From a virus, in IMG/VR virus record IMGVR_UViG_3300037587_000519, positions 1 through 43,780 of that record: a stretch of DNA of 43,780 nucleotides; one strand, written 5' to 3'. The notes beneath the pieces are model-generated. The model did not search any database. It was not told where the DNA came from and saw nothing but the letters and a program-made list of their open reading frames with translations. The first letter of the stretch is position 1, and each line of letters begins with the position of its first letter. The position numbers and the translations under genes were made by a program. Positions 1 to 43,780 of the stretch are shown here, piece after piece.

Positions 1-127
1 AAAAGGAAATAGAGAATGCAAGAATCTAAAGAAGTAACAAAGGCCAAAATAGCTAATGAAGAGTACTTACTAAAGGCTCGTCAAGAAAATGACCTCATGT
101 ATAAGAAGAGGCACGCTTTGGACTTTG
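1..127. repeat. Left copy of 127-bp direct terminal repeat
   Basis: The first 127 bases are identical to the last 127 (43654-43780). The repeat lies inside a coding region (the start of the 92-aa gene) and the flanking sequence continues in frame across the join, so a circular or circularly permuted molecule of 43,653 bp is the simplest reading. A length of exactly 127 equals a common maximum k-mer of de Bruijn assemblers, so this is probably an assembly overlap and not a physical terminal repeat. Confidence 0.93.
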
Positions 128-294
128 ATATGGAAATCATCAGGCTAGAATGCAGAATAGAGACTGACCATCTATATGCCACTACATCAATCATAAAAGA
201 GTATGGCCCCGAAAGTAGTATGCTGACCTTGATAGATAAGATGCGCGATAAGGGCTTGGAGACACTCGCCAAACATAAAAAAGGAAGTGAGTAG
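16..294 (+). CDS. Hypothetical helical protein (92 aa)
   Basis: Starts at ATG 16 (same base as 43669 in the terminal repeat) after an AAGGAA ribosome site and ends one base before the next gene. The product is charged and mostly helical, with long KAKIANEEYLLKARQEN and DMEIIRLECRIE stretches that suggest a coiled coil. I do not recognise a family. It lies in the rightward early operon, between the ribbon-helix-helix-like gene and the pentapeptide-repeat gene. Confidence 0.75.
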   Translation: MQESKEVTKAKIANEEYLLKARQENDLMYKKRHALDFDMEIIRLECRIETDHLYATTSIIKEYGPESSMLTLIDKMRDKGLETLAKHKKGSE

Positions 295-1041
295 ATGAGC
301 GACGAACAAAGAAACACAGGTGACAGGAACACAGGTTACAGGAACACAGGTGACCGGAACACAGGTGACAGGAACACAGGTTACAGGAACACAGGTGACC
401 GGAACACAGGTGACTGGAACACAGGTAACAGCAACACAGGTGACTGCAACACAGGTTACTGCAACACAGGTTACTGGAACACAGGTGACAGAAACACAGG
501 TAACTGGAACACAGGTTACTGCAACACAGGTGACAGGAACACAGGTTACTGGAACACAGGTGACAGAAACACAGGTAACTGGAACAATTGCAATTTTGAA
601 ACTGGGTATTTTAATACCACTCAATCGGATGATGTTAGAATATTTAATAAATCCTACCCTAGAGAAAAATGGGAGAGTTTAGATAAGCCAGATTTTTTGT
701 ACTTTAATCTTACAGAATGGATTAGAAGTGAAGATATGACGGATAAGGAAAAAGAAGAGAATCCAACTCATGAAACGACATGTGGATATTTAAGAAAATA
801 CGAATACAAAGAAGCTTTTAAAGAGTCTTGGGATGAAGCAAGCAAAGAGGATCGAAAGAAAGTATTTAATCTTCCTAATTTTGACGCTGATATATTACTT
901 GAGATATCCGGCATCGATGTAAGGAAGGATGATAACTCAGATAAAATCAAAACATTGATTGAGGCTCAAAAAGAGTTAGTCGAGAAGGCAGCAGAAATAC
1001 AAAAACAAATTGAGGGGCTACAGAAATACCATGGAGCTTAA
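295..1041 (+). CDS. NTG pentapeptide-repeat protein with conserved C-terminal domain (248 aa)
   Basis: ATG at 295 directly follows the previous stop. Residues 7-96 are 18 uninterrupted five-residue units of the form NTG-D/Y/N-R/W/C/S, then a degenerate unit (residues 97-106). Such units are expected to form a right-handed beta-helix. Residues about 110-215 form a separate domain with PREKWESLDKPDFLYFNLTE, a DMT.KEKEENP segment, GYLRKYEYKEAF, and NFDADILLEISGID, a combination I know from pentapeptide-repeat proteins of phages and bacteria with no defined function. Residues 216-248 look like a coiled coil; the last eight (GLQKYHGA) derive from a duplicated segment read in a different frame. Role unknown; it belongs to an early accessory operon. 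Confidence 0.8.
   Translation: MSDEQRNTGDRNTGYRNTGDRNTGDRNTGYRNTGDRNTGDWNTGNSNTGDCNTGYCNTGYWNTGDRNTGNWNTGYCNTGDRNTGYWNTGDRNTGNWNNCNFETGYFNTTQSDDVRIFNKSYPREKWESLDKPDFLYFNLTEWIRSEDMTDKEKEENPTHETTCGYLRKYEYKEAFKESWDEASKEDRKKVFNLPNFDADILLEISGIDVRKDDNSDKIKTLIEAQKELVEKAAEIQKQIEGLQKYHGA
313..582 (+). repeat. 15-bp tandem repeat array (18 units)
   Basis: Eighteen consecutive 15-bp units around AACACAGGTGACAGG encode the NTG pentapeptides. Because the unit is a multiple of three, gain or loss of units by slippage or recombination keeps the frame. The array leaves other frames open on both strands, which creates long false reading frames (VTGTQ and VPVTC types). Confidence 0.95.
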
Positions 1042-1178
1042 AATGAAGGCGTTAGATAAATCATCACCTAGCGATAATGTCCAGCTTATTATGCTTACCG
1101 GCATGATATCTGGAGTGAATGAAGCAATTAAACAAGCAGAGGGTAGATTATGAGCACAGAGGTGATGGAGCACAGGTT
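1015..1178 (+). repeat. Segmental duplication, copy 1
   Basis: About 160 bp matching 1686-1849 without gaps and with roughly ten substitutions. Its left end replaces the 3' end of the NTG-repeat gene and its right end runs into a fragment of another NTG-repeat gene, so this copy is a recombinant junction. Confidence 0.9.
1043..1153 (+). CDS. Truncated duplicate of the 57-aa gene (36 aa)
   Basis: ATG 1043 to TGA 1153 gives MKALDKSSPSDNVQLIM..., matching residues 22-57 of the intact gene at 1651. The first 21 codons are lost at the duplication boundary. No good ribosome site is visible; translation could be coupled to the stop of the NTG-repeat gene two bases upstream. It overlaps the next fragment by ATGA. 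It may be a remnant and not a working gene. Confidence 0.45.
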   Translation: MKALDKSSPSDNVQLIMLTGMISGVNEAIKQAEGRL

Positions 1179-1212
1179 ACTGGAACACAGGTTTCCCACC
1201 AAAGTTATTTAG
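1150..1212 (+). pseudogene. Broken duplicate of the 65-aa gene
   Basis: Begins MSTEVMEH exactly as the intact gene at 1821, then changes to RLLEHRFPTKVI and stops at 1212, because from about 1173 the DNA is NTG-repeat sequence in another frame. The ATGA overlap with the preceding frame is kept from the parental copy. A recombination event has cut this gene after eight codons. Confidence 0.75.
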
Positions 1213-1348
1213 AACAGATAATGACGATTACTGGCAGTTTCATTTAGACATGCTGAATGATATTGAAGATGGGTTAGGCGATTTCAATGCCGAAATAAGA
1301 CAAGTTGCGCATAAAAGCATAACAACCGATATACTAGTCTCATATTAG
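1166..1348 (+). pseudogene. 3' remnant of a second NTG-repeat gene
   Basis: In the frame of codon 1175-1177 the sequence reads WSTGYWNTGFPPKLF, then about 45 further codons to TAG 1348, with no start codon at the front. The two NTG units match the style of the gene at 295, but the C-terminal tail (DYWQFHLDMLNDIEDGLG) differs. It looks like the end of a different member of the repeat family, joined to the duplicated segment. Confidence 0.6.
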
Positions 1349-1371
1349 TCAGCTCAACCAAGGAGAGCAAC

Positions 1372-1632
1372 ATGAAGAAAGTCTCACTCAGTTACAAGTT
1401 AGTCGAAGGAAGCCACAACAGTGAAGGACAATTTGTTCAACATGGGCCAAAGTTGGAGGAGGAAACACTAACCTTCTATAATGAGTCTGACTTATTGGCT
1501 TGGATCTCGAAGAGTCGTGAAACACAATTCAAGTACATCGAAGTCAGTACAGTATTCTTTAGCCGTAACCAATGCTCAGACGGACGAGCTTTTGATGAGC
1601 TTACCGTATTGTCAAGATTTTTACCTCGATGA
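1372..1632 (+). CDS. Hypothetical protein (86 aa)
   Basis: ATG 1372 with ribosome site AAGGAGAGCAAC just upstream. The protein begins MKKVSLSYKLVEGSHN and contains a LLAWISKSRETQFKYIEVS segment; mixed alpha/beta, soluble, no family recognised. It stands between the two copies of the segmental duplication, so it is part of what the duplication spans. Confidence 0.7.
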   Translation: MKKVSLSYKLVEGSHNSEGQFVQHGPKLEEETLTFYNESDLLAWISKSRETQFKYIEVSTVFFSRNQCSDGRAFDELTVLSRFLPR

Positions 1633-1650
1633 ACTTAAGGAGTTTAAAAA

Positions 1651-1824
1651 ATGAGCAAAAAACAGGAATATATCGACTTCATGAAGGGCTACAGAAATAC
1701 CATAAAGCTTAAAATGAAGGCGCTAGATAAATCATCATCTAGCGATAATGTCCAGCTTATTATGTTTACTGGCATGGTTTCTGGAGTGAATGAAGCAATT
1801 AAACAAGCAGAGGGTAGATTATGA
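1651..1824 (+). CDS. Hypothetical protein (57 aa), intact copy of a duplicated gene
   Basis: ATG 1651 preceded by TTAAGGAG. The protein starts MSKKQEYIDFMKGY and its last 36 residues recur in the truncated copy at 1043. Helical and soluble, unknown function. The stop overlaps the next start as ATGA (1821-1824), so the two genes are probably translationally coupled. Confidence 0.65.
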   Translation: MSKKQEYIDFMKGYRNTIKLKMKALDKSSSSDNVQLIMFTGMVSGVNEAIKQAEGRL

Positions 1825-1849
1825 GCACAGAGGTGATGGAGCATAAGTT
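1686..1849 (+). repeat. Segmental duplication, copy 2
   Basis: Matches 1015-1178 at a constant offset of 671 bp. This copy sits inside two intact overlapping genes (1651-1824 and 1821-2018), so it is the likely parent. Confidence 0.9.
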
Positions 1850-2018
1850 AAGATTTGGTGAAGGTGAAATAATGGAGTTTATTGAGTGTCACGCAAACTT
1901 TCTACTATTATCATTGAGCGAAGAAGATGTTTCTCTTTCTGAGGTAATGATTACCAATGCCGACGATGTTCAGAGAATTATTGACGTGTTAGAATTACAT
2001 AAAGCCCGAATGAGATAA
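1821..2018 (+). CDS. Hypothetical protein (65 aa)
   Basis: ATG 1821 overlaps the upstream stop. The protein MSTEVMEHKLRFGEGE... is acidic with a predicted C-terminal helix (VQRIIDVLELHKARMR). Its first eight codons recur in the broken copy at 1150. No family recognised. Confidence 0.7.
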   Translation: MSTEVMEHKLRFGEGEIMEFIECHANFLLLSLSEEDVSLSEVMITNADDVQRIIDVLELHKARMR

Positions 2019-2068
2019 CAGCAAAGAAGATCCCTAACATAACCATTAACTACTAAAAGGTAAAAATT

Positions 2069-2953
2069 ATGAATGAAGAAACTGAAGTAGCAAAATTGAC
2101 AGAATTCGAGACTAATCTTGTAAACGCGGCACAATCTTGTGAAATCGCACGTCAAGAAAAGAATCACACAATCCAGACTCTTAAGCTCGCCAAGGGCTTA
2201 TCAGATCTCAAAAGGGCTCTATTGGCACCAGAAGTCCTTTCTTTGATAAAAGAGTTAATGAATACCCCAACTGGATTCTTGACTGACAAAGATCCATCCA
2301 AGCCTGTAAAGAATAAAAAAACTCAACAGTGGGAGAATCCAACCCCATATAGCGACAAAATTATTGTTGAATGTGTCGCTGATGCTATGTCAAAAGGGCT
2401 CACTATTCATAATAATGAGTTTAATATCATTGTTGGCCGCATGTACCCTGCACAAGCCGGATTCACAAGAAAGCTTGCAGAGTTTAAGCGCAAGCATAAA
2501 ATAAAAGCCGGCTACATGCCGTCAATTCCAAAAAAGAGCGGTGCTGCATATTTTTGCGAAGCTGTGGCATGGTGGCAAAAAGAAGGTGAAGACAGGCAAG
2601 AAGAAACGATTTCTTGGAATCTTGCTGCATTTTCTGAAGATGCCGCTTTAGGTAAAGTCAAAAAACGGGCCAATGAGTGGTTATTTAATGAGCTTTCCGG
2701 CAACACCTGGACGTCCGCAGAGAATCATATTGATTTTAATCCTACTAAAAATGCCAACGACATTGATATGCCGGAAGAGCCAAGGGAGCAATCAACGCCG
2801 CCAGCGTCAAAAGAAACAGTCTTGGATGCTTTGAATGATGCCGAGACTATTAAAGGACTTGAGGCGAGATATAAAAAAGCTTGTGACATTGGTTTCAGCA
2901 AAGATGACGACATTCACGCCGCATATAATGAGAAAAGAGAGAGCTTTCAATAA
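2069..2953 (+). CDS. RecT-like single-strand DNA annealing protein (294 aa)
   Basis: Probable recombinase that anneals single strands during phage recombination or replication. The core lies at residues 55-140: an LMNTPTGFLTDKD segment, then a helix ending ADAMSKGLTIHNNEFNIIVGR and YPAQAGFTRKL, a pattern I associate with RecT-type phage annealing proteins. Residues 220-294 are charged and probably disordered with a helical end. Ribosome site AAAAGGT; the stop overlaps the next start as TAATG. The neighbouring YqaJ-like exonuclease gene strongly supports a two-component exonuclease/annealase system. The exact RecT subfamily is uncertain. Confidence 0.8.
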   Translation: MNEETEVAKLTEFETNLVNAAQSCEIARQEKNHTIQTLKLAKGLSDLKRALLAPEVLSLIKELMNTPTGFLTDKDPSKPVKNKKTQQWENPTPYSDKIIVECVADAMSKGLTIHNNEFNIIVGRMYPAQAGFTRKLAEFKRKHKIKAGYMPSIPKKSGAAYFCEAVAWWQKEGEDRQEETISWNLAAFSEDAALGKVKKRANEWLFNELSGNTWTSAENHIDFNPTKNANDIDMPEEPREQSTPPASKETVLDALNDAETIKGLEARYKKACDIGFSKDDDIHAAYNEKRESFQ

Positions 2954-3744
2954 TGAAAATCGAAATCCCAGTATTTAAAATTCGTGCCAGCGCTGCAAGT
3001 AAAATTATGGCCAATGGCAAAGGCTCCGGCGGTTTAACCGATAGGCAAAAAGAAGAACTTGCCGACCTTCAAGCAAAAGGAAGTAAATCAAAAAAAGTAC
3101 AGGAGTTAATCGACAAGCGCGATAAACCGCCGGAACTTTCAGCAGGGGCAAAGACTTATTGTAAAGCTTGGCTAAAAGAGCAAAAGGGTTTTTATGGTCG
3201 CCGCAAAGAAATAAAATCTAAGTATCTGGATAAAGGCAATGAGTGTGAGGATGAAGCTATTGGCCTTCTGAATAAAATTCACCTTGAAGATTATATTAAG
3301 AATGAGGAATTTTTTGAAGATGATGACTTGCAGGGCACACCGGATATAATCGCAAACCTCACAAGAGACACAAAATGTAGTTATGATGAAACTACCTTTC
3401 CTTTATTTGAAGACTTCTGTGATGATGATTATTATTGGCAGGGGCAAGTTTACATGGAATTAACCGATAGACCGGCGCATTCAGTTGATTATTGCCTAAT
3501 AGATACTCCAGACCACCTCATAGAGCGAGAAATTGAGTTTGCTGCTTATACTTCTCCAAAGCCTGATGAGGAATTGAGAGAGTATTATTATAATAAAATG
3601 CGGTTTACGGACATCACCAGCTTGAAATTAAGAGTTAAATCTTTCTGCTTTAATCGTGATAAGGAAAAAATTCAGCAGTTGAGGCAGCGCGTTAAAATGT
3701 GCCGTGAGTATATTAAAACTTTAGTGGAGAAGGTGGCGCTTTGA
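2953..3744 (+). CDS. YqaJ/RecE-like exonuclease (263 aa)
   Basis: A PD-(D/E)XK nuclease of the lambda-exonuclease/YqaJ type, expected to resect double-strand ends for the adjacent annealing protein. Residues 92-102 YLDKGNECEDE form the first helix motif; GTPD at 128-131 and DTKCS at 139-143 supply the D...D-x-K catalytic core; YYWQGQVYMEL at 160-170 is the glutamine motif. The start ATG overlaps the upstream stop (TAATG), showing tight coupling. An insertion at 24-60 rich in K and E is predicted to be coiled coil. The next gene starts at TTG inside the stop (TTGA). Confidence 0.88.
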   Translation: MKIEIPVFKIRASAASKIMANGKGSGGLTDRQKEELADLQAKGSKSKKVQELIDKRDKPPELSAGAKTYCKAWLKEQKGFYGRRKEIKSKYLDKGNECEDEAIGLLNKIHLEDYIKNEEFFEDDDLQGTPDIIANLTRDTKCSYDETTFPLFEDFCDDDYYWQGQVYMELTDRPAHSVDYCLIDTPDHLIEREIEFAAYTSPKPDEELREYYYNKMRFTDITSLKLRVKSFCFNRDKEKIQQLRQRVKMCREYIKTLVEKVAL

Positions 3745-3941
3745 GGCTGACCGAGGATCTACCCCACTGCATGAGCTGCGACCTCATAACAGCAGGCAAA
3801 GACGAAGCTATGAAGATTCAGATCGCTGGTGAGCATATCGCAAGGGTAATTAATCTAAGCCAGTCTAAAAGGAAAGTAGAGGATTATTCAATAAAGATAG
3901 TCAACAACCAAGCTTATTTTACGTTAATAAAAGGAGAGTAG
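3741..3941 (+). CDS. Hypothetical protein with TTG start (66 aa)
   Basis: The TTG at 3741 overlaps the exonuclease stop and has a GGAGAAGG ribosome site 7 bases upstream. An ATG at 3771 is a weaker alternative. A CMSCD pair near the N-terminus could bind metal; the C-terminal part has alternating beta-like IKIVNNQAYFTLIKGE. Function unknown. Confidence 0.6.
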   Translation: MRLTEDLPHCMSCDLITAGKDEAMKIQIAGEHIARVINLSQSKRKVEDYSIKIVNNQAYFTLIKGE

Positions 3942-3942
3942 G

Positions 3943-4104
3943 ATGGCTAAATGGCCTAAAGTAACAATCAGCGTCTTAGATATCGATGTAGTCAAAGATC
4001 TAATAAAATTAACCAAAGATTTATTCAATGAGTTAGAGGGTCAGGATTGTTACCCGCCCATTCTTGAGGATTATCGAGATAGAATAGACAAGTTGATTAA
4101 GTAA
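3943..4104 (+). CDS. Hypothetical protein (53 aa)
   Basis: ATG 3943 after AAAGGAGAGTAGG, TAA at 4102-4104. The product begins MAKWPKVTISVLDIDVVKDL and is a small helical soluble protein. The same leader sequence AAAGGAGAGTAGGATG recurs before the next gene, so the ribosome site block was probably duplicated. Confidence 0.65.
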   Translation: MAKWPKVTISVLDIDVVKDLIKLTKDLFNELEGQDCYPPILEDYRDRIDKLIK

Positions 4105-4115
4105 AGGAGAGTAGG

Positions 4116-4436
4116 ATGATTAGAAATGTATTTAGTTTAGGTTTATTATCGTTTGCGGTTTGGATTACTTATGTCAATAAGACAGATCCTTATTTAAATG
4201 TATTAATGGCTTATGCATTTATTGGGTTAGTTTTCATGCCTTTAGTGTTTTTGGGATATGCATTTACGCCAAAGGATAAGCTAAAGCCCCTTGCGGCGAG
4301 TTTATCAAAATTAACACTCAATTTGCTTTGGTGTGTGGTTTGGGTAAAGATGATCATAATGGGTTATTTATGGTCAGGATCACTTGGCATAATTGCGGTG
4401 ATTGGATGCCATTGTATAATGAGGCCGCACTCTTAG
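4116..4436 (+). CDS. Multi-pass membrane protein (106 aa)
   Basis: ATG 4116 with an AAAGGAG ribosome site. Three to four hydrophobic segments: about residues 5-20, 28-48, and one or two in 67-100, with short charged loops (TPKDKLKP). Holins have this size and topology, but it sits in the rightward early operon with recombination genes, so a superinfection-exclusion or other membrane role is equally possible. It is the last rightward gene before the convergent leftward terminator. Confidence 0.65.
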   Translation: MIRNVFSLGLLSFAVWITYVNKTDPYLNVLMAYAFIGLVFMPLVFLGYAFTPKDKLKPLAASLSKLTLNLLWCVVWVKMIIMGYLWSGSLGIIAVIGCHCIMRPHS

Positions 4437-4463
4437 AGATGAATGAAGATAGATAGATAAAAA

Positions 4464-4497
4464 AGCGCTTCAAGTCAAGGGTGGGACTTGAAGCGCT
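4464..4497 (-). terminator. Terminator of the leftward late operon
   Basis: A perfect 13-bp stem (4464-4476 with 4485-4497) and 8-base loop. On the minus strand it is followed by a run of six T, as for a Rho-independent terminator. It lies just after the last leftward gene (stop 4514). On the plus strand there is no T run. Confidence 0.9.
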
Positions 4498-4513
4498 CTG
4501 CAGGGGGGAAGGT

Positions 4514-4687
4514 CTAAGGAATTAAAGGCAACTTTAGGCTCGGGCTTAAATCTTCTAAATCCGATCCTTTTATATATGAGTCTATCTTTATATCACTTGA
4601 ATCCTTAATTGTAATATGGATCTCTTTTTGGATTATGCACGAGGTAAACAGAAATACACACAAGGTAAATTTTAGTTTGCTTTTCAT
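4514..4687 (-). CDS. Small lipoprotein, candidate outer-membrane spanin (57 aa)
   Basis: Start 4687 with an AGGGAG ribosome site. Residues 1-16 MKSKLKFTLCVFLFTS form a signal sequence ending in lipobox LFTSC with Cys16 or Cys17 as the lipidation site; the mature part is about 40 residues. A short lipoprotein at the end of the late operon, close to a membrane-anchored coiled-coil protein (4847-5176), fits the o-spanin role of fusing membranes at lysis. It is not proline-rich as lambda Rz1 is, so the assignment is inferred from topology and location. Confidence 0.6.
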   Translation of the reverse strand: MKSKLKFTLCVFLFTSCIIQKEIHITIKDSSDIKIDSYIKGSDLEDLSPSLKLPLIP

Positions 4688-4821
4688 TGATATCTCCCTG
4701 CTTCTAAGTTATCCAAGAATGAGGTAATCGCGCTCAGGGCCTCTTTGCGGATGGGTGCGGCCTCCACTTGCCCTGTCCTTTTTAGTCCATCTCTGATTGC
4801 TTTGCGTGTGGTGATGCTCAT
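4684..4821 (-). CDS. Hypothetical protein (45 aa) with TRK-x-IR motif
   Basis: I place the start at ATG 4821 (MSITTRKAIRDGL) after AGGAAGGGG; a TTG at 4878 would add 19 residues but overlaps the upstream gene. The N-terminus resembles that of the 146-aa protein at 41995 (MSAPTRKVIREAL), at the other end of the leftward gene set. The rest is a single predicted helix pair. The stop overlaps the lipoprotein start as ATGA. Confidence 0.55.
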   Translation of the reverse strand: MSITTRKAIRDGLKRTGQVEAAPIRKEALSAITSFLDNLEAGRYQ

Positions 4822-4846
4822 TGTACTAACCCCTTCCTGAATACGA

Positions 4847-5176
4847 TTACTTATCTTTCTTGTTATCGAGAACATCAAAAACTTTGCCTAAGAGTTTCTT
4901 TATATCTTTAACATCTTCACCGATGCAGTCAATTTTAACATCGATCTCGGTTTGCTTATTCACTATTTTATTTATCGAGTCTTCATGCTTTTCGAGTCGC
5001 TTCTTGATTGGCCTTATCTTATCATCAACTTTCTTATCCACTTCAATCAAAATATCGCCTTTCTCGGTTTTAGTCTTCATAATGAAAAAAGGACTTACAA
5101 AAGAGATTAGCAATGTTAGCAATCCTAATCCGATAGCAACTTGAGACCCTTCTGAAATACCTAATATAAAACTCAT
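4847..5176 (-). CDS. Membrane-anchored coiled-coil protein, candidate inner-membrane spanin or holin-associated (109 aa)
   Basis: One N-terminal membrane segment at residues 12-33 (VAIGLGLLTLLISFVSPFF), then a highly charged helix from about 37 to 109 with heptad-like spacing (IKKRLEKHEDSINKIVNKQ). N-terminal anchor plus long coiled coil is the i-spanin layout, and a lipoprotein gene lies downstream. Small phage holin-like or XhlA-like proteins also combine these elements, so the precise role is uncertain. Confidence 0.6.
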   Translation of the reverse strand: MSFILGISEGSQVAIGLGLLTLLISFVSPFFIMKTKTEKGDILIEVDKKVDDKIRPIKKRLEKHEDSINKIVNKQTEIDVKIDCIGEDVKDIKKLLGKVFDVLDNKKDK

Positions 5177-5258
5177 TATTTAAACCTATGACAATTTGAC
5201 GTTACTTAATATTGCACTTCAGCCAATAAACTGCAACTTATAGCGTAACATTATACTC

Positions 5259-5657
5259 CTAAACACTAAAATTAAAACTAGCTTTACCGCCGGATCTTAC
5301 AGCCTCAAAGTACTTAATTAACCTTACTCTTGCCATGTGCCGCCGGGCAGTATTGACACCCCATAGATACCATCTGTCTGGCGTATTCTCGATAATAAAT
5401 AAAGATGTTCCAAGCATTTCTACATCAGATCTAAATCGATCCTTTTTGTTTCCGCCTATCGCATAATTCGCATCATGTTGATAAAAGGCAATATTGCAAT
5501 CGATACCATATAGAGTATGCGGAATCATCATCGCTAAAGTTTTATTATTATCTGGCCCCGCATAATCACAACTCGGCTCGTAAGGCCCGATTGCGTCATA
5601 GTAGCTTTTATACTCTGGCAGGTTTATAAACCAATCATGTATTTCTAAGTCATTCAT
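5259..5657 (-). CDS. Phospholipase-A2-like phage protein (132 aa)
   Basis: The segment from residue 46 reads IPHTLYGIDCNIAFYQHDANY, followed by AIGGNKKDRFRSDVEML and a C-terminal RVRLIKYFEAVRSGG. The HD dyad, the downstream D..., and the tyrosine/valine helix match a phage family I know as phospholipase-A2-like, in which His-Asp are the catalytic pair. It lies between the receptor-binding genes and the spanin-like genes, where an endolysin would be expected. It might act on membranes during lysis or entry. No signal peptide is seen. Family moderately sure, activity unproven. Confidence 0.55.
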   Translation of the reverse strand: MNDLEIHDWFINLPEYKSYYDAIGPYEPSCDYAGPDNNKTLAMMIPHTLYGIDCNIAFYQHDANYAIGGNKKDRFRSDVEMLGTSLFIIENTPDRWYLWGVNTARRHMARVRLIKYFEAVRSGGKASFNFSV

Positions 5658-5666
5658 AATTTACCA

Positions 5667-7088
5667 TTAAATAATATAAGTTTGAGTATCGCCGTCTGCT
5701 GTAGCGCTATTCTGCGCAGTGCCATTATTTGAGTTGACGCTTAAATCATTGAGTGAATCATCGTTACTATTCGCCGCGTATGCCATAGCCGCCTTAGATT
5801 GAACCCCTGAAGTAAGTTCATCAAAGGTAATGACTCTATTGCCAGCCCCATACAAAGAAGCAACTTCAACCGAACTAAGAGCAGAGTTAAATATCATTGG
5901 CTGTGTAGCTGATCCGACCATAGAACCCGCTCCAATATTAGGCCCGCCATAATCGCCGATAGAAACACTTGTTGTCGAGTTATGGATACCTGAGCTATAA
6001 GTTGTGCTATTCTCTAAGACTCCATTAATATATATATGGATATCGGTTCCATCATAAACGCCAACTAAATGCTTCCAAGTATCCGAATTTGAGGCAGTAG
6101 TACTTGATACGGTAGTAGTGCTTGTGCCGCCAGAAGAAACAAAGAATTTATATACTCCTGATTCTGATCTTAAGTTCCAGGCTCTTTGATTGTCTGAAAA
6201 GCTATATTTTGAAAAGAATATCTTACTTGCTACTGAATCCTTGACCCATATAGCGACAGTTATATTGCCGGTGATTTGTAAAGTAGCGCCATTACCTGAG
6301 TTGATATAATCAGTGTTATTGAATCCAAAAGAGTTATATACAGCAGTTGTAAACTCCGGCCCAATCTTCCAAGTGACAGGCTGACCATTCACAAATGAAC
6401 CGCCAACAAACGCGCCGTTATTTCCTGCGGTGGATAGGTCGGTTACAGTGTCGTCATTACTACTCAGCTCAAATGCCATTACAGCATCATCTGTTATTGC
6501 GGTATCTATTAGAGAATATTTACACGGCATACCGCCATTGTATATAGTCGCAAAGTTCGCAAGAGATGAGGGAGAATTAAATAACATAGGCTGAGTAACA
6601 TCAAGGTCATTGGAATAAATAGTAAGGTCAATTGTCCCTATCTCAACAACTCCCGATCCAGAAAAACAGGCCCCCTTGGCTGTGGATTGTTCAGAGGCTC
6701 CATTTATACCAACATAAACATTGCCCCCTGTTAATCTGAAATGGACTAAAGATAATGTATCCATAGGCACATCAACTGTCGAAGCAAATGTAGTATTAAC
6801 TATACCATCAACAGAGTGATTGAAGATTATGTTTCCAGAAGTGTTTATTCCGAGCCCCCATGATCTCTGATTTCCTGATTGCGTGAATTTACTCATTATC
6901 CGCTGAGTGTCGAATCTATTCTTAGGATAAACGAAAGCACAACCAGCGAAATCATTAGTCATATCTAGGGTAGCGTGGTCGGCGACTGTAACACCCCGGA
7001 AAGTATCAAGATTGGACATAAAATACTTGGCGAAGTTGGCTACCCCAAGTTTGGCGCTGGTTAATATACCCCTGGCTAACGGTGTCAT
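5667..7088 (-). CDS. LamG/concanavalin-like receptor-binding protein (473 aa)
   Basis: Two laminin-G-like (jelly-roll) domains are visible. The first covers about residues 30-190 and the second about 230-420; the second includes ITVAIWVKDS, RAWNLRSESGVYKFF, WKHLVGVYDGTDIHIYING and SVSIGDYGG, typical of LamG_3 lectin folds. Such domains bind glycans at the tail tip. The start overlaps the upstream fibre gene by one base, so the two are probably co-translated. Likely the distal host-recognition subunit. Confidence 0.75.
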   Translation of the reverse strand: MTPLARGILTSAKLGVANFAKYFMSNLDTFRGVTVADHATLDMTNDFAGCAFVYPKNRFDTQRIMSKFTQSGNQRSWGLGINTSGNIIFNHSVDGIVNTTFASTVDVPMDTLSLVHFRLTGGNVYVGINGASEQSTAKGACFSGSGVVEIGTIDLTIYSNDLDVTQPMLFNSPSSLANFATIYNGGMPCKYSLIDTAITDDAVMAFELSSNDDTVTDLSTAGNNGAFVGGSFVNGQPVTWKIGPEFTTAVYNSFGFNNTDYINSGNGATLQITGNITVAIWVKDSVASKIFFSKYSFSDNQRAWNLRSESGVYKFFVSSGGTSTTTVSSTTASNSDTWKHLVGVYDGTDIHIYINGVLENSTTYSSGIHNSTTSVSIGDYGGPNIGAGSMVGSATQPMIFNSALSSVEVASLYGAGNRVITFDELTSGVQSKAAMAYAANSNDDSLNDLSVNSNNGTAQNSATADGDTQTYII

Positions 7089-9370
7089 TAGGTAACATCT
7101 CCTGGAATTTCCCAGTCATTCGCGGCGACCTGCCACAGTAACGCGCCTTGGTGTTGATTATTCACGACCACTGAGCCATTCAGGACGCCGTTAATGGTTA
7201 CTCCAGTCTCGCCATTAATTGTCGTAATACCAACACCTCTTTGTAGAACTGGGATCTTTGTCGCTAATGGTAAGGCAACCGTTGCATTTAACGGGATCGT
7301 TACCGCATTTGAAAGAGCACTTGTCATTACGATATTTGTATTATCTTTATCAGTTAATACTAAAGGATAAGCGACCCCAGCCTGAATATTATCTACACCA
7401 GCTGCAACAGCTTCAGGGGAAAGGGTGTTAAAGACTGCGTTAAAGGAATCCTCAACAGTTGGGCCGCCAAATAAGGAAGAGTCGCCAATTATATTTGAAG
7501 GGTAATCGCCAAGTGCAGGGATGACTCCGGCTGTTCTTCCATTAAAAGAAGCGACACCAGAAGCACCACCAACGGTTAAAACATAGGCTGCAATACCGCA
7601 AGCTTTACCAGATTCAATAATAACACCGCCAGAAATTGACGTGCCAACTATATTGTAAGAAGTAGTCGCAAGCGTTGAGGAAGTCACAGAGAAATATAAA
7701 AATCTTGCAGTGTCGTCAATTTGGTAAACAATAAAAGCATCACCAGACCCAACGCTTGAAAGTTGATTAGTTATATTAATGCCATTGATATCTGTAGTGC
7801 TTGCTCTGATTGTCGTTACACTTCCTGGTGTTCCATTATCAAATTTTACTGCGCCGCTTGCTGGTTCAGTGCCTGATGTATCTGTATCAAAGTTTTGTTC
7901 AAAGGCTGGCCTACCGCCGCCACCTCCTCCTGGAACAGTTCCTGGTTCCCATTCTTGAGTTGAAGTATTAAAAGATAATACGTCCTCATTTGATGGGGTA
8001 CTTGCGGAGGCAGCAATAGTTTTACCTAAAAATTGATCCGCATTCCATTGCGCGACTGTATTACCAACTTGCGTGGCTGTGACATCATGAGGATCTGACA
8101 TATTAGCTCGATGTGAGGTATTTAAAGCAATAGCAGTATCTTGCGTGTCGTCATTCGCGTCAAGCTCATTAATCGCGGCTTGAACATCGGTGGCAGCTAT
8201 GTTGCCCGCTGGTGTGTTTGTGACGGCTGAGGCCACAACACCGGTAACAACTACAACATCCCAAGTCGGCCCGGTTGAGTTATATCGGTAAAGAGCCCCG
8301 TCGGCTTCATTTCTGACTTCATCCCAATCTTTATGTACATTTGAGGGGGACCATGCCGCTAGAGTAGAGGAGAAAGTTGCAATTTGCTGCTCAAGCCCGG
8401 CAAACGCCCCAGCCGCTGGCGGAATAACTATATAAGCGTCTCCATCTGAGGGAGAGCCTGGAGGAATCGCAATCTTGCTTATAACCGTGCCGAAATCTCT
8501 AAAATTCTTATTGACTATTTTATCCAATCCATCGTTCATCGTCGAAGGGGAGGATGTTGAAATTCTTAACCATCGATTCGAGTCAGCCGGTGAATATACA
8601 TAAACTGCATTACTTGGAATGTTCCCACCGGACCCAATAAAATCACCGTCAACACAATTAATTCTTTGGTAAGATTGAATAAAATCATCGCCATCTTCAA
8701 GAGCGATAAAGAAAGATATTGCCCCGGAAGCATCAAAATCAAATTGTGAGAAAGTGTCTGGGATTGTGTCTTTGTCCCAACTTGCGTTGTATTCATTTTG
8801 AATGTCTGATCCAGCTTGAGTAACCGCGAGCTTGATAGATTCGATTGGGGCCGTTAATAACGCGTCGTCAATAGTAGAGTCAAAACTTATGGCAAATCCG
8901 CCGGAAGTCTCAATTAGTATTTTCGCGCTGGCCTTTGAAAGGTTTTCTTTCGCTTCGATTGTTACTACAAAATCGCCCGGTGATCTACTTGTTAGAGCCT
9001 CCAAAGCAGTTTGGACTATTGCCGCAGTAGCATTATATGCGATTGCCGCAGTATTTTCCCCCGCCACTCTAAGCACAAATGTTCCGCCTGTTGGAGGAAC
9101 GGCATTACTTGTAAGTGTAAAGATTTCTCTAGTAAAACCCACTACCCCAGTTGCTAAAGTCGTCGGAAGCTCACCGCTTTCAAAAGGAACCGTTTGGAAG
9201 TCTGAGCCAGTAAGTGAAGAGATATCAAAAGGTAGTCCGGCGGCGTCTTTGTGAATAAGTGTTATATCGCCCGATTGCCGTGTAATTAACTGATCAGGCA
9301 GGGCTTTAAATGTTTTAGATTGGCCAGTACCGCCAACGACTACAATTGCTGAATATTCTGGTGTGAGCAT
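7088..9370 (-). CDS. Tail fibre / baseplate receptor-binding protein (760 aa)
   Basis: Large serine-, threonine- and glycine-rich protein at the end of the tail module. The first 200 residues resemble upper-baseplate domains; a central helical segment AINELDANDDTQDTAIALNT followed by DPHDVTATQVG is common in phage fibres; a GGGGGG hinge occurs near residue 487; the C-terminal 250 residues are beta-rich. It starts at 9370 with an AGGA site. The N-terminus probably attaches to the tail and the C-terminus forms the shaft. The exact domain families cannot be settled by eye. Confidence 0.7.
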   Translation of the reverse strand: MLTPEYSAIVVVGGTGQSKTFKALPDQLITRQSGDITLIHKDAAGLPFDISSLTGSDFQTVPFESGELPTTLATGVVGFTREIFTLTSNAVPPTGGTFVLRVAGENTAAIAYNATAAIVQTALEALTSRSPGDFVVTIEAKENLSKASAKILIETSGGFAISFDSTIDDALLTAPIESIKLAVTQAGSDIQNEYNASWDKDTIPDTFSQFDFDASGAISFFIALEDGDDFIQSYQRINCVDGDFIGSGGNIPSNAVYVYSPADSNRWLRISTSSPSTMNDGLDKIVNKNFRDFGTVISKIAIPPGSPSDGDAYIVIPPAAGAFAGLEQQIATFSSTLAAWSPSNVHKDWDEVRNEADGALYRYNSTGPTWDVVVVTGVVASAVTNTPAGNIAATDVQAAINELDANDDTQDTAIALNTSHRANMSDPHDVTATQVGNTVAQWNADQFLGKTIAASASTPSNEDVLSFNTSTQEWEPGTVPGGGGGGRPAFEQNFDTDTSGTEPASGAVKFDNGTPGSVTTIRASTTDINGINITNQLSSVGSGDAFIVYQIDDTARFLYFSVTSSTLATTSYNIVGTSISGGVIIESGKACGIAAYVLTVGGASGVASFNGRTAGVIPALGDYPSNIIGDSSLFGGPTVEDSFNAVFNTLSPEAVAAGVDNIQAGVAYPLVLTDKDNTNIVMTSALSNAVTIPLNATVALPLATKIPVLQRGVGITTINGETGVTINGVLNGSVVVNNQHQGALLWQVAANDWEIPGDVT

Positions 9371-9517
9371 TTTGGGCGGTTCCTATCTATTAGTTTTACT
9401 TATTAAGATAACGTTTATTATCAATAATACTAATACTCAGAATTGCCGCTATAGCCTCTTAAGCTTGAGCCCGTTACAATTAAAGCCACCCACTGCAATT
9501 ATTCTCATTCTTTTCTC

Positions 9518-9526
9518 TGGTATATT
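9518..9526 (+). promoter_or_regulatory. Extended -10 promoter of the pseudopilin cassette
   Basis: TG-G-TATATT (9518-9526), an extended -10 motif, lies 22 bp before the ATG at 9548. No good -35 is visible. It faces rightward, against all surrounding genes, so the cassette has its own promoter. The rest of the 9371-9547 gap shows no other clear feature. Confidence 0.45.
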
Positions 9527-9547
9527 AAAATAAAAAGGAGAAGCAAA

Positions 9548-9718
9548 ATGAAAGTACTTGTCGGTATCATCGCAGTTATAATGCTATTAAGTCTCGCTAT
9601 TTACTCAGCTATCAATCTATTTATCGCGCCAATTTGGATGCTTTGCATGATGGCTTACAGTTCATTCTTTATCTATATGGTGATAAAAGACATGACTAAA
9701 AAAGAGGTGGCGCAATGA
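9548..9718 (+). CDS. Small membrane protein of the pseudopilin cassette (56 aa)
   Basis: ATG 9548 with AAAAAGGAG upstream; stop overlaps the next start as ATGA (9715-9718). Two hydrophobic segments: residues 3-20 (VLVGIIAVIMLLSLAI) and 24-46 (LFIAPIWMLCMMAYSSFFIY), then a charged tail KDMTKKEVAQ. It may help insert, hold or process the pseudopilin encoded next. Unknown family. Confidence 0.65.
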   Translation: MKVLVGIIAVIMLLSLAIYSAINLFIAPIWMLCMMAYSSFFIYMVIKDMTKKEVAQ

Positions 9719-10152
9719 AAAAGAAAAACTTTACTATTATCGAGCTTCTAGTGGTCATGACTATAATGTCAATCCTCTTAGGTATATCCATGCAAGTCCT
9801 TAAGCCAGATAGAGCCAAAGCCGCTATCAAGCAAGTCGGCGGCAGCATCACTGCTTGGAGTGCAAGAGCGATGTCTGAAAGCACTAGCTATCGTTTAGAG
9901 TTCACCAAAAATCTTATTGAAGTTTATAATATTAATAATGAATTAGTTTACTCAAAGAAGACAATGAGCCCTCTTTCATTCTTTGATCATGCGGATATCC
10001 CCCAACCATTGCCAGATCAGACAATCGTGTTTAATAAATTCGGCAGCATGGGGGATCTAAGAGGTGCTAGAATATATGCTGATACTTGGATAGCCCGTGT
10101 TAATGGCTTTACTGGTCACTTATCTTATTATGAAGAAGAAGAGGATGAGTAA
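9715..10152 (+). CDS. GspH/FimT-like pseudopilin with prepilin signal (145 aa)
   Basis: The N-terminus MKKKNFTIIELLVVMTIMSI is a type IV prepilin leader: five-residue basic leader, cleavage before Phe, conserved Glu at +5, then a hydrophobic helix of about 20 residues. Total length and the later ARAMSESTSYRLEF, TIVFNKFGSMG and VNGFTGHL segments fit the GspH/FimT class of minor pseudopilins. The residue before the cleavage site is Asn, where most bacteria have Gly. It is encoded rightward inside the leftward tail operon, as a moron-type insertion. It would need host prepilin peptidase and could alter host type IV pili or type II secretion. It ends back-to-back with the next gene. Confidence 0.8.
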   Translation: MKKKNFTIIELLVVMTIMSILLGISMQVLKPDRAKAAIKQVGGSITAWSARAMSESTSYRLEFTKNLIEVYNINNELVYSKKTMSPLSFFDHADIPQPLPDQTIVFNKFGSMGDLRGARIYADTWIARVNGFTGHLSYYEEEEDE

Positions 10153-11481
10153 TTATATTTCTTCTTGTTCGATAAACTTAAATTCGTCCTGTGGGAGTTC
10201 ACATATAGCTAGGTTTATTTTATCGTATGTGCCTTGAGTCCTTCTTTTATGGCTCTCATTAGAGAAGTTAGTAGGCGCTGATGGAGGCTCAGTATCATCA
10301 GCCAGTGTATCACTAAAGCTATACGTATCTCTTATGTCCGCTATGGTGCTAATATCAACCAAGTTCCGATCTACACTATAGCTAATTGAAAACTTAGGAT
10401 TTTCAGCTCTAAAACTAGAGAAAGTCGTCTGATCTGGTACATAGACATTTGTGAATGTATCAGGACTGCCTGATGTGGTGGACGTGGCTGTGTTTGTGTG
10501 GCTCGCGGGTACTACACCAGTTTTAGTACTTACTTCAATATCAGAATATGAAAGGGTTGATGATGATTCAGAGGCGGCTTCGTGAGTCAAAAGGTCAGAA
10601 GTTGATTTAATGTCTCCGAATTGCTTATCTATTAGTATTTCTATATTCATCAAGGCCGGAGTAACGCAAAATAAGGGAGACGTTACAATGAATGAGAAGA
10701 CACCAGCAGAGTCATTTGTGACATTCCCAATAAATCCCTGAAAGTTTCTAGCTCTGTTCCTAGAATCAGTACTCAAGTTAATATTAGATAGAAGCACTGA
10801 CCCTCTATCTAATGAGCTATCTGGATTAGACTTAGATTCAGAGACTAAATTATCTAAGAAGGTAATCGGATCAGTACCGGCATCAACGCTAGAGCCCGTG
10901 CCCTCTGCCCCTCTAAAGATATCTAGCCCGTTTGATACAAGATAAGGTTCAGTTGGGTTTGGGTCATGAGCCGTTTTAATTGTTAATCTTCGGTAGAACA
11001 TGACAATACTCAGTAACTTATACAAGCCAGACCAATAAGAAGGGTTAAAATTAGTATCGAAGGAATAGCTAACGAAGATGGATTCATAAACTTCATCAGT
11101 CAGGAGGGTTCTCAAGGCCGCTTCATCCCATACTTCAATGTCAATAATACCCATGCCAATAACAGGGGGATGAGTAGATGAAGTTAAACCATTAGTATAA
11201 TCCTTTAAATCAAGCCATGTCTGCTCTTTATACCAAGTGGTATTATTGAAGCATGATACGGCATTAAAATGGAATATTGACAATCGTCCTGTTAATTCAG
11301 TCGATCCTATCTGTGGGCCGGTTAAAATTAAAGCATCATAAGTTTCTGCCCGCTCAGCCTGCTCTATATAATCAGCCCTCTCTTGAAAGGCTTTGAAGAA
11401 GGCGTTAAAGAATTTCCAACTAACAAGATAGCCAGCGGGTATATTCTCAAGATCATCTATAAGTAATTCATCCCAACTCAT
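10153..11481 (-). CDS. Putative tail/baseplate protein (442 aa)
   Basis: Located among tail genes between the fibre and tape measure blocks. Begins MSWDELLIDDLENIPAGYLV; contains aromatic-rich segments (SYWSGLYKLLSIVMFYRRL) and a serine/threonine-rich beta part from about residue 200. The start overlaps the upstream stop by four bases. No family recognised; location suggests a distal tail or baseplate component. Its stop codon abuts the pseudopilin stop with no spacer. Confidence 0.6.
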   Translation of the reverse strand: MSWDELLIDDLENIPAGYLVSWKFFNAFFKAFQERADYIEQAERAETYDALILTGPQIGSTELTGRLSIFHFNAVSCFNNTTWYKEQTWLDLKDYTNGLTSSTHPPVIGMGIIDIEVWDEAALRTLLTDEVYESIFVSYSFDTNFNPSYWSGLYKLLSIVMFYRRLTIKTAHDPNPTEPYLVSNGLDIFRGAEGTGSSVDAGTDPITFLDNLVSESKSNPDSSLDRGSVLLSNINLSTDSRNRARNFQGFIGNVTNDSAGVFSFIVTSPLFCVTPALMNIEILIDKQFGDIKSTSDLLTHEAASESSSTLSYSDIEVSTKTGVVPASHTNTATSTTSGSPDTFTNVYVPDQTTFSSFRAENPKFSISYSVDRNLVDISTIADIRDTYSFSDTLADDTEPPSAPTNFSNESHKRRTQGTYDKINLAICELPQDEFKFIEQEEI

Positions 11482-12167
11482 GGCTCTGGCTCTGGAGGTG
11501 CAACAAGGTTATAAATGGTTTCAATCGCGAAGCAATCAAAAGTGACGCCAGAAACACCGCTAATAGTAGGGTAAGTTACTGCCAATATATTACCACCCAC
11601 CGCGAGAGCGTTAGTAGTTGCATAATTTAAATATAAAATGCCTGTAGGCAAGGTGCCGGTAGCCGCAGCATTAGGATTACCAACCTTCACGGATACATTA
11701 AATTCATTAGGATCCGCCCTTTCTGATAAGACGGTACAAAGTGCAGTATTACCCGCACCGCCTGTCTCTTCTACTAGCCAATCAGAAGTCTCGGATAAAT
11801 TCGGGTAATGAGAAATCTTAACTATGTCGTCAACGGCCATCGCGGTTTTACTGGAGATGTTATTTCTAGTAAATACTGTTGCATCTTTGCTATCAAGCAT
11901 GTCAGCATCATATAAAAGTGGGTCTTCGGATACTTCACCAAAAGAATATCCAGATCCGTTAAACACCACCTCTACACCTTTAGCTTCCTTACCCTCATCC
12001 GCTTCTGTCGCTGTATTAATTAATGAGGTAATTTTAGCATAAATAGCGGTTTGCATAACTCTTTGTGATAGAGGCTTTCCACCGCCATTTATCTTTTCAA
12101 CCTCTATAACTGCACTGCCAATTCTTTTGAAATCTCTTAAGTTATCGACTGCGTATAATTTTTTCAT
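11478..12167 (-). CDS. Putative tail protein (229 aa)
   Basis: Starts at 12167 and overlaps both neighbours by four bases. It has a short N-terminal alpha/beta segment and a glycine/alanine/threonine-rich beta region, ending in APPEPEP. Residues about 40-52 (QTAIYAKITSLIN) echo the connector protein at 17257 (DAKITSLIKTATK). The context is the distal tail; function unknown. Confidence 0.6.
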   Translation of the reverse strand: MKKLYAVDNLRDFKRIGSAVIEVEKINGGGKPLSQRVMQTAIYAKITSLINTATEADEGKEAKGVEVVFNGSGYSFGEVSEDPLLYDADMLDSKDATVFTRNNISSKTAMAVDDIVKISHYPNLSETSDWLVEETGGAGNTALCTVLSERADPNEFNVSVKVGNPNAAATGTLPTGILYLNYATTNALAVGGNILAVTYPTISGVSGVTFDCFAIETIYNLVAPPEPEP

Positions 12168-13174
12168 GGTCTCAACGTAGTCCCCGCATCAATAAGGCCA
12201 AAACCATCATCGTGTGCTAGTGTAATTATATTTTCGTTAGGTAATGCGCCAAGACGTACAGCAGGACCCCAGTTAGTTTCCTCAATCGTCACAAAAGAAA
12301 TAGAGTAGAATTTACTAGCGGTCCCTTGGTCTTCTTTTGTAAAAAACGATCCATCGGCCTGGAGTTTTGTTTCTACATCTTTTGTATATCCAACAGCCGC
12401 CTGAGAGGTTGAGCGTCCTTTTTTGTTTACAGTCCCGCGCATAATGAATTCTCGTTCAAAAAACGTATTATCGTCACTAACTAAGATTTCATATGTTACA
12501 CGCCAATAAAGCATCCCTTCTGAATCATAAGCATCTTCACCAGCCCACTCAAGGAGCTTACATTGCCCCTCATCAAAAGTTTTACCTAGTAGTTGGACAG
12601 GGCTGCTATTCACTTTACCAACATGCACCGAGGCTTCTTTAAGATCATATGAAGATTCATTCCTAGTAATTACAACTCTTGTGATTGTTTTTGTTTCGGC
12701 AACAATTATCCCGACATCATTTGTGTTTTGAATAGCTTCATTATCTCCAGCTCCCTCTCCTGTACTAGATTTCTTCTTTCGTGATACCCCTTTTGTTATG
12801 CTTATTACATCCTCGAAATTAACATGACTAACTGAATATTTATCTTGTGCTTTCGATGGCGATACAGAATCATTAATAGATGAACTATCATTACTATAAT
12901 CAGTTGTGACTTTATATTCTGTATAAGTTTCATCAATTGCCTTCCCCACTGACCAACCCATCATAATTAAAGCATCATCATCTGGATGAGTCTCACCAAT
13001 AGCCGGGAAATCAAACTCATTTCCTTCCCCTAAATCCTTAAGTAGCTTATTTAATGCTATGGGGCGCGTGAACTCGTCTGTGATTGCAATCCACATTTCT
13101 GAGCCTGTCGTTAGCACTGCGGTGGTGCTTGCATCTGGCTGTGGCTTAGATCGATATAATTGAATAATAGACAT
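12164..13174 (-). CDS. Putative minor tail / baseplate hub protein (336 aa)
   Basis: I choose ATG 13174 (MSIIQLYRSKPQ) because it directly follows the tape measure stop and has GGGGGT upstream; a TTG at 13192 would add six residues. The gene follows the tape measure in transcription order, where distal tail or hub proteins normally lie. Serine-rich beta-type sequence with a KKGRSTSQAAVGYTKDVETK linker. Family not recognised. Confidence 0.6.
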   Translation of the reverse strand: MSIIQLYRSKPQPDASTTAVLTTGSEMWIAITDEFTRPIALNKLLKDLGEGNEFDFPAIGETHPDDDALIMMGWSVGKAIDETYTEYKVTTDYSNDSSSINDSVSPSKAQDKYSVSHVNFEDVISITKGVSRKKKSSTGEGAGDNEAIQNTNDVGIIVAETKTITRVVITRNESSYDLKEASVHVGKVNSSPVQLLGKTFDEGQCKLLEWAGEDAYDSEGMLYWRVTYEILVSDDNTFFEREFIMRGTVNKKGRSTSQAAVGYTKDVETKLQADGSFFTKEDQGTASKFYSISFVTIEETNWGPAVRLGALPNENIITLAHDDGFGLIDAGTTLRP

Positions 13175-13175
13175 A

Positions 13176-14855
13176 TTAAACACTACCCCCAAAAATCATT
13201 GGTTTTTTCTCTTTGATTTGTTCTTCTAATAGCTTATTCGTTTTCTTTTGCTCGGTAAGCTGCTTATCTTGAATTGATGATATTTTCCCCTGTGTGAGAA
13301 ATTTAGCAGCCTCTTTGCTTCCAACCTCTAAGCCTTCTTTAGCTTGGCGGCTTACTATTGAGGCTACTCCTCCAGTTGTGCCTTGGCCGTCTTTGCCGCC
13401 ACCAAACCCCTTTAGTAGATTCTTAAATCTATTTCTAATTTTCATCATCAATATATTTATTTCTTCTTCGCGCTTGATCCTATCCAGTACGACCTCATCT
13501 GCGGCGTCTTGGATATCACTAGCGGCGTCTTGGATTAAACTAGATAAAGCGTCATCTATCTCGCTTAATATCCCCTCTGAACTTCTTTCTCTTATTTCTT
13601 TATCTTGCTGCGCTATGGCGTCTTCAGCCTCAAGAACGTCTTGAGGGCTTCCAAAAGTTTCAGCATTTATGAGCGCTTGCCCCAAAAAAGCCTCCTCTAT
13701 AGCATCAGTAATATTAAAAAACGCATCCTGTAGCTTCTGTAGACCTTTTATTATTATCTGAAAAGCTGCAAGAAAAGGAGTTGTAAGCATTTGCGGCCAT
13801 GTCTTCGCGGCTATCGCTATCATATCAGTAATTGTTGTAATAAAATTCTCCTCGCCGGTCACTTGCTGGAACAGTAACTCCCAGCCATCACTTATAAATG
13901 ATATAGCGTCAAAGAATGTTTTACTGAAAGCGAATACTAAGGTGTCAAGGCCATCAAAAACGGCCTTACCTGCCACCAATAATCCAGGCAATATCTGTTG
14001 TGATATATTGAGAATTGTATCAAGGAGGCTATTGAAAGCCCTCTCCGCAGAATCAATCATCCCCTCACCCAACCCAAGGACGACCTCATTAACAAGAATT
14101 CCCATCTTACGTAATGATTCATTGAGAGTATTAGTTAATCGGTTAAATCTTGCTGTATCCTTCTGGGCATTCTTTAACGCGCCTTTCGCATATCTATCTT
14201 GCATTACCTTAGCTAATTTTGGAAGAATATCAGAAGCTAATACGTTACCTGTTGCTACCTGCTCTTTCATCTCCATGGTTGTGACACCAAGAGCTTCAGC
14301 TAATAAAGCATTAATAGGAATATTTCTTTCAGCAATTTGTAGTAATTCTTCAGATTGAACTCGACCTTTTGCGGCTATTTGGCCGAATGCCGTTAAAATA
14401 CCATTTATCTCATCGGTACTCTTCCCTAGAGCTGTGCCGGTTGTCGCAACAGCCTTGAATATATCTCGTTGTTTCTCCGCTGAAATATTAGCGCCATCCA
14501 TCGAAGCAACCAATTTAGAATAACCATTCGCTATATCAATAGTGACAAGTCCCAATTCATCCGAGATCCCAGTAAGAAAACCTAGCTCTTTCTTGGCCGC
14601 ATCAGCACTGCCAAATAAAGTATTAAGTGACCCCTCAATTTTATCAAATTCTTTAGATACACCAGACGCCTTTAACGCTGCACCAATACTAGCGAAAGCA
14701 CCGACAAAGACAGCCGCAAATTTCAACGCACCACTAGTTGCCTTCTTCATGCGCTTCTCTGTCTTGAATAGGCCTTTATTGAGCTTGTTTAAATTATCCA
14801 TATCAGTGGATACTTTTAAGACAATCTCTTCAATTACTCTCTTCTTGGTTGCCAT
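13176..14855 (-). CDS. Tail tape measure protein (559 aa)
   Basis: The N-terminal 250 residues match the tape-measure domain pattern: KFAAVFVGAFASIGAALKAS, NTLFGSADAAKKELG, then IANGYSKLVASMDGANIS and KAVATTGTALGKSTDEINGI, and GQIAAKGRVQSEELLQIAER. Two long hydrophobic stretches lie around residues 265-370. At roughly 0.15 nm per residue the tail would be about 80 nm, short for a siphovirus. It overlaps the chaperone extension gene upstream by 26 bases. Confidence 0.92.
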   Translation of the reverse strand: MATKKRVIEEIVLKVSTDMDNLNKLNKGLFKTEKRMKKATSGALKFAAVFVGAFASIGAALKASGVSKEFDKIEGSLNTLFGSADAAKKELGFLTGISDELGLVTIDIANGYSKLVASMDGANISAEKQRDIFKAVATTGTALGKSTDEINGILTAFGQIAAKGRVQSEELLQIAERNIPINALLAEALGVTTMEMKEQVATGNVLASDILPKLAKVMQDRYAKGALKNAQKDTARFNRLTNTLNESLRKMGILVNEVVLGLGEGMIDSAERAFNSLLDTILNISQQILPGLLVAGKAVFDGLDTLVFAFSKTFFDAISFISDGWELLFQQVTGEENFITTITDMIAIAAKTWPQMLTTPFLAAFQIIIKGLQKLQDAFFNITDAIEEAFLGQALINAETFGSPQDVLEAEDAIAQQDKEIRERSSEGILSEIDDALSSLIQDAASDIQDAADEVVLDRIKREEEINILMMKIRNRFKNLLKGFGGGKDGQGTTGGVASIVSRQAKEGLEVGSKEAAKFLTQGKISSIQDKQLTEQKKTNKLLEEQIKEKKPMIFGGSV

Positions 14856-15075
14856 TTTTCGCGTCCAGTTCTTTTTGGAATTTCTCGACCATTTCTTTTT
14901 CTTCGTCCCAATTTTCAGCTTCTGGGCTCTTATACCACTTAACTAAGCAATCCTTTGCTTTAATTTTTGCTTTCCCATCGAAACCAAATGATGTGTAATA
15001 TAATATTCTTGCGGCGTTTATTTCCGCTACTGAACCACTGAGAGGCTTTAAAGCATTCCTATAAATCCACCACAT
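14830..15075 (-). CDS. T part of the tail chaperone (81 aa from its internal ATG)
   Basis: The internal ATG at 15075 (MWWIYRNALKPLSGSV) has no clear ribosome site, and the frame is open for 42 more codons upstream to the slippery run, so it is probably expressed only as the frameshift fusion. The C-terminus is charged (EKEMVEKFQKELDAKNG). Confidence 0.5.
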   Translation of the reverse strand: MWWIYRNALKPLSGSVAEINAARILYYTSFGFDGKAKIKAKDCLVKWYKSPEAENWDEEKEMVEKFQKELDAKNGNQEESN

Positions 15076-15644
15076 ATATTCATTATAACTTATGTGTCCT
15101 GAGTGTTTCTCAAACCCTAATATGCTGGCAATTGTGACACCTTGAGACTCAGCGAAGTCAAATATAAATTGCGCCTCTATATCATCTCTTATTAGTTCTG
15201 TTTTTTTTTAAGCTCTTCAGCGTTGTCTTCATTAAGTTTGTCGATATCGCTATTGGTCTTTACATCTCTATATAGCTGGTTGTTTTCGTGTAGAAAATCA
15301 ATTATTTCATAGATAACTTCAGGCTTAACTTGATTCTTCCACTCTTGAAAGTCATCATGATCAACAAAGAAAGGCTTCCCATTATTGTAGCAGATGTATT
15401 TTTCAAGTAGATAATCTTCAGCGCAATCATACTCCGAATCAGCAATCTTTGTAATTGCCTCTCCAGAAAGCATTGACGTATAAGCCCTAGCATTTATATC
15501 TGTGACAAGTGAACGAAATCTAACCACATCCCCATAAGACAAAGAGCGAAGGTGTAATAAACCTCCACCCATCGTCTTGAGAATGATAGGCTGAACCTCA
15601 TTCACCATATAAGAACTAATGAAACTGTTTTTATCTAAGTTCAT
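14830..15644 (-). CDS. Tail assembly chaperone fusion GT made by -1 frameshift (about 271 aa)
   Basis: The upstream gene ends CTT AAA AAA AAA CAG AAC TAA. The nine A (15201-15209) allow a -1 slip, after which the frame reads TELIRDDIEAQFIFDFAESQ and stays open without a stop through the later ATG at 15075 to 14830. The open frame joining both parts, the slippery run at the end of the first gene and the place between major tail protein and tape measure are those of lambda G/GT-type chaperones. The fusion gives 148 + 123 residues. Confidence 0.85.
15192..15644 (-). CDS. Tail assembly chaperone G-type (150 aa)
   Basis: Unshifted product of the chaperone gene, starting MNLDKNSFISSYMVNEVQPI. It has a beta-rich start and a helical second half ending EELKKKQN. 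It should bind the tape measure during tail assembly. A 2-base gap separates it from the major tail protein candidate. The gene end carries the A9 slippery site. Confidence 0.8.
   Translation of the reverse strand: MNLDKNSFISSYMVNEVQPIILKTMGGGLLHLRSLSYGDVVRFRSLVTDINARAYTSMLSGEAITKIADSEYDCAEDYLLEKYICYNNGKPFFVDHDDFQEWKNQVKPEVIYEIIDFLHENNQLYRDVKTNSDIDKLNEDNAEELKKKQN
15201..15209 (-). other. Programmed -1 frameshift site (A9 run)
   Basis: Nine consecutive A on the minus strand, preceded by CTT and followed by CAG AAC TAA. A slip of one base bypasses the stop and enters the open frame of the T part. I see no strong stem-loop directly downstream. Confidence 0.8.
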
Positions 15645-15645
15645 A

Positions 15646-16044
15646 TTATGTCGCGTCTACAACTACGGGCTTATCCTTCCACTTATAAGTAACAGCATAA
15701 GTGTTGAGCGTATTCTTGGCAGTTGTTCTTGCTGCCTTTAAGCATATCGCTGGCCCTGTTTTTGTCTTAGCTGTGGCATTTGAGCCAAGAGGATAGGTGA
15801 TAACTAATGTTTCAGTCGTTGCTACAATATCTTCAGTGTTAATTGTATCAACTGCGATAGCCACTGCCTCAACTGATCCATGATTTACAACGTCGCCAGA
15901 TTCAAATTGCTCTGATGTTGCACCATCTGGCGTACAGTCTACTTCAGGAACTTCAGGCCCCGATTCTGTTAGTCCATCTTCAGCTCGATAAATAAAGCCT
16001 ACTGATCCAAAGGCAAGTGTGCCCATTCCAACTAATCCAGCCAT
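15646..16044 (-). CDS. Probable major tail (tube) protein (132 aa)
   Basis: Immediately upstream of the tail chaperone pair, the usual place of the tail tube gene. The protein begins MAGLVGMGTLAFGSVGFIYR, is small and beta-rich, and ends in YAVTYKWKDKPVVVDAT. It is shorter than many tube proteins (about 150-250 aa). The assignment is by location; sequence family not recognised. Confidence 0.6.
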   Translation of the reverse strand: MAGLVGMGTLAFGSVGFIYRAEDGLTESGPEVPEVDCTPDGATSEQFESGDVVNHGSVEAVAIAVDTINTEDIVATTETLVITYPLGSNATAKTKTGPAICLKAARTTAKNTLNTYAVTYKWKDKPVVVDAT

Positions 16045-16064
16045 GCTATTTTCCTTTCTTTATG

Positions 16065-16520
16065 TTATGTAGAATACGTTTTTTGATAATTAATAAAGAT
16101 GTTCTTTATTTGATAGTCTCTTCCTTGTCTCGATGGAAGATTGAAAGATTTTGATGTGTTTATATCTTGAAAGTATATCCCGCCCTCCTCATTACCTGTT
16201 GCGTCTAATTTAATATCACGGAAAGCATCGCGAATTAGAGTCACCACTCTTTCATGGCTGTATAGATCTTTTGTACCTAGGCCGACAGGAGCAAAGACTT
16301 CGATAATAACTATGCCTATTTCGGTATAGCACCTCTCAGAAGTGGAATTACCCGCTAAGTCATCGAAGCTGGATTCAGTTGATATTTTAACAAAAACACC
16401 GCCGCCTGAGTCGTCTTCAATATCCTCATTCTTATCTAAATAAATAGTATATAGATTCTTTGGAGTCGCTATTACCGATTTAAAAAATGAGTTAACCCTT
16501 GTTATAGTATCTAAGCTCAT
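16065..16520 (-). CDS. Putative tail terminator / completion protein (151 aa)
   Basis: Alpha/beta protein in the head-tail joining block, with SERCYTEIGIVIIEVFAPVG and SHERVVTLIRDAFRD segments that fit the tail-terminator (gpU-like) layout of an N-terminal helix and a beta sheet. Start overlaps the previous stop by four bases. Family inferred from order and shape. Confidence 0.6.
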   Translation of the reverse strand: MSLDTITRVNSFFKSVIATPKNLYTIYLDKNEDIEDDSGGGVFVKISTESSFDDLAGNSTSERCYTEIGIVIIEVFAPVGLGTKDLYSHERVVTLIRDAFRDIKLDATGNEEGGIYFQDINTSKSFNLPSRQGRDYQIKNIFINYQKTYST

Positions 16521-16969
16521 AAGCCAACATCATTTAAAGCTTTTTTAGATATCAACTTAGCGGATGCGACGTTTTTGCTGAACATCATACCAGCTGGAGC
16601 CTGTACAGACTTGCCGCGCTCAAGGCCGATTATGTAGCCTTGTCCATTAAAAGATCCAACGCCGTCATCCCGCCCTTGAACCGCATTAGATATATATAAA
16701 TCAGATAATGGCTTAGCTTTATCGGCTATTTGTCGAGCTCTTTTTCCTGTTATTGTAGCAGTCTTAGACGTGTCTTTGAGATTCTTAGGAACTACGTTTG
16801 GGGCCCCTTCCTTTAGGATCCAGTTTGCCGTCGCTCGGCCAGTATCAACCGGAGTGTCACGGGCAATCTGCTGAAGCATAGTAACCGCAAATGATTTGTG
16901 ATATTCAGAAGCATTATTTTCAGCTGTGTCTTTTATACGTTGAATGGCTTTAGTAATTGAGGTGGCCAC
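16517..16969 (-). CDS. HK97 gp10-like head-tail joining protein (150 aa)
   Basis: Contains the characteristic RDTPVDTGRATANWIL motif of the HK97-gp10/tail-completion family (P-V-D-T-G near residue 40), a basic middle part and a small C-terminal domain. It acts where tail meets head. It lies next to the terminator-like gene with four-base overlap. Confidence 0.75.
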   Translation of the reverse strand: MATSITKAIQRIKDTAENNASEYHKSFAVTMLQQIARDTPVDTGRATANWILKEGAPNVVPKNLKDTSKTATITGKRARQIADKAKPLSDLYISNAVQGRDDGVGSFNGQGYIIGLERGKSVQAPAGMMFSKNVASAKLISKKALNDVGL

Positions 16970-17257
16970 TTAGCTTTTCTTCTTGACGGGCTTCTTCACC
17001 GCCTTTTTCGCTACTTTCTTAACAGGTTTTTTGGCAACTACTTTCTTTTTAATTGGATTGACTTTAAGCTTTTTAATCCAGCCTTTTGATAAATAATGCT
17101 CATAATATGAAATAGGAATATTATATTTCTTGCGAGGAAGGGGGGCACCTTTCTTGTCTTTCATTGGATTGGAATTGCAGAAAGTACGTTTGCCATTCAA
17201 CCAGCAGACATGGTTAACCAGAAATTCTACTGAAACGCTCTTTTCTTTTTTAGTCAT
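16970..17257 (-). CDS. Lysine-rich protein with histone-H1-like tail (95 aa)
   Basis: N-terminal 60 residues form a small domain (SVSVEFLVNHVCWLNG..., SYYEHYLSKGWIKKLK); residues 66-95 are repeated KKPVKK units rich in Lys, Val and Pro, like bacterial histone-like or H1-like tails. It is encoded between the connector and the gp10-like gene, so it may bind DNA at the portal or act in head completion. The start overlaps the upstream stop as TAATG. Confidence 0.65.
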   Translation of the reverse strand: MTKKEKSVSVEFLVNHVCWLNGKRTFCNSNPMKDKKGAPLPRKKYNIPISYYEHYLSKGWIKKLKVNPIKKKVVAKKPVKKVAKKAVKKPVKKKS

Positions 17258-17871
17258 TAGAAATAACCCTCTGTAGATGAGTAAGGCGATATTAACGCGT
17301 TAAAGTTGCTTGTTACTTCGTGTAAGGTATCTTTAGAAGCTTTAGAGCCGAAGTTAACCCAATGATCTATTATGACCGACATAGCTTGAATTAGCATGTC
17401 TGGAATGTCATCACTTGTAGCGCCATAACCCGTTACAACTTCAATCGCTACTGAGTCAGTACTCCTTAAATTAGATGTACTTACGGCCGATTGATCATTA
17501 AAGGAAAGTCTATTAGAGGCGCTTAAGATGCCGCCGGATAATCTATAATCAGAAGCCGTTACAACGCTTGTGGAATTATCCGAAGCGTAAAGAGTTAGGC
17601 TATTAATTGCTGACACATTCAAAGTTGAAAGGGTGATTGTGTTTTGATAGGCTCTTAATCTGTCTGCGTATTCATCACGATTTAACCAAATTGTTAAAGT
17701 CTGATTGATTAATCTTCTGCCGGTATAACGCTCGACGTATTTTGTAGCGGTCTTAATTAATGAGGTAATTTTAGCGTCATAGGCGTCTGTATTTCGGAAT
17801 GAATATAATTTTATCCCCGCCAGAGTGGTTGCCGGGTTAACTGGTGCCGTGGTTAATTCAGTTCTCATCAC
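17257..17871 (-). CDS. Head-tail connector protein, gp6-like (204 aa)
   Basis: Helical N-terminus with YDAKITSLIKTATKYVERYTGRR, the standard opening of gp6-like/adaptor connector proteins, then a beta-rich middle and a helical DIPDMLIQAMSVIIDHW segment as in that family. It forms the ring below the portal. Two start codons in tandem (17871, 17868). Confidence 0.8.
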   Translation of the reverse strand: MMRTELTTAPVNPATTLAGIKLYSFRNTDAYDAKITSLIKTATKYVERYTGRRLINQTLTIWLNRDEYADRLRAYQNTITLSTLNVSAINSLTLYASDNSTSVVTASDYRLSGGILSASNRLSFNDQSAVSTSNLRSTDSVAIEVVTGYGATSDDIPDMLIQAMSVIIDHWVNFGSKASKDTLHEVTSNFNALISPYSSTEGYF

Positions 17872-17943
17872 ATCGCCTGTATTGATTATACTTATCTTTC
17901 TAATAACTTATATCAATTTTAGTGATATGCAAACACATAAAAA

Positions 17944-17975
17944 AGCCTCAGCATGCAGGGAGACACACCGAGGCT
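17944..17975 (-). terminator. Rho-independent terminator after the 58-aa gene
   Basis: Stem AGCCTC (17944-17949) with GAGGCT (17970-17975), 20-base loop and, on the minus strand, six T after the stem. It lies 25 bp after the stop at 18000 and separates the fibre genes from the connector operon. Confidence 0.7.
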
Positions 17976-17999
17976 CAGGGCAGGGGAGATTTAAAAAGG

Positions 18000-18176
18000 T
18001 TATGGCTCTGGTGTTACTGTGTTTGCTTCGCCGCAGGGACATACCGCGCGACCAACCAACTCCGCAATAGTATGGACATGACCATCCATTCCACAGACTG
18101 AACCGGTCCGCCTCTTGCCTTCATAGACTATTTCGTGCCCTTCAGGTAAACTGTGCTTTTCTACATTGTATGGCAT
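18000..18176 (-). CDS. Small Cys/His protein, possible zinc binder (58 aa)
   Basis: ATG 18176 to TAA 18000. The sequence has CGMDGHVH and CPCGE groups, giving a potential zinc site. It follows the head-fibre gene with one base spacing and precedes a terminator. Function unknown. Confidence 0.55.
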   Translation of the reverse strand: MPYNVEKHSLPEGHEIVYEGKRRTGSVCGMDGHVHTIAELVGRAVCPCGEANTVTPEP

Positions 18177-18177
18177 T

Positions 18178-19458
18178 TTATGTTATCCTTATGCTTGCGT
18201 CTTCAACAACTACATTCTGTGTGCCTGAGTTATTTTCAACAAAACTCTCTATATAGTCGCCGGTGTTTAATGTGAGGATTGCAATATTTGTTAGCCTGCT
18301 GCCCGTTGAGGCTGCGACACTGCCTTTTGTACCTGTATCAACAACTCCATTCACCGCAAAGTAAGTACTTATATTTCGCGTACCGCCGCCCGATGGGTTG
18401 AGTGTTGTGGATAGTGTAATAGAGACATCCTTTTCTTCTAGCCCTGTATATGTCCACCTGCCAGAAGAATCAAAAGTAAAGCGCTCTTTTTTAATGTCGT
18501 TCCATGTTCCGGTTATTTTTACAGGCGTTGAAATCGTCGCGATAACCGTCTCTGTTGCACTGCCAGAAAAGCTGCTAAATATCTCCGCCGTTGAAGCTCG
18601 CACATTAACAACCCCGCCGATAAAAATATTTGGATCTGCGCCGACCAAACTAGTCGCGCCAAAGAATGCCCCGCCCGTTGATATATCAAATACGCCACTA
18701 GTAATAGACACAAACCCCGTATAGCTCGCATCAATATAAAGATAGCTTTCTGTTGCAATTGGTCGCGCGTCACAAGTTGATATTATTAGCCTGTCAGAAC
18801 TTGCCCCAGTTACCGAAAGCGCTGTGCCTCCAGTTCCCGCGCCTGAGTTCCACTGTAAAAGCTTGGCGGTTACTGTCCCGCAAGCTGTGCATAATATGCC
18901 ATCGGCGCTCCCAGCCATAACAAAGTCATTCAAAGTAACAAAAGAAGTATCGGTGCATGTAGCTACCCGTCCAGTTCCCGCGATGCATATCACAAGGGTT
19001 AAGATAAGGCTGTTCATATCAGTACATAGAAAGATCTCTGAAGCGTTAGGCGCATTAAGAAAGCCATCATCCATCTTTATCGCTATACCTGCAACCGTGC
19101 TTGCGTCAAACATTGACCCCGTACCGGTGTAGGTGATTGTATTAATATCCGAAAACTTAAACGTATAAAAGCCCGTAGCGTCAATAAGTTTAAAATTATC
19201 TGTACCAATATTTAAATCAGCATCAAAAACATAACGCCCAGCGGGTAGTTCGTAAGAAGAGCCAACCAGAAAGCTTGAAATATCTGCAGGGCTTTTTATC
19301 GCTAGTTGATCATTTCTTATTTTCTCGTAGAGATCTTTTTGATCTGATAAAGTGCCAAAAATTGACCCCCATACTCCACCTACTCCCGGTGGCCCTTGCG
19401 GCCCTGGAGCTGCAACTACTATTCCGGTTCCATCTGGCTTTACTGTGATTGTATTCAT
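18178..19458 (-). CDS. Fibre-like protein with short collagen-type segment (426 aa)
   Basis: Starts MNTITVKPDGTGIVVAAPGP, then GPQGPPGVGG, a brief collagen-like stretch, then WGSIFGTLSDQKDLYEKI, a motif common at the start of phage fibre shafts. The remainder is beta-rich with glycine, serine and threonine, and probably forms a trimeric fibre with a C-terminal jelly-roll-like head (SGRWTYTGLEEKDVSITLS). Its place between capsid and connector genes suggests a head fibre or a neck fibre, not a tail-tip fibre. Confidence 0.65.
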   Translation of the reverse strand: MNTITVKPDGTGIVVAAPGPQGPPGVGGVWGSIFGTLSDQKDLYEKIRNDQLAIKSPADISSFLVGSSYELPAGRYVFDADLNIGTDNFKLIDATGFYTFKFSDINTITYTGTGSMFDASTVAGIAIKMDDGFLNAPNASEIFLCTDMNSLILTLVICIAGTGRVATCTDTSFVTLNDFVMAGSADGILCTACGTVTAKLLQWNSGAGTGGTALSVTGASSDRLIISTCDARPIATESYLYIDASYTGFVSITSGVFDISTGGAFFGATSLVGADPNIFIGGVVNVRASTAEIFSSFSGSATETVIATISTPVKITGTWNDIKKERFTFDSSGRWTYTGLEEKDVSITLSTTLNPSGGGTRNISTYFAVNGVVDTGTKGSVAASTGSRLTNIAILTLNTGDYIESFVENNSGTQNVVVEDASIRIT

Positions 19459-19842
19459 TTAATAACCCCTATCGATAAATTCTATTGTGCCTTGCATGAA
19501 GATGGATTCTAAGCCGAATGAATCGGTAATAGTCATCTCATAAGGGAATATTCCATTCCCAACTGTGATTGTATCAGCTTCTAATATCTGTACAAATATT
19601 TGGCCATTGGTAGGAGCGGGGATATATAAACCAGTTGTGGTATTGTTACCGACTATAGGAAGTGTGAGAAGGATTGAGCCGCCGAGTGAGGCTTTAATTG
19701 TCATTACAAAGATATAACCGGTTAAATTTATTGCGGTGCCGTTATCTTCATAAGTTAGTGAGCTGGAGAAATCAAAACCTACATCAACATTTGTGCATGG
19801 CTGAGTTGATATTGTATAATCGAAGTTATTACAAGTGCCCAT
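19459..19842 (-). CDS. Beta-sandwich structural protein, BppU-like (127 aa)
   Basis: Contains the pattern GFDFSSSLTYEDNGTAINLT, YIFVMTIKAS and IFPYEMTITDSFG, typical of Ig-like or BppU N-terminal phage domains in which polar tiles pair with beta strands. It abuts the fibre gene at 19458/19459 and probably helps anchor that fibre. Confidence 0.6.
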   Translation of the reverse strand: MGTCNNFDYTISTQPCTNVDVGFDFSSSLTYEDNGTAINLTGYIFVMTIKASLGGSILLTLPIVGNNTTTGLYIPAPTNGQIFVQILEADTITVGNGIFPYEMTITDSFGLESIFMQGTIEFIDRGY

Positions 19843-19924
19843 ATTGAAACCTTATATTGTTTATATATCCATATAAGGCCCAATAGGGTGTTATTCTATT
19901 GCAGTATTAATCATAACAATGCAA

Positions 19925-20149
19925 CTATTTCTTTTTAGTCTTGCGCTTAGTCTTGGTCTCTTCGACTGGATTGACAACCGCAGTTTCTTTTACTGGGTTG
20001 AATTTAGGCTTCTTATTTAGTTCGCAAGTACCATTAGAAACCCATGCCGACCCAAGGTCTCCAGGTAAATCAACGACATCACCCTTTGATACACAAATAC
20101 AATTAACCCCGTTGGATGAATATTTAGAATCTTTTAGCATTTTATACAT
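19925..20149 (-). CDS. Small structural-module protein (74 aa)
   Basis: Begins MYKMLKDSKYSSNGVNCICV, followed by SKGDVVDLPGDLGSAWVSNG and a basic tail KTKRKTKKK. The middle motif is familiar from small phage head-module proteins of unknown role. Ribosome site AAGGAG precedes the start. Confidence 0.6.
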   Translation of the reverse strand: MYKMLKDSKYSSNGVNCICVSKGDVVDLPGDLGSAWVSNGTCELNKKPKFNPVKETAVVNPVEETKTKRKTKKK

Positions 20150-20178
20150 TTTTATTCTCCTTAGTTTATAAAAAAAAA

Positions 20179-20202
20179 GGCCGTCCCAATTAAGAGACGG
20201 CC
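20179..20202 (-). terminator. Strong terminator after the capsid block
   Basis: Stem GGCCGTC (20179-20185) with GACGGCC (20196-20202), followed on the minus strand by nine T (20170-20178). It lies 16 bp past the stop of the 126-aa gene and would give the capsid operon its own end, or attenuate read-through to the fibre genes. Confidence 0.88.
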
Positions 20203-20217
20203 CGTAATCAAATCAGC

Positions 20218-20598
20218 TTAAACTGAAAGATTATCCGCAAGTACCGCAACGGCGTGGCAAGTACCCGCGCCAGCAACAGTAACGATACGTTGGAATTGCT
20301 TGAGGTTAAACCCGGCAATCTGAACAGCTGAATTATCATCAGAAGCTGAAACGCTTACTAGATTGACACCGCCGATAATCTGATCGGCCGCGACATCAGT
20401 ATAACCAGAACCACCGCCAACAGATGATTCTTGCAACTTAACTGTGATTGCAGTTGTTACCGCTTCTACGTGGATAATATGCTTTACAGCATACTTGAGA
20501 AGTGAGTTAACATCGACACCATTATCACCGCCACCACTAACAACTGTAGTAGGTAGGGATTCGATAACAGACAAACCAAAAATAAGATCTTTTCTCAT
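20218..20598 (-). CDS. Putative head decoration protein (126 aa)
   Basis: Small, glycine- and valine-rich beta protein directly after the major capsid gene, just before a strong terminator. It shows ITVKLQESSVGGGSGYTDVA and QIAGFNLKQFQRIVTVAGA. Location and composition suggest capsid decoration or stabilisation; the family is not recognised with certainty. Confidence 0.55.
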   Translation of the reverse strand: MRKDLIFGLSVIESLPTTVVSGGGDNGVDVNSLLKYAVKHIIHVEAVTTAITVKLQESSVGGGSGYTDVAADQIIGGVNLVSVSASDDNSAVQIAGFNLKQFQRIVTVAGAGTCHAVAVLADNLSV

Positions 20599-20609
20599 AA
20601 TCTATACTC

Positions 20610-21860
20610 CTAAGCTGTAGTTTTAAGGATTTTAAGAGCTTCGCCCTTAGTTACACCACCACTAAGACGCTTCTTAGACTTATAGGCAATGTTGGGATAC
20701 TGAGTGAGATTGTCACGAAGGACAGTCATGCCCATACGATTGACCATTGTGTAAGCCTTAGCGAAGTTACCGAAGACAACGCCTTCAGCATTAGCAGCCT
20801 GAATATCCGCGGCTAATTCTTGGGCTTGGCTGATTGGGAAACCGGCCAAAGTTGCAGGAACGCCAACGATATTTGAAGGCTGCCACAAGAAATCACCAGT
20901 ACCAACACCCGCACCAGAATCAGAGCGAAGCTTTCTTAGATCAGTGATACCAAGACGGTTAACTCTGAATTGAGCACCAGTTTGATAAGGAGCTTTAAGA
21001 GCGCCAATCAAATCATAGATGTCTTCAAGAGTAACTGAAGTACTTGCAGCTGTAGCAATACGCTCGATATCCTGGAAACCAGAACCATCAGCCGCAGTAA
21101 GAATACCGCTCATTTCGCCAACGCCATTACCAGACCAGCCAGAAAGGGCAATCTGAATCGCATAATCTTCAGCAAGTGAAGTTAGAACTTCGCCAACAAT
21201 ATCATAAGCAGAATCATTAATAAGGTCATCAGTGAAGACGGCAATACCATGAAGATTCTGAACAATAATATTAAGCTTATTAAATGTATTATTCTTGGTT
21301 TGGTCAGAGAAGTTCGCCATGTCTTTTTCCCAGATAGCGCCGTTGCTCTGGTTCATAACGATTCTTTCCCACTTATCAGTAGAAATATTCACGCCAGAAA
21401 CAAGAGCCGGGAAGTCGGTATGCTCACGGACAAGCTTATCAATCATTGAATCCAAGAAAGGAAGAACAGTAACGCCGCCGAGTGCATCATCGCCGCTGTT
21501 ATAATCTTTTCTTTCCAAGAAAGACTTAGACTCAGCAGTTTCGATAACTTGAATTTCACCTTTAGCAAGTGAGCGCAAGTTCTTACAGAACTCAGAAACT
21601 TCTTTACGCTTCTGGACATCGCTATCCATAGCGTTAAGCTCTTTAGTGACTGATTTTTGTGCTTCGGTTGACTTAACTAGCTTATCGATAATCTCGTCTT
21701 TTTCAGTCATAGCCGTTTCAATCTTGGCTTGCTTTTCTTCTAGTTCCGCAATCTTACCGGCTGAATTAGCCTTCTGTAGATCCGTAACTGATTTTTGAAG
21801 TTCTACGTTGTCAGCTTTTACGCCTTCAAGTAGCAACTTAGCGTCTTCTAATTCGCTCAT
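20610..21860 (-). CDS. HK97-fold major capsid protein (416 aa)
   Basis: Residues 1-105 are a charged coiled coil (delta/scaffold domain: LEEKQAKIETAMTEKDEII), expected to be removed by the prohead protease. Residues 115-416 show the HK97 core: GGVTVLPFLDSMIDKLVRE, DYAIQIALSGWSGNG, EDIYDLIGAL, RVNRLGITDLRKL and FGNFAKAYTMVNRMGMTVLRD. This matches the phage capsid family in length and order, between protease and decoration genes. Confidence 0.93.
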   Translation of the reverse strand: MSELEDAKLLLEGVKADNVELQKSVTDLQKANSAGKIAELEEKQAKIETAMTEKDEIIDKLVKSTEAQKSVTKELNAMDSDVQKRKEVSEFCKNLRSLAKGEIQVIETAESKSFLERKDYNSGDDALGGVTVLPFLDSMIDKLVREHTDFPALVSGVNISTDKWERIVMNQSNGAIWEKDMANFSDQTKNNTFNKLNIIVQNLHGIAVFTDDLINDSAYDIVGEVLTSLAEDYAIQIALSGWSGNGVGEMSGILTAADGSGFQDIERIATAASTSVTLEDIYDLIGALKAPYQTGAQFRVNRLGITDLRKLRSDSGAGVGTGDFLWQPSNIVGVPATLAGFPISQAQELAADIQAANAEGVVFGNFAKAYTMVNRMGMTVLRDNLTQYPNIAYKSKKRLSGGVTKGEALKILKTTA

Positions 21861-21861
21861 G

Positions 21862-22509
21862 TTAATTACCTTTCATTAAGTTAATAAATATAGCCTCGTC
21901 GGCCTCTTTTTGTTTATGATCATCCACAGCATCACGCTCCTTTAGACCATCAAAACCAACGGCGATAAAACCCTTGGCCTCTTTCTGAGAAAAACCGACA
22001 TCGCGTAGTTTCTGCTCAAGCTCTTTTTTGCTCAGTTCTTTTATAGACTTGACGCCTACTAGTTCAGCCTCTGGATTACAAGCATATGTAACCGGACTAA
22101 TTTCATGTAAGTCAATAACATCTAATTTTGTGTTACCTTTACCATCAAATGATTTTCCACCTTGTGGAATACTGTAGCCAATAGAAAATTGTGTGATTTG
22201 ACGCTTCTTCATTAAGAAATGTGTCTCGTCTGCACGTTGGATATTACCAAGATATAATTTACCCTCAATAACTAATCCTTTTTCATTTTCATAAATCTTA
22301 GTGTATTCTCCGATAATGTCATTGCTATTGTGTTGGAGAAACATCTTCACACCATGAGCGCCAGTTCTAGCAAGTGATTTTGTGAATGCGCCTTTCTGTA
22401 CGATGTCGCCGACTAAATCAACGTTGCCGAAGGTTGAGCCATAACCCACGAAAGAACCATCCTCATGAGCTTTGATTTCAAAATTAAGGTTCTTATGTTC
22501 CATATGCAT
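21862..22509 (-). CDS. HK97-type prohead protease (215 aa)
   Basis: Serine protease of the U35/S78 family that matures the capsid. FVGYGSTFGNVDLVGDIVQKGAF opens the fold (given in the protein at residues 20-42); His60 in MFLQHN, Ser109 in FSIGYS and Glu136 in DLHEISPVT are the likely catalytic residues. Starts possible at 22509 or at the in-frame ATG 22503. The stop is one base from the capsid start region. Confidence 0.9.
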   Translation of the reverse strand: MHMEHKNLNFEIKAHEDGSFVGYGSTFGNVDLVGDIVQKGAFTKSLARTGAHGVKMFLQHNSNDIIGEYTKIYENEKGLVIEGKLYLGNIQRADETHFLMKKRQITQFSIGYSIPQGGKSFDGKGNTKLDVIDLHEISPVTYACNPEAELVGVKSIKELSKKELEQKLRDVGFSQKEAKGFIAVGFDGLKERDAVDDHKQKEADEAIFINLMKGN

Positions 22510-22575
22510 GGCTCTCTTTATAAGTTTTACTTATGTTAAATCTAATCTATATCATTTAAATCAATATACAAATAG

Positions 22576-23340
22576 CTATACTTTAACCTTGATATAACGG
22601 GAAAAGCAACGGCAATGGACCCTTTCTCCAATAGGTAGCGTCGAAGCAAGAGGATGCAAACCAAATCCAGACCCTACTTGAAAGAGCTCGTTTATTCCTA
22701 TTGGTGCCCGGCGGTATCTACGGTCTGCTCTCGCGTGGGTGCCTCTGACTTTGAAGTCCCTCTTCGAGGCCCAATGCTTTTTTACAGTGAATATCTGCCC
22801 ACGTTGAATCTCTTCAGCGCCTTCATGTTGCCCTCGGCTTATTCCATTCGCGGCTTCAGTTGTGCCGATTGTCCCGGCTCTATTTCTATTGCGCTTCTTT
22901 AATTCTCGAAGGATTTTTTCAGGCTGAAGATCTACCCCGGCTGCTTGGTCTACTGCAATTTGATCAGCAATTAGATCATCCATAATACTCGATGTCGTAT
23001 TAATGATCTGAGTTGATGCCACTTGTGATTCCGCTTGAGCCCAAACTAAGAGCGCAAGTAATGCGGCCTCTTCTGAGGAGTTATCCTCTTCCAATTGCTC
23101 AGCTGTCAGCTTTATTCCATCGGGCCCAGATCTCATGTATGAATTTTGAAGGATCTCTTGAAGTGCTGGCTGTGCTCTTTGAATCTCAGAGCGTGCACCA
23201 GGTAAGCCAGTCTCCTTGAAGGATTCCTTCATAGCCAAGAATAAGAGGGAAAAGAACGCGATAATTTCACGCTCAAGCTTTCTTTCATTTCTAACTAATG
23301 CGGCCTCATGTTTACGTGCATCTTGTTTAGCCGATGGCAT
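22576..23340 (-). CDS. Phage head morphogenesis protein, SPP1 gp7-like (254 aa)
   Basis: N-terminal helices (about 1-135), then a gp7/Mu gpF-type C-terminal domain with RGTHARADRRYRR, a basic patch and the terminal VHCRCFSRY cysteine motif. Minor head protein that usually associates with the portal. It overlaps the portal gene by one base. Confidence 0.85.
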   Translation of the reverse strand: MPSAKQDARKHEAALVRNERKLEREIIAFFSLLFLAMKESFKETGLPGARSEIQRAQPALQEILQNSYMRSGPDGIKLTAEQLEEDNSSEEAALLALLVWAQAESQVASTQIINTTSSIMDDLIADQIAVDQAAGVDLQPEKILRELKKRNRNRAGTIGTTEAANGISRGQHEGAEEIQRGQIFTVKKHWASKRDFKVRGTHARADRRYRRAPIGINELFQVGSGFGLHPLASTLPIGERVHCRCFSRYIKVKV

Positions 23341-24623
23341 TACGACTCAGGATTGTTATTGTTCTGATTGCCGCCGAAGTCACCGAAGAATAGATCTTTG
23401 CTACCTGATTTAGGCTCATGACCTAGCATCTTGCGCGTCTCCTCTTGATCAATAACATTCTTTTCCCATTGCTTAAGAATAGAATCATTCTTCTCTGCAA
23501 ATCGTGGGGACATCGCATCAACAGCGGAGATATCAGTCTTAATCTTAAAATTGACATCGTACTTGCGCGATAGGAATTTAGCTATATTTCCGTAAAAGTG
23601 CTGCGTCTTTGGGATGGCTGAGTTTTCATACAATGAGAGCTTAGCTTCTGATTGGTTGTTGAACGTTGAGCCAACAAACCCCAAGAGGAAAGGCGGATAA
23701 TCTAAAGCATTGCAAATATCTGTAGCGCGTTGAACAATGCCGGTGATAAAATCCATCTCTTGCGCATTCATTGAGAACTTCTCAAACTTCATCGGACTAT
23801 TAAAAACCATTATCTTGCCGCGATTCTTTCCGGTAGTCTGAACATTGAGCCGCTTAATTAAATCATCTACTTGCTCTTTAGTAAGTGCTTGCCCGTCGGT
23901 TTTCTCTTGAGATAGCATGCCGCTGGGCTTGCCTGCGTTCTTTAATATTGAGTTATTCCACTCTAATGCCCCGTTGTGCCCGTCGATTGAAAGCCCTGCG
24001 GCGGCCAGTCTTGATAAACCCGCTGTATCCGATAACGGATTATAAGTCTTATATAATACTAAATTGAATCGGCCAATAAGAGATGGTACATTTTCTACCC
24101 TATTGCCATCGATAACTGAGAACGTGCGACCAAATACCAAGCGCCTATCACCTGAATTATATTCATATTGGTGAACTCGGCTATCGCTTGAGGTTGTCTT
24201 GGAAATTTTATCTGGCCTGAGATATTCCAAGCCCGATACTCGACCAGCAACATTTTCTCTTGGAAATATGTAGCCTTCGCCATCGATGGAAAGTCCGGAA
24301 AAAACAGATTCAAGTAATAGCTCTTGATCATAATCAGTAGATGGGTCTTCAATTGCTTGGATGAATGACTTAATAAGCGGATTTGAAATAGAGATATCGA
24401 CCTCTTTATCATCAAGAAAGTATTTGAGAGGAATGCTATTCATTGCCTCGGCTGTTCGCTTGATACACGTATTTACAATAGTGTTCTCGATGTATCCATT
24501 CTTTGATAAACTTGCGTAGTCTGTGCTTAATCTTAGGATCTTACTAAATTCTTCTAATGTGGTGATTGTGGCACTTGTTGGTGCGCTTGTAGACTTTGAG
24601 AACCAAGATTTTAATCCAAACAT
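23340..24623 (-). CDS. HK97-type portal protein (427 aa)
   Basis: Features of phage portal family PF04860: MFGLKSWFSKS start, IVNTCIKRTAEAMNSIPLKY, a YIFPRENVAGRVSGLEYLRP beta wing, NGALEWNNSILKNAGKPSG, and the C-terminal FLLGFVGSTFNNQSEAKLSL and YENSAIPKTQHF segment. The portal ring is the DNA gate and terminase docking site. It is the first gene after a terminator/promoter pair at 24652-24728. Confidence 0.93.
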   Translation of the reverse strand: MFGLKSWFSKSTSAPTSATITTLEEFSKILRLSTDYASLSKNGYIENTIVNTCIKRTAEAMNSIPLKYFLDDKEVDISISNPLIKSFIQAIEDPSTDYDQELLLESVFSGLSIDGEGYIFPRENVAGRVSGLEYLRPDKISKTTSSDSRVHQYEYNSGDRRLVFGRTFSVIDGNRVENVPSLIGRFNLVLYKTYNPLSDTAGLSRLAAAGLSIDGHNGALEWNNSILKNAGKPSGMLSQEKTDGQALTKEQVDDLIKRLNVQTTGKNRGKIMVFNSPMKFEKFSMNAQEMDFITGIVQRATDICNALDYPPFLLGFVGSTFNNQSEAKLSLYENSAIPKTQHFYGNIAKFLSRKYDVNFKIKTDISAVDAMSPRFAEKNDSILKQWEKNVIDQEETRKMLGHEPKSGSKDLFFGDFGGNQNNNNPES

Positions 24624-24651
24624 AATTTGCCTTATATTAGTTTATCTTATA

Positions 24652-24680
24652 CTAATAGCTTAATGTATCAATAAAATCAA
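24652..24680 (-). promoter_or_regulatory. Candidate promoter for the head operon
   Basis: On the minus strand TTGATT (24675-24680), 17 bp, TATTAG (24652-24657), 29 bp ahead of the portal start and just after a terminator. An inverted TATTAG/CTAATA pair flanks the -10. The hexamers are imperfect. Confidence 0.4.
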
Positions 24681-24702
24681 TGTATGATAGCAGGCACAAA
24701 AA

Positions 24703-24728
24703 AGCCCGCTCGAATCTACAAGCGGGCT
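24703..24728 (-). terminator. Terminator after the Tad2-like gene
   Basis: Perfect 8-bp stem AGCCCGCT/AGCGGGCT with 10-base loop, followed on the minus strand by six T. It closes the accessory island before the head operon. Confidence 0.88.
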
Positions 24729-24743
24729 AAGGCGTTTGTTTAA

Positions 24744-25373
24744 TTAATCTAAAATTACCCAGTCTTCAGCGAGCATGTCAGTCTGAGAAGCAAGCCAGCC
24801 ATTTACAATTGTCCCATCAGCAGCCTTCATGCAGAGGTAAGCTGTGAAATTAATTGTGAATGGACTTCCGTTTGAGGCTTGCTTGTAATCGCCTTTGAAT
24901 TTATCGGCAATATGTTGCTTCACTACATCAGGAATACTTTTAACGTTTTCCACAACAACTTGAGCGGGTATGCTATCGGCTGGGCGCATAAAAACAAACA
25001 TGTCTTTGCCATTCCAGCCTTTGCGAGCAACGGTTAAACCATTCTTAAGAGCTTCTATTGCATGCCCAAAAGTCATTAATGGAACAACCGTAGCTCCCTC
25101 AATGTGTATAGCACCCTCAAGGGCATCATCCTCGATTTCTTGCATTGGGCCGTCAGGCCACTGAACTAGAGTTACTCCTTGAGAAGCAGAACAAAGACGG
25201 TTTGCCTCTTCAAACTGTTTCTTAGGACACCAAGATTCATAACCATCTGGGTAGATAACCAAGTAGCCTTCTTCATTATCGTCTTTACAGTCTAGTCCCT
25301 TAATGTTCATATAGAACTCATACTTGTTCAAGGGCCTAGCTTCAACTATTTTAACACCGATATATTTGTTCAT
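24744..25373 (-). CDS. tad2: Tad2-like anti-Thoeris protein (DUF2829) with extra N-terminal domain (209 aa)
   Basis: Residues 99-209 match DUF2829: MTFGHAIEALKNGLTVARKG then WNGKDMFVFM, a YLCMKAADGTIVNGWLASQ segment and TDMLAEDWVILD. DUF2829 includes Tad2, which sequesters the cyclic ADP-ribose isomer made by Thoeris and so blocks that defence. Residues 1-60 are a separate phage domain (KYIGVKIVEARPLNKYEF, GYLVIYPDGYESWCPKKQFE) that I have seen joined to DUF2829. The gene ends the accessory island, followed by a terminator. Family sure, anti-Thoeris activity inferred. Confidence 0.85.
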   Translation of the reverse strand: MNKYIGVKIVEARPLNKYEFYMNIKGLDCKDDNEEGYLVIYPDGYESWCPKKQFEEANRLCSASQGVTLVQWPDGPMQEIEDDALEGAIHIEGATVVPLMTFGHAIEALKNGLTVARKGWNGKDMFVFMRPADSIPAQVVVENVKSIPDVVKQHIADKFKGDYKQASNGSPFTINFTAYLCMKAADGTIVNGWLASQTDMLAEDWVILD

Positions 25374-25385
25374 TTTTTAGTTCCT

Positions 25386-25706
25386 TTATTTCTTGGTTGG
25401 ATTGAAGTGAGATTTCTTGCTACCATCGATAGCCATGTCTTTAAAAGGCTTGAGTATCTCTTTCTGCTTAGAAGTGAGTTCTCTTTGGATTATCGGTGTG
25501 TCTTTCGTGTAGACATCGGGGCCGCGCAGATCCTCCGGCAAAGTCCGTATAGGGAATACTCCTGTGTTTTTCTCCCTCTGCAACTCCTCGATGACTTTCC
25601 AAGCAAACTCAACCTCTCTAAGAACTGCTACAATTGTTATAGCATCATCAACACTTTTATTTAGGGTTATCAAATACGCCCCGTAAAACTCGTTCTTAGT
25701 TATCAT
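25386..25706 (-). CDS. Hypothetical protein (106 aa)
   Basis: I use ATG 25706, which overlaps the upstream stop (ATGA) and follows GGGAGG. A start at 25718 would add four residues. Helical N-terminal half (ITIVAVLREVEFAWKVIEEL) and a basic C-terminus. Domain unknown; just upstream of the Tad2-like gene in the island. Confidence 0.65.
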   Translation of the reverse strand: MITKNEFYGAYLITLNKSVDDAITIVAVLREVEFAWKVIEELQREKNTGVFPIRTLPEDLRGPDVYTKDTPIIQRELTSKQKEILKPFKDMAIDGSKKSHFNPTKK

Positions 25707-26056
25707 ACTTCCTCCCATTTAATATTAAGTTCTTCGCCGATCCAGCTGAAGTCTTCTGATAATTTACGAAACGGTGAGTAGGTTATATTCCAAGCTACAT
25801 GTGAAGAATCTTGAAAAGCTACCTGTATTACATGCTTTTCTCCACTCTCCTTAAGTATCCCCGGATAAAACGCCCCATCCCTAAACACGCGCTTAGGCTC
25901 TAACTTGCGGAGGATCGGATAGAAACCTATATTCCCAGATCCACATTCAACAGCTGTGCCATCATCATCCATAAAGAATTCACCCACTAAAGGCTCTCTA
26001 TATTCTTCTAAGTGTTCAAAGCCTTCTATCTCTGGCATATCAAATACTACTCTCAT
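25703..26056 (-). CDS. Hypothetical protein sharing a C-terminal module with 32640 (117 aa)
   Basis: C-terminal half contains PKRVFRDGAFYPGI and ends FSWIGEELNIKWEEV, close to PERVFKDGAFYPVK and LEWIGEELKIEWGKS in the 161-aa protein at 32640-33125. The N-terminal part (FDMPEIEGFEHLEEYREPL) is different. A small phage adaptor-type module seems to have been reused. Function unknown. Confidence 0.65.
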   Translation of the reverse strand: MRVVFDMPEIEGFEHLEEYREPLVGEFFMDDDGTAVECGSGNIGFYPILRKLEPKRVFRDGAFYPGILKESGEKHVIQVAFQDSSHVAWNITYSPFRKLSEDFSWIGEELNIKWEEV

Positions 26057-26307
26057 AACCCTAAGTCTCCTTTTAACCAGTCAATGTATTTGCCTACTCT
26101 TCTTTCTGCCAGTGTTGAAAAAAGCTTACTCCTCCGCTTCCTTGTCAGGCGGTGCTTTTTGCGCTTCTTATCTGGCTCAAGGATTTCTATTCCTTTGACA
26201 ACAAATAATGGCTGGATACCAAAGTCATTTAAAGTTTTTCGCATCTCGTCAATGCTTTGATTAGACACATGAAGGTCAGGATCAATAGTTACTATTCTCT
26301 TCCTCAC
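26053..26307 (-). CDS. Hypothetical basic protein, GTG start (84 aa)
   Basis: GTG at 26307 overlaps the upstream stop (GTGA); a GTG at 26319 would add four residues. The product has RKRIVTIDPDLHVSNQSIDE at its start and a strongly basic stretch KKRKKHRLTRKRRSK in the second half, suggesting nucleic-acid contact. Family unknown. Confidence 0.6.
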   Translation of the reverse strand: MRKRIVTIDPDLHVSNQSIDEMRKTLNDFGIQPLFVVKGIEILEPDKKRKKHRLTRKRRSKLFSTLAERRVGKYIDWLKGDLGL

Positions 26308-26447
26308 AACAACCCCCACCCTATACGATTCTCGGCCTCATTCTTGACTTTCATTAACATCGCTACTCTCCTTGCCTCATTGTTGCGATTGCCGTTGAGC
26401 TTAGCTATCTCGCTCAGGCACCACTGGACTATCTGCTTATAGGTCAC
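26304..26447 (-). CDS. Small hypothetical protein, GTG start (47 aa)
   Basis: GTG 26447 preceded by GGAGGTAAATA, an excellent ribosome site, stop TGA at 26304. Starts MTYKQIVQWCLSEIAKL (initiator read as Met) and is helical. It overlaps both neighbours by a few bases, as is usual in this island. Confidence 0.6.
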   Translation of the reverse strand: MTYKQIVQWCLSEIAKLNGNRNNEARRVAMLMKVKNEAENRIGWGLL

Positions 26448-26640
26448 TATTTACCTCCACACTTACTATTCTAGCTTTATTTAATACATTCATTAAAACA
26501 TTAAAGTTCTGTTCGGCTATATCTTCTGAGTCAAAATTAAGTGTATCTTTCCATCCACCGCTATTCTTAATTATGACCGCCTTCTCACATAGGTGTATTG
26601 AACTTATATCTTTTAAAATAAAAGCGTTTTTAGTACTCAT
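26437..26640 (-). CDS. Hypothetical protein (67 aa)
   Basis: Begins MSTKNAFILKDISSIHL and shows alternating beta strands then a helix (EQNFNVLMNVLNKAR), reminiscent of small PH-like or YcfL-like folds, but no family is recognised. Start overlaps the upstream stop by four bases. Confidence 0.6.
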   Translation of the reverse strand: MSTKNAFILKDISSIHLCEKAVIIKNSGGWKDTLNFDSEDIAEQNFNVLMNVLNKARIVSVEVNSDL

Positions 26641-26810
26641 TTATTCCGCTCCTCATCTTCCTTAAACCTTCTTTTTAATCTCTTTAATTCAAACTTAGAG
26701 GTTAAATAAGCCTCGTGAGTCTCGAAACCATTCTTCTCAGTAAGTCTTTCAACGTGGTCGAGTCGACAAATTAGCTCATCCACTAATTTTATAGCACCAT
26801 TATTATTCAT
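26637..26810 (-). CDS. Small helical protein (57 aa)
   Basis: ATG 26810 follows a GGAGG ribosome site and overlaps the previous stop (ATGA). A longer frame to 26897 lies inside the 58-aa gene upstream and is rejected. The protein MNNNGAIKLVDELICRLDHV... is helical and ends KRLKRRFKEDEERNK, a likely coiled coil. Confidence 0.6.
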   Translation of the reverse strand: MNNNGAIKLVDELICRLDHVERLTEKNGFETHEAYLTSKFELKRLKRRFKEDEERNK

Positions 26811-26983
26811 TCCTCCTCCACCTTGGCAAACTGCCTTAAGAGTCGGCCACGCGGGATCAACTCCAGATTGCCGTCTTTGCGAATATACTGGATGCATAGA
26901 TTATTATAATCAGCGCCGACTATCCGAATCGTGTTCTTACCGGGTTCCATTCGACACTTTCGCGTCCACTTCTCGCCGATCAT
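26807..26983 (-). CDS. Hypothetical protein (58 aa)
   Basis: ATG 26983, TGA 26807. Sequence MIGEKWTRKCRMEPGKNTIR then IVGADYNNLCIQYIRKDGN: a small beta-type domain with two Cys. It overlaps the neighbour on each side by ATGA, which strongly supports this frame over the longer alternative frame of the downstream gene. Confidence 0.65.
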   Translation of the reverse strand: MIGEKWTRKCRMEPGKNTIRIVGADYNNLCIQYIRKDGNLELIPRGRLLRQFAKVEEE

Positions 26984-27234
26984 GATAATTGAGACTTAAG
27001 TAGCTTATGGGCCAAATCTAATGCACAGTCGAAAGCTTCAGGAACCATAGTGCCTGCACAATGACAGGAGAAGTATTTTCCAACTAATATTTTTTCACAT
27101 TTACTGTAGTCTGATATATCATCATCACACCAGCCCCACGAAAGTTGGCCGTGTTTATTATCTTTTCTGACTAGTGAGATCTCCCAGTCTGAATCCCTAG
27201 ATCCTTTGGCTTGCACTATCCATTCGTCGATCAT
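26980..27234 (-). CDS. Hypothetical protein (84 aa)
   Basis: Begins MIDEWIVQAKGSRDSDWEIS; contains WGWCDDDISDYSKCEK and a CHCAG group near residue 58, so a metal site is possible. Mixed alpha/beta, soluble. Four-base overlaps on both sides. Unknown family. Confidence 0.6.
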   Translation of the reverse strand: MIDEWIVQAKGSRDSDWEISLVRKDNKHGQLSWGWCDDDISDYSKCEKILVGKYFSCHCAGTMVPEAFDCALDLAHKLLKSQLS

Positions 27235-27470
27235 GAGTTGCCCCTACTTAGAAATAAACATACGTTGACTATTACCGCCAAGACTGCCAGAAGCTTGTAA
27301 ATGGGTGGCGTGTCGAATAAGCCGTGATTATTCACCGCCTCAAGCAATTCTTGCTCAAACTCTTTACCCGCTTTCCCCATTTTCTCAAGAGAACCCGAAT
27401 CTTCATTTACTTCTGTGAATTCCGGAAGGTTCCTCTGGTGCTCAATATAGGCTGCTATCTTATGGTTCAT
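27231..27470 (-). CDS. C-terminally anchored membrane protein (79 aa)
   Basis: ATG 27470 with AGGAGG upstream and ATGA overlap with the HTH gene; the longer frame to 27575 runs through that gene and is rejected. Residues 1-50 are soluble and helical; residues 57-74 (YKLLAVLAVIVNVCLFLS) form a single membrane span near the C-terminus. Function unknown. Confidence 0.6.
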   Translation of the reverse strand: MNHKIAAYIEHQRNLPEFTEVNEDSGSLEKMGKAGKEFEQELLEAVNNHGLFDTPPIYKLLAVLAVIVNVCLFLSRGNS

Positions 27471-27673
27471 TTGCTTATCCTCCTGATTGCTCGATTTACT
27501 TGAAGCGCTTGCCCCACCATCCTTTTTATCAATGTCTCGGCAACTCCAGTTATCCTCCTTCGCCCCTGTTCCCAACTCTTGACCGCATCAATCGAGCAAC
27601 CCATCTCTTTTGCAAGACCTTCCTGAGTTAGGGCTAGGAGTTTTCGGTGCGATTTAAATTCGTGGTTGGTCAT
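27467..27673 (-). CDS. Small XRE-type helix-turn-helix protein (68 aa)
   Basis: Residues 8-42 read HRKLLALTQEGLAKEMGCSI then DAVKSWEQGRRRI, a clear Cro/CI-type HTH. There is no dimerisation domain. It is the second gene of the island operon; the palindrome at 28192-28206 upstream of the first gene is the obvious candidate operator, so it may autoregulate the island. The start shares one base with the upstream stop. Confidence 0.8.
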   Translation of the reverse strand: MTNHEFKSHRKLLALTQEGLAKEMGCSIDAVKSWEQGRRRITGVAETLIKRMVGQALQVNRAIRRISK

Positions 27674-28155
27674 TACTTTTCTTCGGTTTCGCTGACGACG
27701 TCATAAGGCACATGCGTTGTGCTGGCTATTGTTCCGCCGCAACCGTCCGGTGTCGGATAGGTATCCGCTTTCATTTCAAGCGCCTTTGTTCTGACTGTGG
27801 TATTCCTAAACACCGTGTCAAAATTGTCTTTCATTAAGATTACTTTTTCGGCGGCGTGTTCTTCTCTAAGCCTTAAGATTTCTTCGCGCTGGATAAGTCT
27901 TACTTCGCGAGTGTCAGCAGAAGAAAGACGCGCGTTCAATTCTTGCTCAAGAGATTCTAAATCACCATAATCTTTGACTTGCAGTCTAAGATCTTTTACT
28001 TGATTGTTAAGCGCGACATTGCTTTTCGATAAAGTCTCACATAAATCTTCAAAGTGATCCGCCTGTTCTAATCTTTCCTTAAGCTCTCCAGCTACCATTG
28101 CGGGAAGTCCGGCTTTCAATACTTTGTTTATCTCATTCTGTGTTTTCTTAGTCAT
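27673..28155 (-). CDS. Coiled-coil protein (160 aa)
   Basis: Long helical region from about 20 to 115 with heptad-like LSKSNVALNNQVKDLRLQVK and LREEHAAEKVILMKDNF; the C-terminus has a PTPDGCGG element. First gene of the accessory island, 36 bp after an operator-like palindrome, with AAAGGAAATGAG before the start. No family recognised. Confidence 0.65.
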   Translation of the reverse strand: MTKKTQNEINKVLKAGLPAMVAGELKERLEQADHFEDLCETLSKSNVALNNQVKDLRLQVKDYGDLESLEQELNARLSSADTREVRLIQREEILRLREEHAAEKVILMKDNFDTVFRNTTVRTKALEMKADTYPTPDGCGGTIASTTHVPYDVVSETEEK

Positions 28156-28191
28156 TTGCTCATTTCCTTTTTTAGGTTAAGTATAAATATA

Positions 28192-28206
28192 GTGTACAAT
28201 GTACAC
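28192..28206. promoter_or_regulatory. Palindromic operator-like site before the island operon
   Basis: GTGTACA-A-TGTACAC is a perfect 7-bp inverted repeat around one base. On the minus strand TATATT and TATACT follow within 10 bp as possible -10 elements, so a bound repressor would cover the promoter. The XRE-type protein encoded in the same operon is a plausible ligand. Confidence 0.6.
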
Positions 28207-28251
28207 CTCTTCAACCACAAACATAAAGAAATATGAAACAATCTTTAGTGA

Positions 28252-29565
28252 TTAGCCGAAGTAGATCGCCCGCTTATTTAATTGATCCCAAACCCAGTAG
28301 CGCAAAGCATCGCAGGCGTGATTCCAATCATCTATTGGCTTATTAGTGAATTCGCCCTGCATACCATCTTTTGCTTCCTGGTACTTATAGGACTTGAACT
28401 CTTTACGGAGATTAGGAGAAGCCCCAACGATATTAAGAGGATATTGCTTGATTAGGGCTATACCGGCCTCGATTGAGTCCTTGCCCTTAGATACGCCAGT
28501 TACATTCCACTGGTCAAGTTGAAGCTCTTTAATAGACTTAGGCTCTGCTGAGTCGGCAATTACTTGATCGCGCCCTACATTAGCAGATTTAAGCCGGTCA
28601 CTTATGTTATCGATATCTTCGCCGATATTACTTCTATTGATTAGGCCGGTCTTATAAACAACCTCTTCAAAGTATAATTCACCACCTGATAAAGCACAGC
28701 GTATTATCGCCGTTGGATCATTAGTGAAACCAAAGTCTAAGCCATAGCCATACTTCTTACAGTCTTCTCTGGCTGGGAAAGTATCAATGTTTGTGTACTC
28801 ATCGAAAACGAGACCTTTAAGCGCATTGCCCCAAAGCCCCAACACATAAACCCGATAGTAATTAGATTCTTTGCCGAGTCGCTCCAGCCTTTTAATAACA
28901 TCAATATTGCCCTGGCTACAGAAATCATTATGTAAATAAGTCGTATGGAGTAAAATCGTGTCTTCAATCGGTGACTTAATGAAAGTATGGGAGCCGTCTT
29001 CTTTCTCATAGCTAGACTTGGGCGGAAAAAAGAAATCATTTATCCAGCCTTCCTCTGACTCTGGATTGAATGTGAGAATCATCTGAAGCAATACGTTATT
29101 ATCTGGATGGCGAATAGATGTATCAGATTTTATAAAGTCTTCTAATGAGATTTCGTCGGCTTCTTCGATCCAAACAAATGAGAGGTTATTTATAGACTTG
29201 AGCTTCTGAGCCTTATCTAATCCACGGGCCAGCATCTTATTGCCGGTAGGAATATGGGTAATCTGGAGCGGTGACACAATAGAGTGAAATTCTTCCTTCC
29301 ACCCGTAATGGTCGATAATATCCAACATTGTGGCAAACTGGGAATCTTTTACATCGCCGTAAATCTTACGCAAACAACAACCTTTAAAATACCTCTCAGA
29401 GCGCATGAGCATTACTGCCTTCAAAGCTGCCTGATATGATTTGGCCGAAGATCTGCCGCCCATCATTACAATATAACGATTGCGAGATTTTAGGACATGC
29501 TTATAAAGTCGGCTGGATGCCTTAATTTGTTGCTTAGGTGGAGATAAAACCGTCGTCATCTGCAT
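28252..29565 (-). CDS. terL: Terminase large subunit, PBSX-type (437 aa)
   Basis: ATP-driven DNA packaging motor and nuclease. Walker A GGRSSAKS at 36-43, Walker B FVWIEEADEI at about 130-139, coupling motif TFNP at 165-168. Nuclease motifs GYGLDFGFTNDP (273-284), VIADSAEPKSI (335-345) and the C-terminal WNHACDALRYW are as in PBSX-family terminases. It overlaps the small subunit by 32 bases. Start could also be the ATG at 29559. Confidence 0.95.
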   Translation of the reverse strand: MQMTTVLSPPKQQIKASSRLYKHVLKSRNRYIVMMGGRSSAKSYQAALKAVMLMRSERYFKGCCLRKIYGDVKDSQFATMLDIIDHYGWKEEFHSIVSPLQITHIPTGNKMLARGLDKAQKLKSINNLSFVWIEEADEISLEDFIKSDTSIRHPDNNVLLQMILTFNPESEEGWINDFFFPPKSSYEKEDGSHTFIKSPIEDTILLHTTYLHNDFCSQGNIDVIKRLERLGKESNYYRVYVLGLWGNALKGLVFDEYTNIDTFPAREDCKKYGYGLDFGFTNDPTAIIRCALSGGELYFEEVVYKTGLINRSNIGEDIDNISDRLKSANVGRDQVIADSAEPKSIKELQLDQWNVTGVSKGKDSIEAGIALIKQYPLNIVGASPNLRKEFKSYKYQEAKDGMQGEFTNKPIDDWNHACDALRYWVWDQLNKRAIYFG

Positions 29566-29992
29566 CGGCCTCTTCTCTTGTGACTATTTCCATGACAGTT
29601 ACTGCGATGTCACCCGTCACATCAATATCAACTTTATCGCCGTATTTTTTAGGCTTCATTTTACCGAGCACCCATTTACGGGTATCAATTCTTAGTCGAG
29701 CTCTTTGGATTGCTTCTTGATTGACAACCTTCTTCCCATCGCCGATATCTATATAGTCATTCACACTTTCATCCGCAATATCGAGCATCTCATCGAATAT
29801 AGCATCAGCCTGTTTCGCCCGTGCGCATGTGTATTGGGTCTGGAAGTCCTCATTTTTATTCAACCAAGATAAGACAGTATTCTTCGCTGGCATCCCTTCC
29901 CTTTTACATATAGTTCTTAGGCTATCCCCAGAGATCAAAAGAGTGCATATTTCATCAGCTATCTCTTTTGTGAACTTAGTTGGAACTCCCAT
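29534..29992 (-). CDS. terS: Terminase small subunit (152 aa)
   Basis: N-terminal HTH region TKEIADEICTLLISGDSLRT then ICKREGMPAKNTVLSWLNKN, and the KWVLGKMKPKKYGDKVDI motif common in small terminase subunits that bind the packaging site. Directly upstream of terL. Start ATG with AGGAGA. Confidence 0.9.
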   Translation of the reverse strand: MGVPTKFTKEIADEICTLLISGDSLRTICKREGMPAKNTVLSWLNKNEDFQTQYTCARAKQADAIFDEMLDIADESVNDYIDIGDGKKVVNQEAIQRARLRIDTRKWVLGKMKPKKYGDKVDIDVTGDIAVTVMEIVTREEADADDDGFIST

Positions 29993-30177
29993 AACAATCT
30001 CCTATTAAATTGTGCATGCATTTAAGTGCTTCTAACTCGGGGGCCTATGGCTCATCGTCCCAACGCACACTAAATGGACTCACCCGCTTTCTTAATCTAA
30101 GCTTAACTAGTGTCACTCAAATCAATACCTTAACCTACCTCTCTTACCCTCTTTTTCAACTTACCTGATCGATGAGG

Positions 30178-30552
30178 CTATAACCCTTCCAGAATATCAA
30201 TACTTATTTCACCCGCTTCTATCTTGTCGGTCAACTCTATAGTATTCAGACCAGTCCTCTTTTGTAGTTTCCTTAAAACAAGGCTGCTATCTTTTGTTAA
30301 TTCCTTTAGTTTGTCCATTGTTAGCTTTGGATTATCCACAACCTTGCATGTTAAATCGCCTCGTACATTTCCGCAGTCAATACATATAGCTTCGCCTGTA
30401 ACTAGATTAAATTTAACAAATCGGCATGGACATTTACCATAAGCTTCATGGAAATCACCGAACACTATTGGCGATTCAACTTCTGCTTTTTCACTCTCAT
30501 CAATAACTACAGGAAACCCCATTACTTTTTCTGCTTTAGCTATATGATCCAT
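30178..30552 (-). CDS. Hypothetical Cys-rich protein (124 aa)
   Basis: ATG 30552 with GGAGAGTGAG upstream; a TTG at 30564 is weaker. The central part has KCPCRFVKFN and ICIDCGN, a four-Cys zinc site; the C-terminal half is helical (LTMDKLKELTKDSSLVLRKL). Unknown family. The 185-bp gap downstream (29993-30177) shows no clear gene or terminator. Confidence 0.65.
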   Translation of the reverse strand: MDHIAKAEKVMGFPVVIDESEKAEVESPIVFGDFHEAYGKCPCRFVKFNLVTGEAICIDCGNVRGDLTCKVVDNPKLTMDKLKELTKDSSLVLRKLQKRTGLNTIELTDKIEAGEISIDILEGL

Positions 30553-30612
30553 CTCACTCTCCAAATATTAAAACTGCTACCACTATCAAAAAGCTAGATA
30601 CGAAAAAGAGAC

Positions 30613-30903
30613 TCACCTCGTCCACCCTTCGCAGCTGTCAGCTAATTCAGGGCAATCTTTCTTGAACTGCCTAAAAGTATAACCATGAAAAAAGGCATCA
30701 CATATTTGCTGTTCATCCTCAAATCCTAACTGCTCAGTAAACTTAGTACTAATTGACTCTTTAACCTCACCTGTGGCCAGTTGATAGGTCGCTACTACGT
30801 CACAACCCTCAGCAGTAGGCGTAAAACTAGTATTTAATGGCCTCTCTACTGAATTATTCTTCCTGGTCAATCTCATTCTTCTTCTCTTGGGCTTATTCAT
30901 CAT
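30613..30903 (-). CDS. Hypothetical protein with basic N-terminus (96 aa)
   Basis: MMNKPKRRRMRLTRKNNSVE is a strongly basic start; the rest is mixed alpha/beta (GYTFRQFKKDCPELADSCEG). The two tandem ATG codons (30903, 30900) are equally likely. The start overlaps the stop of the lipoprotein gene upstream by 11 bases. Confidence 0.6.
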   Translation of the reverse strand: MMNKPKRRRMRLTRKNNSVERPLNTSFTPTAEGCDVVATYQLATGEVKESISTKFTEQLGFEDEQQICDAFFHGYTFRQFKKDCPELADSCEGWTR

Positions 30904-31081
30904 CTTTATCCTTATTAGTTAAACTCTCATACAACCTGACGCCTGCCCCCCATAGCGGCGGCTTAAGCGATATACCCACGCCTTCCTCCTTAATATACCC
31001 TGTATACTCGAATTGTGTTATAGGGCTTTTAATGGTCGTTGTGCATGACGTTAAGAGCATGATTAGTATTAAGGCTTTCAT
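30893..31081 (-). CDS. Small lipoprotein (62 aa)
   Basis: ATG 31081 with GGAGG upstream. MKALILIMLLTSC is a short signal with lipobox LLTSC (Cys13); the mature part is 50 residues. Preceded by a two-helix membrane protein gene. This could be a second lysis-type pair or a superinfection-exclusion lipoprotein; the early-region location favours the latter. Confidence 0.65.
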   Translation of the reverse strand: MKALILIMLLTSCTTTIKSPITQFEYTGYIKEEGVGISLKPPLWGAGVRLYESLTNKDKDDE

Positions 31082-31239
31082 CCCCAATATCCTCCTTGAT
31101 CAAGCAATATCCATATAACTAAAACATCAGCGATTGACCATCCCATATGATAATTATCTCTCTTTTGACCATGCAGTAACCCTCCACATATAAATTGAAG
31201 CACTAATAACGTCATCATTATCGTTTGCGGCCAATTCAT
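31078..31239 (-). CDS. Two-span membrane protein (53 aa)
   Basis: ATG 31239 overlaps the zinc-ribbon gene stop (ATGA). MNWPQTIMMTLLVLQFICGG and SIADVLVIWILLDQGGYWG provide two hydrophobic spans; MNWPQ-type small membrane proteins are common in phages and have no assigned role. It overlaps the lipoprotein start by four bases. Confidence 0.65.
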   Translation of the reverse strand: MNWPQTIMMTLLVLQFICGGLLHGQKRDNYHMGWSIADVLVIWILLDQGGYWG

Positions 31240-31358
31240 CCTTTCACCTCTTCCTTCTTCACCTGTAAATTCTGGCATGATCCACACCTTTCAACATAAA
31301 TATTCTCCGGGACCGGAATAAGCCCCGGTCTTTGGCATTGGTTGCACTTATTACTCAT
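31236..31358 (-). CDS. Zinc-ribbon microprotein (40 aa)
   Basis: MSNKCNQCQRPGLIPVPENI then YVERCGSCQNLQ: two Cys-x2-Cys knuckles 20 residues apart, a complete minimal zinc ribbon. ATGA-type overlap at its 3' end and eight-base overlap at its 5' end support that it is a real gene. Confidence 0.6.
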   Translation of the reverse strand: MSNKCNQCQRPGLIPVPENIYVERCGSCQNLQVKKEEVKG

Positions 31359-31524
31359 CTTTATCCTCTTCCTCATCATTGAAATGTATCTCAACAATAT
31401 CATTATAATCTTTATCTAAATCATGATACTTAAAATGCTTCTCAGCGTTTTCTTTTTTCCTAAAGAACGCTAAATAATCATTACCTTCATAAGAATAGCT
31501 CTGTAATATTCCGTAACAGATCAT
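31351..31524 (-). CDS. Hypothetical acidic protein (57 aa)
   Basis: MICYGILQSYSYEGNDYLAF then FRKKENAEKHFKYH and an acidic end DEEEDKDE. Alpha/beta pattern, unknown family. ATGA overlap with the upstream gene. Confidence 0.55.
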   Translation of the reverse strand: MICYGILQSYSYEGNDYLAFFRKKENAEKHFKYHDLDKDYNDIVEIHFNDEEEDKDE

Positions 31525-31637
31525 CTCTCATCCCTCATTATCTTCAACTGCCTCTCAAGCCACCTCATCCCGTCAACGTGATATTGCCGGTTTAAGTCCT
31601 TGATTATCTTGTCGTGTTGCTCTGGTGTTAGACTCAT
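31521..31637 (-). CDS. Small helical protein (38 aa)
   Basis: MSLTPEQHDKIIKDLNRQYH then VDGMRWLERQLKIM: two amphipathic helices. Linked by ATGA overlaps at both ends (31634-31637 and 31521-31524), the main support for the call. Confidence 0.55.
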   Translation of the reverse strand: MSLTPEQHDKIIKDLNRQYHVDGMRWLERQLKIMRDER

Positions 31638-31945
31638 CCCTCACCGCCTTCTAAATCTTCAATTATCTTTCTGTAATTATCTGGGCAAGTCTCCCAAAAC
31701 CATAAGTCCTTAAGTGAGGATATAGCCAACCCTATACCAGCCTTCAACTCGTCGCGCTCTTTTTCGAGGTTCTTGATTTTATCATAATTCAATAGCCTAT
31801 CTTCTGCTAAATCGTACTCAAGTTTACACATTGTGTTTTGTCTGCATGATATTTTACCCCCTGAAGAAAAACGCTTCCATTCTTCGTCAGCTTTTTTTAG
31901 AGCTTGAACTAAAAATTCTCTCTCTGATAAATCATATTCACTCAT
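31634..31945 (-). CDS. Hypothetical helical protein (103 aa)
   Basis: Starts MSEYDLSEREFLVQALKKAD; a long coiled-coil-like region (LLNYDKIKNLEKERDELKA) and a C-terminal helix. Two Cys (CRQNTMC) in the middle. Unknown function; overlaps by four bases on both sides. Confidence 0.6.
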   Translation of the reverse strand: MSEYDLSEREFLVQALKKADEEWKRFSSGGKISCRQNTMCKLEYDLAEDRLLNYDKIKNLEKERDELKAGIGLAISSLKDLWFWETCPDNYRKIIEDLEGGEG

Positions 31946-32139
31946 TTTATCCCCATTCCGATTGCTTTTGGATTATTCCACACTGATAAATTACTTGTAT
32001 TACCACAACCGCTATAACCTCTCCTTCTAAAGCTCCTAACTTTATTACATTTCTTACAGTATGAATATTGGTAAATTCCATCATAAGTTAAAACTTGTTG
32101 GCTCCATACTGTCCAATCATGCTTAGAAAATAAACTCAT
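31942..32139 (-). CDS. Zinc-ribbon-like protein (65 aa)
   Basis: MSLFSKHDWTVWSQQVLTYD, then YCKKCNKVRSFRRRGYSGCG; one CxxC and a further Cys make a possible metal site. Basic centre. Unknown function. Confidence 0.55.
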   Translation of the reverse strand: MSLFSKHDWTVWSQQVLTYDGIYQYSYCKKCNKVRSFRRRGYSGCGNTSNLSVWNNPKAIGMGIK

Positions 32140-32354
32140 CTATGTAACTCCTGACTAATTAACCTTCTTGATTTCCACGCAAACTCACCTTCGACCATTT
32201 CACCATACCCCTTACTCACAGCCTCCCCTTGCACCTTATCGACGCCTCGGCAGTATCCGAAAACAAACGCCATAGCGCAGAGTATAATAGCCATTATCCA
32301 AATTTTCGGGGCATCGGATATGTGCTTTTTGTTGGTGTCGTCGAAGTCGATCAT
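32136..32354 (-). CDS. Single-span membrane protein (72 aa)
   Basis: Residues 17-35 (KIWIMAIILCAMAFVFGYC) are one membrane span, the C-terminal 35 residues are soluble (KGYGEMVEGEFAWKSRRLIS). It overlaps neighbours by four bases. Function unknown. Confidence 0.6.
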   Translation of the reverse strand: MIDFDDTNKKHISDAPKIWIMAIILCAMAFVFGYCRGVDKVQGEAVSKGYGEMVEGEFAWKSRRLISQELHR

Positions 32355-32596
32355 TTAGACGCCTCTAATAAAACAATATTACCATGACCTTGAACGCGCT
32401 CATCAATCAAATACTTCCCAGACTTGAGTACTGCGGTAAAGCATAATTTACATAAATCGATCGTCTCCATCTCTAAATGATCATAATAAGACCGCCCATC
32501 GCCGTCATCAAAATGCCTCAATACCTGCATGACTTTTTTACTTACATCTTTTTGTGACTTACATACATCACATTTAATAATTATTTCCTCACTCAC
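32351..32596 (-). CDS. Zinc-finger-like protein, GTG start (81 aa)
   Basis: GTG 32596. CDVCKSQKDV at residues 9-18 and CKLC at about 49-52 form a paired-knuckle site; between them HFDDGDGRSYYDHLEMETID. Unknown family; typical of small phage host-takeover candidates. Confidence 0.6.
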   Translation of the reverse strand: MSEEIIIKCDVCKSQKDVSKKVMQVLRHFDDGDGRSYYDHLEMETIDLCKLCFTAVLKSGKYLIDERVQGHGNIVLLEASK

Positions 32597-32643
32597 GCCT
32601 CACCTCGCACGAATAGCGCTGCTATCTTTTCTGCTGTGTTCAT
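32593..32643 (-). CDS. Possible 16-aa coupling peptide
   Basis: ATG 32643 overlaps the upstream stop and its TGA overlaps the next GTG, giving MNTAEKIAALFVRGEA. It bridges two genes exactly and may serve to couple translation. Too short to be sure. Confidence 0.35.
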   Translation of the reverse strand: MNTAEKIAALFVRGEA

Positions 32644-33125
32644 GATTTTCCCCACTCAATTTTTAACTCTTCGCCGATCCATTCGAGTTCATCCTCTTGG
32701 CGAAGATCCCCCATCCAAAAACCATCACCTTTTATATAATGAGCAACGTATTGATCATTAACGAAACCCCATTTCACCGGATAAAATGCCCCATCCTTAA
32801 ACACGCGCTCTGGCTCTGGCACCTCGGATGAAGTGGCGGGGCGAACTATGTGACAAGCTTCAATGAAAGGCGCCGTTAAGTGCTCACCTAGTTTTATAGT
32901 ATTTTCAAAGCGACCATTGGGCATTGTCTTAACTTCGCAGTAATACCATTTATCCGGCTGGATCTTCAAGTGGTAGACGGTTTGCCCACAACCTCCAGCG
33001 GTTACGATTGACCATTCATTAGACGAAACCAATTGATACTCATACCTATATTCAATGAAATCGAACCCCGCCTGATCTTCTTTGGTGATATTTTTCCACT
33101 GTACTAAATTCGTTACTTGATTCAT
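32640..33125 (-). CDS. Hypothetical protein of a tandem paralogue pair (161 aa)
   Basis: MNQVTNLVQWKNITKEDQAG is nearly the same as the start of the next gene (MNQVTNLIQWKNLSKEEQAG), and both share RPAT..EVPEP. The C-terminus carries the RVFKDGAFYPVK and EWIGEELKIEW module also found at 25703. Looks like a tandem duplication with later domain exchange. Function unknown. Confidence 0.65.
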   Translation of the reverse strand: MNQVTNLVQWKNITKEDQAGFDFIEYRYEYQLVSSNEWSIVTAGGCGQTVYHLKIQPDKWYYCEVKTMPNGRFENTIKLGEHLTAPFIEACHIVRPATSSEVPEPERVFKDGAFYPVKWGFVNDQYVAHYIKGDGFWMGDLRQEDELEWIGEELKIEWGKS

Positions 33126-33589
33126 GATTTTATCGCCTCTTTAAAATATTCCCAAACTTCATCATTTGACATTTTAACATTATTCACATAGTAAGAATAA
33201 ACCCCGTCAATAAAGGTGAATGTCATCATAAAGCTTCTATACTCTGGAACGTGAACCGGTAATGCTGGCTTTGGCACCTCGGCTTCTGTGGCGGGGCGGA
33301 TAGACAAGTATTCACTGATTCGCACCTCATCCCTTTCATTTTCGTCGATGATGAATTTACCAGATAAAGTATTGACATCACCCTCAAAGTCTGTCACATA
33401 AAGCTTATCCGGCTCGATGACTAGGCGGTAGACAAAATTTAAATGCTTATTATGAGATAAATCGTAGTCTCTGAATGGCTCCCACTCTTCATTAACTTGC
33501 CTTTCATACTTATACCCCTCAAAATCGAAACCCGCCTGTTCTTCTTTGCTTAGGTTTTTCCACTGTATTAAGTTGGTTACTTGATTCAT
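33122..33589 (-). CDS. Hypothetical protein, tandem paralogue (155 aa)
   Basis: ATG 33589 with GGGAG upstream, two bases before the previous stop region; a longer start at 33613 is rejected. It shares the first 90 residues in pattern with the downstream gene, including FDFEGYKYERQ and IEPDKLYV, but has a different C-terminal end (YSYYVNNVKMSNDEVWEYF). Confidence 0.65.
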   Translation of the reverse strand: MNQVTNLIQWKNLSKEEQAGFDFEGYKYERQVNEEWEPFRDYDLSHNKHLNFVYRLVIEPDKLYVTDFEGDVNTLSGKFIIDENERDEVRISEYLSIRPATEAEVPKPALPVHVPEYRSFMMTFTFIDGVYSYYVNNVKMSNDEVWEYFKEAIKS

Positions 33590-33590
33590 G

Positions 33591-33815
33591 TTAATCTCCC
33601 TCTCTTGGGTCATATTCTTCTGTTCTGACTTTGGACTTGATTGTGTAATCGCAATGTCCGTATTCTTCGCCGTCGTGCTCGTCGTTATCTTCGCAGTATT
33701 CGTGAATATTATCTAGCGCATCTTCAATACAATTGCCCGCAACTCTAAACTCTGAGCCGCTATTGAATTTAATATCAAAGATGTATTTGCCGCGTGTTTT
33801 GGTTAGTTCACTCAC
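33591..33815 (-). CDS. Hypothetical acidic protein, GTG start (74 aa)
   Basis: GTG 33815 within a GTGA overlap. MSELTKTRGKYIFDIKFNSG then a very acidic EDNDEHDGEEYGHCDY segment. Beta-alpha pattern; unknown. Confidence 0.55.
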   Translation of the reverse strand: MSELTKTRGKYIFDIKFNSGSEFRVAGNCIEDALDNIHEYCEDNDEHDGEEYGHCDYTIKSKVRTEEYDPREGD

Positions 33816-34045
33816 GATTTGCCGCCTTCTATATCTTTCATTTTTCTAGCCGCTTCTTTCACATATATCTTGTGCTCATCCCAATCGCTGAAGTGATTAA
33901 CCCAAGATCTCATCGCCTCCCAATTAGACCTCAAATCGGCGTTTTGTTTTTCGAGGTGCATAATCTGACATGTACTAGAGCAGAAATCATCCGCATAAGC
34001 AAAAGAAGCCTCATCCTCGCATGTACTATTTTTACACTCGCTCAT
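33812..34045 (-). CDS. Cys-rich plus coiled-coil protein (77 aa)
   Basis: N-terminal MSECKNSTCEDEASFAYADD then FCSSTCQIMHLEKQN: four Cys followed by a helix, similar in plan to the protein at 34945 (DFCTPQCRMEDSDN). Probably a zinc knuckle joined to a helical tail; paralogues within this genome. Confidence 0.6.
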   Translation of the reverse strand: MSECKNSTCEDEASFAYADDFCSSTCQIMHLEKQNADLRSNWEAMRSWVNHFSDWDEHKIYVKEAARKMKDIEGGKS

Positions 34046-34176
34046 GCCTCACCTGCCTTGGATTCTTTATGTAATTTAACGAGATAAGCGCCGACGCCTC
34101 CCGATTCTGTGGCCTTCTTTGCGGCCTTAACTATCTCTTTCACTTCTGCGTCTGGTATCCAGATGTTCTTTCTCAT
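34042..34176 (-). CDS. Small ribbon-helix-helix-like protein (44 aa)
   Basis: ATG 34176 with AAGGAAG upstream. MRKNIWIPDAEVKEIVKAAK then KATESGGVGAYLVKL: short strand and two helices as in small CopG-type regulators. It is the first gene after the 34177-34430 gap with a promoter-like site. Confidence 0.5.
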   Translation of the reverse strand: MRKNIWIPDAEVKEIVKAAKKATESGGVGAYLVKLHKESKAGEA

Positions 34177-34205
34177 AAGCTTCCTTAATTGATTACACCT
34201 AAAAT

Positions 34206-34229
34206 GCCCGCACTAATCAAAGTGCGGGC
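34206..34229 (-). terminator. Hairpin terminator in the 34177-34430 gap
   Basis: Perfect 9-bp stem GCCCGCACT/AGTGCGGGC with a 6-base loop. On the minus strand ATTTTA follows. It lies between the promoter candidate at 34358 and the gene at 34176, so it could also act as an attenuator. Confidence 0.65.
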
Positions 34230-34357
34230 TCAATTTCATGAGGTATATCTATTTAGTTAGAGCATTTTTATAACTTCGCTTTTATGATTAAAGCCTCTTC
34301 ATAGGCTACTATTTCTATTTTCGGGCTACTCATCTAAAACTTTCGCCCTGACAATTA

Positions 34358-34386
34358 ACTATATATGTGTGTATGCACCTGCGCAA
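34358..34386 (-). promoter_or_regulatory. Leftward promoter candidate
   Basis: TTGCGC (34381-34386), 17 bp, TATAGT (34358-34363) on the minus strand, just after the terminator at 34404. It would restart transcription for genes from 34176 on. Between 34230 and 34357 nothing else is evident. Confidence 0.5.
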
Positions 34387-34403
34387 GTGCTAAGCAAAAG
34401 AAA

Positions 34404-34423
34404 AGCGCGATTTTATCCGCGCT
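34404..34423 (-). terminator. Hairpin terminator after the DUF1064 gene
   Basis: Stem AGCGCG (34404-34409) with CGCGCT (34418-34423); on the minus strand TTTTCTTTTG follows. It lies 8 bp past the stop of the nuclease gene. Confidence 0.65.
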
Positions 34424-34430
34424 CTCGGGG

Positions 34431-34781
34431 TTAAACCTCAATAAAATTTATATCCGGAAACTTAAACAAAAACAACTTTCTCTTGATCTTATAGACTTCA
34501 GTTTTAAAGCCCTTGACATCAACGACAATAATCCTCTTTGTTGCAATATCATAAAATCGAAAGTCAGCAGAATAGGTTATCATCCTATTGATTTTGCCTT
34601 CATATTTAAATGTTTCCTGCAGAATAAACTTAGGCTGTAACTCCAAATCCTTTATAATTCCAAGCTCTACCATATGCTTATATTTCAGATACCAGTTCTT
34701 CTCTTTTATCGAGTCGAACTTATGACCATCACACATGATTTTTTTATTTTTGTACTTTCTTTTCTTGGGAAAATTATTCAC
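34431..34781 (-). CDS. DUF1064 phage nuclease, PD-(D/E)XK type (116 aa)
   Basis: Matches DUF1064: KYKNKKIMCDGHKFDSIKEK, ELGIIKDLELQPKFIL, YSADFRFYD and VVDVKGFKTEVYKIKRKLFL. The Glu of the first helix, Asp of YSADF, and D-x-K of DVKG form the expected catalytic set. Members are thought to be phage endonucleases, possibly for recombination intermediates. GTG start at 34781 overlaps the upstream stop (GTGA). Confidence 0.85.
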   Translation of the reverse strand: MNNFPKKRKYKNKKIMCDGHKFDSIKEKNWYLKYKHMVELGIIKDLELQPKFILQETFKYEGKINRMITYSADFRFYDIATKRIIVVDVKGFKTEVYKIKRKLFLFKFPDINFIEV

Positions 34782-34948
34782 CGTTGATCCCTCTTTTTTA
34801 TATATTCTTGCCTAGATTGCCTCATAGTCGGGCCTCTTCCCCATAATTTCTTACACCCTGCTCTATGACTATGGCACATTGTTACCCAATCATGAGGGTA
34901 ATAATTTTGCTGTGTTTTTGTTCTGCGTCCGCAATTTTCACAAGTCAT
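34778..34948 (-). CDS. Zinc-binding microprotein (56 aa)
   Basis: MTCENCGRRTKTQQNYYPHD then WVTMCHSHRAGCKKLWG: a CxxC pair and a C-x-H-x4-C group, so a zinc ribbon is likely. ATGA and GTGA overlaps at the ends. It might act with the nuclease encoded next. Confidence 0.6.
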   Translation of the reverse strand: MTCENCGRRTKTQQNYYPHDWVTMCHSHRAGCKKLWGRGPTMRQSRQEYIKKRDQR

Positions 34949-35190
34949 TTCTCAAGCTCCTCACTTTTCGTCGCCTCGTTCGCTATATTCCAGGCCGCCG
35001 ACATTTGATATCCAGACGCGCAGCTTATCTCTAAGTGTTTTTTGATATTATCCAAAGCCTCCCTCATTCGCTTGTTTTCCTCCTCTACTCCTTCAATCCT
35101 ATTGTCGCTATCTTCCATCCTGCATTGTGGTGTACAGAAGTCTCTCTTGGTTTTGTAACCGCACTGAGGGCAGTTTTTTAGCTCGCTCAT
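34945..35190 (-). CDS. Zinc-ribbon plus coiled-coil protein (81 aa)
   Basis: MSELKNCPQCGYKTKRDFCT then PQCRMEDSDNRIEGVEEENK: four Cys then a heptad-like helix. Similar layout to 33812. Unknown function. Confidence 0.6.
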   Translation of the reverse strand: MSELKNCPQCGYKTKRDFCTPQCRMEDSDNRIEGVEEENKRMREALDNIKKHLEISCASGYQMSAAWNIANEATKSEELEK

Positions 35191-35396
35191 CCTCTACTCC
35201 CCGCGTTGGTCTTGGTCATTTTAGCGACTGTTTTAAAATTGGTAAGATTTTTGTGGGCTTCATTCTCAAATATATCGATGTTGGTTGTCTCTAAGACAAT
35301 TTCTCGATAAAGTATCTTTTGGCCGGTGGTCATTTGCTTATAGCCATTCATTTCATAACCTTCATGGATGAATATGTGAGAAATTAAATCTTTCAT
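35187..35396 (-). CDS. Hypothetical protein (69 aa), C-terminus duplicated at 35557
   Basis: MKDLISHIFIHEGYEMNGYK...; the last eleven residues KMTKTNAGSRG are identical to those of the gene at 35557. The DNA repeat (35189-35223 vs 35559-35593) extends into the next start codon, so gene ends were duplicated as a unit. Function unknown. Confidence 0.6.
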   Translation of the reverse strand: MKDLISHIFIHEGYEMNGYKQMTTGQKILYREIVLETTNIDIFENEAHKNLTNFKTVAKMTKTNAGSRG

Positions 35397-35560
35397 CTCC
35401 TCAAATCCTTGCCTTCTGCATTAACACACTCGCACATCTGGTCTACCTCACCCCCGCATTTTGGGCAATCTCTGCCGCCGTGACCCCTGAGATTCATTAT
35501 CACCCATTCGCCTCTAAAGCCGCAATCTTGGCATTCGTATATTTCTTTTAGTTCACTCAT
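35393..35560 (-). CDS. Zinc-ribbon microprotein (55 aa)
   Basis: MSELKEIYECQDCGFRGEWV, then DCPKCGGEVDQMCECVNAEG: two CxxC knuckles 21 residues apart plus two extra Cys. The C-terminal CVNAEGKDLRR is echoed in the 22-aa frame at 35817. Overlaps neighbours by ATGA. Confidence 0.65.
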   Translation of the reverse strand: MSELKEIYECQDCGFRGEWVIMNLRGHGGRDCPKCGGEVDQMCECVNAEGKDLRR

Positions 35561-35820
35561 CCTCTACTCCCTGCGTTGGTCTTGGTCATTTTTCGCTCTA
35601 CTCTCTTTTCGATTCTACCCAATTTTAGAGTTTCATTAGAGTTTAAAAAATTCTCAGCGGCTCCATTAGCTTCAAGTTTATGTATAACCTCAATAAGGAA
35701 GTTAATCTCATTATTACGCTTTTGTAAAACCTTATCGAAATCCTCAATTACACGGGCATTATTTAAAGCTATTCCTTGATAGTTTGGTTTCGTCCTACAA
35801 TATTCACATTCACAGCTCAT
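35557..35820 (-). CDS. Hypothetical Cys-rich/helical protein (87 aa)
   Basis: MSCECEYCRTKPNYQGIALN start with three Cys, then a helical EINFLIEVIHKLEANGAAEN segment, and the shared KMTKTNAGSRG end. Same plan (metal knuckle plus helix) as its neighbours. Confidence 0.6.
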   Translation of the reverse strand: MSCECEYCRTKPNYQGIALNNARVIEDFDKVLQKRNNEINFLIEVIHKLEANGAAENFLNSNETLKLGRIEKRVERKMTKTNAGSRG

Positions 35821-35885
35821 TTTCTATAATCCTCACTTTTATTTAACCTCAAATCCTTCCCTGTTGCGTTGACACACTCGCTCAT
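35817..35885 (-). CDS. 22-aa remnant or microprotein
   Basis: MSECVNATGKDLRLNKSEDY, close to the last residues of the 55-aa protein (CVNAEGKDLRR). The frame overlaps both neighbours by four bases. It appears to be the tail of a duplicated zinc-ribbon gene kept as a short linker frame. Confidence 0.4.
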   Translation of the reverse strand: MSECVNATGKDLRLNKSEDYRK

Positions 35886-36208
35886 TTTAATAGCTCCGGT
35901 GTTGTGTGGATGTCGCCGATTATTTTAATGTAGTCTACAGGTATAGAATGGCTGCCAAGTCTAGTACTAAGCCTAAATGATGAATAGATGTATTTTATTT
36001 CAGCTATTGAGTATTCGTTTCCATTCTTGTATTGGCATATATCCCCCTCATAGATATCCTTGCCGTTCTTATCTTGGAGGCCGGTGAATTGCATCGTTGG
36101 ATAATCATCATACCAAATGACGTGATGTTTATTTCCTGATACAATTTGCTCCCATGATATTATTTGCTGAGAAGTCTTTGACCATAATCTAAATTTAATT
36201 TCTCTCAT
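35882..36208 (-). CDS. YopX-family phage protein (108 aa)
   Basis: MREIKFRLWSKTSQQIISWE start and MQFTGLQDKNGKDIYEGDIC motif are diagnostic for YopX (PF09643); the C-terminal VDYIKIIGDIHTTPELL completes the family pattern. Role in phages unknown, often near replication genes as here (next to the helicase loader). Confidence 0.9.
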   Translation of the reverse strand: MREIKFRLWSKTSQQIISWEQIVSGNKHHVIWYDDYPTMQFTGLQDKNGKDIYEGDICQYKNGNEYSIAEIKYIYSSFRLSTRLGSHSIPVDYIKIIGDIHTTPELLK

Positions 36209-36948
36209 TTTCGATAATCCTCCCCTAATACATGAAAAACACCCTTAGCAATCCTGGAACTTATCCGGCCAGTGTATCTTTCTTCCAATTGATTTGGCTT
36301 TAAGTTTGTTGTGATAATAGTTTTCAAGTTATTCTCCTCTCTTATTTTGAGGATACCGGCAATTTCACCTGAATCCCGTTTATCTTCTTGGCCTAAATCA
36401 TCGATCAATAAAACCTTTGCACGATAAAAGCGCTTGAGATTGTACTGGTTTGTGTCGAATGTCTCAGTCTTCAGAAGCTTAACAATATCAATGGATGAGT
36501 AATAACCGGCATCTTGAATAGTACCTATGTCTTTTGTCCGGTACATTCCTTTAAGCCCTAAGCAAGCCATGATATATAGAGATAATCTAGTCTTACCATT
36601 TCCGTAATTTTCAGATGCAAAAGTGATATTCCAGTAATTAGAATTACAGAACTTGGAAATTATATCAGTGGCCTTCTTTGTCGTCGGGTTCTTCTCCCAG
36701 GAATTAACATGTCTTAACTCCATTTTTTCAAAGTCTTCCATCTTCACAGACTTATAGGCTTCTGGCAATACACTCAGTATCCTTCTGTAGACGTTTCTAT
36801 TAACCTCTAGTGCCATTTTGTTGTAAACACGTGTTTCGCATTGGTGAGAACAAATAGAGGGCTTAAAGATACCTGCATCAATTCCAAGGATATTCTCGCA
36901 TTGATCGTATTCTATCTCTTTTCCACATTCCATACAATTTGTAATCAT
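36205..36948 (-). CDS. DnaC-like AAA+ helicase loader (247 aa)
   Basis: N-terminal zinc knuckle (CMECGKEIEYDQC and CSHQC, residues 5-38), then an AAA+ ATPase: Walker A GNGKT at 116-120, Walker B VLLIDD at 179-184, sensor TTN at 213-215, and RISSR arginines at 228-232. The match is to DnaC/IstB-type loaders that place the host replicative helicase at the phage origin. It overlaps the initiator-like gene by four bases. Start ATG 36948. Confidence 0.88.
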   Translation of the reverse strand: MITNCMECGKEIEYDQCENILGIDAGIFKPSICSHQCETRVYNKMALEVNRNVYRRILSVLPEAYKSVKMEDFEKMELRHVNSWEKNPTTKKATDIISKFCNSNYWNITFASENYGNGKTRLSLYIMACLGLKGMYRTKDIGTIQDAGYYSSIDIVKLLKTETFDTNQYNLKRFYRAKVLLIDDLGQEDKRDSGEIAGILKIREENNLKTIITTNLKPNQLEERYTGRISSRIAKGVFHVLGEDYRK

Positions 36949-37688
36949 GTCCAGCTATCCCCTTTGCCGATTGTGGTTTGTACTTGGTCAGCTTTCCCGA
37001 CTTCTTCTTCCCAACAGCGATTATTAATCCAAGTGCTCATATTTTTCCATTGAGGCACAAAGCTCCCAGTTCTGATTGCCATGTCACGTTGGTTGATGAT
37101 GCAATCGAGTAATGGTTTAAGATCTGGAAGTACTTCTTTCCAGTCCTTATGTTTTTTCATAAAATTAGTAAACTCTGTTTGGTTGCCGTTCTTGGTTCCT
37201 GGATAAGCTTTCCTAAATCCATCAAAAATACCTAACTCGTTTTCTGTTTTTTGCTTAGTTTTTTCTTCTTCTATTATCTTCTCTTCTATACTCTTCTCTA
37301 TATTGGGTTTAGTTAGGTTATCATTTAGGTTATTGTTAGGTTCTTCATTAGGTTTATTAGGTTTTTTTGGGCGACCACCTTTCGAGCCATTAGTCTTTGA
37401 TGTAGAAGACCTTCCATCTTTATTTCCCCATTGTTCATCGAGAAAGCTAATTTTAACCAAACCAGAACCTAATATTTTTATAATTCCTTCTTCTTCAAGA
37501 GTTAGGATATTTTTTAGGTTATTTCGGAATCTCTTGTCAACGGTCTTTTTTGGAAGGATACACTCCCTTGACCAGTATAGAGAACAGAGGCCAATGAAGA
37601 CGCCTTGAGTCTCGAAGTCTTCTAATGTTATATCGCCGTCGTTCCATTCAGAACAATAGAATTTAAAGTAAGGGTGAGTCTTAGCCAT
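36945..37688 (-). CDS. Replication initiator-like protein (247 aa)
   Basis: N-terminal domain (1-100) reads MAKTHPYFKFYCSEWNDGDI, TLEDFETQGVFIGLCSLYWS, a winged-helix pattern of phage replication proteins. A low-complexity linker with PN, NN and NL residues (about 106-150) follows, then a DnaD-like C-terminal domain ending STWINNRCWEEE. The linker DNA carries five TTAGGTT iterons, so the origin may lie in the gene, as in lambda O. The partner gene is the helicase loader. Confidence 0.78.
   Translation of the reverse strand: MAKTHPYFKFYCSEWNDGDITLEDFETQGVFIGLCSLYWSRECILPKKTVDKRFRNNLKNILTLEEEGIIKILGSGLVKISFLDEQWGNKDGRSSTSKTNGSKGGRPKKPNKPNEEPNNNLNDNLTKPNIEKSIEEKIIEEEKTKQKTENELGIFDGFRKAYPGTKNGNQTEFTNFMKKHKDWKEVLPDLKPLLDCIINQRDMAIRTGSFVPQWKNMSTWINNRCWEEEVGKADQVQTTIGKGDSWT
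37313..37363. repeat. Candidate replication origin: five TTAGGTT iterons
   Basis: TTAGGTT begins at 37313, 37325, 37336, 37348 and 37357, with spacing of 12, 11, 12 and 9 bases, close to one helical turn. A pyrimidine-rich AT-rich tract (about 37250-37305) adjoins. Location inside the initiator gene fits a lambda-type origin. Codon repetition in the PN/NL linker is the alternative explanation. Confidence 0.55.
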
Positions 37689-37690
37689 TA

Positions 37691-38107
37691 CTAATCATCC
37701 TCATAAGACTTAATTAACTCACCATTGTTAAAATATTTCATTTTATGGTGTGGATGAAAATTATTAGTGTGGTAGTCACCATCAATGCAAATATCTAAAT
37801 TCATGCTATGGTTAATCCCGCAGATTGTGCCCATAACTCCGCACGCTTCAACACGCATACCAATTAAAACAAAAGGCAAGCCCCTTTGGTTTTGGAATCG
37901 CTCAAGCCCGTAAGTTTTAAATAAGTCGGATACATGCCATTTATGATTAAGTTTTACTCTTAGGAATTTAACTACCTCAAAAAAATCTTCATAACCACAT
38001 TCGGCTAAATATCTAAAACATTCGGCTTTAGCTTGTGATGGGGTTTTCCCGCAAAATTGATTAATATAATCGCCTGAATCTTTCCAAAAAACGTCATAGA
38101 TGTTCAT
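37691..38107 (-). CDS. Hypothetical protein (138 aa)
   Basis: I take ATG 38107 (MNIYDVFWKDSGDYINQFCG). The frame is open a further 58 codons, but that region carries operator-like repeats and a weak copy of this gene's own N-terminus. The protein has KTPSQAKAECFRYLAECGYE, a motif seen in small phage proteins near replication genes, and a His/Cys-rich C-terminus (YHTNNFHPHHKM). Function unknown. Confidence 0.65.
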   Translation of the reverse strand: MNIYDVFWKDSGDYINQFCGKTPSQAKAECFRYLAECGYEDFFEVVKFLRVKLNHKWHVSDLFKTYGLERFQNQRGLPFVLIGMRVEACGVMGTICGINHSMNLDICIDGDYHTNNFHPHHKMKYFNNGELIKSYEDD

Positions 38108-38281
38108 GGTAATTTTCCAATAAAGAGAAGGGCAAAAAAGTATTTGGTTGAATTGCGCTTCTACTGTTAGCCTACTGTAAAAAATATTGGGGAAGGTACA
38201 GTAGAAGAAAACCTTTGCTTTCGCCACCGGTAAGCCGCTAAACTCATTTATCCGATGCCCCATAATAGAGAATATCACCAT
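38108..38281 (-). pseudogene. Upstream in-frame region with partial duplicate of the 138-aa gene start
   Basis: The frame upstream of 38107 reads HRINEFSGLPVAKAKVFFYC, resembling YINQFCGKTPSQAKAECFRY in the gene itself. It looks like a decayed tandem copy of the 5' end fused in frame. It begins just after a copy of the repeated hairpin element. Translation from 38281 cannot be excluded. Confidence 0.35.
38158..38207. promoter_or_regulatory. Operator-like repeats before the replication genes
   Basis: A perfect 10-bp inverted repeat CTTCTACTGT (38158-38167) and ACAGTAGAAG (38198-38207), plus a third half-site CTACTGT at 38172-38178, 11 bp after the first. It lies 51-100 bp before the start at 38107. 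Spaced half-sites on one helix face suggest a regulatory protein site. Confidence 0.45.
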
Positions 38282-38310
38282 ACCCCGCTTGGGGCTTATT
38301 TCAACTGTCT
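38275..38310. repeat. Intergenic hairpin repeat, copy A
   Basis: 36-bp element containing CCCCGC-TT-GGGG, identical but for one base to 39640-39675. It covers the stop of the 62-aa gene and the space after it. Confidence 0.8.
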
Positions 38311-38497
38311 AACTATTCAAATCTCTATGAACATGCTCTCTTGCTGTGCATAGGTCGCCGATAACTGCCTTGATCTCTTTATTCTCAAAGTCGACATCAT
38401 CAAACATAACTGACAATTCACTTAAGCTTGCTATTGCCTCAGTAAATTTAATAATGCACTGCTCTTTTGTTGCTGCTATATGATCAATATCTTTCAT
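38309..38497 (-). CDS. Hypothetical helical protein (62 aa)
   Basis: MKDIDHIAATKEQCIIKFTE start, two to three predicted helices. ATG 38497 with AAAGGAGAG upstream. It is flanked by hairpin repeats A and B, so the gene may have moved with them. Confidence 0.65.
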   Translation of the reverse strand: MKDIDHIAATKEQCIIKFTEAIASLSELSVMFDDVDFENKEIKAVIGDLCTAREHVHRDLNS

Positions 38498-38515
38498 CCT
38501 TCTCTCCTTTCCGTT

Positions 38516-38541
38516 AATCCCGCTCGGGGCTTATTTCAACT
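38516..38541. repeat. Intergenic hairpin repeat, copy B (short)
   Basis: Contains the core CCCGCTCGGGGCTTATTTCA of copies A and C; the outer parts are lost. It follows the stop of the 75-aa gene. Confidence 0.75.
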
Positions 38542-38767
38542 AGTAGTCGCCGTTATCAGTATAAATAACCGTAGCTGTACTTACTGGAAAGCTGGCGGTG
38601 TTTTCTCTAATGTGCTTAATCTTAGATTCTTCTGGAAGTCCCATATCTCTTAATTGAAGCTTTATCGTCCAATAAGCTTCAGCATCGGATGGGGAAACTG
38701 CTGCCACTGCTGAGCCCATACCATACATCCCTTCGCCTTTGTATAGATATATTTTCATCTCACTCAT
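38540..38767 (-). CDS. Hypothetical protein (75 aa)
   Basis: MSEMKIYLYKGEGMYGMGSA then VAAVSPSDAEAYWTIKLQLR: beta-alpha-beta pattern with a Gly-rich loop; small phage protein of unknown role. Start preceded by AAAGGAGATGT. Confidence 0.65.
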   Translation of the reverse strand: MSEMKIYLYKGEGMYGMGSAVAAVSPSDAEAYWTIKLQLRDMGLPEESKIKHIRENTASFPVSTATVIYTDNGDY

Positions 38768-38794
38768 ACATCTCCTTTTCGCCGCTTGGCCGGG

Positions 38795-38947
38795 TTAATC
38801 TTTCTGACTATCATTAAATAACTTACATATTAAAATCGCGTGTTTCTCTAGCATGTCGGTTGCAATCCACCAAGTTTTTGAACTGGTAGAAATAATGCCA
38901 TAAAAACTAGTCTCTCCGACTTTCTTTACTGTCCATATCTCACTCAT
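38795..38947 (-). CDS. Hypothetical protein (50 aa)
   Basis: ATG 38947 with AAGGAGAAGG upstream, TAA at 38795. MSEIWTVKKVGETSFYGIIS then TSSKTWWIATDMLEKHAIL, a small beta-beta-alpha protein. It begins MSE like many small genes here. Confidence 0.55.
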   Translation of the reverse strand: MSEIWTVKKVGETSFYGIISTSSKTWWIATDMLEKHAILICKLFNDSQKD

Positions 38948-39078
38948 ACCTTCTCCTTTTTAACTACAGCCATCTTTGATGAGTCTGTTTTTTCTCCGCA
39001 ATCATGACAAGTATAATGCGAATGAATGTCAGAAAGCGCTGAAAATTTATCCGCTAACCATCTATGACGGCACTTAAT
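38944..39078 (-). CDS. Possible zinc-ribbon frame without standard start (about 44 aa)
   Basis: Open frame ending TGA 38944 that overlaps the next ATG, reading KCRHRWLADKFSALSDIHSH then YTCHDCGEKT; the Cys-Arg-His and CHDC groups look like a zinc site. No ATG, GTG or TTG start is seen; ATT at 39078, just after GGAGAG, is the best candidate. It overlaps the end of the gene at 39054. Confidence 0.35.
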   Translation of the reverse strand: MKCRHRWLADKFSALSDIHSHYTCHDCGEKTDSSKMAVVKKEKV

Positions 39079-39455
39079 GAACTCTCCACTATGCCGATAG
39101 AGACTGCATAGGCTTCAATATCTTTTGCGTCCTGCTCTGGATAGCCCCACATATTCTTATCAGAAAAGCAATATGGAACTATACCGGGCAATTTATCGCC
39201 AGTTTGGATATACCATTTAAGAGAGGTAAGTAAATATTTTAACCCACCGCCATGAGTGAAGTTGGTATTCCACCCTCTATCATTCCACATAAAGACTAAT
39301 TTATTTGTGTAGTCATCAAAAAAGTAATACTTACCATTTTCAGCGATGCATATAAAGGCAGTATAGTCTTTACCGTGAAAGAATTTTCGACCCCTTTCTG
39401 ATATGAATTGAATTAATTTATTGACGTTTTCCAATCTAGATAATCTTGCATTCAT
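39054..39455 (-). CDS. Hypothetical protein (133 aa)
   Basis: I take ATG 39455 (MNARLSRLENVNKLIQFISE) with GGAG 8 bases upstream; ATG 39470 directly abuts a T run and has no ribosome site. The sequence has RKFFHGKDYTAFICIAENGK, a DYTNKLVFMW strand and a GGGLKYLL helix; alpha/beta, family unknown. Expression may be controlled by the terminator-like hairpin just upstream. Confidence 0.65.
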   Translation of the reverse strand: MNARLSRLENVNKLIQFISERGRKFFHGKDYTAFICIAENGKYYFFDDYTNKLVFMWNDRGWNTNFTHGGGLKYLLTSLKWYIQTGDKLPGIVPYCFSDKNMWGYPEQDAKDIEAYAVSIGIVESSLSAVIDG

Positions 39456-39470
39456 TGGTAATTTCTCCAT

Positions 39471-39534
39471 AAAAAAACCCGCTCAGATCTAGTTGAACCG
39501 AGCTCTAAACGTAAGCTCCCTAGATAAGGCGGGT
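39471..39534 (-). terminator. Terminator-like structured leader directly before a gene
   Basis: On the minus strand three nested stems (ACCCGC/GCGGGT at the ends; ATCTAG/CTAGAT; GAGCT/AGCTC) form a 58-base structure followed at once by seven T (39471-39477) and then the GGAG ribosome site of the gene at 39455. It can end transcription from upstream or work as an attenuator. The T-loop-like TTCAA gives a tRNA-like look, but it is too short for a tRNA. Confidence 0.65.
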
Positions 39535-39581
39535 AAAATTATTGTTTACTTTGTTTTCTAAGACGGGTTCAGCGCCTTTTA

Positions 39582-39610
39582 AGTATACCCCTTTTTATGT
39601 CGCTATCGGT
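39582..39610 (-). promoter_or_regulatory. Weak leftward promoter candidate
   Basis: TATACT (39582-39587) on the minus strand lies about 50 bp before the structured leader; the -35 (ACCGAT) is poor. ATACCCC/GGGGTAT elements at 39585, 39630 and 39645 surround it and could be protein sites. The rest of 39535-39640 shows nothing else. Confidence 0.3.
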
Positions 39611-39639
39611 TGAACAGGTTTTTACACCAGGGGTATCTC

Positions 39640-39675
39640 TCACCATACCCCGCTCGGGGCTTATTTCAACTGTCT
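39640..39675. repeat. Intergenic hairpin repeat, copy C
   Basis: 36-bp element with CCCCGCTCGGGG core, one mismatch to copy A (38275-38310). It overlaps the stop codon of the 64-aa membrane gene. Confidence 0.8.
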
Positions 39676-39860
39676 TTCTTATTGTATGCTAAAAGAGCAT
39701 TATAGGTGTACATGATAGGAATTAATGATAACGAGGCTGATAATAATATTATTATCGCTGTTCTATACCATGAAAATCCATATGCGAAATGATTAGTTAT
39801 TAATATAGTTAATCCATGACTCTGTAATAATAGATTCCATTTAAGTTGTTGATCACTCAC
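39666..39860 (-). CDS. Membrane protein, GTG start (64 aa)
   Basis: GTG 39860 has AAGGAGAGAATT upstream; ATG 39908 would add 16 residues without a ribosome site. Sequence MSDQQLKWNLLLQSHGLTIL then a hydrophobic TAIIILLSASLSLIPIMYTY span, with a possible weaker first span. Unknown function. Confidence 0.6.
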   Translation of the reverse strand: MSDQQLKWNLLLQSHGLTILITNHFAYGFSWYRTAIIILLSASLSLIPIMYTYNALLAYNKKDS

Positions 39861-39912
39861 AATTCTCTCCTTTATATTGGTTAATTCTACGACAAAAAAG
39901 CTTTGCATAAGG

Positions 39913-40092
39913 TTAGTCTTTCTTAGCCAACTCTCTCATAGCTTCTTGGATTTGCTCAATTGTTGGCCTATTCAATAGTCCGTATTTTGTAGCCACATAT
40001 TCGACAATTTGTGGATCGCTCAGTAATTTTGCAATGATAGATTTTCCGTGTTGCCGACCTCCATCAATTATGAGATATTTTCTCTCACTCAC
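39913..40092 (-). CDS. Mini P-loop protein, GTG start (59 aa)
   Basis: GTG 40092 in a GTGA overlap. MSERKYLIIDGGRQHGKSII carries a Walker-A-like GGRQHGKS after a beta strand; the remainder is helical (RPTIEQIQEAMRELAKK). There is no room for a Walker B motif. It may bind nucleotide or interfere with a P-loop partner; or it may be a remnant of a longer NTPase. Confidence 0.6.
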   Translation of the reverse strand: MSERKYLIIDGGRQHGKSIIAKLLSDPQIVEYVATKYGLLNRPTIEQIQEAMRELAKKD

Positions 40093-40469
40093 CTTTTGCC
40101 TCTGCCGTTGGGGAAATCAATATCAATCAAGGCGTTAATTGATTTATTAGTATCAGCCAATAATCTACTTTTGTGATATGTATATATTGTTGCTTCCTCA
40201 AGAATGAACCTAAAACCTTCCTCTATTGTTTCAAAATATGAAGCTGTATGATTCGCTTCAAACCAATATTCTTTATCAAACCCAATAAAAATTTTAAACT
40301 CATCATCACTTAAACCCCTAAACAAAGGACTTTTGCCCATATGTAACTGTATGACTTTAAGAACGCAGCCGGAAAAGCTTGTTGTGAATCCTGAAAAAAT
40401 AGTTGATTCCCTTATTAATTGGGTAATCTCCAATCTAAGAATTTGAAGGCTTTTATTTTTTTTACTCAC
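40089..40469 (-). CDS. Hypothetical protein, GTG start (126 aa)
   Basis: MSKKNKSLQILRLEITQLIR start, middle LRGLSDDEF-like FRGLSDDEFKIFIGFDKEYW, C-terminal helices, end FPNGRGKR. Mixed alpha/beta, soluble. Overlaps neighbours by 4-8 bases. Unknown family. Confidence 0.6.
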   Translation of the reverse strand: MSKKNKSLQILRLEITQLIRESTIFSGFTTSFSGCVLKVIQLHMGKSPLFRGLSDDEFKIFIGFDKEYWFEANHTASYFETIEEGFRFILEEATIYTYHKSRLLADTNKSINALIDIDFPNGRGKR

Positions 40470-40770
40470 CTTTCACCTCTACCGTATAAGTCCCAGGTTT
40501 TTTATAAATATGCGATTTTTCTTTATTCACTGTACCATCTCCCCAGTCGATTTTTGGATTTTTTGACCCAGTATATTCTCCAGTTATTCCCTCAAGGCTA
40601 AAATGACTATCACCCTCAACCATCTCCACATTACTCCCCTCGATCAAGTGTTTGTTCTCCTCGAATATGCGCTGGTTCTTGGCTTTCTTTTTCCACAGCT
40701 TAGAGTCTTCCCACTGCGGAGTCCTGAAGTTATTGGCTACCTTCGAGCCTTTGCCGGATTGGTTACTCAC
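40462..40770 (-). CDS. Small protein with PKD-like domain, GTG start (102 aa)
   Basis: GTG 40770 after GGAGAAGGAA. Residues 1-50 are basic and helical (WKKKAKNQRIFEENKHLIEG); residues 60-102 look like a PKD beta-sandwich half: PKIDWGDGT and HIYKKPGTYTVEVKG. A PKD-type domain in a small early phage protein is unusual. The fold is truncated relative to the about 80-aa PKD standard. Confidence 0.6.
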   Translation of the reverse strand: MSNQSGKGSKVANNFRTPQWEDSKLWKKKAKNQRIFEENKHLIEGSNVEMVEGDSHFSLEGITGEYTGSKNPKIDWGDGTVNKEKSHIYKKPGTYTVEVKGE

Positions 40771-40952
40771 TTCCTTCTCCAAATTAAAGCTTTTGGCTTG
40801 AATATTTCCTCTACCTCAGTGAAAGAAACAACTCTTGAGCACCCGAGAGTTAAAGACCTCTTCTCTGCGTTTATATCTTTCACTATCCCCATGGTGCCAG
40901 CTCTCAAAGTGACCTCCATTCCTATGCCTAAGTACCTATCTAGATCTTTCAT
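40767..40952 (-). CDS. Hypothetical SH3-like/KOW-like protein (61 aa)
   Basis: MKDLDRYLGIGMEVTLRAGT then MGIVKDINAEKRSLTLG, a small beta-barrel pattern with a G-x-V-K-D-I turn as in KOW-type motifs. Ends GTGA with the next gene. Function unknown. Confidence 0.55.
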   Translation of the reverse strand: MKDLDRYLGIGMEVTLRAGTMGIVKDINAEKRSLTLGCSRVVSFTEVEEIFKPKALIWRRK

Positions 40953-41041
40953 CGTCTCAACCTCTTCTCTACTATTTCTGTTAGTGTCTCGCTATAGCCG
41001 CATTTTGTGCAGAAGATGCCGCAAGGCTTGGCTGAGCTCAT
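40949..41041 (-). CDS. Minimal Cys-cluster peptide (30 aa)
   Basis: MSSAKPCGIFCTKCGYSETL: three Cys in CxxxCxxC spacing. It overlaps neighbours by ATGA at both ends. Possibly a zinc-ribbon half or a coupling peptide. Confidence 0.4.
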   Translation of the reverse strand: MSSAKPCGIFCTKCGYSETLTEIVEKRLRR

Positions 41042-41310
41042 TTTAAAAGCTCCTTTAATGCGGCTTTTAACTCTTCTGGATACTCGTTACAAAAATCAGA
41101 AATTTGTCCCTGCAAGAATCCATCATCAAATTCACTTGGATTATTTTCTATGATGATGTTACAAATTTGGCAAGTGTATGTGTAATTAAACTCTTCATCA
41201 ATTACACCAACCCAGTAGTGCATTTTTGAACCTGCTGAATAATTCTGGCAGCATCCAAAGCAATTGTGAGGCTTTCTTATTTTTACCCATTTCGATTGCA
41301 GTATTCTCAT
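41038..41310 (-). CDS. Zinc-finger-type phage protein (90 aa)
   Basis: ATG 41310 overlaps the stop of the 22-aa frame upstream. RKPHNCFGCCQNYSAGSKMH and TYTCQICNIII supply two Cys pairs; the KWVKIRKPHxCxxC...GSKM pattern is common in phage zinc proteins. The C-terminal half is helical (YPEELKAALKELLK). Confidence 0.65.
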   Translation of the reverse strand: MRILQSKWVKIRKPHNCFGCCQNYSAGSKMHYWVGVIDEEFNYTYTCQICNIIIENNPSEFDDGFLQGQISDFCNEYPEELKAALKELLK

Positions 41311-41375
41311 CTTCCATTCCTCGCTTTTATTAAATCGCGCACCGTGCATGCTTCTTTTTCTTCGGTTGTGCTCAT
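41307..41375 (-). CDS. 22-aa peptide with its own ribosome site
   Basis: MSTTEEKEACTVRDLIKARN, start 41375 preceded by AAGGAG, stop in ATGA overlap with the next gene. The good ribosome site suggests it is translated; it may exist to couple translation of the zinc-finger gene. Confidence 0.45.
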   Translation of the reverse strand: MSTTEEKEACTVRDLIKARNGR

Positions 41376-41843
41376 TTAGAAGCTCCTTCTCTTAATTTCT
41401 TCTTTATAACCAGGCAACCAAAGAAAACGGGCCATCTCTAACTTCTCATCATCTTGGCAAAAGGTTTCATAATATTCTAAAAGGAGCTGCCCAAATATTT
41501 GCTTTCTTTCTATATCGTAATAATCATCAAGTAAAATCATAACTTCAGTTGCATGATTCCAAGCCCCAAGATCAGTTAAATCATCGACAAGTATCAAATT
41601 GACTTCAGCACCGAAAAGTGTGTATTTATACGATGCAAACAATTGAGCGTATTCACCAAGGCACTTAAGATTAAACTCAATCCCAAGCGAATCATATATT
41701 CTTTTTGCATCCGCTACAGTCATAAAATAATCATAGTCACTCTTTTCAGTGAAGCCGCCAATTACCCTCGAACCTGTAGGGGTTCCATAAGCTTTTATGA
41801 GATTACATATTTCATTCATTTGTGATTCAGATTCGGCTTTCAT
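41376..41843 (-). CDS. Nucleotidyltransferase-fold protein (155 aa)
   Basis: TPTGSRVIGGFTEKSDYDYF at 21-40 has the G-S and D-x-D (Asp36, Asp38) signature of DNA-polymerase-beta-type nucleotidyltransferases; the next strand AEVNLILVDD (79-88) has Asn where many enzymes have the third acid. Such phage NTases may modify host RNA or proteins, or be inactive relatives. In an early operon with four-base overlap upstream. Confidence 0.75.
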   Translation of the reverse strand: MKAESESQMNEICNLIKAYGTPTGSRVIGGFTEKSDYDYFMTVADAKRIYDSLGIEFNLKCLGEYAQLFASYKYTLFGAEVNLILVDDLTDLGAWNHATEVMILLDDYYDIERKQIFGQLLLEYYETFCQDDEKLEMARFLWLPGYKEEIKRRSF

Positions 41844-41998
41844 CTCTTAACCTCGTCAAGGAGAGCAACTTTGGCACTGAGCAGGACTATTGCCACCTCT
41901 TTTGCCGTGTCGTGATCGCCAGAGAAGATAAGCTTCTCTAGTTGATCTTCGGCCCATATAAGAGCCTTGTCGATTGCTTCGTAGTTTTCTGGGTTCAT
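41840..41998 (-). CDS. Small helical protein (52 aa)
   Basis: MNPENYEAIDKALIWAEDQL then LIFSGDHDTAKEVAIVLLSA: two to three amphipathic helices. ATGA overlaps link it to the NTase gene and the 146-aa gene. Unknown function. Confidence 0.55.
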   Translation of the reverse strand: MNPENYEAIDKALIWAEDQLEKLIFSGDHDTAKEVAIVLLSAKVALLDEVKR

Positions 41999-42435
41999 TG
42001 CCAGTATCCTTTTTTGGCAGATTCTACTATCTGCTTTTGAACTTCAGTATATTCATTTAGAACTTCAACTAACATTTCAATTTCATGATCATCAATCCTA
42101 TTATCTGAAACTACATCAGTCACAGTAACAACTACTTTTGTTAACTTCTCAAATAGTTTAGCGACTCTTGAGTGTAGGCATTTACTGCGGTCATCGAGTT
42201 CTACCGTTCTAACAAAGTAACCGCCTGCTTGATTAGCTAAATAATTAATAATTGCATCATTGTCAGACATTTCTTGAAGTCCTTCGACAATCTCAACTGG
42301 GTCAGCTACTTTCTGATCTCCTTTCTGATTCTTCCATAAGGCTTGAGTACGATCTCCATAAGCCATATCGCGCGGAGTCCATTTACCTTTCTTGTTTAGT
42401 GCTTCTCTAATTACTTTTCTCGTTGGTGCGCTCAT
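41995..42435 (-). CDS. Hypothetical helical protein, possibly CII/CP76-like (146 aa)
   Basis: N-terminus MSAPTRKVIREALNKKGKWT resembles the 45-aa protein at 4684. Residues 56-75 (SDNDAIINYLANQAGGYFVR) resemble a segment of phage CII/CP76 regulators, but this is a weak match. The C-terminal half is helical. First large gene of the early leftward operon. Confidence 0.6.
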   Translation of the reverse strand: MSAPTRKVIREALNKKGKWTPRDMAYGDRTQALWKNQKGDQKVADPVEIVEGLQEMSDNDAIINYLANQAGGYFVRTVELDDRSKCLHSRVAKLFEKLTKVVVTVTDVVSDNRIDDHEIEMLVEVLNEYTEVQKQIVESAKKGYWQ

Positions 42436-42444
42436 GATATTCCC

Positions 42445-42594
42445 TTATTTAGTTAGTTGAATTGTTAAAAGTGCTGCAATCGACATGAAGACGAACCCCA
42501 GTATTATAAGCTCGTTGACATCGAACCGTGAAGTGTTCTTGCCGATGAAGTCTTTCTTGAAGTTGAATTTAGATTTCTTATAGTGATTCTTCAT
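42445..42594 (-). CDS. Tail-anchored small membrane protein (49 aa)
   Basis: ATG 42594 with GGAGG upstream. Basic N-terminus MKNHYKKSKFNFKKDF and one membrane span at residues 27-46 (ELIILGFVFMSIAALLTIQL). Typical of early phage inner-membrane peptides. Confidence 0.6.
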   Translation of the reverse strand: MKNHYKKSKFNFKKDFIGKNTSRFDVNELIILGFVFMSIAALLTIQLTK

Positions 42595-42912
42595 CTAAAC
42601 CTCCTCAATGTGTTTTTTCCAAGCGTCAAAAAGCTTTTCGTCTTCTTCTAGGAGTGCATAAACTTGAGGAGAGTAGACTTCATTAATGGCATTAAATTGG
42701 CCCCCATCTTCCAGCGCTATAGAGCATCCATCATTATCAACTATCTTGATACTATCAATATCAACACTGATAATATCAAAACCGCCGTCAGCCTCACAGC
42801 AGTCTTCTGGAGGGCCAGACGTGTGCGCCGCTATATCCCAGTAATTACATTCAACGTCGAGCGTGAACTCCAGCGTTCTTTCGGCCTCTTCAATTTCGAT
42901 TTCGTATTTCAT
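42595..42912 (-). CDS. Hypothetical acidic protein (105 aa)
   Basis: MKYEIEIEEAERTLEFTLDV start, beta-rich, strongly acidic; a PEDCCEADGG group around residue 35. Unknown family. It abuts both neighbours without gaps. Acidic early proteins can mimic DNA, but nothing here proves that. Confidence 0.65.
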   Translation of the reverse strand: MKYEIEIEEAERTLEFTLDVECNYWDIAAHTSGPPEDCCEADGGFDIISVDIDSIKIVDNDGCSIALEDGGQFNAINEVYSPQVYALLEEDEKLFDAWKKHIEEV

Positions 42913-43110
42913 TTAGATAAGCACCAATTCCTTTTTTGTGTTGAGGGCAAGAGCGCTTATCGCCTCGCCTTGAACCTTAATGTATGAGTCATTATTAAAG
43001 TAAATATTGGATAAGTCGTCACTCTTGTGAACGATATTGACAACGACACAGCCTTTTAGTTTCTCGGTAATCTCCTTTGCGTCGTTTGCTGTCTTGATTT
43101 CGTATTGCAT
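42913..43110 (-). CDS. Hypothetical protein (65 aa)
   Basis: MQYEIKTANDAKEITEKLKG then CVVVNIVHKSDDLSNIYFNN: a beta-alpha-beta pattern. AAGGAAA ribosome site. Unknown function. Confidence 0.65.
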   Translation of the reverse strand: MQYEIKTANDAKEITEKLKGCVVVNIVHKSDDLSNIYFNNDSYIKVQGEAISALALNTKKELVLI

Positions 43111-43125
43111 GGCTTTCCTTATCTT

Positions 43126-43341
43126 TTATTTTTTTAAGTATCTATTTGCTATATTCATACACTCTTGCTTAGTCTCGATTTTTTTGTTATTAATCAATCG
43201 CGAGGCTAGGTCATATCGAGCCAAATAACGCAACTCACAGCCGCTCTCTTGCAGGAGGATTTCCACAGTTGAAATCGCGTGTACTTGGTTTGTAATTGGC
43301 GCAGCCTTCACTCTCTCGTTTATGTCATTTTGGATATTCAT
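43126..43341 (-). CDS. First leftward early protein (71 aa)
   Basis: MNIQNDINERVKAAPITNQV start, helical (STVEILLQESGCELRYLARY). It is the first gene after the consensus leftward promoter, with a GGAG ribosome site 9 bases upstream. Earliest expressed leftward gene, so a host-takeover role is possible; family unknown. Confidence 0.65.
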   Translation of the reverse strand: MNIQNDINERVKAAPITNQVHAISTVEILLQESGCELRYLARYDLASRLINNKKIETKQECMNIANRYLKK

Positions 43342-43370
43342 TTGGTGTTCTCCGTTTGGTTTATGTAGTT

Positions 43371-43399
43371 AGTATATCCACCTTTATCTACCTTGTCAA
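43371..43399 (-). promoter_or_regulatory. Leftward early promoter (sigma70 consensus)
   Basis: On the minus strand a perfect -35 TTGACA (43394-43399) is followed after 17 bp by TATACT (43371-43376). It lies 30 bp upstream of the first leftward gene (start 43341, with a GGAG ribosome site). It probably drives the whole early leftward gene train. Position and near-consensus elements make it the strongest promoter seen in the window. Confidence 0.85.
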
Positions 43400-43412
43400 T
43401 CAATATTATAAT

Positions 43413-43445
43413 AAAAGTGTATAAAAATAATTAAATTATACTTTT
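43413..43445. promoter_or_regulatory. AT-rich inverted repeat between divergent promoters
   Basis: The arms 43413-43424 and 43436-43445 are inverted copies (AAAAGTGTATAA and TTATACTTTT, one base inserted in the left arm). The repeat sits between the two divergent promoters, where an operator would control both. The small ribbon-helix-helix-like protein encoded next door is one possible ligand; this is inference only. Confidence 0.45.
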
Positions 43446-43459
43446 AATCAATTATCATA

Positions 43460-43488
43460 TTGCAATAGGTAGATGTATATGATATTAT
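43460..43488 (+). promoter_or_regulatory. Rightward early promoter
   Basis: TTGCAA (43460-43465), a 17-bp spacer, then TATTAT (43483-43488), 34 bp ahead of the ATG at 43523. It is divergent from the leftward promoter and would transcribe the recombination operon that crosses the window ends. Confidence 0.75.
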
Positions 43489-43522
43489 TAGAGCAGACAA
43501 AAACAACAAACAAAGGAATAAT

Positions 43523-43690
43523 ATGCCACAAGCATCAATTAAGATTAGCACTTTTACACATAGTGTTTTAAAGGACGTTAAAGAGCTGACAGGTAAGTCG
43601 ATTACCAGAATAGTTGAAGATCTAGTTAAAGCCGAATATCCAGCTAAATATAAAAAAGGAAATAGAGAATGCAAGAATCTAAAGAAGTAA
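43523..43690 (+). CDS. Small ribbon-helix-helix-like protein (55 aa)
   Basis: ATG at 43523, TAA at 43688-43690, with an AAAGGAA ribosome site 6-7 bases upstream. The N-terminus reads MPQASIKISTFTH, a short beta strand, followed by two predicted helices with KSITRIVEDLVKAEY in the second. This is the size and layout of Arc/MetJ-type ribbon-helix-helix DNA-binding proteins. It is the first gene of the rightward operon and overlaps the next gene (start 43669) by 22 bases in another frame. It may regulate the adjacent divergent promoters. The family assignment rests on pattern only and the C-terminal tail is basic and probably disordered. Confidence 0.6.
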   Translation: MPQASIKISTFTHSVLKDVKELTGKSITRIVEDLVKAEYPAKYKKGNRECKNLKK

Positions 43691-43780
43691 CAAAGGCCAA
43701 AATAGCTAATGAAGAGTACTTACTAAAGGCTCGTCAAGAAAATGACCTCATGTATAAGAAGAGGCACGCTTTGGACTTTG
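43654..43780. repeat. Right copy of 127-bp direct terminal repeat
   Basis: Exact repeat of bases 1-127. It contains the last codons of the 55-aa gene that starts at 43523 and the first 37 codons of the 92-aa gene (start 43669, equivalent to base 16). See the left copy for interpretation. Confidence 0.93.
43669..43780 (+). CDS. Duplicate 5' part of the 92-aa gene, cut by the window end
   Basis: Same sequence as bases 16-127; the reading frame runs off the window end and continues at base 128 when the genome is closed. It is not a second gene. Confidence 0.9.
   Translation, partial: MQESKEVTKAKIANEEYLLKARQENDLMYKKRHALDF

Follow-up and report, generated by a model that had tools for sequence, protein, structure and literature searches.

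A chimeric duplication beside a phage NTG-repeat gene and its possible origin by displacement of an old C-terminal tail

Near the start of a phage contig, a gene for an NTG-repeat protein is followed by a mosaic of gene fragments held together by two fusions: the end of the gene runs into a copied piece of two genes that lie a short way downstream, and this piece runs into a remnant of the NTG repeat that carries a different C-terminal tail. The reading that we think has about an even chance of being right is that the locus is a mosaic recombination scar, in which an old tail was displaced by an insertion into the NTG array. A sequence-only reading had already described a chimeric duplication with a remnant of the 3' end of an NTG gene and a different tail, and the analysis supports that description; the further proposal, that the locus stores alternative tails, fared badly (see below).

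The stretch analysed (the window) is a 43,780-base IMG/VR virus record. It is a phage contig and probably a closed genome, because its ends carry an exact direct repeat of 127 bp. The terminase and structural genes are on the minus strand, and the locus falls in a plus-strand gene run, one member of which encodes a phage exonuclease. The features of this region are as follows.

16-294, plus strand: 92-aa ORF, which opens the plus-strand run and is also present at 43669, across the end repeat
295-1041, plus strand: NTG gene, 248 aa, with an 18-unit NTG array and a phrog_14105-like C-terminal domain
313-582, plus strand: NTG array, 18 units of 15 nt (AAC ACA GGT followed by six variable nucleotides)
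465-486, plus strand: one of two exact array matches to the 22-nt stub
540-561, plus strand: the other exact array match to the 22-nt stub
1015-1175, plus strand: left copy of the duplication (copy A)
1166-1192, plus strand: NTG stub, WSTGYWNTG, whose last 22 nt (1171-1192) are identical to the array
1193-1348, plus strand: orphan tail FPPKLF...LVSY and its stop codon TAG, coding-like
1372-1632, plus strand: 86-aa ORF, directly 3' of the orphan tail, with a ribosome-binding-like AAGGAG
1651-1824, plus strand: intact 57-aa ORF, either the source of copy A or its sister
1686-1846, plus strand: right copy of the duplication (copy B), covering the end of the 57-aa ORF and the beginning of the 65-aa ORF, both intact
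1821-2018, plus strand: intact 65-aa ORF, whose start (1821-1850) resembles the NTG array
2069-2953, plus strand: 294-aa protein, immediately upstream of the exonuclease gene
2953-3744, plus strand: phage exonuclease (phrog_5715, 162 bits)

The NTG ORF is separated from the following gene by 330 bp, whereas the other eight junctions in the run have spacings of -4 to 50 bp. Promoter-like and terminator-like sites do not rise above the level of shuffled sequences, and an Rfam scan of 1-4500 found no RNA element. The 92-aa ORF matches no Pfam family above the cut-off.

The NTG gene appears complete in itself, with matches to both Pentapeptide_2 (PF01469; 84.7 bits, cut-off 26.4) and phrog_14105 (190 bits, E 9e-56). 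At least 80 related viral loci were collected for comparison. In the structure model, block-mean pLDDT is 69-97 from about residue 110 onward and the array is not resolved; a fold search gave a single viral hit, an unnamed protein, and no PDB entry came below E 8. A PADLOC match of the coiled end to Csm2 (E 0.003) was taken as chance. Array length steps by whole units among near relatives, with Barba phage genes of 963, 978 or 993 bp in the 60 of 115 records listed. Our literature search found no paper that brings together pentapeptide repeats, phage and NTG, or Pentapeptide_2 and phage.

The duplication was claimed to be 160 bp long at an offset of 671 bp, and this is borne out: copies A and B are identical at 151 of 161 bases, with no gaps and an offset of exactly 671, and their longest exact run is 64 bp, starting at 1109. 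BLAST widens the match to 1011-1179 and 1682-1850 (93.5%, E 2e-68) and, the NTG array aside, ranks it as the strongest internal repeat of the window. Copy A consists of the 57-aa ORF without its first 12 codons, followed by the first codons of the 65-aa ORF. The ten differences argue that the event was not very recent or that the donor was a different phage. The ATA of copy B is ATG in copy A, at 1031-1033, which makes a possible start codon overlapping the end of the NTG gene. Across 45 codons the copies show five amino acid changes and about three silent ones; a dN/dS estimate was dropped because the changes are too few.

Copy A was also said to replace the end of the NTG gene. The NTG ORF does end inside copy A, so the copy supplies its stop codon and only its last 7-8 codons or so. 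Three relatives (L009, L060 and L068) likewise have a charged stretch of similar length after the domain, at the end of the protein, and therefore copy A replaced a few terminal NTG residues at most.

At its right end copy A switches, at about 1171, into 1.6 NTG units (1169-1192), differing from copy B at 1173 and 1175 and diverging from it completely at 1180 and beyond. The switch into WSTGYWNTGF and a different C-terminal tail is as originally described: the sequence reads TGG AGC ACA GGT TAC TGG AAC ACA GGT and continues as FPPKLF...SY to TAG at 1346-1348. The stub is genuine. On the position matrix of the array, 1166-1195 scores 41.2 bits, and the next best non-array site in the window reaches 10.1. 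The match to the array is 22 of 22 bases at both 465 and 540, and the one base preceding it differs (AGC for AAC).

The tail looks like a true gene end, because its frame is open and coding-like, it is followed by a stop codon and a new gene, and a helix is predicted within it. In the frame of the array, 1193-1345 is open with a codon score of +10.2 bits, based on codon use in 22 genes of this genome, while the five other frames all score negative and all contain stops. After the TAG, the 86-aa ORF with its AAGGAG begins 23 bases on. A model of 60 residues, made without an alignment, shows one helix spanning 19-58 (mean pLDDT 68). An in-frame TGA lies just upstream at 1163-1165, however, and the earliest start codon in this frame is the ATG at 1250. 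Translation of the stub and tail as an NTG protein is therefore not to be expected at present, and the leftover as it stands is no working alternative tail. Neither the tail nor the 86-aa gene has a Pfam or PHROG family above noise, and PADLOC assigned no family to the 86-aa gene.

How could such a locus arise? In the displacement reading, the ancestral resident gene would have had its NTG array joined directly to the FPPKLF tail. DNA bearing the present C-terminal domain, followed by part of the 57-aa/65-aa gene pair of this phage or of a relative, would then have entered the array. The right-hand crossover would have exploited the likeness of the start of the 65-aa gene to an NTG unit, and the old tail, with the 1.6 array units attached to it, would have been shunted downstream, where it is now silent. 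In keeping with this reading are the coding-like tail in phase with the array, the unusually wide spacing after the NTG ORF and the whole-unit length changes of related arrays.

The right junction supports a crossover driven by homeology. The start of the intact 65-aa gene (1821-1850) aligns with the array at 22 of 29 identical columns with two 1-nt gaps, and the junction of copy A falls within this array-like stretch. Of 17,356 overlapping 40-nt windows taken outside the array, those over the stub among them, 0.2% score as high or higher, in a test chosen after the junction had been seen. The earlier suggestion of a microhomology crossover is thus right about a crossover at short NTG-like homology and wrong in one respect, since the homology is imperfect and not strict microhomology. 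The left junction, at about 1011-1015, has no NTG likeness (its score is reached by 16% of windows), and so two different junctions are needed.

An agent for such a crossover may lie nearby. The exonuclease gene is about 1.6 kb downstream of the scar, and the 294-aa protein encoded just before it is perhaps the annealing partner of the exonuclease, judging from position: its relatives (72-74%) likewise precede an exonuclease-like gene, and it has only a weak match, to phrog_10294. Recombination between divergent sequences by phage Rad52-like recombinases has been reported in work on relaxed homologous recombination (PMC3945230). The present case shares with that account of phage mosaicism the joins at short or diverged homology and a phage with its own exonuclease module; it differs in that no parental phages are available and the recombinase partner has no family assignment. 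In a sibling phage (G001, L047-L049; terminase 75% identical) the exonuclease had no match, and a different ORF pair occupies that place, before an ORF like one that follows the exonuclease in L036.

The arrangement resembles C-terminal displacement at rhs loci, which, as described by Jackson et al. (2009, PMC2935791), carry silent tips with core fragments downstream of an intact gene. Both have an intact, one-tailed gene and, downstream of it, part of that gene's core fused to another tail that is silent, and in both the displaced core fragment is identical to the attached core. The differences are that the gene here encodes a phage NTG-repeat protein with no toxin or immunity gene recognised (the Pfam and PHROG searches of the tail and the 86-aa gene gave neither a toxin tail nor an immunity family), and that a single displaced tail is present, in one genome, beyond an intervening copy of part of the neighbouring genes.

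The ancestral state required by displacement has not been seen, because no relative in the collections searched carries the FPPKLF tail on an array. A complete second NTG gene with this tail had been suggested as something to look for in relatives; neither such a gene nor any relative of the tail, attached to a core or otherwise, was found in viral_contigs, phages (DNA or protein), genome_contigs or plasmids, the pattern scans of contig collections reaching close relatives only. Similarly, the 57-aa ORF has no relatives in viral_contigs, phages or genome_contigs, and the 65-aa ORF has none in viral_contigs. The sibling phage (L037/G001) is without both the NTG gene and the 2069-2953 gene and therefore cannot show the ancestral state of the site.

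The main competitor, which we consider unlikely though well ahead of those taken up after it, starts from two tandem NTG genes. The start of the second would have been deleted, and template switching would have closed the break with a templated 150-bp copy of the 57-aa/65-aa pair. The copied piece is indeed flanked by two different junctions, and tandem NTG genes do occur in related phages. L058 has two whole ones, and L129 has five tandem NTG-family genes at 2212-6904 of a 156-kb phage contig, all five having an N-terminal domain and array of their own; these cases fit deletion and count against displacement. What leans the other way is the 22-bp identity between the stub and the resident array. 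Exact same-phase partners of 22-mers are common within a gene's own array (742 of 1204) and uncommon between separate stretches of the same locus (18 of 204) or with one other locus (246 of 9632). With samples that are not independent, this comparison favours an origin of the stub from this same array over a foreign one (about 24-fold) or a paralogous one (about 7-fold). The stub 22-mer has no exact match in the 89 other NTG loci; one locus matches with one mismatch, one with two, and the rest with three to eight. On this basis the evidence tips toward displacement over deletion from a tandem pair, and the tail may once have been attached to the very array that now precedes it.

The 89 loci comprise the at least 80 viral loci from a scan with a seven-sequence alignment and nine more, two contigs being counted twice (L082 repeats L009, and L085 repeats L011), and 79 of them have an array by the pattern used. 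Sites of at least 18 bits outside the array ORF occur in 6 of the 79 loci listed, against a largest score of 19.9 in the reverse-strand control. The site in L129 reflects its tandem NTG genes, those in L084, L113, L123 and L132 are in unrelated ORFs, and L068:286 is a weak site (18.5 bits) that was left uninspected. Apart from this last site, no comparable orphan stub with another tail was found among the 79 array loci listed. The absence of a second case counts against displacement. A general version of it, an Rhs-like tail exchange in which phage NTG proteins swap C-terminal domains by array insertion, silent old tails remain, and the stubs let phage recombination return to the old tail, we regard as very improbable.

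An assembly chimera of two strains is about equally improbable. The window is a metagenomic virus record with 15-nt repeats and a 64-bp exact run shared by copies A and B, which could invite misassembly; against this, the contig is closed by its exact end repeat, the copies differ at ten positions, and the stub matches this genome's own array. The 127-bp end repeat may reflect a 127-base assembly word, in which case no shared run here reaches that length.

The idea of a working tail store has slightly less to recommend it, and we think it most unlikely. On this view, phage recombination between the 22-bp direct repeats would, in some genomes, remove the present C-terminal domain and fuse the array to the FPPKLF tail. 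The exact repeats at 465/540 and 1171 do share codon phase, and by coordinate arithmetic a join at 540 would yield a 140-aa protein in frame; in principle, then, the repeat permits a deletion that rejoins the old tail in frame. Such a deletion is one-way, and the tail could be rejoined only once, so it does not amount to a store. The TGA and the late start codon also speak against a working system, both joined gene pieces are truncated, and the other NTG loci listed (L068:286 aside) have no such orphan. Finally, it is just as unlikely that copy A is still a gene, with the ATA-to-ATG change at 1031 giving a start that overlaps the NTG stop and a 40-aa version of the 57-aa protein: the frame is open to 1153 with a per-codon score like that of the intact gene, against which the excess of amino acid over silent changes is compatible with no constraint, the changes being too few to judge.

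Elsewhere in the window, three other loci were noted. A Tad2-like domain (Thoeris anti-defence 2 family, 86.4 bits) is encoded at 24744-25373 on the minus strand, between structural genes. At 9715-10152 on the plus strand, oriented against the strand of the late genes, lies a gene for a phage protein whose N terminus bears a prepilin methylation motif (Pfam N_methyl, 27 bits), with relatives in two other phage contigs (L050 and L047). The neighbouring minus-strand ORFs 32640-33125 and 33122-33613 look paralogous (repeat 33040-33126/33504-33590, 82%) and match no Pfam family.

If displacement is the correct reading, repeat arrays within phage genes would be docking sites for the exchange of protein ends, as has been described at Rhs and similar loci of bacteria. 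The locus is a single scar of modest interest, with unusually readable steps, and its value is chiefly as a traceable example of phage mosaicism.

Follow-up and report, generated by a model that had tools for sequence, protein, structure and literature searches.

A gene for a small two-helix membrane protein and a gene for a GspH-like pseudopilin make up a single unit that is conserved in at least four phage contigs, the two parts occurring either as overlapping genes or as a single fused reading frame. One of these contigs is IMG/VR record IMGVR_UViG_3300037587_000519, all 43,780 nt of which were analysed here (the window). It is a virus record with terminase, portal, HK97-type head and tape-measure genes, and an exact 127-bp direct repeat at its termini (1–127 and 43654–43780) makes the genome look complete, as either a circular or a terminally redundant molecule.

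Within the window, both genes of the cassette are found on the + strand, where an earlier note on this DNA had placed them together with their ATGA overlap. The first (9548–9718) has a strong ribosome-binding site (AAAAGGAG) and encodes 56 aa that ORF calling, hydropathy and homologues identify as a two-helix membrane protein; from its hydropathy, and from charges that are confined to the termini, it is predicted to form a hairpin with both ends in the cytoplasm. The second (9715–10152) shares the ATGA stop/start at 9715–9718, an arrangement suggestive of translational coupling, and encodes a pseudopilin of 145 aa. This protein opens with a short basic N-terminus, MKKKN, which places Asn at position −1 (9715–9729), continues with a hydrophobic helix, FTIIELLVVMTIMSILLGIS, that in a four-phage alignment bears Phe at +1 and Glu at +5 (9730–9789), and ends in a GspH-like body, predicted to be periplasmic, containing an IVFNKFG motif and a C-terminal N-x-FTG-x-x-S motif (9790–10149). 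Its N-terminus is matched by Pfam N_methyl (27 bits, with the cutoff at 21.2; E = 2.9e-6) and by NCBIfam TIGR02532 (17.8 against 16.3), and a strict regular expression for prepilin starts selects 1 of the 178 ORFs in the window, compared with 0.01 per genome in amino-acid-shuffled ORFs.

The neighbours of the cassette are phage tail, lysis and recombination genes, and no genes for secretion or pilus machinery were found near the phage cassettes. On its 5′ side, the − strand (4847–9370) encodes fibre-like (760 aa), LamG-domain (473 aa), 132-aa and holin-like proteins. On its 3′ side, the stop of the pseudopilin gene (10152) abuts that of a convergent tail-region gene of 442 aa (stop at 10153; gene at 10153–11481, −), which marks the boundary of the module shared with a relative, contig L010. 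The earlier note's view that the cassette opposes every neighbouring gene holds locally, both flanking genes (7088–9370 and 10153–11481) being on the − strand, but not further away, where genes at 16–4436 also use the + strand. Its suggestion of a dedicated promoter is not borne out by a consensus scan, which returned 5 sites against 3.0 ± 1.8 expected and so did not exceed chance, although the region at 9462–9547 (+) is partly conserved in an alignment with L010 (GTTACAA, CTGCAA..ATT and an AT-rich −10-like stretch) and is a candidate promoter or leader. The blastn block common to the window and L010 (9462–10133) takes in this partly conserved 5′ region. Elsewhere in the window, a + strand gene at 295–1041 encodes a protein that begins with a long run of five-residue repeats, NTG(D/N/Y)(R/W/S/C), and proteins with five-residue repeats can form a regular beta helix. 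Near-identical stretches at ~1018–1200 and 1651–1844, with reverse-strand ORFs (MLHHLCAHNLPSACLIASFTP...) at both, represent a small duplicated gene of the early region.

The cassette, which the earlier note had proposed to seek in related phages, recurs in three further phage contigs. L010 (IMGVR_UViG_3300037459_000113), recovered by a leader-pattern scan of viral contigs, holds both in the same order and with the same overlap, its pseudopilin being 78 % and its hairpin protein (5956–6129) 61 % identical to those of the window. For L210, the cassette is a single ORF of 185 aa in which the hairpin, MKKILQAVAVIMLSVLGIYSVINFVAGPLWAFCMIAYSVGFIRLILKDVDFKK, is joined directly to VKA-FTMIELIMVITIMSILL. 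L196 was recovered by scanning for leaders with a −1 codon that excludes Gly and Ala. It is a separate phage, in which terminase and portal genes of its own are present, and has a 224-aa ORF that is also an in-frame fusion of hairpin and pseudopilin. This replacement of the ATGA overlap by in-frame fusion in L210 and L196 suggests that the two parts work as one unit. Across the four phages, the two-helix hairpin is 52–57 aa in length with both ends predicted inside, the pseudopilin helix is the best conserved part, with F+1 and E+5 invariant, and the IVFNKFG and C-terminal N-x-FTG-x-x-S motifs are common to all four bodies. Amongst 2.9 million viral contigs, the signature FTxxExxxxxTxMS matched only L010, L196 and L210. 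Searches with the window tail proteins as queries found no viral relatives, and single-sequence pseudopilin searches of viral and genome contigs gave no match, the latter because the patterns were too strict.

Comparison of the window with L010 (NG86) yields dN 0.14, dS 0.87 and dN/dS 0.16 for the pseudopilin, and dN 0.26, dS 0.76 and dN/dS 0.34 for the hairpin protein; the cassette is under purifying selection. Its rarity (four contigs by signature, the window included) would fit a host gene captured without function, but a neutral passenger is contradicted by these ratios, and the fact that four divergent phages keep the gene order and either the overlap or the fusion also speaks against it, leaving this explanation barely credible.

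The cassette occupies the same site, beside the tail-fibre/LamG module, in the window, L010 and L210. Fibre-like, LamG and holin/spanin-like genes adjoin it in L010 and L210 too, with the 132-aa gene present in L010 only. The layout of L210 is like that of the window, with exonuclease-like and other genes on the + strand, and spanin/holin-like, LamG-position and fibre genes on the − strand; the cassette itself is on + and the adjoining tail gene on −. Relative to L010, the genes beside the cassette are retained (54 % identity for fibre, 50 % for LamG and 95 % for the 132-aa protein), whilst the upstream tail genes are essentially unrelated (23–27 % over gapped alignments), as is 10153–11481 to its counterpart (23 % over a gapped alignment). 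Values of dS are ~0.8 for the cassette and the 132-aa gene, which is less than half those of the fibre and LamG genes (~1.8), suggesting, from two sequences only, a more recent exchange of the former. In L196 the cassette lies elsewhere: no fibre gene is near it, and its surroundings are metallo-phosphoesterase and protease genes. That the cassette encodes a virion or tail component from inside the tail region, as its place between two tail-region genes in three phages might imply, is highly improbable: it is on the opposite strand in all three, is outside the tail region in L196 and yields a predicted integral membrane protein, and this explanation was set aside on strand and on the L196 position. 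The moron-like nature that the earlier note ascribed to the module is supported.

With regard to the identity of the pseudopilin, sequence comparison indicates that the phage body without its leader is homologous to GspH of a gammaproteobacterial T2SS operon. Leaderless bodies from the window and L010 align with the GspH-position protein of Gammaproteobacterium NORP105 (L125) with shuffle p-values of 3e-4 to 5e-4, a link that rests mainly on this one gammaproteobacterial operon, and the same protein is the best of 114 pilin bodies compared with the leaderless phage body. The gene order in L125 comprises GspG-, GspE- and GspF-like genes before the GspH-position gene, and GspI-, J-, K-, L- and M-like genes after it, these names being assigned by sequence resemblance and gene order. 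A profile of the four phage bodies, to which that of L196 is joined mainly through L210, matches a profile of L125 and L145 (E = 3.3e-5, probability 72 %; reversed control E = 0.42), which itself matches the FimT/GspH profile (E = 4.5e-5), whilst the direct match of the phage profile to FimT/GspH is weak (E = 0.019). Local matches to ComGD are present at residues 4–113 of L010 (E = 2e-6) and 55–157 of L210 (E = 7e-7), and the N-x-FTG-x-x-S motif sits, on visual comparison, where the compared FimT/GspH proteins often have GR. The pairing of a small membrane protein with a GspH/FimT/ComGD-like pseudopilin, for which the earlier note had named GspH/FimT, is upheld, and beyond the leader the body matches GspH in sequence. 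Like the GspH/FimT/FimU/ComGD minor (pseudo)pilins of T2SS, T4P and Com systems, the phage protein possesses the F+1/E+5 helix and a GspH-like body; unlike them it is without Gly at −1, is coupled or fused to a hairpin, has no machinery genes nearby and, for the window pseudopilin, gives no match to Pfam GspH (PF12019).

The structural check advised in the earlier note returned weak signals. An AF2 model from four sequences has a pLDDT of 55.9, with helices at 8–25 and 31–54 and strands at 59–82, and one from two sequences is poor (pLDDT 47). Foldseek against the PDB with the weak four-sequence model places the XcpGHIJK pseudopilus at the top and FimU at ranks 5, 24, 37 and 38, all with E-values of 0.1–0.9, and no significant match was obtained in the PDB or among viral models. 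Searches of sampled genomes with phage profiles (369 Gammaproteobacteria and 388 of the Verrucomicrobiota phylum) uncovered no close host copy; a body-only genome search also missed the genome of the NORP105 GspH, and so the silence of this search means little. The sole body match in the genome searches, L213, is an integrase/transposase-like ORF and was rejected as a chance match.

Reviews state that the prepilin leader ends invariably in Gly or Ala, with Gly critical for processing and E+5 dispensable for cleavage (PMC4471445, PMC10191384). The ‘clear prepilin leader’ of the earlier note does not conform to this rule: residue −1 is Asn in the window, Thr in L010, Arg in L196 and Ala in L210 only, and the phage proteins do not begin with a short, hydrophilic stretch that has Gly or Ala at its end. 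Furthermore, the ‘leader’ of the fused L196 and L210 proteins is the two-helix membrane hairpin, whereas known leaders are hydrophilic and 6–26 aa long, and a leader with two membrane helices is unlike any in the reviews (PMC4471445, PMC10191384). Gly or Ala occupies −1 in all bacterial prepilins of the examined loci (97/97) and in 93 of the 97 distinct viral leaders that a search open to any residue at this position recovered, the four exceptions being L010, a spurious 15-aa ORF and two tandem genes of L056. These last, at ~1300–2500 (−) of a 50-kb viral contig, are prepilin-like with Arg at −1 (KRFTLIELLVV).

At the level of whole genomes, leaders without Gly or Ala, selected by a pattern that excludes Gly, Ala, Val, Asp and Glu codons at −1, occur in 50 of 145 members of the Verrucomicrobiota phylum (sampled as the phylum to which locus L153, Verrucomicrobium sp., belongs) versus 0 of 143 Gammaproteobacteria. 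Many of the matching genomes carry tens to about 200 such leaders, with N, K, R, S, Y, H or C at −1, and viral contigs in L202–L206 (L202, L203, L204 and L206) also display prepilin-type leaders without Gly or Ala. Judged by these patterns, the Verrucomicrobiota leaders show the relaxation, within one clade, of a rule said to hold without exception. Given how frequent they are in part of the phylum, a host from that part may well cleave the phage leader. In view of this control, the missing Gly(−1) is not taken to prove that the protein is a decoy resistant to cleavage. The non-Gly leader of the phage reflects either relaxed function, in a host with Gly leaders, or the signature of a host from a non-Gly clade. 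GspH-like proteins from the non-Gly-leader genomes bear no closer resemblance to the phage body (scores of up to 40, versus 59–61 for gammaproteobacterial GspH), which favours relaxed function without proving it.

These observations bear on the possibility that the protein is a processed, working minor pilin, cleaved by the peptidase of a non-Gly-clade host and built into the tip of the host pilus or pseudopilus, where it would change binding or secretion, for example in progeny adsorption. The abundance of non-Gly/Ala leaders in the Verrucomicrobiota phylum, their presence in the viral contigs, the retention of F+1 and E+5 in four phages and the Ala at −1 in L210 are all consistent with such a role. 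Against it stand the nearest body, which is that of a gammaproteobacterial GspH and not of a non-Gly-clade protein, the conservation of the hairpin as a partner, and the fact that cleavage in L196 and L210 would, unlike that of known leaders, remove the hairpin; we regard it as doubtful.

Pilin-like genes as such are already known in phages, contrary to the earlier note, which had considered them foreign to known phage tail modules. One small prepilin-like protein of a phage is matched by 169 GenBank phage records, some of them annotated ‘pilin’, and PHROG 3433 is named pilin. These genes, PHROG 3433 and other small prepilin-like proteins amongst them, likewise place a prepilin-type N-terminus in a phage genome; the window protein matches PHROG 3433 over residues 2–40 only (E = 0.002), and homology across the family is not seen. 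Acibel004 gp97 (MKNKGFTLIELM) differs in that −1 is Gly, the body is of another kind and the ORF upstream encodes no two-helix hairpin. The lowest NCBIfam E-values (2.4e-5 and 4.2e-5) belong to the Verru_Chthon cassette proteins C and D (TIGR02599 and TIGR02596), but at 23.7 bits these matches are far below the cut-offs of 256.5 and 70 bits, and they arise mainly via the N-terminal helix. As far as the searches reach, three features appear new: a body of GspH type, a hairpin that is coupled or fused to it, and recurrence of the cassette across divergent phages. An open-access literature search on phage-encoded pilins and prepilin-type phage genes found no paper, and in a broader open-access search no title or opening part of an abstract described a phage-encoded pseudopilin. 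A separate prepilin-leader family of ~320–335 aa (WQAxCxNNQRQLNxA...SINLFVGGWSGWPW) was observed to recur in many viral contigs (L024, L026, L054, L060, L063, L072, L082, L101, L105 and others); these contigs may come from phages that infect PVC-type hosts or be misassigned pieces of such hosts.

A device for lysis or membrane timing, in which the hairpin would behave like a small holin of class II or an antiholin and the body of the pseudopilin would serve as a periplasmic regulator, is unlikely. Although the size and predicted topology of the hairpin would suit it, and holin/spanin-like genes lie nearby in the window, L010 and L210, the cassette is on the strand opposite to the late/lysis genes, separate holin-like genes are already present, the L196 copy has a metallo-phosphoesterase and protease setting, and the conserved F+1/E+5 pilin helix would be left unexplained. 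A PHROG holin profile search with the 56-aa protein gave no match. As regards the lysis genes themselves, a holin/hemolysin-like protein and a small lipoprotein-like ORF (4514–5176, −) adjoin the fibre module, and no endolysin was recognisable among the proteins checked near it. The 132-aa protein (5259–5657, −, in the window; 9650–10048, +, in L010) is far more conserved than the other shared genes, which are ~50 % identical, and has no Pfam or PHROG match; it contains CNIAFYQHDANYA, which resembles the C..HD..Y active site of phospholipase A2, and it might fill the endolysin role.

We infer, with confidence a little short of even, that the cassette encodes a hairpin-tethered GspH mimic that jams or alters the pilus or T2SS machine of the infected cell, with the host T4P or T2SS as a plausible target. 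Its products would be made in the infected cell and be absent from the virion. The hairpin would be embedded in the inner membrane. As charge pattern and hydropathy predict that both of its ends are cytoplasmic, the pseudopilin helix would start inside and cross the membrane, with the GspH-like body on the periplasmic side. The N-terminal helix is the part by which pilins bind the platform and one another, and the conserved phage helix may dock on the host pilus/T2SS platform or on the minor pseudopilins H-I-J-K. Because its leader is usually a poor prepilin-peptidase site and the protein is tied to, or part of, the hairpin, the subunit would dock yet not be pulled into the growing filament; held in the membrane, it would then stall or retune assembly as a dominant-negative or modifying mimic of GspH. 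Counted in support of the mimic are the linkage of the oppositely oriented cassette to the fibre/LamG genes, against a background of differing upstream tail genes, and the occurrence of the fused form in a stretch without a fibre module (L196).

The likeliest benefit to the phage would be superinfection exclusion. Phage phiAP1 requires an active T2SS, with excess GspG leading to partial phage resistance and altered pseudopilin stoichiometry lowering type II secretion (PMC9765573), and phages are known to disable T4P for superinfection exclusion (PMC11436027). On these precedents, superinfection exclusion, or a shut-off of receptor or secretion, is the first-choice role, although it falls somewhat below an even chance, with the processed, modified pilin as a less probable second. 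The proposed outcome is like that of the anti-T4P exclusion proteins D3112 gp05, DMS3 Aqs1 and Pf4 pVII/PfsE (PMC11436027), but these bind PilB or PilC/PilJ and are not described there as pilin mimics.

The pilus-disabling phage proteins described in PMC11436027 target motors or platform proteins. More tentatively, the cassette could represent a new class of phage effector, in which a membrane-tethered, non-extractable combination of hairpin and GspH mimic plugs the T2SS/T4P platform from the inner membrane and is exchanged along with host-recognition genes. If this is true, a phage with its own altered pilus-tip subunit, wired to a membrane hairpin, would reveal a way of jamming type IV filament machines from within, and the cassette would be a ready-made genetic tool for blocking secretion or pili. 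Through the cassette, one can test whether the pilin-like proteins that phages encode form filaments or sabotage them.
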